Positions 1-41,676 of a stretch of 41,676 nt of DNA are shown piece after piece. Source of the DNA: Flavobacteriales bacterium (GTDB lineage: Bacteria > Bacteroidota > Bacteroidia > JANQJC01). Position 1 is the first letter of the stretch. Every line of letters starts with the position of its first letter. The notes beneath the pieces are model-generated. The model did not search any database. It was not told the DNA's origin and saw only the letters and a program-made list of their open reading frames with translations. A program made the position numbers and the translations under genes. The stretch is taken from assembly GCA_028281825.1 (NCBI GenBank), contig JANQJC010000103.1, forward strand, positions 1 through 41,676. The letters are read 5' to 3'.

Positions 1-351
1 ACCTGTTGGGCCTTGGGCACCATCTGCTCCGGTTGGACCTTGTGCGCCATCAGCACCTGTTGGGCCTTGGGCGCCATCTGCACCAGTAGGGCCTTGTGCG
101 CCATCTGCTCCAGTAGGACCTTGCGCACCATCAGCACCTGTTGGACCTTGAGCACCATCAGCACCTGTTGGACCCTGGGCTCCGTCAGCACCAGTAGGAC
201 CTTGGGCACCATCTGCTCCCGTTGGACCCTGGGCTCCGTCTGCTCCTGTTGGGCCTTGTGCACCATCTGCACCAGTAGGACCCTGGGCACCATCTGCTCC
301 GGTTGGACCTTGGGCTCCGTCAGCACCTGTTGGGCCAGTCGCGCCATCATT
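1..351 (-). repeat. 27-bp tandem repeat encoding GPTGADGAQ
   Basis: Twelve consecutive 27-bp units run from 1 to about 324, followed by one degenerate unit. Each encodes a Gly-Pro-Thr-Gly-Ala-Asp-Gly-Ala-Gln permutation. The units differ mainly at third codon positions while the peptide stays nearly constant. The array continues past the window start, so the copy number given is a minimum. Confidence 0.9.
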
Positions 352-654
352 TCCATTTGTACCCGCAGGACCCGTAGGACCTTGAGGGCCTATAGCCTGA
401 ACCCATACTGTTCCATCGAAAAACCAAAATTGGTCATCATCGGTATCAAACACTAGCAAACCTCTCGCAGGAGTTGCAATTGCAGTTCTTTCAACTGTAG
501 TCATCCTTGGTGCAAGGAAACCCTTGTCATTTGCACTCAAATCAAGTACCGCTGATGGGTCTGGGTTGATTATACCTATACCCATGTTATTCTGGGCAAA
601 TGCTGCCGCAGATGTAAACAGGATAAGGAATACTATTCTTGTAACGGTTTTCAT
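1..654 (-). CDS. Secreted collagen-like repeat protein (partial, 3' end outside window)
   Basis: The reading frame opens at the ATG at 654 on the minus strand and stays open to base 1, so at least 218 codons are present and the C-terminus is missing. Residues 1-20 are a signal peptide ending in AFAQ. Residues of about 25-85 contain a [11 protein letters not shown]...GFLAPRMT block of the kind that opens many Bacteroidota secreted or fibre-like proteins. From about residue 87 the protein becomes Gly-X-Y, and from about residue 105 it is a near-perfect nonapeptide repeat, GPTGADGAQ. Function is unknown; collagen-like stretches in bacteria usually form trimeric surface fibres. The gene lies 53 bp downstream of the T9SS type A gene on the same strand and could share its transcript. 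Any sorting domain would be in the missing part. Confidence 0.85.
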
Positions 655-707
655 AACTAGTTAGAGATTTCTATTCGTTAATTTAAGGGGATTGTATTCA
701 GTAAAAA

Positions 708-2600
708 TTAATTCTTGATATATCTAATAGTGCGGTGCTGAGCATCATCTACTATCACTCGCACAAAATAAACTCCATTGGCAACATCGTCAAGGTCATA
801 AGCCTCAATCAGCTCTTCCGCATAAAACTCCTTAGCTGGCTTTATTAATTGACCAAGCATATCTGTTAGTTCTACCCTTATCTTAGTATGCTTACTAAAT
901 TGAGCATCCAATACGAATTGTCCGCTTCCAGGGTTCGGATATAATGCAATTCCTTTTATAATATGGTCTTCACCGATACCGTCAGGATTTCCTGATGGGC
1001 TAAACTCAACCAATGGAGACTCATCGCTACAACCAAATTCGTCAACAATCACAACTTGGTAAACACCGCTTACTTGAGCTACGTGAGATTGGTTGGTAGC
1101 ACCTGGTATTGGAGCACCATTATAATACCATTGGTAAGATACCGCTGGTGTGCTATAAAGTGTATCACCCACAGCTGTGATTACAGCAAACGTTGGCGGA
1201 AACACCAAAATACTTGTAATGTTGGTGGCTGTTCCCGGGCAACCGATACTATCGGTAACAGTGACTGAATAGCTACCTGAACTTGAAACCTGAATAGATT
1301 GTGTTGTTTCACCATTAGGCGACCATGAATAGGATTGATAAGGATTGCTTGTGCTTAGGGTAACTGTATCACCAAAGCAAATCTCGCTTGGTCCTTGCTG
1401 TGTAATAACTGGGTCAGGCCCAGCGCTCACTAGCACTTGCTCTTGATGGGCCACCACACAACCTTGTCCATTATCATATTCATAAGTAATGGTGTGTGAA
1501 CCCGCACCTGCATTGGCTGGGTTAAATGAGTTACCTGTAATACCAGGGCCTGAAAAGCTACCTCCCACAGGCGTTCCACTCAAACTTACTGAACTGTTAC
1601 TGGCACAATAGCTGTTAGACAAACCTGTAAAACTCACAATCGGTGCAGGCGCAGCCAATGCAAACGCAGGTAAAGTATAGTTATTCCACCCCTGAGATGT
1701 TAATGTATTAAACGGACCAGATACACCAGCTACTGGAGTACCCATGCTTTCCCATTGTGGCAGGTTTTGCCAGTGTGCGTTAATGCTAAAGTTACCATCA
1801 GCAGGGTCAAAAAAGAATTTAAGGTCTGCTGCGTCACTACCAGTCACCCTCTCAATCTGATGGTAGAAATTTGGGTTTACTTCACAAATATTAAGGTTAA
1901 TACTTCTGTCAAAACCTTCTGTTGTAGCATCCACATTAGCCATCCTTACGCCATATTCGTTATTACCGTTGGCCGAAGGCGTAACTTCTACAGGGCGATA
2001 ACGTGGCGTACCCAAACTAGAACCCACTGGGAACATATAAGCGTTGGTGCTGTTGGTAGCCCTCACCAATCTACCATTGTTTGTACTACTAACAAATCCA
2101 GTGGTAAAGTCCAATGAGTTGGTGCTGGGGTTAGTTACCGTCATCCTAAAATCACCGGTGGCAAGCTCAAATGTACTTATATCCAAATTGTTGGTAGTGA
2201 TGGCATCAATATTCATGCTTTTCACACCTGAACCATTTAAACTTAAATCGTAAAAGCTAGATACTGAACTACCTTCTATAGCTTGGTTGGCACCATTAAG
2301 ATTCACAAAAGACTGGTCAGCGATAAAAGTGCCATTGTTTTCCCAGTCTCCTTCAATGTTAAAAATACCGTTGCCACCGCCTCCAGTCAATGTATCGTCA
2401 TTGATTAAATCACCCTCAACAGTAATCCTTCCCGCATTGTGTATCTGACCTCCTTGATTGTGCACCGAGCTAGTCTTGATACTAACTATACAACCAGACT
2501 GAACGCTAGTAAGAGCGCCATTATTTGTAACCAATACAGACTGTGCGCTAACCACGCTACAAGACAGTAAAATTGGTAGGGCGAGTAATAATTTCTTCAT
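708..2600 (-). CDS. T9SS type A sorting domain-containing secreted protein
   Basis: This 630-residue protein begins with a signal peptide (cleavage near VSAQS, about residue 20). Residues of about 30-330 form a module with NNGTF, FYDL and FPVGSS motifs that is shared with the type B protein at 31233-33191. Two or three Ig-like or SprB-like repeats follow at about 335-540, with Cys pairs and GGSFSGPGI and SYSWSPNGETT type sequences. The last 80 or so residues (ALYPNPGSGQFVL ... GVYFVRV ... RYIKN) are a typical T9SS type A C-terminal sorting domain. The family knowledge predicts export across the outer membrane and C-terminal processing. The actual function or ligand is unknown. Confidence 0.88.
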   Translation of the reverse strand: MKKLLLALPILLSCSVVSAQSVLVTNNGALTSVQSGCIVSIKTSSVHNQGGQIHNAGRITVEGDLINDDTLTGGGGNGIFNIEGDWENNGTFIADQSFVNLNGANQAIEGSSVSSFYDLSLNGSGVKSMNIDAITTNNLDISTFELATGDFRMTVTNPSTNSLDFTTGFVSSTNNGRLVRATNSTNAYMFPVGSSLGTPRYRPVEVTPSANGNNEYGVRMANVDATTEGFDRSINLNICEVNPNFYHQIERVTGSDAADLKFFFDPADGNFSINAHWQNLPQWESMGTPVAGVSGPFNTLTSQGWNNYTLPAFALAAPAPIVSFTGLSNSYCASNSSVSLSGTPVGGSFSGPGITGNSFNPANAGAGSHTITYEYDNGQGCVVAHQEQVLVSAGPDPVITQQGPSEICFGDTVTLSTSNPYQSYSWSPNGETTQSIQVSSSGSYSVTVTDSIGCPGTATNITSILVFPPTFAVITAVGDTLYSTPAVSYQWYYNGAPIPGATNQSHVAQVSGVYQVVIVDEFGCSDESPLVEFSPSGNPDGIGEDHIIKGIALYPNPGSGQFVLDAQFSKHTKIRVELTDMLGQLIKPAKEFYAEELIEAYDLDDVANGVYFVRVIVDDAQHRTIRYIKN

Positions 2601-2669
2601 ACTAAAAGGTTACATTTTTTAGACTAATTTAGCCTTAAAAACCATGAACTATGCTATTCGCACGATTAA

Positions 2670-2677
2670 CAAATGTA
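2670..2677 (-). promoter_or_regulatory. Candidate -7 element for the T9SS type A gene
   Basis: On the minus strand this reads TACATTTG, a match to the Bacteroidota -7 consensus TAnnTTTG, 70 bp upstream of the start at 2600. No clear TTG is seen at the -33 spacing, so the call rests on the -7 motif only. Confidence 0.4.
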
Positions 2678-2799
2678 TAAAATAAATGTTATGCTTGCTA
2701 AAAAATTGTCATTTATCGACGAGCGACATACCAAAAAAACCATTTCTCATTAACAGAATTTTAACAAATAACTGGGGATGAACCTGTTACTTATATAAT

Positions 2800-2807
2800 T
2801 AACTTTG
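2800..2807 (+). promoter_or_regulatory. Candidate -7 element for the metallophosphoesterase gene
   Basis: The sequence TAACTTTG fits TAnnTTTG and ends 19 bp before the ATG at 2827, which would give a short leader of roughly 13-14 nt. A TTG at -33 is not evident. Confidence 0.45.
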
Positions 2808-2826
2808 AGCTTCCAATCAAGATTTC

Positions 2827-4056
2827 ATGCTTCAACGTATCCTTCTTCTGTCAGCGCTTCTTTTTCTGATTGACCTTTACTTTTTTCAGGCAGTCAAAAC
2901 ACTATCGGCAGACTTGGCCGCACCACGCAAAAATTTGGTGTATATAGGTTATTGGACGTTTACAGCCTTAAGTGTTGTAATCGTGGGTTCTTTTATCCTC
3001 TTCCCCAACCTGGCCATACCTCGCTTTGTAAAATACTACACCATGAGTGTAGTACTCATATTTTTCTTTTCCAAGCTATTAGGTGCTCTCTTCCTGCTCA
3101 TTGATGATTTAAGAAGGTTATCCGTTTGGGGCATTTCTGCTATGAGTCCAGACTCAGGTTTTGACCCCACCAGGAAAAAATTCCTTACTCAGGTTTCACT
3201 AGTCATGGCGGCTATACCTTTTACTACCCTCATTTACGGCATGGTGAGAGGAGCCTTCAACTATCAGGTGCGCAGGGTGCCACTCAAACTTAAAAACCTA
3301 CCCGACTCATTTATCGGAACCAAGATTGTGCAGATATCAGACCTACACACGGGAAGTTTTGCTTTCAACAGCCCCCTTGAAAGGGTAGTTAAACTCATCA
3401 AGAAAGAAGCCGCCGATATCGTTTTCTTTACCGGTGATTTAGTCAACAATAAAGCTGAAGAAGCCGAAAACTTTAGAGATATACTAAAGAATATTACCGC
3501 CCCAAAAGGCGTCTACTCTGTAGTAGGCAACCATGATTATGGTGATTATGTGCCTTGGGACAGCGCAGAAGCCAAAGCCGATAACTTCAGGCGCTTGACC
3601 AATTTTCATAAAGATATTGGTTGGAACCTGCTAATGAACGAAAACGCCATCATCACCAAAGGCAATGATAAATTGGCCATACTGGGTGTAGAAAACTGGA
3701 GCGCCTCCAATCGTTTCCCAAGGTATGGGAACCTTAATAAGGCAAAACAAGGTGCAGAAGGCGCTCCTGTGAAGCTTTTATTATCTCACGACCCCTCTCA
3801 CTGGGAAGCCCAGGTTATAAAAGAACATCCCGATATTGACGTTACTTTTTCAGGGCACACACATGGTTTTCAGTTTGGGGTTGAAATCCCCGGCTTTAAA
3901 TGGAGTCCTGTACAATATGTTTATAAGCAATGGGCAGGGTTATATGAGCAAGGCATGCAAAAATTGTATGTGAATCGCGGGGTTGGCTTCCTTGGTTATC
4001 TGGGCAGGGTAGGTATTTCACCAGAAATTACGGTTTTTGAACTAAAAAAAGCGTAA
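2827..4056 (+). CDS. Membrane-anchored metallophosphoesterase (YkuE-like)
   Basis: This 409-residue protein has hydrophobic helices at about 3-22, 40-60, 70-92 and 122-140, followed by a calcineurin-like phosphoesterase domain. Metal-ligand motifs are in the expected order: SDLH (Asp172, His174), GDLVN (Asp204), GNHD (Asn235, His236), SHDP (His321) and GHTHG (His344, His346). The dimetal fold hydrolyses phosphoesters. The YkuE-like subgroup is associated with the membrane and has sometimes been linked to lipid (UDP-diacylglucosamine-type) substrates, but the substrate here cannot be read from sequence. It is followed by the two acylase genes, which have their own promoter-like sequence just after its stop codon. 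Confidence 0.9.
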   Translation: MLQRILLLSALLFLIDLYFFQAVKTLSADLAAPRKNLVYIGYWTFTALSVVIVGSFILFPNLAIPRFVKYYTMSVVLIFFFSKLLGALFLLIDDLRRLSVWGISAMSPDSGFDPTRKKFLTQVSLVMAAIPFTTLIYGMVRGAFNYQVRRVPLKLKNLPDSFIGTKIVQISDLHTGSFAFNSPLERVVKLIKKEAADIVFFTGDLVNNKAEEAENFRDILKNITAPKGVYSVVGNHDYGDYVPWDSAEAKADNFRRLTNFHKDIGWNLLMNENAIITKGNDKLAILGVENWSASNRFPRYGNLNKAKQGAEGAPVKLLLSHDPSHWEAQVIKEHPDIDVTFSGHTHGFQFGVEIPGFKWSPVQYVYKQWAGLYEQGMQKLYVNRGVGFLGYLGRVGISPEITVFELKKA

Positions 4057-4061
4057 TTTAC

Positions 4062-4093
4062 TTGACAACAACATCAAAAATGCCTTACTTTTG
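4062..4093 (+). promoter_or_regulatory. Promoter for the penicillin-acylase pair
   Basis: TTG at 4062-4064 and TACTTTTG at 4086-4093 are separated by 21 bp, matching the Bacteroidota TTG/TAnnTTTG promoter in both elements. It sits 6 bp past the metallophosphoesterase stop and about 107 bp before the acylase start, so the acylases can be transcribed independently with a leader near 100 nt. Confidence 0.6.
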
Positions 4094-4199
4094 CATGAGA
4101 GCGACAAAAAAGAAGGCAATCCCTCCTAAATCGTTTCACAAATTTTTCTCGTTTCGTTGTTAAAAAAGATGTGTTATCTGTTAATTTCTCTATGGTAAA

Positions 4200-6326
4200 A
4201 TGAAAGTAAAATACTTCTCCACGGTTGCATTTCTGGCAGCATTTTTCATCCTTCAAATCTCATCGCTGGCCCAAAAAGCACCCTTGCCAGACGAGAAATT
4301 CGAGAAAATAAATACCCAAAACATACAAATTGTCAGAGACCAATGGGGCGTACCCCATATATATGGTAAAACTGACGCCGAAGTGGCTTACGGACTGGCT
4401 TGGGCTAACGCCGAAGATGATTTCAGTACCATGCAGGAGTTGCTACTAGCTGGTATCGGCAGGGCAGGAAAGTACATGGGCAAGGAAGGTGCTGTTCGCG
4501 ATTTCTTGAGTAATGCCCTCGGCTCAAAAGAACTGGCTATATCAAAATACGAAACAGATTTATCTCCTCAATTCAAAAAATACCTGAACGGATATGTGCA
4601 AGGCATTAACGCTTATGCGGCAACCCACCCAAAAGAAGTAAAAGTAAAGGGTACTTTTCCCATTACCTCTTTTGACATGATTAAGTCCTATGTATTTGCA
4701 TTAAGCGTGGTATCAGGTGTAGCAGGTTCAGTGTCAAGCATAGTAGATGGCAAGTTTGATAAGCTGGATGTGCCGATGGGTAGCAATTCATTCGCCTTCA
4801 ACTCAAATAAAACAACAGATGGTAGCCAGATTTTAGTGATTAACCCCCACCAACCAGTGGAAGGGCCTTTCTCTTGGTACGAGGCCCACTTGTGCAGTGA
4901 GGAGGGGTTGAACATTTTAGGGGCGATGTTTCCTGGTGGTACAACCATTTTCTTGGGCGCCAATGAAAATCTTGGCTGGGCACACACCTATAATAGGATG
5001 GACCTGGTGGATGTATTTAAACTGGAAATGCATCCCGATAAAAAACTCACTTACAAGTTTGATGGTGAATGGCATGAGCTTAAGAAAAAGAAGGCCAGGC
5101 TAAAAGTGAAAATCAAAAAGTGGTTGCCAGCCATTACTGTGAAAAAAGATATCTATGAAAGTAAATACGGCACCACCCTTGAGTCAAAGAACGGCAACTT
5201 CTACTCGGTAAGGTTTTGGGCAAATACAGATATACGCGGTGTAGAACAAATGTACTGGATGAACAAAGCCAGTAACTTTGAGGAGTTTCAAAAAGCTATC
5301 CACATGCATGCCACACCTCGTTACAATATCATGTATGCCGACAAGGATGACAACATTTTCTATCTCAACTATGCCAAAGTGCCTAAAAGAGATACTACCG
5401 AACGTTACAATTGGAAAAAAGTAGTGCCGGGAAATACCTCCAAAACACTTTGGACTGAATATCATCCTCTCGATTTCATGCCTCAAAACTTAAATCCTGA
5501 ATGCGGTTATTTATTCAATTGTAATAACTCACCGTTTAATTCATCTTGTCCATCAGATAATAAACTAGACCCAAACGACTATCCCTATTATATGGGCTTC
5601 GAGCCAGGAGAAAACAATCGTAGTGAAAGATTTATGGAGATGATTCCTCACTACCATAAGGTGAGTTATGAAGATGTAAAGGATATCAAGTTTGACAAGC
5701 ACTATCCACAAACCAGCACATTCATTGAGTCTGTAAATAAGTATACCTATGGCAAAGTAAGTGAAAACCCTGATATTATTGAAAGTGTAAAAATGATGCG
5801 TGAGTGGGATAGGGAAGCGGATATTGAAAGCGAAGGTGCTGCCGTGTACTTGCTTACCTTCCAATACGTGTTCGACAAAATGGGCTTTAGCGATAGGATG
5901 TTTATGAGTGGGGTGAAGATAGAAGAGCCCCTGTATGTAGAAGCCGTTAAATACGCACAAGAACACATTAAAAAGTACTTTAATAAGGACAAGGTTAAAC
6001 TGGGCGATGTGCAACGCCACGTGAGAGGTAATGTTGAATATCCTATTGGAGGCTTTCCAGACATGCTAGCAGCCAACTACAATAAACCATATAAGGATGG
6101 CAAGTTTCAGCCCTATGTGGGTGATTCTTATGTAGAAATCGTTCAATATAAAGATGGTAAATTAGAAAGGCTGGAAACTTTGCACCCTTTTGGTGCTTCT
6201 GCCCGCCCTAACTCACCCCATTACACTGACCAAATGAAACTATATGCAGAGCAAGAAACCAAGGTAATGACTTTGGATAAAGAAGAAATCTTCAAAAATG
6301 CAGAACGTATTTATCATCCTGAGTAG
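4200..6326 (+). CDS. Secreted penicillin acylase family protein (Ntn hydrolase), copy 1
   Basis: This 708-residue precursor starts with a signal peptide (about 1-25, ending SLAQ). The alpha-chain region (about 40-190) has the family's VRDQWGVPHIYG and AYGLAWANAEDD motifs. The autoprocessing site is MGSNSFAF, where Ser195 would become the N-terminal nucleophile of the beta chain. The beta chain has INPHQPVEG, FPGGT and NENLGWAHT, expected to form the substrate pocket and oxyanion hole. Such enzymes cleave amide bonds of acylated substrates such as penicillins, acyl-homoserine lactones or acyl peptides; the specificity cannot be assigned here. A close paralogue follows 60 bp downstream. The protein is full length, with no lost motif seen. 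Confidence 0.9.
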   Translation: MKVKYFSTVAFLAAFFILQISSLAQKAPLPDEKFEKINTQNIQIVRDQWGVPHIYGKTDAEVAYGLAWANAEDDFSTMQELLLAGIGRAGKYMGKEGAVRDFLSNALGSKELAISKYETDLSPQFKKYLNGYVQGINAYAATHPKEVKVKGTFPITSFDMIKSYVFALSVVSGVAGSVSSIVDGKFDKLDVPMGSNSFAFNSNKTTDGSQILVINPHQPVEGPFSWYEAHLCSEEGLNILGAMFPGGTTIFLGANENLGWAHTYNRMDLVDVFKLEMHPDKKLTYKFDGEWHELKKKKARLKVKIKKWLPAITVKKDIYESKYGTTLESKNGNFYSVRFWANTDIRGVEQMYWMNKASNFEEFQKAIHMHATPRYNIMYADKDDNIFYLNYAKVPKRDTTERYNWKKVVPGNTSKTLWTEYHPLDFMPQNLNPECGYLFNCNNSPFNSSCPSDNKLDPNDYPYYMGFEPGENNRSERFMEMIPHYHKVSYEDVKDIKFDKHYPQTSTFIESVNKYTYGKVSENPDIIESVKMMREWDREADIESEGAAVYLLTFQYVFDKMGFSDRMFMSGVKIEEPLYVEAVKYAQEHIKKYFNKDKVKLGDVQRHVRGNVEYPIGGFPDMLAANYNKPYKDGKFQPYVGDSYVEIVQYKDGKLERLETLHPFGASARPNSPHYTDQMKLYAEQETKVMTLDKEEIFKNAERIYHPE

Positions 6327-6386
6327 TAAATATTGAAATAATTACGTATTTTAATATATAAACCCATAAAAACCCTAAAAAGAAAA

Positions 6387-8516
6387 ATGACCCTTAGAAA
6401 CCTTTCAGCAGTATTAACCCTCGCCATCCTTTTTTCATTTAACACCTATAGTTCGGCAAATGGCCCGAAAAAGAAAAACATGGTGAAGGAACCAGAAAGG
6501 TTTGAGAAAATAGACCCGCAAGCAATTACTATTGTTCGTGATGAATGGGGCGTTCCACACATCTTTGCTAAAACCGATGCCCAGGTAGCCTATGGACTGG
6601 CATGGGCCAACGCCGAAGATGACTTTGCAACCATGCAAGAGTTAGTGCTGGCTGGTAAGGGAATGGCAGGTCGTGGAATGGGTAAAAATGGAGCTAAAAG
6701 GGATTATATTACCCACCTTGCCCGCATACAAGATGTAGTTGAAGAGCAATATGAAAGCCAGATATCTGAGGATTTTAAAAAATACTTAGATGGATACTGC
6801 CAGGGCTTAAACGCGTATGCATTGGAAAACCCAGAGGAGCTGATTGTAAAAAAGGCATTTCCCATTCACCCAAAAGATGTTTTGAAAGGATACATTTTTG
6901 CTACTACTGTTATTTCAGGTGTACACACTGAGGTAGGTAGCATAATGAGCGGTGACTATGACGAGCGTGGCCGCACATGGATGGGCTCAAATGCAATGGC
7001 TTTTAGCACAAAAAAAACCGAAGATGGCAGCACAATCCTGGTAATCAATCCACATCAACCAATGGAGGGTCCATTCTCATGGTACGAAGCTCACCTTTGC
7101 AGTGAAGAGGGCCTGAACATTATGGGCGCCCTTTTTCCTGGTGGTACAGGTATCTTCTTAGGTACTAATGAAAACCTGGGATGGGCACATACTGTCAATA
7201 AGTTGGACATTGTAGATGTATATCGCCTGGAGATGCACCCAGAAAAAAAGAACACCTACAAATTTGATGGAAAGTGGTATGAATTGGAAGAAAGGCCAGT
7301 GCACTTAAAAGTGAAAGTGGCAGGCTTGGTTACACTTCCATTCAAAAGAAAGACATACTGGAGCAAATATGGTGCAACTCTTAAATCTAAAGATGGACAG
7401 TTTTACTCAGTGAAATTTCCAGCCAATGAAGACATTCGCGCCCCCGAGCAAATGTATCGAATGAACAAGGCAAACAACTACAGTGAGTTTCATGAAGCAT
7501 TGGAAATGCAAGCCTACCCTCGCTATAATATTGTATATGCCGATAGGCATGACACTATTTTTTACATCAATAACGGTAAACTTCCTGTGCGCAACCCTAA
7601 CTACCAATGGGATGCTGTATTACCTGGAAACACTTCAGAAACCTTGTGGACAGAATACCATCCACTGGATGACTTGCCGCAGTTAATGAACCCTCCCTGC
7701 GGTTACCTTTTTAATACCAATCACTCGCCATTTAATGCTACCTGTAGCGATGAAAACCTTTGCGAATTTGACTATCCTGAATACATGGGCTTTGACGAAG
7801 GCGACAACAACAGAAGCGAGAGGTTTATGGAATTACTGGAAAAATTTGAAACTGTTTCTCTTGACGATGTAAAATCCATCAAGTTTGACAACCACCTACC
7901 TGAGTCCAGTTTATTCCTGGCATCGCTAAATAAGTTTTCGGAAATCAACCCTTCTGACTATCCTAAAATAGCTACAAGCCTGGAAAAAATGCAACAATGG
8001 GACAGAAGTACAGACAAGGAAAACGAAGATGCCGGCCTATTCCTTCTTACACTAACCTATATTTTTGACCAACTGGATTTAGGAGTAAACGCTTTTATGG
8101 ATGGCGTTGATATCGCAGAAGACATGTATATAGAAGGTGTTACCTATGCACAAGGTCACTTGTTAAAGCATTTCAATACGCTTGACATCCAATTAGGTGA
8201 AATGCAAAGGCACGTGCGCGGTAAAAGAGAATATGCGCTAAGCGGCTTTCCTGACGTATTAGCTCCTAACTATAACGTACCTTACAAAAAGGGTAAGTTC
8301 AAAACCTTTGTTGGCGATAGTTATGTTCAGTTCTCTCGCTTCAAGGATGGCAAAGTAGAAATAGAAAGCCTACACCCTTTTGGTGCCTCAAACAGGCCTG
8401 ACTCACCGCATTATGCCGACCAGATGGAGCTATATGCCAACCACAAAACAAAAAAGATGACTCTTGACAAAGAGGAAATAATGAAGAAAGCAAAGAGGTG
8501 GTATCATCCCAAATAA
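6387..8516 (+). CDS. Secreted penicillin acylase family protein (Ntn hydrolase), copy 2
   Basis: This 709-residue paralogue of the preceding gene is collinear with it over its whole length. The signal peptide is about 1-24, the alpha-chain motifs are VRDEWGVPHIF and AYGLAWANAEDD, and the processing site is MGSNAMAF with nucleophile Ser201. The blocks EGPFSWYEAHLCSEEGLNI, NENLGWAH and HPFGAS are shared almost unchanged with copy 1. The stretch around 295-330 that follows the conserved beta-chain pocket differs most, which may alter substrate choice. No strong promoter is visible in the 60-bp gap, so it is probably cotranscribed with copy 1. The pair looks like a tandem duplication followed by divergence. 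Confidence 0.9.
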   Translation: MTLRNLSAVLTLAILFSFNTYSSANGPKKKNMVKEPERFEKIDPQAITIVRDEWGVPHIFAKTDAQVAYGLAWANAEDDFATMQELVLAGKGMAGRGMGKNGAKRDYITHLARIQDVVEEQYESQISEDFKKYLDGYCQGLNAYALENPEELIVKKAFPIHPKDVLKGYIFATTVISGVHTEVGSIMSGDYDERGRTWMGSNAMAFSTKKTEDGSTILVINPHQPMEGPFSWYEAHLCSEEGLNIMGALFPGGTGIFLGTNENLGWAHTVNKLDIVDVYRLEMHPEKKNTYKFDGKWYELEERPVHLKVKVAGLVTLPFKRKTYWSKYGATLKSKDGQFYSVKFPANEDIRAPEQMYRMNKANNYSEFHEALEMQAYPRYNIVYADRHDTIFYINNGKLPVRNPNYQWDAVLPGNTSETLWTEYHPLDDLPQLMNPPCGYLFNTNHSPFNATCSDENLCEFDYPEYMGFDEGDNNRSERFMELLEKFETVSLDDVKSIKFDNHLPESSLFLASLNKFSEINPSDYPKIATSLEKMQQWDRSTDKENEDAGLFLLTLTYIFDQLDLGVNAFMDGVDIAEDMYIEGVTYAQGHLLKHFNTLDIQLGEMQRHVRGKREYALSGFPDVLAPNYNVPYKKGKFKTFVGDSYVQFSRFKDGKVEIESLHPFGASNRPDSPHYADQMELYANHKTKKMTLDKEEIMKKAKRWYHPK

Positions 8517-8598
8517 TAATTAACAACCTAAATCGTCTCCTTTTTTTTACCAGTCAGGGTAATTAATTAGCGTTTTATCGAAATAAGGGCTCAGAGTT

Positions 8599-8629
8599 TT
8601 GTTGTACAAAACAAAAAACTGTAATTTAG
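8599..8629 (+). promoter_or_regulatory. Candidate promoter for the HNH-like gene
   Basis: TTG occurs at 8599-8601 and again at 8602-8604, followed by TAATTTAG at 8622-8629, one mismatch from TAnnTTTG. The spacers are 20 or 17 bp. The TTG lies inside the small inverted repeat GTTTTG-N5-CAAAAC at 8596-8612, which could bind a regulator. Confidence 0.4.
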
Positions 8630-8677
8630 CGTTTGGATAAGAAACTGATAATAATATAACCTCTTAAAACTAGCTAT

Positions 8678-9067
8678 ATGCTTTACAAGATTAAACTAAA
8701 GAATGCTGATAAGGAAGTTATCCTTGATGAAAAAGGATATAACGAGGTAATGCAAAATGCTTACTTGAAATCAATCAACTTCCATAAGAACTTACGTCAA
8801 CACTCTGCGGGTTATGCTGTTTACCAGCGCAGCATCACCACTAAGAAAGGTGTTGTTTTCGAAACTATTTATCTTCACAAGCATATTGCTGAGAAATTTG
8901 TGAAGAAGCCAGCAAGCGATGCAAGGCTATTTGTAATGTTTGAAAATGGCAACGTGTTAGATTGCCGCCTTGAAAACCTTAAGTGGGTGACTATGAGCGA
9001 CTTGAGGCTTCAAACAGTGCAGCGCAAAGCTGATGCTAAAAAGAAAGCTGCTAAGAAAAAAGCTTAA
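8678..9067 (+). CDS. Small basic protein resembling an HNH fold without catalytic residues
   Basis: This 129-residue protein is monocistronic, with its own promoter-like sequence and a strong terminator. Residues 64-105 (IYLHKHIAEKFV ... GNVLDCRLENLKWVT) match the layout of NUMOD/HNH endonuclease cores, in which a VHRLVAEAF helix precedes N-H-I-D-G-N and RVENLEWVT. Here the N-H-I-D position reads MFEN, so the catalytic and metal-binding His and the Asn are absent. The C-terminus from about residue 117 is a lysine/alanine tail (KADAKKKAAKKKA) like those of histone-H1-like DNA-binding proteins. I infer a non-cleaving DNA- or RNA-binding protein. The homology is by eye and the function is unproven. 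Confidence 0.6.
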   Translation: MLYKIKLKNADKEVILDEKGYNEVMQNAYLKSINFHKNLRQHSAGYAVYQRSITTKKGVVFETIYLHKHIAEKFVKKPASDARLFVMFENGNVLDCRLENLKWVTMSDLRLQTVQRKADAKKKAAKKKA

Positions 9068-9084
9068 TACATAAGCAACCAAAT

Positions 9085-9114
9085 AAAAAAGCCTCGCAAA
9101 TGCGAGGCTTTTTT
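9085..9114. terminator. Bidirectional intrinsic terminator
   Basis: The 8-bp stem GCCTCGCA / TGCGAGGC has an AA loop and is flanked by six A on the left and six T on the right. It lies between the convergent HNH-like gene (plus) and the AI-2E permease gene (minus) and can end transcription from both sides. Confidence 0.9.
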
Positions 9115-9137
9115 ATGCCCTAAGTTTATCCAGAGAA

Positions 9138-10232
9138 CTAAATATTTTCTGTGAGCTTCTTCACTATCTTAAATTCAGCGAAAAACTCCCTTAATACAAT
9201 CCTTAGGATAGTATAAACAGGAATAGCCACAATCATACCAGCTACCCCACCCAAGTTCCCAGCAATCAGTATCACTACAAATATCTCTATGGGGTGGGCC
9301 TTCACACTTTTTGAGAAAATCAACGGTTGCATCACCAGGTTATCCAACGCCTGTACAGCTGCATACACAATAGACATCTTACCCAATAAGGGCAATATCC
9401 CCGTAAAGTCAGCAGTACTCACATTAGTGGTGATGCCAATCAACATACCCACAGCCGCACCTGCTATTGGCCCAACATAAGGTATAATATTAAACAGCCC
9501 AGCTATAAAGCCAATCAGTATAGCATTCTCCACACCGAGTATTGACATCCCTATGGTAACCAGTGTAACTATTATTGACACCTGTATCATGATGCCTATA
9601 AAATAACGTGATAAGAGGCGCTTAGACTCATGTAATATTCTTCTCACTGAGTCCTCATATTCCGTAGGTGATAATATCAATATCAAGTTCTTAAACATAT
9701 CCTTATCCTTCAGGAAAAAGAAACTGATAAATACCACTGCAAACAGCGTCACAAATATATTCCCGGCGATAGAAAAGAAGCTATTAGCCAAGCTAGTAAT
9801 GTCTGCCACATTCACCAGGCTCATTAGGTTCTCCTTAATATAGTCTTCCAACACTATTTCATTCCCCACCCCTTGAAATTGATTAATAAAGGCCTCCAAC
9901 CTATCCATGGGTTTCTGTAAGGCTGCCATCACCTCATTAGTATCCATTTTAGCTAATAGTTCGGCTTCTTTCACCACCACAGGTATAAACAAGCCCAGCA
10001 CTGCAAACAACACCAGGAAAATGCTTATAATAGCGAAAACAGCACTCAGGGCTTTAGGCATTTTCCTGCCTTTGATTTCCACCCTATCAAACAGATCTAC
10101 CAATGGCTGGCCTATCAAAGAGACAACACCAGCAATAATAAAATAGGCAATGATATCCTGGAAGTACCACGCAATAAACCCAATCACTATAAAGATGGGA
10201 ATATAAACAAGATTACGGGTAGTGAGTTTCAT
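9138..10232 (-). CDS. AI-2E family transporter / PerM-like permease
   Basis: This 364-residue polytopic membrane protein has about eight hydrophobic segments: two near the N-terminus (5-40), one at 60-85, one around 150-175 and a block from about 205 to 350. It shows the family's GLFNIIPYVGPIAGAAVG stretch and the closing VQALDNLVMQPLIFSKSVKAHP motif. Members have been proposed to export autoinducer-2 or act as Na+/H+ antiporters, so the substrate should be left open. It is a single gene that ends at the shared terminator at 9085-9114 and is divergent from the toxin-antitoxin pair at 10329. Confidence 0.88.
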   Translation of the reverse strand: MKLTTRNLVYIPIFIVIGFIAWYFQDIIAYFIIAGVVSLIGQPLVDLFDRVEIKGRKMPKALSAVFAIISIFLVLFAVLGLFIPVVVKEAELLAKMDTNEVMAALQKPMDRLEAFINQFQGVGNEIVLEDYIKENLMSLVNVADITSLANSFFSIAGNIFVTLFAVVFISFFFLKDKDMFKNLILILSPTEYEDSVRRILHESKRLLSRYFIGIMIQVSIIVTLVTIGMSILGVENAILIGFIAGLFNIIPYVGPIAGAAVGMLIGITTNVSTADFTGILPLLGKMSIVYAAVQALDNLVMQPLIFSKSVKAHPIEIFVVILIAGNLGGVAGMIVAIPVYTILRIVLREFFAEFKIVKKLTENI

Positions 10233-10299
10233 TGAATTTGTTGGATGGATAAATGTAGGGAAAATTGCAAGGATAGTATGTAAGATATAATTAAAATTA

Positions 10300-10326
10300 T
10301 ACGTACATTTACATAATAAATACGTA
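10300..10326. promoter_or_regulatory. Candidate operator: two TACGTA palindromes 21 bp apart
   Basis: TACGTA occurs at 10300-10305 and 10321-10326, with centres two helical turns apart, directly before the antitoxin ATG at 10329. A weak -7 match (TACATTTA, 10304-10311) overlaps the first site. This geometry suits autorepression by a ribbon-helix-helix antitoxin, but that is inferred. Confidence 0.4.
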
Positions 10327-10328
10327 TC

Positions 10329-10571
10329 ATGGCAGCAAAATTGACATTATCGGTAGAAAAGCGAGTTATAGAAAGAGCCAAACGTTATGCCAAAACCACA
10401 GGTAGAAGTTTATCTGAACTAATAGAAAGCTATTTGGCAGAATTGACAAGCGAAGAACCTGAAGGCAAAATAAGCCCCAAACTAAAAAGCTTAGTGGGTG
10501 CCGTAAAACTGCCCAAAGATTTTGATGAAGAAAAGGAACGTCGCGAATACCTGGAAAACAAACACCGATGA
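10329..10571 (+). CDS. DUF6364-like ribbon-helix-helix antitoxin
   Basis: This 80-residue protein begins with a short strand (AKLTLSVEKRVIERAKRYAK) followed by TGRSLSELIESYL, the strand-helix-helix pattern of RHH antitoxins of the DUF6364 type. The charged C-terminal half (KLPKDFDEEKERREYLENKHR) is the part expected to wrap and inhibit the toxin. Its stop overlaps the start of the PIN-domain gene by four bases (ATGA), which indicates translational coupling. It probably represses its own promoter through the TACGTA sites immediately upstream. Confidence 0.8.
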   Translation: MAAKLTLSVEKRVIERAKRYAKTTGRSLSELIESYLAELTSEEPEGKISPKLKSLVGAVKLPKDFDEEKERREYLENKHR

Positions 10572-10981
10572 AAAAGGTATTTGTTGACACCAATATCATA
10601 GTTGACCTTATCGCCGATAGAAAACCTCATAGCAAATACGCTATTGAACTATTCACCCTTGCAGAAAGCAAGAAGGTGAAACTATACACTTCCTCACACT
10701 CTATCGTTACCGCCCATTATTTGCTGAAAAAATATGTGGGAGAAAAAGAACTGCGCAAAATTACCAATACAGTTCTAGAGTACTTGAAACCCATAGCCAT
10801 TGATGAAGCCATGCTACGTCGTGGATTGAAAGCTGAATACAAGGATTTTGAGGATGGCTTACAAATTATTGCAGCCTCTGCCATCGAAGGCATGGATTTT
10901 ATTGTCACTCGAAACATCAGGGATTTTAAGGGTTCTGAGATTATGGTTTTGGCGCCAGATAAGGTAAAAGGAAAATTGTAG
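10568..10981 (+). CDS. PIN-domain toxin (VapC-like RNase)
   Basis: This 137-residue protein has the PIN core: VDTNI at residues 5-9 with the first acidic residue Asp7, an internal acidic pair in YKDFEDGLQ (about 91-99), and VTRNIRDFKGS near the C-terminus with the last conserved Asp. PIN toxins are Mg2+-dependent RNases, often acting on tRNA or rRNA; the target here is unknown. Length and arrangement are normal for the family, and all acidic positions appear present, so it looks intact. It is translationally coupled to the antitoxin. Confidence 0.85.
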   Translation: MKKVFVDTNIIVDLIADRKPHSKYAIELFTLAESKKVKLYTSSHSIVTAHYLLKKYVGEKELRKITNTVLEYLKPIAIDEAMLRRGLKAEYKDFEDGLQIIAASAIEGMDFIVTRNIRDFKGSEIMVLAPDKVKGKL

Positions 10982-11012
10982 GGACAGGTAACGACACGTC
11001 CCCAATTCAAAT

Positions 11013-11456
11013 CTATTTCTTTGAAAATTCAAGCTCTTCCATAAAAAGACTTAACCGCGCTCTATCTGCCTCAGAAATATCCGAAGCTTGGTCAACAACC
11101 ATCTCCTTAATGATATAAAATTCATCCAAGGTTCTGATTTTACCTCTTTTTAGGACTTTACTAATAGTGTCCTTTACTAATCCCTGAAGTTTTCTTATTC
11201 CCGGAAAGTCGTTGTTTTTTAACTCTATATCAATTGATTCAATCATCTCCTTTGGCATTTCCTTAATCTGTGAAACAACATCTCTGAAACCTTCTTGTAA
11301 ACCACGTTTTGCCAATGACATATTTTCTTTCTCCCATCTATCTAATACATTCATTGGAGAATATTCCCATTTTATATTTGGGTGAATATTATTATAGAAT
11401 ATCTCAATTATCTTTTTGTAATAAGCGTAGTTCTCTTCCGTGATTTTTAGTTTCAT
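11013..11456 (-). CDS. Hypothetical helical protein in the toxin-antitoxin island
   Basis: I do not recognise this 147-residue protein. It has no signal peptide or membrane segment and is rich in charged residues and predicted helix. Notable stretches are an aromatic N-terminus (YAYYKKIIEIFYNN) and the C-terminal SEADRARLSLFMEELEF. It ends facing the PIN toxin gene and begins 43 bp beyond the hairpin repeat that follows the RelE/ParE toxin gene. Its position between two toxin-antitoxin pairs marks it as accessory, but nothing in it indicates a role. Confidence 0.6.
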   Translation of the reverse strand: MKLKITEENYAYYKKIIEIFYNNIHPNIKWEYSPMNVLDRWEKENMSLAKRGLQEGFRDVVSQIKEMPKEMIESIDIELKNNDFPGIRKLQGLVKDTISKVLKRGKIRTLDEFYIIKEMVVDQASDISEADRARLSLFMEELEFSKK

Positions 11457-11498
11457 TTCACTAACGCTATCTTTGAATGTAACTTCACAATATAAATT

Positions 11499-11531
11499 AA
11501 ATAGCGAACCAGTTTCCCAGTTCGCTATTCA
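11499..11531 (-). terminator. 33-bp hairpin repeat, copy A (end of RelE/ParE toxin gene)
   Basis: This sequence is identical to 12128-12160. The 10-bp arms AATAGCGAAC and GTTCGCTATT enclose a 10-nt loop, and in the minus direction the stem is followed by TTTAATTTAT, so it can act as a terminator. The toxin stop codon (11525-11527) lies inside it. Confidence 0.7.
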
Positions 11532-11842
11532 CTTCGCTCTATTTTAATTGGATTTTGCCTCGTATCAAACACGTCGGCAATTTTTACAAAACCGTCATTC
11601 TCGTTTACTGAATATATAACCTTATAGTTTTTATGTACCAGATAACGGTAATTTTCCTTCCTATCTTTTAGTAAAGATTCTTCCTGCCCAATAAAAGGCT
11701 TTGATGCTAGTTTGTTCGCTTCCTTGATTATATCTTGAACTAACTTTTTAGACACTCCTTTTCCCGCTTTGTAGGTATAATAATCTGAAATATCATCTAA
11801 TTGCCTTTCAGCAAATTCCGACCAAATTATCTCCAGTGGCAT
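11525..11842 (-). CDS. RelE/ParE family toxin
   Basis: This 105-residue protein has the ParE/RelE order: an N-terminal strand (PLEIIWSEFAERQLDDI), a helical pair (about 20-50), then YRYLVHKNYKVIYSVNE and VKIADVFDTRQNP, the typical closing strand with its basic and aromatic residues. Members either cleave mRNA on the ribosome or poison gyrase; sequence alone does not decide which. The start overlaps the antitoxin stop by one base (TAATG). The last codons run into the 33-bp hairpin repeat, so the repeat supplies the protein's C-terminal end and stop. Confidence 0.85.
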   Translation of the reverse strand: MPLEIIWSEFAERQLDDISDYYTYKAGKGVSKKLVQDIIKEANKLASKPFIGQEESLLKDRKENYRYLVHKNYKVIYSVNENDGFVKIADVFDTRQNPIKIERSE

Positions 11843-12078
11843 TACTTGTATTTAGAAAGAAGCTCTTTGCTTGTTTTATACCTTCCGTTCTTGAAGTCGT
11901 CTTCGGATCTAGCAATCCTTTCATTCAATTCTTCTTCGGTGAATGGCTTCACTTCTCGTTCAAGAGTAGCTTGTTTCTCTTTTTTTAACAGGCTTTCCAA
12001 ACGTGAAATTGCTTCCTCACTCTGTAGCTTTAAAAACTCTTGAATAAATGCAATTTTTCTTGACTGAATATCCATCAC
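11842..12078 (-). CDS. Antitoxin of the RelE/ParE pair
   Basis: This 78-residue protein has the sequence style of a Bacteroidota antitoxin family: MDIQSRKIAFIQEFLKLQSEE, then a helix ending SRLESLLKKEK, then a charged tail with EELNERIARSEDDFKNGRY. The tail is the likely toxin-binding segment. It starts 14 bp after a TAACTTTG promoter element and is coupled to the toxin by a TAATG overlap. The alternative start at the second Met makes no functional difference. Confidence 0.8.
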   Translation of the reverse strand: MMDIQSRKIAFIQEFLKLQSEEAISRLESLLKKEKQATLEREVKPFTEEELNERIARSEDDFKNGRYKTSKELLSKYK

Positions 12079-12089
12079 TTGCTTTTTAT

Positions 12090-12097
12090 CAAAGTTA
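12090..12097 (-). promoter_or_regulatory. -7 element of the RelE/ParE promoter
   Basis: The minus strand reads TAACTTTG, an exact fit to TAnnTTTG, 12 bp before the antitoxin ATG, implying a nearly leaderless mRNA. A TTG lies upstream (in ATTGGAG) but with a spacer of only about 12 bp. Confidence 0.5.
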
Positions 12098-12127
12098 CAA
12101 AATTTGCTCCAATTTTTATGAACGCAA

Positions 12128-12160
12128 AAATAGCGAACCAGTTTCCCAGTTCGCTATTCA
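12128..12160 (-). terminator. 33-bp hairpin repeat, copy B (behind ftsZ)
   Basis: This is identical to 11499-11531. In the minus direction the AATAGCGAAC / GTTCGCTATT stem is followed by a run of T, and it lies 18 bp after the ftsZ stop, so it is the likely terminator of the dcw operon. Confidence 0.75.
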
Positions 12161-12178
12161 TATTGAGGTGCTGAATGT

Positions 12179-13870
12179 TTAATCTACATTATCGTGCAAA
12201 AAGGGATTGTTCTTCTTCAGCTCATACTTCTTCTCACCGTTTTCACCTTCTTCGTCCGTTTCACTCAAAGTAAATCGAGATACATTGCTTTCAGAAGAAT
12301 GGGGTGGAGTATCCAACTTAACGTTCTTTCTCAAATAAGCTGGCTCCTTCTCCATTTCAGCAATACCACCTGGCGTTTTCAGCTTTTGGTTGAATTGCTT
12401 GATTTTAAAAAGCCTCTCTTGTTGGCTTTTCTCCAGGGCAGCCTTCATTTCCTTATCCTCATGCTCAAAGCTTGCAGTTTCCCCCGTATCCGCACTAGTC
12501 TCTGTCTTTTTCAATTCAGGTTCTAAAGAAGTTTCTGTTTTCTTCAACTCTGGCTCAGCAAATGCTGCCGTTTCAGTCGTCTCTTCTTTCACTTCAAGCG
12601 TTGACTTCAACTCAGGCTCAAGTGAAGCTTCCTCCTTCATTTCCTCTTCAGGCTTAGTAGTCTTGCCTTCAGGTGTAAAGAAAGTCTTTGGTTGCTTCAT
12701 CGGAAACTCGAAGCTTATCTGCTCTTCAGTATTCAATGGCTTCTTGATAAGCACAGGCTCATCTACTTTCGTTTCAGGTTCAGTTGGAGTATCTTCCTTC
12801 TCGGCTGCCTTATTCTCAAAAGTAGGCTCAGGCTTTTTATCCTCTAGCTTGTGCACTATCCTGCTAGGTTCTTTGGCACCTTCGTACTTGTTATCTCCCT
12901 TACCCTCAAAACCAGTCGCGATAATCGTCACTGAGATATGGTCAGCCAAAGTATCGTCAGTACCGTTACCCCAGATTATCTCTGCAGTTGAGCCTGCTTC
13001 ATCCTGGATGTAATCAGTAATTTCAGTTATCTCGTCCAGGGTCAACTCTTCAGTACCTGAGTTCATATACAGCAAGATATTGCTTGCACCCTGTATGTTA
13101 TTATCATTCAATAATGGAGAAGCCAATGCATTTTGGATAGCCTTCAATGCGCGGCCTTCACCGGCAGCAGTGGCAGAACCCATGATGGCAACACCACTGT
13201 TGGTCATTACCGTTTTCACGTCTTCAAAGTCAACGTTCACGTAACCGCTCACAGTAATGATTTCCGCAATGCCCTTAGCCGCCACAGTCAAAATGTTATC
13301 AGCCTTGGCAAATGCCTCAGACAATTTCAAGTCACCACACATCTCACGGAGTTTATCATTGCTGATTACCAAAAGTGTATCTACATTTTGTTTCAACTCC
13401 TCTAAACCGATATCAGCTTGCGCCCTTCTTTTGCGGCCCTCAAAGTTGAATGGTATAGTAACGATACCCACAGTAAGGATGCCCATTTCTTTAGCCACCT
13501 GCGCGATAATTGGTGCAGCACCTGTACCGGTACCACCACCCATGCCCGCAGTGATAAACACCATTTTGGTATTGTGTGCAAACACCTCACGCACATCGTC
13601 AATATTCTCAATAGCGGCATTCTTACCTACTTCAGGTAATGACCCCGCCCCGCGGCCTTCAGTCAAACTTGAGCCAAGTGCTATCTTCTTAGGCACTGGG
13701 CTTTGGTCCAACGCTTGCTGGTCTGTATTGCAAACTATAAAGTCAACGCCATTGATACCTTGGTTGAACATGAAGTTAACGGCATTGCTACCGCCTCCTC
13801 CTACTCCCACCACTTTTATGATAGATGATTGATCCTTTGGCATGTCGAATTTCATGGTTGTCTTAGGCAT
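12179..13870 (-). CDS. ftsZ: Cell division protein FtsZ
   Basis: FtsZ is the tubulin-like GTPase that forms the division ring. The GTP-binding signature GGGTGTGAAP lies at about 111-120, preceded by GVGGGGSNAVN at 22-32. The globular domain ends near residue 330. An unusually long acidic linker (about 330-545) follows, containing repeated EPELKKTETS units. The protein ends with the conserved peptide NPFLHDNVD that binds FtsA and other partners. At 563 residues it is much longer than the roughly 380 residues of E. coli FtsZ, owing to the linker; long linkers are common in Bacteroidota. The start is set by a strong ribosome-binding site, AGAAGGAGG, at 13876-13884. It is the last gene of the cluster. 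Confidence 0.97.
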   Translation of the reverse strand: MPKTTMKFDMPKDQSSIIKVVGVGGGGSNAVNFMFNQGINGVDFIVCNTDQQALDQSPVPKKIALGSSLTEGRGAGSLPEVGKNAAIENIDDVREVFAHNTKMVFITAGMGGGTGTGAAPIIAQVAKEMGILTVGIVTIPFNFEGRKRRAQADIGLEELKQNVDTLLVISNDKLREMCGDLKLSEAFAKADNILTVAAKGIAEIITVSGYVNVDFEDVKTVMTNSGVAIMGSATAAGEGRALKAIQNALASPLLNDNNIQGASNILLYMNSGTEELTLDEITEITDYIQDEAGSTAEIIWGNGTDDTLADHISVTIIATGFEGKGDNKYEGAKEPSRIVHKLEDKKPEPTFENKAAEKEDTPTEPETKVDEPVLIKKPLNTEEQISFEFPMKQPKTFFTPEGKTTKPEEEMKEEASLEPELKSTLEVKEETTETAAFAEPELKKTETSLEPELKKTETSADTGETASFEHEDKEMKAALEKSQQERLFKIKQFNQKLKTPGGIAEMEKEPAYLRKNVKLDTPPHSSESNVSRFTLSETDEEGENGEKKYELKKNNPFLHDNVD

Positions 13871-13875
13871 GGTGT

Positions 13876-13884
13876 CCTCCTTCT
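13876..13884 (-). promoter_or_regulatory. Strong Shine-Dalgarno sequence of ftsZ
   Basis: The minus strand reads AGAAGGAGG, 5 nt before the ftsZ ATG, with seven bases complementary to the 16S anti-SD. Most Bacteroidota genes, including most in this window, lack such a sequence. The identical 9-mer precedes ftsW. Confidence 0.8.
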
Positions 13885-13984
13885 GTTTTTTTAATGTTTC
13901 AATTTTAGGGCTTATAATGCTTGGCTCTTGGCTGGTTTTCTATTAATTCTTAACTACTGATTGTTAATTACTCCTTTGTTTTAC

Positions 13985-15259
13985 CTACTCATCCGGGTCT
14001 TCCTCAAACCAGTTTTTGGTTTTGTTCATGATGTTATCAAACCATTTTCCACCTTTTTTAATACTGTGCGTAGCAATGCTTTGCTTCTTGGTTTTCTCTT
14101 TGGCTATGTATTGAAAACCCTTAATAGTCAGGCCAACACCAGTAGCATACATCGGGCTTGTGATATCCTCTGAATTACCTTTTGCAAGGTGCTCATTAGG
14201 ATAACCGATACGTGTATCCATTCCCGTTACATACTCCACCAACTGGCTAATGTGCTTCAATTGTGAACCACCACCTGTCAGCACAATGCCGGCTATCAAT
14301 TTCTTCTCAAAACCTGAATTTTTAATCTCATAGTAAACGTGCTCTATGATTTCTTCCATCCTTGCCTGAATAATGTGGGCCAGGTTTTTCACCGAAATCT
14401 CTTTTGGCTCCCTGCCCCTTAATCCCGGGATAGAAACTATCTCGTTCTCCTGGCTTTCACTTGCTAAAGCCGAACCAAACTTCATTTTCAATAGTTCTGC
14501 TTGATGCTTGATGATAGTACAACCCTCCTTGATATCCTCAGTAATGGCATTACCACCAAATGGGATTACAGCCGTGTGCCTGATAATTCCATCCTGAAAC
14601 ATAGCGATATCGGTTGTTCCACCACCTATGTCTACCAGCACCACACCCGCTTCTTTTTCTTCTTCGCTCAGCACGGCTTCGGCAGATGCCAATGGCTCCA
14701 ATATCAATTGGTTTACCTCTAAACCAGCCTTATCAATACAGCGATAGATGTTTTTGGCAGCAGCAATTTGCCCGGTAATAATGTGGAAGTTAGCTTCCAA
14801 CCTCATGCCTGACATACCTATGGGGTCTTTAATCCCTTGCTCGTTATCCACGATATACTCCTGTGGCAATACATGGATAATTTCCTCACCCGGAAGCATC
14901 ACCAGTTTGTACATGTCTTCGATAAGCAAATCGATATCTTCCTGACCTATCTCGTTGTCAAGGCTATTTCTTGTACGGATACCCCTGTGCTGCAGGCTCT
15001 TGATATGCTGACCTGCAATGCCCACATTCACATTACGGATATCAACGCCCGACTTGCTTTCGCATTCATCAACAGCCGCCCGAATGGCATGCACCGTTTT
15101 CTCAATATTGGCTACCACACCGCGATTAACACCTACTGATTCAGATTTACCCATACCCAATATCTCTATCTTGCCGTATTCATTCTTACGGCCAACGATA
15201 CAGGCTACTTTGGTTGTACCGATATCTAATCCGGCTACTATTTCAGAGCTTTGTTCCAT
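13985..15259 (-). CDS. ftsA: Cell division protein FtsA
   Basis: This 424-residue actin-family ATPase tethers FtsZ to the membrane. The phosphate-1 motif GLDIGTTKVACIVG is at about 10-23, the SHS2 (1C) domain falls around 85-165, and the phosphate-2 motif VLVDIGGGTTDIAMF is at about 206-220. The adenosine motif IVLTGGGSQL is near 325. The C-terminus (WFDNIMNKTKNWFEEDPDE) is consistent with the short amphipathic membrane-targeting helix, although it ends in acidic residues. It is separated from ftsZ by 114 bp, the largest gap inside the cluster, and lies 6 bp after ftsQ. Its ribosome-binding site (AAAAGG) is weak. Confidence 0.96.
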   Translation of the reverse strand: MEQSSEIVAGLDIGTTKVACIVGRKNEYGKIEILGMGKSESVGVNRGVVANIEKTVHAIRAAVDECESKSGVDIRNVNVGIAGQHIKSLQHRGIRTRNSLDNEIGQEDIDLLIEDMYKLVMLPGEEIIHVLPQEYIVDNEQGIKDPIGMSGMRLEANFHIITGQIAAAKNIYRCIDKAGLEVNQLILEPLASAEAVLSEEEKEAGVVLVDIGGGTTDIAMFQDGIIRHTAVIPFGGNAITEDIKEGCTIIKHQAELLKMKFGSALASESQENEIVSIPGLRGREPKEISVKNLAHIIQARMEEIIEHVYYEIKNSGFEKKLIAGIVLTGGGSQLKHISQLVEYVTGMDTRIGYPNEHLAKGNSEDITSPMYATGVGLTIKGFQYIAKEKTKKQSIATHSIKKGGKWFDNIMNKTKNWFEEDPDE

Positions 15260-15265
15260 AACTAT

Positions 15266-16060
15266 TTACCTTTTTGTGCAGACTACCTGGTTTTTGTATT
15301 TCAAGTTTATTACTGAATATTGGTTCCAGCCTGTTTTGTTCAGGCCTTCCTTATAAAATATCATGAGCTTGTTCAATTTCCTCTCTAGGTTCTCCGTGTC
15401 GCCAATAACTATCTTGTGGTTACCTACCCTTGGGATAAGCACCAATTCTTGATTTTCATTCACCCAAATTTGCTGGATTTGCGCACTCCAAAATTCGTCA
15501 TTCTCAAACCTTTTGGCAACCAAATAGATGTCATCCAGCAAAGTAGTTTTCGACAAAGAATCAACAGTTGCCAACTCACCTAAATTCATAGCATAAGTAT
15601 TATGATAGCTGTCCTTGATAAAACCATTAGCCACTATCACCCGTGAAGTGTATTTCTCTGAAAGCGGCATCAAATGACCGTATTCATCAATATAGAAACT
15701 CTCTCCCAGATTGTTAAATACCCTCACCAATGGTGTTCTTTGCTTTACTTCTACGTTTAACTTACCATGCAAGTCAGCATATACCTGCACATCTTCCACC
15801 ACTGGATTTTTCATAATCAATTGCTCCAACTCATCATAGTTGATAGCCGATAATGATTGCCCAATAAGCGTATCTCCCCTGTCTAGTAATAAGGTTTGTA
15901 TATCCGCTTCATCCACAAAGAAATTCTCATGCTCGTGGTCTATCTTTACCCCGATGCCACTGCAAGGCATGGTACTTTGCTCATAACCTGCAAAACCCAA
16001 ACTCACCACCAAACCGATGGCAAGCAACACCCATATTCCTATGTTCAATATCTTTTTCAT
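15266..16060 (-). CDS. ftsQ: Cell division protein FtsQ
   Basis: This 264-residue bitopic protein has a single membrane helix at about 5-24 followed by a periplasmic part. The first 60-80 periplasmic residues resemble a POTRA/FtsQ domain (VDEADIQTLLL ... SLSAINYDELEQLIMKNPVVEDVQVY), and the following region (VKQRTPLVRVFNNLGESFYIDEYGHLMPLS) is typical of the FtsQ/DivIB beta domain. It links early and late divisome proteins together with FtsL and FtsB. Its start overlaps the murC stop (ATGA). The assignment rests on position as well as these motifs, since FtsQ diverges fast. Confidence 0.88.
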   Translation of the reverse strand: MKKILNIGIWVLLAIGLVVSLGFAGYEQSTMPCSGIGVKIDHEHENFFVDEADIQTLLLDRGDTLIGQSLSAINYDELEQLIMKNPVVEDVQVYADLHGKLNVEVKQRTPLVRVFNNLGESFYIDEYGHLMPLSEKYTSRVIVANGFIKDSYHNTYAMNLGELATVDSLSKTTLLDDIYLVAKRFENDEFWSAQIQQIWVNENQELVLIPRVGNHKIVIGDTENLERKLNKLMIFYKEGLNKTGWNQYSVINLKYKNQVVCTKR

Positions 16061-17442
16061 GCCGGATATCCCATGCTTAATTTGTCTAACAACATTTTTC
16101 TAATCGGTTCTACCGTGGTGTCAATATCACCTGCCCCCAAAGTGAGCAACACCTCTAACTCTTTACCCGCCAACAGGTTGGTTATTTCTGTCTTGGTGCT
16201 CATTTCTTTTCTATCAATCGTCACTCTATTCAATACCATTTCAGAAGTCACCCCCTCAATGGGTTCCTCCCTTGCAGGATAGATTGGCAACATCACTAAT
16301 TCATCCAATAGAGAAAGAGTGGCTGCAAAGCCATCTGCAAAGTCCCTTGTTCTGCTAAACAAGTGTGGTTGGAATACTCCTGTAATCTCTTTCATTGGAT
16401 ATAAATCCCTTACAGACTTAATACAAGTCTCCAATTCAGCAGGGTGATGAGCATAGTCATCTATATAAACCAATTCAGGTGTATTCACTTGGTAATCAAA
16501 ACGCCTTTTTATTCCAGTGAAAGTGTGTAAGGCTTCTCTTACTTCAGCTTCTGTAACGCCCATCACCTGAGCAACAGCACAAGCTGCAATGGCATTTTCT
16601 ACATTATGCTTGCCAGGGTAACCAAAAGTCAACTCTTTCCAAACTCCATTAGGGCTCACCAAGTCAAACACATACTTACCATCCACCACATTCATATTGC
16701 CAGCATGAAAATCGCCTTCAGTCAGTGAATAACTCAAGGCTTGTTTATTGAAGTTGGAGAAATCCAACCCCATCTTATAAATCAGTATTCCAGTCTCTTT
16801 GATATTATCAGCAAACTCATGGAAAGAACTTGACAAGGCATCACCTGTTCCATAGATATCCAAATGGTCGGCATCCATACTGGTAATGATAGCCACCTCT
16901 GGAAATAACTTCAGGAATGACCTGTCATACTCATCAGCTTCTGCTACCATGTTTTGGCTGCCCTCGGTATAGATGAAGTTACTGTTGTAGTTCCTCGTAA
17001 TACCACCCAAAAAGGCATTACAGCCTTGACTAGAAGTCTTCAATATATGTGCCAGTATACTGGAAGTTGTAGTTTTGCCATGCGTACCGGCAACCGCCAA
17101 TAATTTGTAATTCTCAGCTATCCAACCCAACACCAATGAACGCTTAACTACCTCAAAGTCGTTGTTCATGAAATAGTTCAATTCATTGTGGTTTTTGGGG
17201 ATAGCAGGCGTATATACCACCAATGTATTCTCTTTACTTTGAAAAGCGCTTGGTATCTTCTCCACCGAGTCAGTAAAGTGGATTTCCATACCTTCTGCCT
17301 CTAGCTCATCAGTAAGCACAGTTGAAGTGCGGTCATAACCTGCCACCTTCTTACCTTCACGCATGAAATACCTGGCCAGGGCACTCATCCCGATGCCGCC
17401 CAAGCCCACTAAATAGATATTTTCAAACCTCTTTAGGTCCAT
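16057..17442 (-). CDS. murC: UDP-N-acetylmuramate--L-alanine ligase MurC
   Basis: MurC adds L-alanine to UDP-MurNAc using ATP, the first amino-acid step of peptidoglycan precursor synthesis in the cytoplasm. The 461-residue protein has the N-terminal UDP-binding loop GLGGIGMSALA (13-23), the ATP-binding motif GTHGKTTT (119-126), DADHLD in the central domain and IDDYAHHPAE (about 322-331) with the catalytic Lys region replaced by the MurC-specific DDYAHHP signature. The length is normal. The start overlaps the murG stop (TAATG) and is preceded by CAGGAAA, a modest ribosome-binding site. Confidence 0.97.
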   Translation of the reverse strand: MDLKRFENIYLVGLGGIGMSALARYFMREGKKVAGYDRTSTVLTDELEAEGMEIHFTDSVEKIPSAFQSKENTLVVYTPAIPKNHNELNYFMNNDFEVVKRSLVLGWIAENYKLLAVAGTHGKTTTSSILAHILKTSSQGCNAFLGGITRNYNSNFIYTEGSQNMVAEADEYDRSFLKLFPEVAIITSMDADHLDIYGTGDALSSSFHEFADNIKETGILIYKMGLDFSNFNKQALSYSLTEGDFHAGNMNVVDGKYVFDLVSPNGVWKELTFGYPGKHNVENAIAACAVAQVMGVTEAEVREALHTFTGIKRRFDYQVNTPELVYIDDYAHHPAELETCIKSVRDLYPMKEITGVFQPHLFSRTRDFADGFAATLSLLDELVMLPIYPAREEPIEGVTSEMVLNRVTIDRKEMSTKTEITNLLAGKELEVLLTLGAGDIDTTVEPIRKMLLDKLSMGYPA

Positions 17443-18563
17443 TATTTCCTGCTGTTTGCCAGTCTTACAATCTCATTGGCAATAGCTTCATCCGCATTAG
17501 TGAAAGCCAGGTTGCCAACGTTCTCAATTAGTTTATCTCTTTTCTCTTTGTTCTGCAATAGTTCAAGTGCCTCATTGTAAAGGCGCTCCTGTGTTTCAGT
17601 ATCCTTTACCAAAATGGCAGCATGGTGAGTAACCAAAGCCATTGCATTTCTAGTCTGGTGGTCTTCCGCCGCGAAGGGAAAAGGCACCAACACCGCAGGT
17701 TTCCTCACGATGCATATCTCAGAGATGGAGCTTGCCCCTGCCCTTGATACTATCACATCGGCAATGGCATAGGCATAATCCATCTTGCCGATAAACTCAT
17801 GCACCTTTATTCCTTTCTCTTCCAAACCTTTGGCAGCCTCTTTAGCCTGCTCATGGAAAAGTTTGCCTGTTTGCCATACCACCTGTATGTCATTCTCTAC
17901 AAACTCTTGAAGCTTGACCTTCATCGACAGGTTGATAGAACGCGCACCCAAACTGCCGCCTATCACCAAAAGGGTTTTCTTATCTGGGTTCAATCCAAAG
18001 TGCTCTATCCCTCTTTCCCGCTTACCTGAAAGATTCAGTATATCCTGCCTCACAGGATTACCCGTTAATATTATCTTCTCCTTCGGGAAAAACTTCTCCA
18101 TCCCATCATAGGCCACACATACCTTACTCGCCTTCTTGCCTAATATCTTGTTCGTTACCCCTGCATAGCTGTTTTGCTCTTGTATCAGGGTAGGTATCTT
18201 TTTCATTTGCGCTGCATACATCACAGGCCCACTCGCAAAACCACCCACACCCACAACTACATCGGGTTTAAATTTATTGATGATGTTACTCGCCTTAGTC
18301 ACACTACCTATCACCTTCAACGGGAATGTCAAGTTTTTGGCTATCGACTTTGGAGAAAGACCGCGTTGAAAACCAGCCACATTCAGCCCCTCAATTTGAT
18401 AGCCAGCCGCAGGTACCTTCTCCATCTCCATCTTGCCCTTAGCTCCCACAAATAATATTTCAGTTTCTTTTGACATTCTCTTTAACGCATTGGCAATAGC
18501 TATTGCCGGAAAAATATGGCCTCCAGTGCCACCCCCACTTATTATTACCCTAAGCGATGACAT
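17442..18563 (-). CDS. murG: Lipid II synthase MurG (GlcNAc transferase)
   Basis: MurG transfers GlcNAc from UDP-GlcNAc to lipid I on the inner face of the cytoplasmic membrane. The 373-residue GT-B protein shows GGGTGGH at 10-16, the second GVGGFASGP loop near 105, and the donor-binding region VIVSRAGASSISEI followed by PFPFAAEDHQTRNA. All sites match the family. The first 14 bases overlap the end of ftsW, and a GGAG precedes the ATG at close spacing. MurG and FtsW handling the same lipid-linked substrate fits this tight coupling. Confidence 0.97.
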   Translation of the reverse strand: MSSLRVIISGGGTGGHIFPAIAIANALKRMSKETEILFVGAKGKMEMEKVPAAGYQIEGLNVAGFQRGLSPKSIAKNLTFPLKVIGSVTKASNIINKFKPDVVVGVGGFASGPVMYAAQMKKIPTLIQEQNSYAGVTNKILGKKASKVCVAYDGMEKFFPKEKIILTGNPVRQDILNLSGKRERGIEHFGLNPDKKTLLVIGGSLGARSINLSMKVKLQEFVENDIQVVWQTGKLFHEQAKEAAKGLEEKGIKVHEFIGKMDYAYAIADVIVSRAGASSISEICIVRKPAVLVPFPFAAEDHQTRNAMALVTHHAAILVKDTETQERLYNEALELLQNKEKRDKLIENVGNLAFTNADEAIANEIVRLANSRK

Positions 18564-19761
18564 ACTCCGTATTCTCAGCTTTACTCGGTTTCTTCACCTT
18601 CTCAGCTTTAGGCTTAGCGTCTTCCTCTTGTGTGGTTGTTCTGCTCACGCTCAACATGATACCCAGCGCAATACTGGTAAACCATAATGAGGTACCACCC
18701 ATACTCAATAGTGGCAAGGGCTGACCTGTTACCGGAAAGACACCCACAGCCACAGCCATATTTATCATCCCCTGAAAGATGAGACTAAAACAACACCCCA
18801 CCGCCAGCAATGCCGCAAAGGGCTTGTCACTCTTGGTGGCTATCCGCACCCCCCTAAATAGTATTATCAGATACAAGAACAGGATAAACGCCCCGCCTGC
18901 CAATCCATATTCCTCTATAATGATAGAGTAGATATAATCTGAATAAGGGTGCGGCAAGAAATTCCTCTCCGCGCTATTACCTGGGCCTTTGCCAAACAAT
19001 CCACCTGTTGCTATGGCAATTTTAGAGTGGGTAGCCTGATAGTTATCATCCTCGTCACCTGCCCCGGCAAAGCGCTCCACACGAGCTATCCAAGTGCTCA
19101 CCCTAAACTTCTCCTGTACATTTTGTGGCAACAACAGTACTGTACCTACAAACAATCCAAAACCCACAACGGCAATACCCATCATAATACCTATATTCTT
19201 GACACTCACCCTGCCTATGAACATAATCACCAAACTGGTCACAAAAAGCAAGGCTGCCGTGGAGAAGTTAGCAGGTAATATCAGTCCACAGATGATAGCA
19301 ATAGGTAATCCTAATTGCATAAAGTCCTCTTTAAAAGTCGCACTGCCCGCCCTTCTGGCCAACTGCCGCGCAAGAAACATGATAAGTGCCAACTTCGCAA
19401 AATCAGAAGGCTGGAACGTAAGGTTAATAATTGGTATCGGTATCCACCGGTAAGCTGAGTTGATATTAGAACCCACCAAATATGCCAGTATCAATAAGGG
19501 TACTGCCAACCATATCCCTACCTGCGAAATCCGTGAGAAATAGGTATACTTGATATTGTGTATCACATACATGATACCCAAGCCCAAAAGCAAGATGATG
19601 AAATGCTTCAGGAAGTAATATTCTGTATTGCCATGCTGATATTTATAGGCCAACGTTCCCGTTGAACTATATACCGCCAAAAGGGAAATAATAGATAATA
19701 TGAGCACCACGGACCATATCACCTTATCTCCTTTCAGATATTTTTTAAATACTTGTGTCAT
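18550..19761 (-). CDS. ftsW: SEDS-family peptidoglycan glycosyltransferase FtsW
   Basis: This 403-residue protein has about ten membrane segments and is the septal glycan polymerase that works with FtsI. Typical SEDS motifs are present: the early YSSTG loop, NLTFQPSDFAKLALIMFLAR, and VFPVTGQPLPLLSMGGTSLW near the end. The C-terminal tail (about 375-403) is charged and cytoplasmic. The start is fixed by a strong AGAAGGAGG at 19767-19775, identical to that of ftsZ. The gene follows the MurD C-domain paralogue by 16 bp. Confidence 0.96.
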   Translation of the reverse strand: MTQVFKKYLKGDKVIWSVVLILSIISLLAVYSSTGTLAYKYQHGNTEYYFLKHFIILLLGLGIMYVIHNIKYTYFSRISQVGIWLAVPLLILAYLVGSNINSAYRWIPIPIINLTFQPSDFAKLALIMFLARQLARRAGSATFKEDFMQLGLPIAIICGLILPANFSTAALLFVTSLVIMFIGRVSVKNIGIMMGIAVVGFGLFVGTVLLLPQNVQEKFRVSTWIARVERFAGAGDEDDNYQATHSKIAIATGGLFGKGPGNSAERNFLPHPYSDYIYSIIIEEYGLAGGAFILFLYLIILFRGVRIATKSDKPFAALLAVGCCFSLIFQGMINMAVAVGVFPVTGQPLPLLSMGGTSLWFTSIALGIMLSVSRTTTQEEDAKPKAEKVKKPSKAENTEYVIA

Positions 19762-19766
19762 TACTT

Positions 19767-19775
19767 CCTCCTTCT
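19767..19775 (-). promoter_or_regulatory. Strong Shine-Dalgarno sequence of ftsW
   Basis: The minus strand reads AGAAGGAGG, 5 nt before the ftsW ATG. It is the same 9-mer at the same spacing as in front of ftsZ. Confidence 0.8.
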
Positions 19776-19777
19776 TT

Positions 19778-20326
19778 TCACTTTGCCTCTAGTGTCATCA
19801 CGGCTTTTCTGAATTTATCACCTCTATCCTCATAGCTGTCAAACATATCAATGCTTGAGCAGGCAGGTGATAGCAATACGGTTTCACCGGCTTGCGCCAT
19901 AGAGCTGGCAGTCATCACAGCTTCTTCAGCTGAGCTTGCAGCCACTATCATGTCCACATCACTCATGAAGGTTTTGAATATCTTACTGCAATCCTTGCCC
20001 AGGCATATAATAGATTTCACCTTATCAGACACAATTTCCTGTAGCATAGAGTAATCGCTGGTACTGTCTGAACCACCAACAATCCAAATCACAGGATTAT
20101 TCACCGTCTCTAATGAATACCAGGCCAAGTCAACATTAGTGGCCTTTGAGTCATTGATGTAATCCACACCGTTCACATTGCGGATAAACTCCAACCTGTG
20201 AGCAGAGCTATTGATATCATCCAGGCTCTCCCTGATGATGTTGTTTCTCAGTTCAAGGAAGTTGCTGAATAGACTCTTGGTTGTATTTTCAGTCACTTTT
20301 TTCACTTGTGTTTTATCTGTACTCAT
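19778..20326 (-). CDS. Stand-alone MurD C-terminal-domain paralogue
   Basis: This 182-residue protein aligns with the last third of the MurD encoded immediately upstream: HRLE (43-46), INDSKATN (57-64), IWIVGGSDSTSDY (80-92), SSAEEAV (131-137) and LLSPACSSIDMFDSYEDRG (151-169). The UDP-binding and ATP-binding (GTNGKTT) domains are absent, and the 28-bp gap to murD holds no remnant of them. The first 25 or so residues are unrelated to MurD. The Lys of the MurD motif GGIDK, equivalent by alignment to the D-Glu-binding Lys348 of E. coli MurD, is Ser88 here, while the DSKATN Lys and Thr are kept. The protein cannot be a ligase on its own. A regulatory, scaffolding or heteromeric partner role is inferred. 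Intact frame and retained motifs argue against a decaying fragment. Confidence 0.85.
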   Translation of the reverse strand: MSTDKTQVKKVTENTTKSLFSNFLELRNNIIRESLDDINSSAHRLEFIRNVNGVDYINDSKATNVDLAWYSLETVNNPVIWIVGGSDSTSDYSMLQEIVSDKVKSIICLGKDCSKIFKTFMSDVDMIVAASSAEEAVMTASSMAQAGETVLLSPACSSIDMFDSYEDRGDKFRKAVMTLEAK

Positions 20327-20354
20327 AATCAGTGCGTTTTAAAAAGGTGATTGG

Positions 20355-21686
20355 TTAGAGTGAGCGAACTGCTGATTTAAACTGCCTTCCCCTGTCTTCA
20401 TAGTTCTCAAATAAGTCGAAGCTGGCGCAAGCTGGTGACAATAGGACTGTATCACCTTTTCTGCCCATGTAGTATGCTGCCTTTACTGCTTCTTCGGCTG
20501 AACTTGTATCTACTATGGTATCCACAATACCACTAAATGCATCGTGTATCTTTTGGTTATCAGTACCCAGGCAAACAATGGCTTTCACTTTCTGCTTCAC
20601 CAGGTCTTTCACCATTTCATAATCATTACCCTTGTCTATACCACCCACTATCCAAATGGTAGGTCCTGTCATGCTTTCCAAAGCATACCATGCTGCATTC
20701 AGGTTAGTAGCTTTTGAGTCATTGATGAACTCTATACCACATACCTTACCCACTACTTCCAGCCTGTGGTCTACGTTCTTGTAGTCACTCAAGCACTCGC
20801 GTATTAAGTCTTTGCGGATGTCAAGCAGTTTACCTACAACTCCCGCAGCCATTGAGTTGTAAACGTTGTGTCTGCCTTGTAATGCTAATTCGTAAATAGA
20901 CATAGTAAATTGGTTATTATGGTTATCAATTATTAATTCCTCATTTCGTAGCCATGCCATTTGGCCCTGGCTGTTTTTGGTACTGAATGGACAAAGCTTT
21001 GCTTTCATTTGCCTCTTTCCCATCCCTTTCATTATTGATTCGTCATCACTGCAATAGATGAATGCATCTTCCTCCGTTTGATTTTGAGTTATCCTGAACT
21101 TACTCTGGATATAGACCTCCATCGATGCATATCGGTCTAAATGGTCTGGGGTGATGTTTAGCAGTATCGCATAATTGATGCGTGACTCAAACATGTCATC
21201 CAACTGAAAGCTGCTCAACTCTAGCACTATGTACTCAGGCTCTCTTTCAGCCAGTTGAAGCGCTAAACTCTTTCCAACATTTCCACCTAGCATCACATTC
21301 AATCCTGCTTTCTCCAGGATGTAGTGAGTCAGCATCGCAGTAGTTGTCTTCCCATTTGTGCCTGTGATACCAATGGTTTTAGCCTTGGTGTATCGTAGAG
21401 CAAACTCAATCTCTGACACTACCGGGATACCCTTCTCCCTCACCTGTTTCAGCATTTCTGCCTTTTCAGGTATGCCCGGGCTTTTTACTACTTCATCCGC
21501 ATTTAGGATGAACTCTTCCGTGTGCTTCTCTTCTTCCCATTCAATACCATGATTCCAAAGAACTTCTTTGTATTTTTCCTTCACTTTGCCTTTGTCACTG
21601 ACAAAAACATCCCATCCCTTCTTCTTTCCCAACACAGCGGCGCCAACACCACTTTCCCCAGCACCGAGTACCACCAACCTTTTCAT
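20355..21686 (-). CDS. murD: UDP-N-acetylmuramoyl-L-alanine--D-glutamate ligase MurD
   Basis: MurD adds D-glutamate to UDP-MurNAc-L-Ala with ATP. The 443-residue protein has all three domains: an N-terminal UDP-binding domain (GAGESGVGAAVLG at 8-20, KSPGIP near 68), a central ATPase domain with GTNGKTTT (109-116) and NITPDHLDRY, and the C-terminal domain with HRLE, NDSKATN (Lys325, Thr327), GGIDKGND (Lys352) and LLSPACASFD. Length and motifs are normal. The start overlaps the mraY stop (TAATG), with GAGG close upstream. A diverged copy of its C-terminal domain is the next gene. Confidence 0.97.
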   Translation of the reverse strand: MKRLVVLGAGESGVGAAVLGKKKGWDVFVSDKGKVKEKYKEVLWNHGIEWEEEKHTEEFILNADEVVKSPGIPEKAEMLKQVREKGIPVVSEIEFALRYTKAKTIGITGTNGKTTTAMLTHYILEKAGLNVMLGGNVGKSLALQLAEREPEYIVLELSSFQLDDMFESRINYAILLNITPDHLDRYASMEVYIQSKFRITQNQTEEDAFIYCSDDESIMKGMGKRQMKAKLCPFSTKNSQGQMAWLRNEELIIDNHNNQFTMSIYELALQGRHNVYNSMAAGVVGKLLDIRKDLIRECLSDYKNVDHRLEVVGKVCGIEFINDSKATNLNAAWYALESMTGPTIWIVGGIDKGNDYEMVKDLVKQKVKAIVCLGTDNQKIHDAFSGIVDTIVDTSSAEEAVKAAYYMGRKGDTVLLSPACASFDLFENYEDRGRQFKSAVRSL

Positions 21687-22936
21687 TACCTCAGTTTCAG
21701 CGTTACTATGGTCATAATCGCCAGCATAATGCCGATAATCCAGAACCGTGTAACTATTTTCGACTCGTGCATTCCCAGTTTCTGATAGTGGTGATGCAAA
21801 GGAGCCATCTTGAAAATCCGCCTACCTTCACCAAATTTTTTCTTAGTGTATTTGAAGTACCCTACCTGCATCATCACCGACACATTCTCGATTAGAAAGA
21901 TGCCGCATAGCACTGGTATCAATAATTCTTTCCTTATCATGATGGCAAATACCGCAATGATGCCTCCTAGTGCCAAACTACCCGTATCGCCCATAAACAC
22001 TTGCGCAGGGAAAGCATTGTACCACATGAAACCTACGCAGGCACCAATAAATGCCGCTATAAATACCACCAACTCACCCGAGTATGGGATGTACATGATA
22101 TTGAGGTAGTCCGCGAAAATGTAGTTACCTGATACATAGGCCAGGATACCCAGCGTTGCACCTATAATCGCCGATGTACCCGTTGCTAGCCCGTCAATAC
22201 CGTCAGTCATATTGGCGCCGTTGGAAACAGCGGTTACTATCACTATCACTACCGGGATGAATATCAGCCACGCCCACTTGGCGTAGCCATCACCCAACCA
22301 TGAAATCAACATCGCGTAGTTGAACTCATTGTTCTTGAAGAATGGAATCGTGGTTTTGGTTGACTTGATGGCATCTGAGTATATAGCACTGCTGGGTGTA
22401 GCACCATTTTGCTCCGTCATACTAAAAGTCACATTAGCGCTGCCGTCCTGCTTTTTCTCCTTAATCACCACATCACCATGGAAATAAAGTGCCGCGCCTA
22501 CTATCAAGCCAATACCCACTTGGCCTACAATTTTGAACTGACCAGCCAAGCCTCGCTTGTCTTTCTTGAATACCTTAATGTAGTCATCAATAAAACCGAT
22601 TGCCCCCAACCAAACCGTAGATACCAACATGAGGATGATATAGACGTTATGCAGCTTGGCAAACAACAGGGTTGGGATAAGAATAGCCGAGAGGATAATT
22701 AAACCACCCATGGTTGGTGTGCCTTGCTTCTTCATCTGGCCTTCCAAGCCTAAGTCTCGAACAGTCTCACCAACCTGTTTCTTTCTCAAGGCATTGATGA
22801 TACGCTTACCAAATATCAAGCTGATAACCAGTGATATTATAATAGACGCTGCCGCTCGAAAAGAGATGTATTGAAACACGCCCGCCCCAGGAACATCATA
22901 TTGCTTGTCTAATATTTCAAATAAGTAGTACAGCAT
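21686..22936 (-). CDS. mraY: Phospho-N-acetylmuramoyl-pentapeptide-transferase MraY
   Basis: MraY transfers phospho-MurNAc-pentapeptide to undecaprenyl phosphate to make lipid I in the cytoplasmic membrane. The 416-residue polytopic protein shows GTPTMGG (about 73-79), the aspartate motif [23 protein letters not shown], the Mg2+-site loop [12 protein letters not shown] and the HHH motif [11 protein letters not shown]. It is longer than the usual 320-360 residues because of an insert of about 50 residues near 155-205, after the HGDVV stretch, that is polar and predicted to lie outside the membrane. AGGAAA precedes the start. The gene follows murE by 9 bp. Confidence 0.96.
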
Positions 22937-22945
22937 AATTTCCTG

Positions 22946-24406
22946 TTATATCAATGCTTTTAGGTTGTCACTTAAAACTTGCATATCATCAAATGGGTGC
23001 TTCATCCCTTTTATCTCTTGATACTTCTCATGACCCTTACCTGCCACCAAAATGATATCCCCGGGCTGTGCCATCAAGCAAGCCGTGCGGATAGCTTCTT
23101 TCCTATCGGCAATAGAAATCGTCTTCTTGGTTTCCATCGGGTCCATGCCCGCCTTCATATCTTCAATGATGGCCTCTGGTTCTTCTGAGCGTGGATTATC
23201 CGAAGTGAGGATTACTTTATCACTGAAGTCTGTGGCTACCTTTCTCATTACCGGACGCTTGGCTTTGTCCCTGTCACCCCCACAACCCACAACTGTTATG
23301 AGTTTCTCATTGCCTGTTCTCAAACTCTTGATGTTTTCCAATACATTTTTCAATGCATCAGGAGTATGTGCGTAATCCACCACACCAATAATCTTGCTTC
23401 CCGTTTTAATGTATTGGAAGCGACCTTCGACGGCACTTAGGGTACTAATACCCGTCAGCACATTCATCTTAGGCTCACCTAATAGCACTGCTGCGCTGTA
23501 AACTGCAAGCACATTGTAGGCATTAAAAGTTCCTATCAAGCGGGTTACCAATTCGGTGCCATCAATATTCAACAGAAGGCCTGTTAACTGGTTCTCCAAT
23601 ATTTTGCATTTGAAATCAGCAGGAGTTTTAAGACCGTAAAACTTCTTATTAGCCTTACTGTTTTGAAGCATAATACCACCGTTCTTATCATCCTTATTGC
23701 TCAATGCAAAAGCGCTTGGTTTAAGGCCGGTGAAGAACTTCTGCTTAGCTTCCAGGTAATTATCAAATGTCTTGTGATAGTCTAAGTGGTCATGCGTGAT
23801 ATTGGTAAAAATCCCCCCCGCGAAATCTAGGCCCGTCACCCTATCCTGGTCAACAGCATGAGAACTCACCTCCATAAAGCAATGAGTGCAACCCGCTTCT
23901 ACCATTTGAGCCAATAGCGCATTGAGTGCTAATGGGTCTGGTGTGGTGTGGGTAGCTTGCACTTCTGTTTTGTCCACCTTATATACTACAGTAGATATAA
24001 GCCCCGTCTTAAAACCCAAATTCTTGAACAGGTTATATAATAAGGTGACAACAGTTGTCTTTCCATTAGTTCCAGTTACCCCAACCAACTTCAGCTTTGA
24101 AGAAGGTGTATTGTAAAAATTAGATGCAATCCACGCTAAAGCAAAACGGCTGTTCTTCACTTTCACATAGGTTACATCATCGTGTAAATTCTCAGGAAAT
24201 TCCTCACAAACCACAGCAATAGCACCAGCCTTCACCACATCATCTATATAGTCATGCCCATCTACCACGGTTCCTCTAATAGCCACAAAAAGGCTGTACT
24301 TCTTCACTTTCCTTGAGTCAAGGTGCACCGAAGTGATGGCGATATTGGTGGAGCCTTTTACATCCTCCAAACCAGCGCGATATAATATGTCCTTTAGTAG
24401 CTTCAT
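22946..24406 (-). CDS. murE: UDP-MurNAc-tripeptide ligase MurE (meso-DAP-adding)
   Basis: MurE adds the third stem-peptide residue. The 486-residue protein has N-terminal SRKVKKYSLFVAIRG, the ATP motif GTNGKTTV (112-119), THDHLDYH, GRFQ, and the C-terminal DNPR motif at 403-406. DNPR is the signature of enzymes that bind meso-diaminopimelate, so the organism likely has A1-gamma type peptidoglycan. The C-terminal AGKGHEKYQ loop is present. The start overlaps the ftsI stop by four bases (ATGA). Confidence 0.96.
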   Translation of the reverse strand: MKLLKDILYRAGLEDVKGSTNIAITSVHLDSRKVKKYSLFVAIRGTVVDGHDYIDDVVKAGAIAVVCEEFPENLHDDVTYVKVKNSRFALAWIASNFYNTPSSKLKLVGVTGTNGKTTVVTLLYNLFKNLGFKTGLISTVVYKVDKTEVQATHTTPDPLALNALLAQMVEAGCTHCFMEVSSHAVDQDRVTGLDFAGGIFTNITHDHLDYHKTFDNYLEAKQKFFTGLKPSAFALSNKDDKNGGIMLQNSKANKKFYGLKTPADFKCKILENQLTGLLLNIDGTELVTRLIGTFNAYNVLAVYSAAVLLGEPKMNVLTGISTLSAVEGRFQYIKTGSKIIGVVDYAHTPDALKNVLENIKSLRTGNEKLITVVGCGGDRDKAKRPVMRKVATDFSDKVILTSDNPRSEEPEAIIEDMKAGMDPMETKKTISIADRKEAIRTACLMAQPGDIILVAGKGHEKYQEIKGMKHPFDDMQVLSDNLKALI

Positions 24407-26508
24407 GAAAGTTTAAGCACTATTTCCCTGTTTTTAGTAACCCTTGTTCCTGGCAGAATTGATTGCTGAGTGATAACCCCACTGCCTTGAAGCTTCACTT
24501 TTAGTCCCAGATTTTCTAATATGTACACTGCATCCGCAGCACCCATACCTACCACCTTTGGTATCAATCGCTCATTGATGTTTTTCTCTTTAAGCCCAAC
24601 TGTATCTTGCATTGCATTGGTCTTTACCCAGCGTGAAGAAGGGTTTGCAGAATGAGCCATTAAATCCAACTTACCCAATGCCGTCACCAAGTCTTTCTGA
24701 TGTCCTTCTTTCGTCCAAGGCATCTTGGTATCCACTTCAGCCACCATACCGGTATCAGTAGTCAACTCCTTGTGGATGTCGATATGGGTTGAGTAAACCT
24801 TGTCGGCTATCTCTTTAAATACCGGCGCTGCGATGTAGGAAGCATAGTAAACCCAGCCACTTGGCGCATTAATCACCACGATACCAGAATACTTAGGATT
24901 GTCCGCAGGGAAGTACCCCGCAAAAGATGCCTGATACTTCATCCTTTGGCTACGGTCGCTATAATTAATCTGGGCTGTACCGGTTTTTCCAGCAATTTGA
25001 TAGTTGGCGTGCTTTACGTTGGTTGCAGTACCCCTTTGCACCACACCTTCCAGCAGCACTTTCACCTTATCAATGGTAGATTGGCTGCAGATAGAATTAT
25101 TCAACACCTCAGTCTCTATCACCTTCTCCACCTTACCCCTACTCCTGATTTCCTTCACAAACTTGGGCTTCACCATTTTACCGTTGTTGGCAACCGCATT
25201 GTAGAAAGCCAGGATTTGCATCGGGGTCATCAATACCTCATAACCAATTGACATCCATGGCAAGGTGATACCTGACCATTGTGGGTTCTTCGTGTTCATA
25301 ATTTTCGGCTTACCTTCACCAGCTATCTCAATGCCTAAACTATCGTTCAAACCCATTTTGTAGAGCTGGTCTACATAGTCTTGTGGGTCTTTACTAAAGT
25401 GCTGGGTTACCATTTTAGCAATACCTACATTTGATGAAAGCTCAAATGTCTGCTGCAGCGTTAGTTTGCCATGCCCACCTTTATCGTAGTCAGAGTCTTT
25501 CATCGGCACGTTGTGGAAATAGGTAATACCATTCTCAATATCCACACTATCACCGATATCTACCAAGCCTTCTTCCAAGAGGGCTATTACAGAAGCCAGC
25601 TTAAAGGTTGAGCCAGGCTCGGTCAACTCACCAATGGCATAGTTGAAGTTTTCATAGTAGTTATCATCATCACCGCGAGTAAGGTTCACAATGGCTTTGA
25701 TTTCACCCGTAGCCACTTCCATCAAGATGGCACAACCATGGTCGGCAGCGTGTTTCTCCAACTGGCGGCGCAGCGCACTCTCAGCTACGTCCTGTATATT
25801 AATATCGATGGTGGTAATCAGGTCGCTACCATCTTGCGGCTCAATTTCATTCTCATCATTCAATGGCTTCCATACCCCGCCACTGATTTTTTGCATGAGG
25901 CGCTTACCACCCACACCCGCCAGGTATTCATCATAAGCTCCTTCAAGCCCCACACTCACTTGCTCTCTTTTATACCCGATAGTCCTCGCAGCCAAGCCTT
26001 TGAAAGGCCTTGCGCGTTTGTTCTGTTGGGTATAAACTATACCACCCCTATACCTTCCATCACGAAAGATGGGGAACTTCTTCATCTCTTTCAGTTGCAG
26101 GTAGTCTACATTTCTTCTTATCAAGTGATAGCGCTCACCATCTTTGCGAGCCTCCACCAATTCACTTTTGTATGAATGCCATGATTTATCCCTGAATAGA
26201 TTAGAAAGGCAATAAGAAAGTGAGTCGATATGCTTGTAGAAGCTATCATCCTTAGCCACCACCATATCCATTCTCACCTCATACTTGGGATAAGATGTGG
26301 CCAATAGGCTGCCATCAGCCGCAAAAATATTACCACGAACAGCCTCAATATTGATGTATTTGGTTGTAAGGGCTTCTGCCTTCTCTCTCCACTCGCTACC
26401 TTGTATCACCTGAACCCTGAATATTTGGAAAACTATCGCGACACCAAACAGGCACATCCCGAAGTAAATCAGGTAAACCCTCCACATGATATCTTTTTTA
26501 TTTTCCAT
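24403..26508 (-). CDS. ftsI: Septal penicillin-binding protein FtsI (PBP3-like) with PASTA domain
   Basis: This 701-residue class B penicillin-binding protein is the septal transpeptidase partner of FtsW. It has an N-terminal membrane helix (about 10-30), a dimerisation/pedestal domain (about 50-215), and the transpeptidase domain with SxxK at Ser300-Lys303 (PGSTFK), SSN (ELSSNVG) and KTG (AGKTGTAQ). The last 65 or so residues (IPKVVGMGAADAVYILENLGLKVKLQGSG) form a single PASTA domain, which E. coli FtsI lacks but Bacteroidota and Gram-positive homologues often have. It starts 1 bp after the ftsL-like stop. Confidence 0.95.
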   Translation of the reverse strand: MENKKDIMWRVYLIYFGMCLFGVAIVFQIFRVQVIQGSEWREKAEALTTKYINIEAVRGNIFAADGSLLATSYPKYEVRMDMVVAKDDSFYKHIDSLSYCLSNLFRDKSWHSYKSELVEARKDGERYHLIRRNVDYLQLKEMKKFPIFRDGRYRGGIVYTQQNKRARPFKGLAARTIGYKREQVSVGLEGAYDEYLAGVGGKRLMQKISGGVWKPLNDENEIEPQDGSDLITTIDINIQDVAESALRRQLEKHAADHGCAILMEVATGEIKAIVNLTRGDDDNYYENFNYAIGELTEPGSTFKLASVIALLEEGLVDIGDSVDIENGITYFHNVPMKDSDYDKGGHGKLTLQQTFELSSNVGIAKMVTQHFSKDPQDYVDQLYKMGLNDSLGIEIAGEGKPKIMNTKNPQWSGITLPWMSIGYEVLMTPMQILAFYNAVANNGKMVKPKFVKEIRSRGKVEKVIETEVLNNSICSQSTIDKVKVLLEGVVQRGTATNVKHANYQIAGKTGTAQINYSDRSQRMKYQASFAGYFPADNPKYSGIVVINAPSGWVYYASYIAAPVFKEIADKVYSTHIDIHKELTTDTGMVAEVDTKMPWTKEGHQKDLVTALGKLDLMAHSANPSSRWVKTNAMQDTVGLKEKNINERLIPKVVGMGAADAVYILENLGLKVKLQGSGVITQQSILPGTRVTKNREIVLKLS

Positions 26509-26509
26509 T

Positions 26510-26896
26510 TTAGTTTTTGTCCAATGCGCCTTTCTTGATGATTATCTTCTTTGGCGGCATTCTTGATTCTTCAATTCCAAGGTCAGCAACAGAATTAGCC
26601 ACCTCGCTTTGCTTGCTTCTAAACATTAACTCGCTTTTAGTGGTGATAAACTCTGAGCGCAATTCTTTCAATTCAGTATTAATGCTTTGTATATCCCTTA
26701 TCGTTCTCTCTGCGTAGTAGCTGTTAGCGATATACACTATCGCCAGCCCCGTGAGGAAAAACACAAAAGGCAGAGACTTCATGAAGTTTTCCTTGGTAAG
26801 GAAAGTACCATCCAGCACCTGCAAAAAGCCACGGGCCACCTTGCTGCCCTTGCCTTTAACTTTCTTTTCCTTTTTTTCTTCTTTCAGCTTATTCAT
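26510..26896 (-). CDS. FtsL-like divisome protein
   Basis: This 128-residue bitopic protein has a lysine-rich cytoplasmic N-terminus (1-20), one membrane helix at about 41-60 and a periplasmic stretch at about 61-100 (RTIRDIQSINTELKELRSEFITTKSEL) with heptad-like spacing consistent with the FtsL coiled coil. It lies between rsmH and ftsI, the standard position of ftsL, and its start overlaps the rsmH stop (ATGA). Sequence similarity to E. coli FtsL is not expected, so the name rests on topology and position. Confidence 0.82.
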   Translation of the reverse strand: MNKLKEEKKEKKVKGKGSKVARGFLQVLDGTFLTKENFMKSLPFVFFLTGLAIVYIANSYYAERTIRDIQSINTELKELRSEFITTKSELMFRSKQSEVANSVADLGIEESRMPPKKIIIKKGALDKN

Positions 26897-27792
26897 ACCC
26901 TTTCAGCTACTCTAAGCCTCGCACTTCTTGAGCGAGTGTTTGTTTCCAATTCTTCTTCTGTTGGTGTGATGGGTTTGCCCACCGCTTTAAAAACCACTTG
27001 CGGGTTACCGTAAAAGTCCTTCTCCACTTTCCCTTCCAGGTTGCCGCTTTTGATTAGGTTCTTCACCAACCTATCTTCCAATGAGTGATAGCTAATGATT
27101 ACCAGCCTACCACCTTCTTTTATAATGTCTTTGCTTTGAAGCAGTAATTCTTCCAAAGCCGGCATTTCTTCATTCACCTCAATTCTTATCGCCTGGAACA
27201 CCCTACTATAAAACTGTGCTTCCTTCCCTTTTGGAGCGATTGGAGCTAAAACCCGCTTCAAATCTTCGGTAGTCTCTATCTGCTTTTCCGCCCTGACATT
27301 GACTATCAGGCGGGCTGCACGACCAGCTTCTTTCATATCTGCATTTTCTCGAAACATTTTTATCAAACGCTCGTTTGAGTAAGTCTGAATGATATCTTTT
27401 GCACTATGACCAGCACTTTTATCCATCCTCATATCAAGGTCAGCCTCGAAACGGGTGGAGAAGCCACGGGCAGGTTCATCAATTTGATGAGAGGAGATAC
27501 CAAGGTCAGCAAGCAGGCCATCAACCGGCAGGGCTTCGTAGTATTTCAGGAAGTTCTTCATATACCTGAAGTTTGACCTTATCAAGGTGAACCTTTCGTC
27601 ATCAATTGAATTTTGGAAAGCGTCAGCATCTTGGTCAAACGCATACAACTTCCCAGTTTTCAGTTTTTTTAATATCTCTCTGGAGTGTCCCCCACCCCCG
27701 AATGTCGCATCTACATAAATCCCGTCTGGTTTAATATCAAGCCCCTCAATGCATTCACTCAACAACACAGGACGGTGATACTCTTCTCCCAT
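26893..27792 (-). CDS. rsmH: 16S rRNA (cytosine-1402-N4)-methyltransferase RsmH
   Basis: RsmH (MraW) methylates N4 of C1402 in the 16S rRNA decoding centre. The 299-residue protein has the SAM-binding motif DATFGGGGHSREIL (28-41), the family motifs LLADLGISSHQIDEPARGFS and LDMRMD, and the C-terminal VIISYHSLEDRLVKNLIK and RSRSARLRVAERV. These cover the full family length. The start overlaps the mraZ stop (TAATG). Confidence 0.97.
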   Translation of the reverse strand: MGEEYHRPVLLSECIEGLDIKPDGIYVDATFGGGGHSREILKKLKTGKLYAFDQDADAFQNSIDDERFTLIRSNFRYMKNFLKYYEALPVDGLLADLGISSHQIDEPARGFSTRFEADLDMRMDKSAGHSAKDIIQTYSNERLIKMFRENADMKEAGRAARLIVNVRAEKQIETTEDLKRVLAPIAPKGKEAQFYSRVFQAIRIEVNEEMPALEELLLQSKDIIKEGGRLVIISYHSLEDRLVKNLIKSGNLEGKVEKDFYGNPQVVFKAVGKPITPTEEELETNTRSRSARLRVAERV

Positions 27793-28250
27793 TACTCACT
27801 TTTCTTACCCATCACCTGTTTCGCTTTATCTGCAAATCGTTTCTTGTCAAAGTTTTTCTTGTACTCCTCGTAGCCTTCCACGCTCCATATCTCAATCTTA
27901 TCAACCGCCGACTTGAGCAACACCTCTTTTTTCATCCCTGCGTATTCCAACAGATGTTTTGAAACAAGAATTCGATTACTGCCATCGATTTCAACGGGGG
28001 TGTTACCATCGGTGTAGTCACGCACAAACTCTTCATAGTCTTCTTCGAAGGAGTGCTTGTCATACAGCTTCTTCATGGTTTCTTTCCATGAGTCGATGGT
28101 GTATAACTCCAAACACTTTTGGTAAACATTTTTCTTGATGACCACCGTCTTGCTGAAGTCAGCAGGAAACTGCTTCATCAGCCCAGCAGGAACACTTATG
28201 CGCCCCTTGGCATCCAGCTTACAGGTATAGTCTCCAATGAAAAAGTTCAT
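27792..28250 (-). CDS. mraZ: Transcriptional regulator MraZ
   Basis: This 152-residue protein has two SpoVT/AbrB-like swapped-hairpin domains, each with the DxxxR signature: DAKGR at 13-17 and DGSNR at 89-93. MraZ proteins form ring-shaped oligomers that bind tandem TGGG-type boxes spaced one helical turn apart and repress the dcw operon. Four such boxes lie 38-84 bp upstream of the start (28288-28334). As first gene of the cluster it is the likely autorepressor of everything downstream to ftsZ. The final KKNFDKKRFADKAKQVMGKKSE tail is basic. Confidence 0.95.
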   Translation of the reverse strand: MNFFIGDYTCKLDAKGRISVPAGLMKQFPADFSKTVVIKKNVYQKCLELYTIDSWKETMKKLYDKHSFEEDYEEFVRDYTDGNTPVEIDGSNRILVSKHLLEYAGMKKEVLLKSAVDKIEIWSVEGYEEYKKNFDKKRFADKAKQVMGKKSE

Positions 28251-28287
28251 AGCCCCTTTGAAATCAAGGGTAAAGTAAAGAAAAATA

Positions 28288-28334
28288 TTCCACTATTTCC
28301 CACTTTACCCCACAATTGTTAATAAGTTTCCCAC
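28288..28334 (-). promoter_or_regulatory. MraZ boxes upstream of mraZ
   Basis: On the minus strand, three boxes begin exactly 10 bp apart: GTGGGG (28313-28308), GTGGGA (28303-28298) and GTGGAA (28293-28288). A fourth, GTGGGA (28334-28329), lies 21 bp from the first of these. One-turn periodicity and the TGGG core match known MraZ operators. A weak -7 candidate, TACCCTTG (28272-28265), lies just downstream, so binding would block the promoter. Confidence 0.7.
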
Positions 28335-28342
28335 TTTTAACG

Positions 28343-28813
28343 TAAGATGTATCAAAAATGTTATGTGAAAGCCCATTTTATTTGCATTTCGGGTGGGAAA
28401 GGTTTTTGGAAGCAATTGTGGAAAACCCCTGTTTTTGGGGTGCTCAGGCATGTATTTTCAGCCGATTTTTAGGCTTATTTTTTCAGAAAAAGCCCAGAAT
28501 CGATGAAAAGTGCAAAAATGTGGGAGAGATTCAGGAAATGTGGGAAAAGGGGCAGATAGGAGTCGTGTTCGCGGGCGAAGACCCGCGACCTATACACCCT
28601 ATCCCAACCTTCCCCTCAAGGGGAAGGAGCTCAAAAAGTCTTCCCGTGCTTGTCCCGAAGAATTTCGGGAAGGGAAGATTTAAAAGGGTGTTAATACAAA
28701 AACCGCCATTGCGAGTAGAGACACAAAATTTTGTGTCTCTACAAAAGCAATTTTCCACCAGTTAGTGGTAAAAGTGTGAAAAATATAAAGGAATGGGGGT
28801 GTAAGAAAGTTTG
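28343..28813. other. Non-coding stretch with inverted repeats between mraZ and the secreted unknown
   Basis: I see no convincing gene here. It holds further plus-strand GTGGGA words (28393, 28520, 28540) and four inverted repeats in a row: TCGCGGG/CCCGCGA at 28569-28588, CCTTCCCCT/AGGGGAAGG at 28608-28627, TCCCGAA/TTCGGGA at 28653-28670 nested in CTTCCC/GGGAAG at 28640-28677, and a 28-bp perfect palindrome at 28715-28742. An open frame of 135 codons crosses it but is built from these repeats and looks non-coding. Confidence 0.6.
28715..28742. repeat. 28-bp perfect palindrome, copy 1
   Basis: The half site is GTAGAGACACAAAA followed by its exact reverse complement. A second copy at 29427-29454 differs by one base in each arm, and the changes preserve pairing. 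The two copies bracket the gene at 28814-29338. It resembles dispersed REP-like palindromes. Confidence 0.85.
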
Positions 28814-29338
28814 TTACTCTATCCAGCACTCCCTGTACTTCGAAGCTAAATCAATAACAAATTCTTCAATATCTATATCGAATGAGCTGCATTTTATACG
28901 GAGTCCAGCAACAGAATTTGATTGCTTAAGAAGACTTTTAGCCTTCTCATTAATAATATACTTCAAATCACACTGGACAAGAACATTACGTCGCAAGGTA
29001 GGCATCCCAGTCAACCCCAATTGCACTATGTCACCATTACTAAACTTTAATGACAGACTATCCCTAAAGCTATTAAACATAATCATCTTATCATAGGTAT
29101 TCATCTTGAATTCTAAAACAAGGAAACCGTTCTCCCCGCTTTTTTCGAAACGCGCCTCTATCTCACGTGTTGAATAGGTTTTCTTTTTCTTGACACCATC
29201 TGCTATTACGAATTTTTTGGTCTTAAAAGTCGGTTGATTAGTTATCATGTCTTTATCCTGATATTCATAGTCACATTGAGCATACAAACCAAGAATGCTG
29301 AAATTAAAGGTTAAAAAGGTGATTATAATAGTGCGCAT
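28814..29338 (-). CDS. Secreted hypothetical protein
   Basis: I do not recognise this 174-residue protein. It begins with a signal peptide (MRTIIITFLTFNFSILGLYAQ, cleavage at about residue 20) followed by a Cys near the mature N-terminus. The mature part has alternating polar/hydrophobic strands (NGFLVLEFKMN, GDIVQLGLTG, AGLRIKCSSFDIDIEEFVIDL) and ends ASKYRECWIE, so it is probably a small beta-rich periplasmic protein. No lipobox is clear. It is transcribed alone, and its flanks carry the two 28-bp palindromes. Confidence 0.65.
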   Translation of the reverse strand: MRTIIITFLTFNFSILGLYAQCDYEYQDKDMITNQPTFKTKKFVIADGVKKKKTYSTREIEARFEKSGENGFLVLEFKMNTYDKMIMFNSFRDSLSLKFSNGDIVQLGLTGMPTLRRNVLVQCDLKYIINEKAKSLLKQSNSVAGLRIKCSSFDIDIEEFVIDLASKYRECWIE

Positions 29339-29426
29339 AGTATGTGTTTTAAAAGTAGTGTTCTAATATACCAAATCCCTCAATCACTTTGCTATAAGAA
29401 ACACAAAAATCCTTCCTTGCACGGTA

Positions 29427-29454
29427 GTAGAGACGCAAAATTTTGCGTCTCTAC
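29427..29454. repeat. 28-bp perfect palindrome, copy 2
   Basis: The half site is GTAGAGACGCAAAA followed by its exact reverse complement. Against copy 1 there is one A-to-G change in the left arm and the matching T-to-C change in the right arm. It lies in the 287-bp gap between two divergent genes, where I see no other feature. Confidence 0.85.
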
Positions 29455-29625
29455 ATTATGTTTTCCGCACCCTCTTTGCAATCCTCTGTGTTCTTTACGG
29501 TTAAGTTTTAATTTTGAAATTGTTTCTCCCAAAATTCTTCAGGGTCCTCGCAATAACGTATCCTGGTCTTGGTCTTAATACTCAATACTATGTACTAATA
29601 ATCTAAAAAAACGTATTTTCGGCGC

Positions 29626-30396
29626 ATGAAATTTGAGATAAAGCAAGAAGGCAAGTTTCAATATATAGAGGAGGGTCAGGGGCATCCTATCATATTGCTG
29701 CACGGGCTATTTGGCGCGTTAAGCAATTTCAATGATGTAATTGACCACTTCAAGGATAGGTACCGCGTGGTGATACCTTTGCTTCCTATCTATGAATTAC
29801 CCGTTCGCGAGACCAATGTTGCCAACCTTGCTGAGTTCGTAAAGGATTTCCTGGTACATAAAAACTACGATAAGGTAACACTATTGGGCAACTCATTGGG
29901 AGGACACGTCACACTGGTATATTCAGTGGCCTACCCACAAAAAGTACATTCAATTGTACTAACAGGCAGTAGTGGCCTTTATGAAAGCGCTATGGGAGAC
30001 ACCTTCCCACGAAGGGGCGATAAGGACTACATCAAGAATAAGGTTGAAGTGACTTTCTTTGACCCAGCCAATGCCACTGCTGAGTTGGTGGACGAAGTGT
30101 TTGAGATAGTCAACAACCGCGATAAGGTATTGAGGACATTGGCTTTGTCTAAATCTGCCATCAGGCACAACATGCGTGACGAGTTGGTAAACATTACCGT
30201 ACCTGCCTGTCTTATTTGGGGCAAGAATGATATCGTTACCCCACCGCAGGTAGCTGATGAGTTTCATGAGCTATTGCCCGACAGCGAGCTACACTGGATA
30301 GATGAATGCGGACACGCCCCTATGATGGAGCGCCCACAGCAATTCAACCAAATACTGGACGGGTGGCTGGATAAGCTATTCACCGACAAGAAATAA
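29626..30396 (+). CDS. Alpha/beta-fold hydrolase
   Basis: This 256-residue cytoplasmic hydrolase has the oxyanion motif HGLFG (26-30), the nucleophile elbow GNSLGGH with Ser90, the acid Asp202 in WGKNDIVTP and the base His230 in ECGHAPMMERPQQFN. All members of the catalytic triad are therefore present. The substrate is unknown; such enzymes include esterases, C-C hydrolases and haloperoxidase-like proteins. Its stop overlaps the engB start (TAATG), so the two are co-translated, an arrangement that may be conserved in relatives. Confidence 0.9.
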   Translation: MKFEIKQEGKFQYIEEGQGHPIILLHGLFGALSNFNDVIDHFKDRYRVVIPLLPIYELPVRETNVANLAEFVKDFLVHKNYDKVTLLGNSLGGHVTLVYSVAYPQKVHSIVLTGSSGLYESAMGDTFPRRGDKDYIKNKVEVTFFDPANATAELVDEVFEIVNNRDKVLRTLALSKSAIRHNMRDELVNITVPACLIWGKNDIVTPPQVADEFHELLPDSELHWIDECGHAPMMERPQQFNQILDGWLDKLFTDKK

Positions 30397-30998
30397 TGAC
30401 CATTAAAGAGGCCGTTTTTATCAAGAGCAGTTCCAAACTAAAGGAATGCCCTGAACCTACCCTGCCTGAGTATGCCTTCATTGGGCGTAGTAATGTGGGT
30501 AAGTCCTCTTTGATTAATATGCTCACAGGCAAGAAGAGCCTTGCCAAAACTTCTTCTACACCAGGCAAAACACAACTCATTAATCACTTCAGTATTAATA
30601 AAGGCCAATGGTATCTGGTGGATTTACCAGGCTATGGCTATGCCAAAGTGGCCAAAACGGAGAAAGCTAAGTTTGGCAAGATGATAGAGAGTTACATCCT
30701 TAAAAGAAAGAGTCTGCTCTCCGTTTTCGTGCTGATTGATAGCCGCCACCCAATGCAAGCTATTGATAGAGATTTTATGATTTGGTTGGGCGAACACGGC
30801 ATCCCTTTTGTAATTGTATTCACCAAGATTGACAAGCTGGCGAAGAACAAGGTTCAAAAGCAGATTAACAGCTACAAGAAATCGCTTTTACAGGATTGGG
30901 AAGAACTACCCGATTCTTTTATTACTTCCAGCACTCAAAATATCGGAAAAGACGACTTGCTGGACTATATTGAAAAAACCAATAAGGTATTCAATTAG
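30396..30998 (+). CDS. engB: Ribosome-biogenesis GTPase EngB (YihA/YsxC)
   Basis: This 200-residue TRAFAC GTPase assists late assembly of the large ribosomal subunit. Its G motifs are G1 GRSNVGKSS (30-38), G2 within the KTSSTPGKTQ region, G3 DLPGYGYAKV, G4 TKIDK and G5 SSTQ. The length matches the family. The gene is translationally coupled to the preceding hydrolase. Confidence 0.96.
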   Translation: MTIKEAVFIKSSSKLKECPEPTLPEYAFIGRSNVGKSSLINMLTGKKSLAKTSSTPGKTQLINHFSINKGQWYLVDLPGYGYAKVAKTEKAKFGKMIESYILKRKSLLSVFVLIDSRHPMQAIDRDFMIWLGEHGIPFVIVFTKIDKLAKNKVQKQINSYKKSLLQDWEELPDSFITSSTQNIGKDDLLDYIEKTNKVFN

Positions 30999-31177
30999 TC
31001 CAGCAGTGTCCCACCTTCCCTATGAAAAATCTTAATTATTCTCAAGAAACAAAGTGTGCTTCTGCTTTCCTATATATAAGGTTTGAATAATTGCCTTTTG
31101 ATAAAGTAAATCTAATTAAATAAACCAGCTTGGCAACATCTATTAGATAGAGTGAACCAAACCAACGATAAAGCACA

Positions 31178-31210
31178 AAAAAAGCCCCGTTTTCGGCAAA
31201 CGGGGCTTTT
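31178..31210. terminator. Bidirectional intrinsic terminator
   Basis: AAAAGCCCCGTTT pairs with AAACGGGGCTTTT across a CGGC loop, with A and T runs on the outer sides. It sits between engB (plus, 180 bp upstream) and the T9SS type B gene (minus, 22 bp away), serving chiefly the latter. The rest of the 234-bp gap shows nothing else I can name. Confidence 0.9.
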
Positions 31211-31232
31211 AATTATATTCTTAGTTTTTATT

Positions 31233-33191
31233 CTATCTAATCAAAGTAACTGTACCAGTTTCTTTAAATGGATGGTCACTAGCGTTAGTTGTAAACTCAC
31301 CGCCTGACTCTAGGCTAGCTGATACCGTCCAGAAGTAAGTACCTGCAGGAGCTTCAATACCAGCAGTTGTTCTACCATCCCACGAAACCTCAGGAGAAAC
31401 GGTAGTATAAATCAAGTTACCCCACCTGTTGTATACCTCTAGTTTGAACTCAGAGATGTTACTATTCCTAAGAATGAACTCATCGTTCATACCGTCACCG
31501 TTTGGTGTAAATACGTTAGGAATAATCAAACCCTCGCTTACTGTAAGGTCTTTGTAAGTAGTATCTAGACATCCATCAGGACTAGTAGTTACCAACATCA
31601 CTGTATAATCACCCACATCGCTATAAGTATGGAATGGATCTTCCATGATAGAAGTTGAACCATCTCCAAAGTCCCAATACCAATCTTGGGTGTTGGTACT
31701 CTCATCAAGGTAACTCACCAATTCGTTAGTGAATAGCAATCCGTCAGGGTTTACTGACAGGCCATTATTATATTGGTAGTCCACATCAAAAATAGCTTCA
31801 GGCAATGGCCAGATATCTACCGCCAATTGGCCTGGGAATGAAGGACACGAACCATTGAATGAATTGAGGTTATCCACAGTTTCTATTACGGTGATGTAAC
31901 CACTATCTACATCATTCCAAATGATATCTACCTCAGTATTGCTTGAAGAGTCAGAAATCACACCATTAGTAACCTGCCACGTAAAGGTAGTATTATATGG
32001 TGTAGAAGCTGTAACTGAATACAAAGTATCGTCGTCAGCACATAACTCAACCGCACCAGTAATCTCAGGCGGGTATGGATACCTAAAGCTCAAGTTATAA
32101 GCCGAGTTGTTGGGGTCATAGTTAAACCATGCTTTTCTAGTTACCAAAATATAGTTGGTAGGAGTAGTAATGAAGTTGGTAACCGTAAATTCACTGTTCA
32201 ATGAATTCCATCTTTGTGGGCTGCCCAATAAATCCCAACGGGCGATACCGTTGAAACCACCCTCAGTTTGTGCATCATAAGTCAATGACAAGTCAGCCAA
32301 CGCACTTTGGTTGTTACTAGTGTTTTTGATTTCATACCAGTAGTCAGGATTGATGAAGCAAATTGAATCATCATGCAAAGTCACATCAAAACCAGGACCA
32401 TTTGGTGGCGCAGGGCTAGGGTTAGAATTCACATACCTTACAGTATAAGTTCTCGGTGAGTTATCATTTGGCGTGATAACAGCTGGCCTATACTTATAAC
32501 CGGTAAATAAACTTGAACCTACAGGGAATACATAATTGTTTGTACCTTCTACATCCCAAGATAGTGCACCACCTACCAAACTACTCACAAAACCTGAATC
32601 AGCCCTTGTGATAGCAGTATGGTTAGTATTAGTCACAAACAGCATTTCATTCTCTGTTGCAAACTCCTTATTGTTTAGTTCAAGGTTATTTTTTACAACT
32701 GCATCAATCATTTCCAAACGCTTAATTTGACCGCTGTCAATCTCTAAGTCATAGAATCTAGTAATACTGTCACCTGCAATATCTTGGAATTGATCTGTTC
32801 CATTAAACAACACCTTACCTGTTCCAGAATGGAAAGTACCGTTGTTTACCCATCTATCTCCCTTTATTTCAAACAATCCATTGTTCCCCGGCAATGGGTT
32901 GCCATCACCACCGCATTGATCATCATTAAAGAAACGCCCATCAACAATTATATGTCCTTGGTTGATAAGGGTATCATCCCATATCTTCAAGTCACCACCG
33001 ATATACATCTGTGCACCTGGAGAAACATAAACCCTGGCACCACCAAAGCTAGGTTGTGGCCCTCCTACATTAAACAACTGGGCGAAAGTTGGAGTAATTG
33101 AAAAAGCCAGCAATAAAGCAGTGAAAATTACACCTTTTTTGTTACTGCCTCTGAATAGTCTAAGTGTTTGCATACTTGTGTTATTATTCAA
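31233..33191 (-). CDS. T9SS type B sorting domain-containing secreted protein with PKD domain
   Basis: This 652-residue protein has a longer N-terminus, with a signal peptide ending near TFAQL (about residue 38; internal Met5 is an alternative start). Residues of about 45-345 form the module shared with the type A protein at 708-2600 (NQGHIIVDGRFFNDD, WVNNGTF, RFYDLEI, FPVGSSL). A segment at about 375-470 is Ig-like, a PKD domain follows with DWYWDFGDGSTSIMEDPFHTYSDVGDYTVML, and the last 95 or so residues (IPNVFTPNGDGMNDEF ... YNRWGNLIY ... PAGTYFWTV) are a T9SS type B (gliding-motility-associated) sorting domain. It lies close to gldC and gldB. Its role is unknown; PKD-bearing type B proteins are often adhesins. 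Confidence 0.9.
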   Translation of the reverse strand: MNNNTSMQTLRLFRGSNKKGVIFTALLLAFSITPTFAQLFNVGGPQPSFGGARVYVSPGAQMYIGGDLKIWDDTLINQGHIIVDGRFFNDDQCGGDGNPLPGNNGLFEIKGDRWVNNGTFHSGTGKVLFNGTDQFQDIAGDSITRFYDLEIDSGQIKRLEMIDAVVKNNLELNNKEFATENEMLFVTNTNHTAITRADSGFVSSLVGGALSWDVEGTNNYVFPVGSSLFTGYKYRPAVITPNDNSPRTYTVRYVNSNPSPAPPNGPGFDVTLHDDSICFINPDYWYEIKNTSNNQSALADLSLTYDAQTEGGFNGIARWDLLGSPQRWNSLNSEFTVTNFITTPTNYILVTRKAWFNYDPNNSAYNLSFRYPYPPEITGAVELCADDDTLYSVTASTPYNTTFTWQVTNGVISDSSSNTEVDIIWNDVDSGYITVIETVDNLNSFNGSCPSFPGQLAVDIWPLPEAIFDVDYQYNNGLSVNPDGLLFTNELVSYLDESTNTQDWYWDFGDGSTSIMEDPFHTYSDVGDYTVMLVTTSPDGCLDTTYKDLTVSEGLIIPNVFTPNGDGMNDEFILRNSNISEFKLEVYNRWGNLIYTTVSPEVSWDGRTTAGIEAPAGTYFWTVSASLESGGEFTTNASDHPFKETGTVTLIR

Positions 33192-33213
33192 GCTCTTACT
33201 TATTGTAAGCCTA

Positions 33214-33245
33214 CAAATATAAAAGATACTTCGTTATAATTACAA
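33214..33245 (-). promoter_or_regulatory. Promoter for the T9SS type B gene
   Basis: On the minus strand TTG (33245-33243) and TATATTTG (33221-33214) are separated by 21 bp, fitting both elements of the Bacteroidota promoter and the same spacing as the acylase promoter. It ends 22 bp before the start at 33191. Confidence 0.6.
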
Positions 33246-33313
33246 ATTTTCTCGCTTCATTAACAAAATGCACTATTCACGGGCATTTCCAAAGCATGGA
33301 TAGACACGTAAAA

Positions 33314-33652
33314 CTAGCTTCTGCTAATCAATCCGTTTTTTTCTGCAAAATCTTGCCCAAATTCACGCATTTCCTTAGCCAAACCCTCTTCTGAAGTCGC
33401 TTTTTCATAGGTGTCTGCCATCAGCATTAAGGTTTGGTGAATGAACTTTTTCATATCTTCCACATACATTTCCTTGGTCCAAAGGTCCACCTTCAAGGTT
33501 TCTTGCTCTTCAGGGTCCCAAACAGAAACAAGGAGAGATTTCGCCTTTTTGCTTTCAATACCTGCCCCTTCTGCTGTCCACTCTATTTCTTCGGGTATAT
33601 TGTTCTCGTCAAGTGTAATCGTAAATTTTATTTCTGAGCTTCTATCTGCCAT
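33314..33652 (-). CDS. gldC: Gliding motility protein GldC
   Basis: This 112-residue soluble protein matches GldC of Flavobacterium-type gliding bacteria in length and style: SEIKFTITLDENNIPEEIEWTAEGAG, followed by LLVSVWDPEEQETLKVDLWTKEMYVEDMKKFIHQTL, and a helical tail. In F. johnsoniae loss of GldC reduces rather than abolishes gliding, and the biochemical role is unknown. It overlaps the end of gldB (TAATG), the normal gldB-gldC pairing. Confidence 0.92.
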   Translation of the reverse strand: MADRSSEIKFTITLDENNIPEEIEWTAEGAGIESKKAKSLLVSVWDPEEQETLKVDLWTKEMYVEDMKKFIHQTLMLMADTYEKATSEEGLAKEMREFGQDFAEKNGLISRS

Positions 33653-34662
33653 TATCTTTCGGGTTTATATTTTGATTTGGTGAGGATTTCCTGTGCATCC
33701 TCTATTTCCATTAGCTGCTGCAAACCTACGTCATTATTTTCCATAAACTTCCTTACTATCATCCATCCTGTAAATTCTCCCAGCCTGGCTGGTGCTTCAC
33801 GAGGTAATCCGCTGGTAAACGGTCCCTCATTCATGTACTTTACAATCTCCAGTGGGTCTGTGGTATATAGCTTTCTATCTTCCAGCAAGTGCGACCATAT
33901 ATTGCTCTCATTGCCATTCACAAATTGCATTTGCGCCGATGTAAAGTCTATCTTTAAACTGTCAGCCAAGTCCGGAAATACTTTATCTACACAGTATAAT
34001 ATCTTACCTGCATATATCATTCTTGAAAGCAAGTTATCGTTCTTACTCTTGAATTCATACTCGCTGGCCACCCACCCTTTCATCGCCGATGACAGCAGCG
34101 ACTCTTTTCTCATAAAGTGAATCTTGTACTGAGGCAACCCCAGCATTTGGTAGTACACAAAGCGCTCACCCAAAAACATATCTAAACCAATGCCCAGCGT
34201 CTTGTCAGTAGCTATAATAGCATAGTTAAAACCCGAAATATTAGTAGCTATACTGGGTATAGTGCTGTTAGGGAAATAGTGCTTGTAACGGGCAAAGCCA
34301 TCATTCAATTCTTTGGCCATAGGAGCAAAATCGGCATATTGCTTTTCCGTTTCTTTAAAAACCTCCTTCATATCGCCGTCTAGCACAAAGCTCTTAAGGT
34401 TACTACTAAACCCGGGAGCATCGGGGTTGCCTATATTCAACACGCGGGTACTATATATATCAAAAAAGTAACCATACCTGGCTCTAAGTTGTGGAAGTAA
34501 ACTTTCTAAACTATCTGGGTGGGCATGAAATAAATCCTGTTCCAACCTGTTTATAGTTATTGAAACATCAATTTCATCTACATTCACTTCCTCTTTATCG
34601 GGCCAACATGAAGATATTAACACTCCAATGCTGACAAAGAGAACAAACCACCTATATCTCAT
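33652..34662 (-). CDS. gldB: Gliding motility lipoprotein GldB
   Basis: This 336-residue protein starts with a lipoprotein signal peptide ending LISSC (lipidated Cys19). The GldB hallmarks follow: INRLEQDLFHAHPDSLESLLPQLRARYGYFFDIY near the N-terminus, an EKQYADFAPMAKELNDGFARYKHYFP stretch, and the metzincin-like MIYAGKILYCVDKVFPDL and GEFTGWMIVRKFMENN segments. GldB is essential for gliding and T9SS-linked surface movement in Flavobacterium and sits in the cell envelope; its exact activity is unknown. It is first of the gldB-gldC pair and divergent from the barrel gene. Confidence 0.92.
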   Translation of the reverse strand: MRYRWFVLFVSIGVLISSCWPDKEEVNVDEIDVSITINRLEQDLFHAHPDSLESLLPQLRARYGYFFDIYSTRVLNIGNPDAPGFSSNLKSFVLDGDMKEVFKETEKQYADFAPMAKELNDGFARYKHYFPNSTIPSIATNISGFNYAIIATDKTLGIGLDMFLGERFVYYQMLGLPQYKIHFMRKESLLSSAMKGWVASEYEFKSKNDNLLSRMIYAGKILYCVDKVFPDLADSLKIDFTSAQMQFVNGNESNIWSHLLEDRKLYTTDPLEIVKYMNEGPFTSGLPREAPARLGEFTGWMIVRKFMENNDVGLQQLMEIEDAQEILTKSKYKPER

Positions 34663-34720
34663 TTAAATTTTTGGCTAATATTGCAACTCTAGGCAATAAC
34701 GAATTTAAAACTCCGAAATT

Positions 34721-35467
34721 ATGAAAAAGCTGATAATATTAACATTTTGCGCACTTATGATGGTTCCTGCGATTGCACAGGAGACTACCAGTTCAGGCAA
34801 TTCTGCACCAAATTTCAGATTTGGTATTAAAGTAACGCCAAATGTATCATGGTTCAGGCCAGTTGACAAAAAGGTATTGGAAGGTAATGGCGGAAAAGTG
34901 AAAATGGGTTTCGGGCTAATCACTGAGTTTAAATTGTCTCAGAACTATTCATTTGCCACTGGAATTGAATTCCCTAATTTCTCTGGTGGTAACCTAAAGT
35001 TTATTGCCGACTCGGTTTCTTACACTACTGAAGAAAATGACACCTTTTACATCTCTTCTCGCAGTTTCAACATGCAGTATGTTGAAATACCACTGACCCT
35101 TAAGTTAAAAACCAACGAAATCGGCTACCTGACCTATTTTGGACAAGTAGGAGCACAACTTGGTGTGAGAACTAAAGCCACTTCAAAAGACGAAGGTGTT
35201 CTTCATGGCAGTAGCACTAATACAGAGATTAAAGACGTTGACATTAATAAAGAGGTATTCCTGTTAAAGACAGCTTTGACTGTTGGTGCTGGGGCTGAGT
35301 ACAATTTCTCTGGCAACACTTCTCTGGTGTTTGGCCTTAACTATATGTATGGCATCACCAACGCGCTGAAGAAAAAATCAGACTCATTGAAGAATGTTGA
35401 TGGTAGTACCTTTGAGCAAAAAGCCAACCTTGACCAGGTAGTCCTGACAGTAGGGGTGCTATTCTAA
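34721..35467 (+). CDS. Outer-membrane beta-barrel protein (PorT-like)
   Basis: This 248-residue protein has a signal peptide (about 1-20, ending AIAQ) followed by a string of amphipathic strands: NFRFGIKVTPNVSWF, VKMGFGLITEFKL, YSFATGIEFPNFSGG, MQYVEIPLTLKLKTN, LTYFGQVGAQLGVRT, LLKTALTVGAGAEYNFSG, TSLVFGLNYMYGI and a final QVVLTVGVLF ending in an aromatic residue, as needed for barrel insertion. It fits the porin/PorT family of small barrels. PorT (SprT) is a T9SS part and gldB is next door, but many paralogues exist, so porT itself is not claimed. Confidence 0.82.
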   Translation: MKKLIILTFCALMMVPAIAQETTSSGNSAPNFRFGIKVTPNVSWFRPVDKKVLEGNGGKVKMGFGLITEFKLSQNYSFATGIEFPNFSGGNLKFIADSVSYTTEENDTFYISSRSFNMQYVEIPLTLKLKTNEIGYLTYFGQVGAQLGVRTKATSKDEGVLHGSSTNTEIKDVDINKEVFLLKTALTVGAGAEYNFSGNTSLVFGLNYMYGITNALKKKSDSLKNVDGSTFEQKANLDQVVLTVGVLF

Positions 35468-35491
35468 AACACAGGCTAAGAAATTAAACCA

Positions 35492-35499
35492 TAATTTTG
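35492..35499 (+). promoter_or_regulatory. Candidate -7 element for nadE
   Basis: TAATTTTG fits TAnnTTTG. Transcription would start near 35505, inside the hairpin at 35500-35519, giving a leader of about 24 nt. No TTG is seen at -33. Confidence 0.4.
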
Positions 35500-35527
35500 T
35501 CCCTCGGAAATCCGGGGGATTTTTTTT
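35500..35527 (+). terminator. Intrinsic terminator behind the barrel gene, abutting nadE
   Basis: TCCCTCGG pairs with CCGGGGGA (one G-T wobble) around an AAAT loop and is followed by eight T (35520-35527). The nadE ATG begins two bases after the T run, so the hairpin could also affect nadE translation or attenuation. Confidence 0.85.
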
Positions 35528-35528
35528 G

Positions 35529-37166
35529 ATGAAAATAGCACTCGCACAACTTAACTATCATATTGGCAATTTTGAACAAAACGTTGCCAAGATAATCTCG
35601 TCCATAAATAAGGCTAAGGGCAAGGGTGCTGACTTGGTGGTATTTTCTGAGTTGGCTATCTGCGGCTACCCGCCAAGAGATTTTCTTGAGTTTGCTAGTT
35701 TTATTGCTGAGTGCAAAAAGGGCATCAGCAAAATTGCTTCAGAATGCACTGGCATTGCAGCTATTGTGGGTGCACCTACGGAAAACCCAGGAGCCTTGGG
35801 TAAGAACTTGTTCAACTCAGCCTACTTTGTTGCTGAAGGAAGAGTGCAAAAAGTAGTACACAAATCCCTTTTACCTACCTATGATGTTTTTGATGAGTAC
35901 CGCTATTTTGAACCTGGAAAAGAAAGAGAAATTGTTGAGTATAAAGGACACAAAATAGCCATTACCATTTGCGAGGATATTTGGGACATTGGCACAGACC
36001 CTATGTATACCATCTGCCCAATGGATGAGTTGGCTAAGGATAATCCCGATTTTATGGTTAACCTTTCAGCCTCACCATTTGATTATAATCACGCCGCTGA
36101 GCGAAGAAAAGTTTTGAAGTATAATGCCGATAAATATGGTATCCCCTGCTTCTATGTGAACCATATCGGCGCCCAAACCGAATTGATTTTTGACGGGGGT
36201 TCTCTTGTAGCCAACTCTAATGGTGAGATAGCAGATGAATTGGCTTATTTTCACGAAGACTTTAAGGTATACAACCTACCCGAACTTGTTGGCAGCCAGA
36301 AGCAATATACTCAGCCACCAGCCAGCAAAATGAGCTTGATAAATGATGCCCTGGTTTTGGGTATTAAAGACTACTTCAAAAAACTTGGTTTCAAGCGAGC
36401 AATTATTGGCTTATCTGGCGGTATTGACTCTGCTGTAACAGTTGCCCTAGCGGTGCAAGCATTAGGCAAAAAAAATGTGAGGGTGCTACTCATGCCGTCC
36501 CAGTTTTCTTCAGACCACTCAGTGGATGACTCGGTGAAGCTATGCGAAAACACGGGCATTCAATATGATAAGATAGCTATTGAAGACATCTATCATTCAT
36601 TCGACAAGGAGCTAAAGCCCATTTTTGGAGACTTACCTTTTAATATCGCAGAGGAAAACCTTCAAGCACGCATACGAGGTGTGTTACTGATGGCGGTTTC
36701 CAACAAGTTTGGGAACATCCTCCTGAATACTTCCAACAAGAGTGAGGCTGCAGTTGGTTACGGAACCCTTTACGGTGATATGAACGGGGGCATTTCAGTA
36801 ATTGGTGATGTATACAAAACCGAGGTATATGAGTTGGCGGAATATATCAACCGCAATGAAGAAATAATCCCCCGAAATATCATTACCAAACCACCTTCGG
36901 CAGAGTTGAGATCCAACCAAAAGGACTCCGATTCACTACCTGATTATAAAGACCTGGATGAGATACTTTACCATTATATAGAGAAGCGCGAAGGCCCAAA
37001 AGAAATCATTGCGATGGGTTATGATGAGCAGTTGGTTTTGCGAATCCTGAGGTTGGTAAACATCAATGAATACAAGCGCTACCAGACACCACCCATGTTG
37101 CGCGTTTCACCCAAAGCATTTGGTATGGGCCGCAGGATGCCAATTGTTGGAAAATATCTATCTTAA
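35529..37166 (+). CDS. nadE: Glutamine-dependent NAD+ synthetase
   Basis: The enzyme amidates nicotinic acid adenine dinucleotide to NAD+ using glutamine and ATP. It has 545 residues from the ATG at 35529; an in-frame TTG one codon earlier is a less likely start. The N-terminal nitrilase-like glutaminase domain carries the Glu41-Lys112-Cys148 triad (FSELAICGYPPRDF, HKSLLPTYDVFDEYR, ITICEDIWD). The C-terminal synthetase domain has the P-loop GLSGGIDSA (294-302), LNTSNKSEAAVGYGTLYGDM and the KPPSAELRSNQKD loop. The two-domain form generates its own ammonia. Confidence 0.97.
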   Translation: MKIALAQLNYHIGNFEQNVAKIISSINKAKGKGADLVVFSELAICGYPPRDFLEFASFIAECKKGISKIASECTGIAAIVGAPTENPGALGKNLFNSAYFVAEGRVQKVVHKSLLPTYDVFDEYRYFEPGKEREIVEYKGHKIAITICEDIWDIGTDPMYTICPMDELAKDNPDFMVNLSASPFDYNHAAERRKVLKYNADKYGIPCFYVNHIGAQTELIFDGGSLVANSNGEIADELAYFHEDFKVYNLPELVGSQKQYTQPPASKMSLINDALVLGIKDYFKKLGFKRAIIGLSGGIDSAVTVALAVQALGKKNVRVLLMPSQFSSDHSVDDSVKLCENTGIQYDKIAIEDIYHSFDKELKPIFGDLPFNIAEENLQARIRGVLLMAVSNKFGNILLNTSNKSEAAVGYGTLYGDMNGGISVIGDVYKTEVYELAEYINRNEEIIPRNIITKPPSAELRSNQKDSDSLPDYKDLDEILYHYIEKREGPKEIIAMGYDEQLVLRILRLVNINEYKRYQTPPMLRVSPKAFGMGRRMPIVGKYLS

Positions 37167-37181
37167 CTAAAATTTTCTGCT

Positions 37182-37574
37182 ATGAAACCGATTATTAAGC
37201 TGTTTTTTATTGCCTTATTTATTACTGGTTTAACCAGTTGCGCCAAGAAGAAACTAACCAACAACAGCTGGATTGTGGCTGAATACAAAGAAGACGGTGA
37301 GAACCGTACAGGGGAGTTCCACTTGCTGTTACCTAATTATACGATTGAATTTAAAGGCGATGGAGACTTTGTTGCTACCGCCCAACCACTCGGAATAACT
37401 GTCACCCAAACGGGGAGTTGGTCATTTGAAGATAGCGGCAAAAAACTAAAGCTGGTATACCAAGCCCCTGATGAAGGCACACACATTTGGGATTGCCACA
37501 AACTGACTTCTGATGAGCTTCAGGTTTCCCGCCAGGCAGATAAGAAAGAGGAATTCTTTTTTGTTGCTAAATAG
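37182..37574 (+). CDS. Small lipocalin-like lipoprotein
   Basis: This 130-residue protein has a lipoprotein signal (ITGLTSC, lipidated Cys20) followed by basic AKKK. The mature part begins NNSWIVAEYKEDGE and continues with short strands (YTIEFKGDGDFVATAQ, GSWSFEDSGKKLKLVY, KEEFFFVAK) typical of Bacteroidota lipocalin-like domains, which bind small hydrophobic ligands or have unknown roles. It starts 15 bp after nadE and may be cotranscribed. It ends 3 bp from the convergent korB, with no terminator between them. Confidence 0.78.
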   Translation: MKPIIKLFFIALFITGLTSCAKKKLTNNSWIVAEYKEDGENRTGEFHLLLPNYTIEFKGDGDFVATAQPLGITVTQTGSWSFEDSGKKLKLVYQAPDEGTHIWDCHKLTSDELQVSRQADKKEEFFFVAK

Positions 37575-37577
37575 CAC

Positions 37578-38603
37578 TTATATCTTCCAGGTGTAGTTAC
37601 CGCGGATGATACTTTCCAAATCGCCTTCACCAAGTTTTTCTTTAGCTGCTGTAACTTGCTCGTTCAAATCGGTTTCGTAGTTATCCCTTTCCTCACGATA
37701 GAATACCCCAAATGGCCTAGGCAAATGACCAGGCTGTTTATTGTCTTCAAAAAACCTGCTTAATATGCCTGCTTTTACGCGGTCTGTTTCATCGTGTATC
37801 CATAGGTCATCTTCAGAGCAATCATTCAGATTAACTATCTCAGGCTTAAAACCATCTAAGCGGATACCCTTATCACTTTCAGCACCAAAAATAAGAGGCT
37901 TGCCATCTTCCATAAAAATGGCCTGCTCAGCTTTTGTAGCCTTGTCAGTATATACAAAGAAAGCCCCGTCATTAAACACATTACAGTTTTGGTATATCTC
38001 CACCAATGATGAACCCTTATGTTGATTGGATTTGGTCAAAATATCACGCATGTGGTTAGGGTCTCTATCCATACTGCGGGCAACAAAAGTAGCATCAGCA
38101 CCCAGGCACAGTGCAATAGGGTTAAATGGGTGGTCAATAGACCCCATTGGTGTAGACTTGGTTACCTTTCCTTCTTCCGAAGTCGGGGAATATTGCCCTT
38201 TAGTCAAGCCATATATTTGGTTATTGAAAAGAAGGATATTCACATCAAAGTTCCTTCTTAGCAGGTGTATCAGGTGATTACCACCTATTGAAAGCGCATC
38301 ACCATCGCCAGTGACAATCCAAACGCTTAACTCAGGACGAACAGCCTTTAGCCCGCTGGCAATGGTGGTGGCCCTACCATGTATACTGTGCATGCCGAAA
38401 GTTTCCATATAGTAAGGAAAACGCGAGGAGCAACCTATACCTGAAATAAAGACAATATCCTCACGCTTTATCCCAAGTTCAGGGATAACTTTTTGTACTT
38501 GCTTTAATATCGAATAATCGCCACAACCTGGGCACCAACGTACATCCTGGTCAGATTCGAGGTCTTTGGCGGTTAATGCTGGTGTATTCAATTCTTCTGC
38601 CAT
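37578..38603 (-). CDS. korB: 2-oxoacid:ferredoxin oxidoreductase, beta subunit (probably 2-oxoglutarate)
   Basis: This 341-residue subunit holds thiamine pyrophosphate and a [4Fe-4S] cluster. Cluster ligands are likely Cys24 and Cys27 (WCPGCGDY), Cys58 (GIGCSSR) and a later Cys in YQNCNVFNDGAF. The TPP/Mg motif is GDGDALSIGGNH (99-110) with NNQIYGLTKGQ. The enzyme oxidatively decarboxylates a 2-oxoacid to acyl-CoA with reduction of ferredoxin, or runs in reverse. The closest style is KorB of 2-oxoglutarate oxidoreductases, but pyruvate cannot be excluded. It lies 1 bp after korA, preceded by AAGGA. Confidence 0.9.
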   Translation of the reverse strand: MAEELNTPALTAKDLESDQDVRWCPGCGDYSILKQVQKVIPELGIKREDIVFISGIGCSSRFPYYMETFGMHSIHGRATTIASGLKAVRPELSVWIVTGDGDALSIGGNHLIHLLRRNFDVNILLFNNQIYGLTKGQYSPTSEEGKVTKSTPMGSIDHPFNPIALCLGADATFVARSMDRDPNHMRDILTKSNQHKGSSLVEIYQNCNVFNDGAFFVYTDKATKAEQAIFMEDGKPLIFGAESDKGIRLDGFKPEIVNLNDCSEDDLWIHDETDRVKAGILSRFFEDNKQPGHLPRPFGVFYREERDNYETDLNEQVTAAKEKLGEGDLESIIRGNYTWKI

Positions 38604-38604
38604 G

Positions 38605-40455
38605 TTAGTCCTTAAGCATTAAATCAATCTTGTGTTTTATTTCAGCCGCGGTAAAAGGAATACCTTGAATCTTATTCAACCCCTCGGCTGGTACCAAAAA
38701 TTGGTCTCTTATTATCTTTACCAATTGGCCATTGTTCATCTCAGGCACTAGCACTTTATCATATCTTAAGAGCATTTCACCCAGATTTTTCGGGAATGGA
38801 TAAAGATACTTTACATGGGCGTGGGCCACTTCTTTACCTTCCTCTACCGCTTCTTTCACTGCGGCCTTTATAGAACCGTAAGTAGAGCCCCAACCCAATA
38901 CCAATAACTTACCTTTTTCAGGGCCATTGTCTATCTCCTGCAATGGAATATTATCAGCAATATTGAGCACTTTTTGCTCCCTGGTTTTAACCATATGCTC
39001 ATGGTTGCGGGGGTCGTAAGATATATTACCTGTGATATCTTCCTTCTCTAAACCTCCTACCCTATGCTCTAAGCCTGGAGTGCCCGGTAGCGCCCATTTG
39101 CGCACCAATTTTTCATTACGCTTGTAGGGCATAAACTTAGGGTCTTCAGCATTTCTTGGCTTGGCAAAGTCAGGGGCAAAAGGCCTTATCTCTGCAGTTT
39201 TTGGAAACTTCCACGGCTCGGAGCCATTGGCTATGTATCCATCAGATAAAAAGAAAACCGGGGTCATGTGCTCTACCGCAATGCGGCTAGCCTCATAGGC
39301 CATATCAAAACAATCTGCTGGTGAGCTGGCAGCTACAATGGGCACTGGTGCCTCACCATTTCTACCATACATGGCTTGTAGTAAGTCTGCTTGCTCGGTC
39401 TTAGTAGGCAGGCCCGTAGATGGCCCACCACGTTGTATATTTACAATCACCAATGGCAATTCCAGCATCAAAGCAAGGCCAATAGCCTCACCTTTTAGCG
39501 CTATGCCAGGGCCAGAAGAAGCAGTGACTGCCAAGCTACCACCAAAAGAAGCTCCAATAGTAGCGCCAATGGCAGCAATTTCATCTTCGGCCTGAAAGGT
39601 TTTTACACCAAAATTCTTGTGCCTTGAGAGTTCATGCAATATATCAGATGCTGGCGTAATAGGGTATGAGCCATAAAACAAGTCTAACCCAGACTTTACC
39701 GAAGCGGCCACTAAACCAAGTGCTGCCGCCTGGTTACCCATGATAGAGCGGTATTCACCACTTTCCATCCTGGCTTTCTCTACCTCAAAGCGTGTAGTGA
39801 AAGTCTCGCTGGTTTCGCCATAGTGATAGCCAGCTTTCAACACCTTTATGTTTGCCTCGACAACTTCAGGTACTTTTTTGAACTTATCTTGTATAAACTT
39901 GATAGTAGTGTCCAGTGAGCGGCTATACATCCAATACAAGAAACCAAGTACAAACATGTTCTTGGTGCGGTCAATTTCTTTGGTGCCCATGCCTGAATCT
40001 TTGAGGCACTCTTTGGTCATCTTGGTAACATCAATGGTGTACAACTGATATTTTTCCAATGAACCATCTTCAATAGGATTGGCACCTTCAGGATATTTGG
40101 CCAGCCTTAGGTTTTTGCCATCAAAACCTGCAGTATTGGCTATGATTACACCACCTGGCTTAAGCTTATCTATATTAGCTTTGAGTGCAGCTGCATTCAT
40201 AACCACCAAAGCATCACATACATCGCCGGGAGTATATATATCTACACTACCAAACCTGATTTGGAAGCCTGAAACACCAGCCAGCGTGCCTTGTGGGGCG
40301 CGTATCTCAGCAGGAAAATTGGGGAATGTGCTTAAGTCATTACCAAAAAGAGCCGTGGTATTTGAAAATTGAGTACCCGTTAACTGGATACCATCACCTG
40401 AGTCACCCGCAAATAGAATGGTAACTTCTTTAGTGATTTCTGTTGTTTTGCTCAT
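38605..40455 (-). CDS. korA: 2-oxoacid:ferredoxin oxidoreductase, fused gamma-alpha subunit
   Basis: This 616-residue subunit joins the gamma domain (about 8-195: VTILFAGDSGDGIQLTGTQFS, TPGDVCDALVVMNAAAL) to the alpha domain (about 235-600: GNQAAALGLVAASVKSG, YPITPASDILHELS, FQAEDEIAAIGATIGAS, TASSGPGIALKGE, VNIQRGGPSTGLPTKTEQ). The alpha domain provides the pyrimidine-binding side of the TPP site and the 2-oxoacid pocket. The gamma-alpha fusion is a known KorA architecture. No ferredoxin-like domain is encoded here, so electrons pass through the beta cluster to a separate ferredoxin. GAGG precedes the start. Confidence 0.92.
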   Translation of the reverse strand: MSKTTEITKEVTILFAGDSGDGIQLTGTQFSNTTALFGNDLSTFPNFPAEIRAPQGTLAGVSGFQIRFGSVDIYTPGDVCDALVVMNAAALKANIDKLKPGGVIIANTAGFDGKNLRLAKYPEGANPIEDGSLEKYQLYTIDVTKMTKECLKDSGMGTKEIDRTKNMFVLGFLYWMYSRSLDTTIKFIQDKFKKVPEVVEANIKVLKAGYHYGETSETFTTRFEVEKARMESGEYRSIMGNQAAALGLVAASVKSGLDLFYGSYPITPASDILHELSRHKNFGVKTFQAEDEIAAIGATIGASFGGSLAVTASSGPGIALKGEAIGLALMLELPLVIVNIQRGGPSTGLPTKTEQADLLQAMYGRNGEAPVPIVAASSPADCFDMAYEASRIAVEHMTPVFFLSDGYIANGSEPWKFPKTAEIRPFAPDFAKPRNAEDPKFMPYKRNEKLVRKWALPGTPGLEHRVGGLEKEDITGNISYDPRNHEHMVKTREQKVLNIADNIPLQEIDNGPEKGKLLVLGWGSTYGSIKAAVKEAVEEGKEVAHAHVKYLYPFPKNLGEMLLRYDKVLVPEMNNGQLVKIIRDQFLVPAEGLNKIQGIPFTAAEIKHKIDLMLKD

Positions 40456-40526
40456 TATTTACCTCACAAAATGGAACCAGATAATAATCTGGAATGAATC
40501 TAAATAAAGCGTTTAGGCAAAAAAAT

Positions 40527-40802
40527 TTAGTCTTGAGCTAAAGCCTTGTTCTCAATCAAGTTAACTGCCTCAACCGCCAGCACCTCAGGTACTGCACGTC
40601 TTACTGCCTCCTCAATTCCGGCTTTGAGCGTCATGGCGCTCATATCGCATGAGTGACAAGCCCCAAGAAACTTTACTTGCACTACCATATCTTCGGTTAT
40701 TTCAACCAACTCTACATCACCACCGTCTCTCTCTAAAAAAGGGCGCATTTGGTCAAGAGCATCCTGAACTTTTTTTACAAGCACTTCATTCATTGCTTTC
40801 AC
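40527..40802 (-). CDS. NifU-like Fe-S cluster scaffold/carrier protein
   Basis: This 91-residue protein is the NifU C-terminal domain alone: VQDALDQMRPFLERDGGDVELVEI followed by the cluster-binding CxxC (Cys49, Cys52) in LGACHSCDMSAMTLKAGIEEAV. It would carry a [4Fe-4S] cluster to target enzymes; the neighbouring korAB genes encode such an enzyme. A TAACTTTG element lies 17 bp upstream. The alternative start at Met4 (MNEVLVKK) is equally plausible. Confidence 0.92.
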   Translation of the reverse strand: MKAMNEVLVKKVQDALDQMRPFLERDGGDVELVEITEDMVVQVKFLGACHSCDMSAMTLKAGIEEAVRRAVPEVLAVEAVNLIENKALAQD

Positions 40803-40819
40803 ACTTCTGAATTAGCCTG

Positions 40820-40838
40820 CAAAGTTAATTATAATTAA
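40820..40838 (-). promoter_or_regulatory. -7 element for the nifU-like gene with overlapping palindrome
   Basis: The minus strand reads TAACTTTG at 40827-40820, an exact TAnnTTTG match. The perfect palindrome TTAATTATAATTAA (40825-40838) overlaps its upstream edge and could be a regulator site. The rest of the 269-bp gap to 41072 shows no gene. Confidence 0.45.
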
Positions 40839-41071
40839 TGACAGGGGGTATTATTAGTTAAATAAAATGGCCAGACGAGATACAAATCAGAAACAAATAT
40901 TTATTGATTATTTAAAAATACCCCAAACTGCTTACCCCATCGCAATTTTCACGTACTAGTAGAGTGCTACAAAAACCATATTTTGTATGGTAATTTTGGA
41001 AATCAAGAGAAGATTTACCTAATTTTAGCATGGCTGAACAGAATAATAGCCATAAACCAATACACCCTACT

Positions 41072-41676
41072 ATGAAGAAAATTTATCTTTTTCTCACGCT
41101 TATTGCCTTGTTTGCAGGCAGTGCTATTGCACAGGAATGTGATATCGTATATGTAACACCCGGTGGTGCATCATCTGGTGTTGCAGGAACAAAAACCAAC
41201 CCCGCCAACTTTGCCTATGGTATGACCCTGCTGGGCAGTGGTGTTAATACCATGTATATGGCTACTGGTACTTATGTTATCTCTAACACGGTTAACTTAA
41301 TATCAGATGTAACCATTGAGGGAGGTTTTAATGCCAGCAACTGGAGTAAGAGTAATAGCCCAGCAACTATCATACAAAGAGATGGTAATAATGTAGGACC
41401 ATTACCCTACCTGGCATTGATTGCTTTTCAGGGTAATAACGTTTCGGGTTTTAGGCTTCAAGACCTAACCATTGATGTGGTTGATGCGCCAGGCATACAG
41501 GTAAGCCTTTATGGAGTGTACCTTTCAGGGTGCTCTAACTACAACATTGTGAGATGTGAGATAGCAACTGGCGATGCCGGCAACGGGGAAGATGGCTTAC
41601 CTGGAACCCAAGGTGAAGATGGAGCACCGGGAGCTAATGGCACTGAAGGTGATGGGGACGGACAAACTGAAGGTGT
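41072..41676 (+). CDS. Secreted protein with beta-helix-like region and collagen-like tail (partial, 3' end outside window)
   Basis: The frame is open from ATG 41072 to the window end (201 codons). I chose this start because MKKIYLFLTLIALFAGSAIAQ is a clear signal peptide; an in-frame ATG at 41030 would add 14 polar residues. The mature part (about 21-170) has short repeated strands with Asn and Gly turns (VTIEGGFN, ISNTVNLIS, VSGFRLQDLTIDV, YGVYLSGCSNYNIVRCEI), the look of a right-handed parallel beta-helix. From about residue 174 Gly-X-Y begins (GEDGLPGTQGEDGAPGANG). It probably is a large surface protein; any sorting domain lies outside the window. Confidence 0.82.
   Translation, partial: MKKIYLFLTLIALFAGSAIAQECDIVYVTPGGASSGVAGTKTNPANFAYGMTLLGSGVNTMYMATGTYVISNTVNLISDVTIEGGFNASNWSKSNSPATIIQRDGNNVGPLPYLALIAFQGNNVSGFRLQDLTIDVVDAPGIQVSLYGVYLSGCSNYNIVRCEIATGDAGNGEDGLPGTQGEDGAPGANGTEGDGDGQTEG

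Follow-up and report, generated by a model that had tools for sequence, protein, structure and literature searches.

MurD, Mur Enzyme Assemblies and the Free-Standing Protein

In MurD, the D-Glu site contacts its ligand through Lys348, Thr321, Ser415, and Phe422 (PMC3527612). The first of these follows the usual numbering without Met1 and is Lys349 in the E. coli murD gene. Three further residues of the C-terminal domain, Arg302, Asp317, and Lys319, have nucleotide-binding roles. Published work describes Mur enzymes, MraY, RodA, and MreB as interacting or co-localising, includes MurG and cytoskeletal proteins among the partners of Mur enzymes and MraY, and proposes MurG as an oligomeric scaffold for the cytoplasmic Mur enzymes (PMC6420597). 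A Mur ligase homologue can also belong to a large assembly that is not part of the Mur pathway: the plastid-encoded RNA polymerase includes PAP11/MurE-like among its subunits (PMC9456514).

The protein described here (FS) is a free-standing MurD C-terminal-domain protein of 182 aa, encoded between murD and ftsW on a contig of a Flavobacteriales bacterium (JANQJC010000103.1), of which a stretch of 41,676 nucleotides was analysed (the window). FS resembles MurD in sequence (51% identity to the C-terminal part of the neighbouring MurD) and in fold, but it has no UDP-binding or ATPase domain, carries an N-terminal helix of its own, occupies a separate gene, and in most copies lacks Lys348. The likeness to the MurG scaffold lies in the proposed gathering of Mur enzymes at the membrane; MurG, however, is an active glycosyltransferase of an unrelated fold family and is not homologous to FS. 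PAP11 offers an analogy only, as it is related to MurE and not MurD, is a whole protein and not one domain, and is part of an unrelated complex in plants. The earlier note knew of no described function for such a protein, and the open-licence literature yielded neither a described counterpart nor any description of a truncated, stand-alone, or pseudoenzyme MurD.

The FS Gene in the Window

FS (positions 19,778–20,326, minus strand) was recognised from its ORF, Pfam and NCBIfam matches, a fold search, a family alignment, and a tree. Its frame of 182 codons is intact and begins with ATG. A complete murD (20,355–21,686, minus strand), with all catalytic residues of its C-terminal domain intact, lies 28 bp upstream, and ftsW (18,550–19,761, minus strand) starts 16 bp past the FS stop. 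Promoter and terminator signals between murD and ftsW were no more frequent than in shuffled sequences, and Rfam gave no match in the window.

The sole Pfam match of FS is Mur_ligase_C (PF02875, E = 3.6 × 10−12, residues 43–156), and its score of 47.7 bits against a gathering threshold of 28.4 places FS among Mur ligase C-terminal domains. Pfam returned no Mur_ligase_M match, and no FS residues aligned to the central ATPase region of MurD (P-loop, carbamylated-Lys site). The NCBIfam murD model (TIGR01087) aligns with FS over columns 280–439 of 441 only and does not claim it as a MurD ligase, because the score of 150.5 bits lies below the curated cut-off of 211.95. The AlphaFold2 model (mean pLDDT 85.8) is confident from about residue 41, and Foldseek equates residues of about 40–180 with the C-terminal domain of solved MurDs (7u35, E = 9.9 × 10−15, rmsd 1.5 Å). 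Pfam, NCBIfam, and Foldseek thus bear out the free-standing MurD C-terminal domain that the earlier note had read from the letters between murD and ftsW; its frame is intact and tightly spaced, as that note said. No N-terminal part of a murD is joined to it, the neighbouring murD being complete with all its catalytic residues, which removes the suspicion of a broken gene.

The motifs named in that note (DSKATN and SPACSS) are likewise present, the former as INDSKATN. The segment INDSKAT (residues 57–63; 20,138–20,158, minus strand) keeps the positions of MurD Asp317, Lys319, and Thr321, and SPACSS (residues 153–158; 19,853–19,870, minus strand) includes Ser158, the equivalent of Ser415. Alignment with E. 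coli MurD places Ser88 (codon 20,063–20,065, minus strand) at Lys348, where GGSDST replaces GGIDKG, confirming the serine that had been assigned to this position by eye. FS of the window therefore lacks the D-Glu-binding lysine of a MurD ligase. This is its only loss among the C-terminal ligand residues checked; it retains Arg302, Asp317, Lys319, Thr321, Ser415, and, as Tyr, Phe422.

Residues 1–37 (20,216–20,326, minus strand) form an N-terminal extension with one helix predicted at low confidence. The first 25 or so residues, rightly described as a new N-terminus, lack a clear MurD counterpart, and the model gives them a helix with a pLDDT of 51–68. In this extension, the linker positions of the MurD central domain are eroded; the linker and central-domain contact positions ahead of the domain are near-fixed in MurD, and the position of residue 38, which is Phe in 96% of MurD, has no consensus across FS.

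Distribution and Gene Order in Bacteroidia

A second short match near murD was present in many of 60 genomes of the class. A profile built from 18 FS proteins was searched against 295 genomes of the class and found at least two matches in about 69 of them, spread over 19 family codes. Loci were fetched and read from 17 of these 19 families, and the verified free-standing copies come from 17 families, all in the class Bacteroidia. The fetched FS loci (17 families) all have intact frames and, wherever the cluster is unbroken, the order murD-FS-ftsW. This recurrence, which the earlier note had asked of relatives, argues against a recent fragment. The distance from murD to ftsW is 408–1012 bp with FS, and in FS-less Bacteroidota loci it mostly ranges from a few bp to about 130 bp; FS-less exceptions with a longer gap (L046, L168, L008, L170, and others) hold other or doubtful ORFs. 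In some families (f21, f42), FS occurs in only part of the genomes, indicating that it can be lost.

Among the sampled genomes of the same phylum, FS was not found outside the class Bacteroidia. The only such genome with two matches (G306) appears to contain a murD truncated by the end of a contig. The plasmid and phage collections held no close relative of FS, and their gene-annotated matches were murD. Labelled records that carry FS are metagenome-assembled and are assigned to Bacteroidia, Chitinophaga pinensis (a doubtful label), Flavobacteriales, and Salibacteraceae.

One genome (G042) was found to have a dispersed dcw cluster: there, FS immediately precedes ftsW, a different contig carries murD, and murG is not a neighbour. 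In all nine loci examined in family f12 (L116, L117, L148–L154), an ORF of 43–92 aa with a single transmembrane segment lies between FS and ftsW. This micro-ORF contains one strongly hydrophobic stretch; its sequence differs by genus, and its position and topology are kept. In locus L157, an ORF of 126 aa is inserted between FS and ftsW and FS is intact. This ORF resembles the four-helix proteins encoded by 23S rRNA intervening sequences.

Origin and Selection

In a maximum-likelihood tree of 86 C-terminal domains, a branch separates 31 FS and four paralogues encoded outside the dcw cluster from 51 MurDs (93/84; 92% of bootstrap trees). Since FS and the non-dcw paralogues form one clade, they are most simply explained by a single ancient duplication of part of the gene, and one origin of FS is favoured but not proven. 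Repeated independent duplications are not favoured, since the free copies fall together in a single clade (93/84, not a starred branch). FS of the window, which combines the murD/ftsW slot with a place in this clade apart from full-length MurDs, has both features by which a family of free-standing MurD C-terminal domains is proposed here. It groups with family f4 (99/92) and next with f10 and f43 (100/92), f12 is the deepest branch within FS, and branches are longer in FS than in MurD. In the MurD tree, the window, f10, and f4 likewise fall together (99/85), as expected under vertical descent.

The MurD C-terminal domains of two FS-less genomes (L024 and L035) lie nearest to the FS clade, and their N-terminal parts group with L040. 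One possible reading, with modest support, is that their murD tail was replaced by a copy of FS. A second, more diverged FS paralogue outside dcw occurs in the window's own genome (L130:5195-5833, contig C59) and in L129, L164, and L165; an aldehyde dehydrogenase gene is its neighbour in L130 and in the f4 loci L129 and L164. The active-site residues of these paralogues are mostly gone, and the dN/dS of the pair L129/L164 is 0.094.

Pairwise Nei-Gojobori dN/dS ratios, taken where dS was not saturated, were about 0.010–0.21 for FS across all families where they could be computed, 0.024–0.055 within f4, the closest sister family of the window, and 0.010–0.056 in f12; dS between the window and its nearest relative is saturated, and this pair gives no ratio. 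These values are far below 1, the level near which the earlier note would have seen a recent fragment, and together with recurrence and the tree they rule out a recent fragment or a broken murD. Of the dcw proteins compared in f12, FS is the most conserved, with a mean identity of 86% against 81% for MraY and 60% for MurD; in f38, f28, f9, f21, f42, and f45, FS evolves faster than MurD. The full-length MurD of the nine f12 loci is the least conserved dcw protein compared, and its catalytic residues are intact.

Erosion of Ligand Residues

Among 52 FS copies, which include close relatives, Lys348 is kept in 14 and lost in 38, Arg302 and Lys319 are each kept in 30 and lost in 22, and Asp317 is kept in 42. 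Structural residues persist: the equivalents of H301, N316, and P412 are found in 52/52 copies and that of R425, in the later Arg-Gly, in 51/52. The adjacent full-length MurDs have R302, D317, K319, T321, and S415 in 57/57 cases and Lys348 in 56/57, and full-length MurDs keep the ligand residues almost without exception, with or without FS in the genome. Family f12 stands at one end of the range, its FS keeping the C-terminal ligand residues checked, including Lys348 (Phe422 is replaced by Leu in one clade). Lys348 is lost in FS of the window, f4, and f10, and other families have lost more. The strongly eroded FS of L043 retains an unchanged predicted fold with the same order of elements.

A 132-aa ORF in L162 has lost every ligand residue and is, convincingly, an eroded copy by profile comparison (hhalign 97.9%, E = 3.8 × 10−13). 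Small ORFs of 99–157 aa also occupy the murD-ftsW slot in L008, L175, and L170 (f34) and in L190 (f20). The f34 pair matches FS with an hhalign probability of 51% (E = 1.6 × 10−4), the matches of L190 and L170 are not significant, and a pair of very eroded f34 candidates has a dN/dS of 0.55; that the f34 and f20 ORFs may be extremely eroded FS copies is suggestive only.

Possible Roles of FS

Comparison of sequences establishes FS as an old and selected protein of the dcw operon, derived from MurD and, as judged by its residues, mostly non-catalytic; that it is a non-catalytic MurD derivative is very likely. In an ancestral Bacteroidia lineage, the C-terminal third of murD would have been duplicated in tandem, the duplicate becoming a separate gene between murD and ftsW that was inherited vertically. 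Its ligand contacts would have been lost stepwise, and the gene would have disappeared wholly in several lineages and remained under purifying selection elsewhere. Once out of catalysis, the Rossmann-like C-terminal fold could serve as a protein-binding module, a use suggested over ligand chemistry because the ligand sites erode while the fold stays. As an adaptor, FS would help to keep the cytoplasmic Mur enzymes at the assembly of FtsW, the septal synthase, and would so link the supply of precursors to synthesis at the septum. A role on the side of FtsW is favoured because FS always precedes ftsW, remains next to it in G042, and is separated from it in f12 by the single-transmembrane ORF; the reported interactions of Mur enzymes, MurG, MraY, and cytoskeletal proteins (PMC6420597) provide a plausible setting.

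This adaptor role in a precursor-to-FtsW complex is preferred tentatively and falls a little short of being probable. The link to FtsW consists of gene order and a single broken cluster, and operon position alone could explain it. FS of the window and of f12 retains most or all of the ligand residues, for which an adaptor would have no use, and several lineages do without FS, indicating that it is dispensable there. FtsW C-terminal tails do not differ between genomes with and without FS (median 5 vs 3 residues), which rules out longer tails as a docking site. The earlier note had proposed a selected non-catalytic partner, namely a MurD regulator, a scaffold linking precursor synthesis to FtsW, or a ligand binder; the selected, free-standing, and non-catalytic character stands, and the choice among the three leans, on indirect evidence, towards FtsW.

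The main rival, and a serious one, is a regulator that would attach in trans to the full-length enzyme MurD, or to the central domain of that enzyme, and would tune the addition of D-Glu by competing with or stabilising the open/closed movement of the native C-terminal domain. This is somewhat unlikely. A direct paralogue of MurD translated right after murD, with most ligand contacts and the SPAC/RG lobe kept in the window clade, would suit such a role, but the near-fixed contact positions of the MurD linker and central domain are eroded in FS (residue 38, for example), FS stayed with ftsW and not with murD in G042, and in f12 MurD is fast-evolving whereas FS is nearly fixed. It is improbable that FS is a sensor that would bind D-Glu, ATP/ADP, or UDP-MurNAc-L-Ala and signal precursor status to the divisome: the equivalents of Arg302, Asp317, Lys319, Thr321, Ser415, and Phe/Tyr422 in the window, with Lys348 as well in f12, would permit it, but copies outside f12 have lost nucleotide- or glutamate-contacting residues in varying combinations, and the P-loop and UDP-binding domains of MurD are absent. 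The complete and intact full-length MurDs next door, and the absence of Lys348 from most FS copies, make it very improbable that FS works as a catalytic domain in trans with the other domains of MurD, even if the slowly evolving f12 copies keep almost all the ligand residues checked. A neutral remnant, to which the loss of the gene in some lineages and the high ratio of the eroded f34 candidates might point, is scarcely credible in view of the low ratios elsewhere, the intact frames, and the one ancient origin, and for the window clade it is contradicted by the tree and dN/dS.

Under the adaptor reading in its wider form, FS, as an ancient pseudoenzyme derived from MurD and joined in one family by the single-transmembrane micro-protein, would be a membrane-side FtsW adaptor and part of the divisome or Mur complex in much of Bacteroidia, and in some lineages a hardly recognisable small protein; this is possible but doubtful. 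Few bacterial gene clusters are as well studied or as conserved as dcw, yet many Bacteroidia hold an extra selected gene there. FS clearly exemplifies a catalytic domain that has left its enzyme and been retained in another capacity, and it lends itself as a natural test of how septal FtsW and precursor synthesis are coupled. In many uncultured Bacteroidia it is an undescribed component of the cell-wall machinery, probably a structural or regulatory one.
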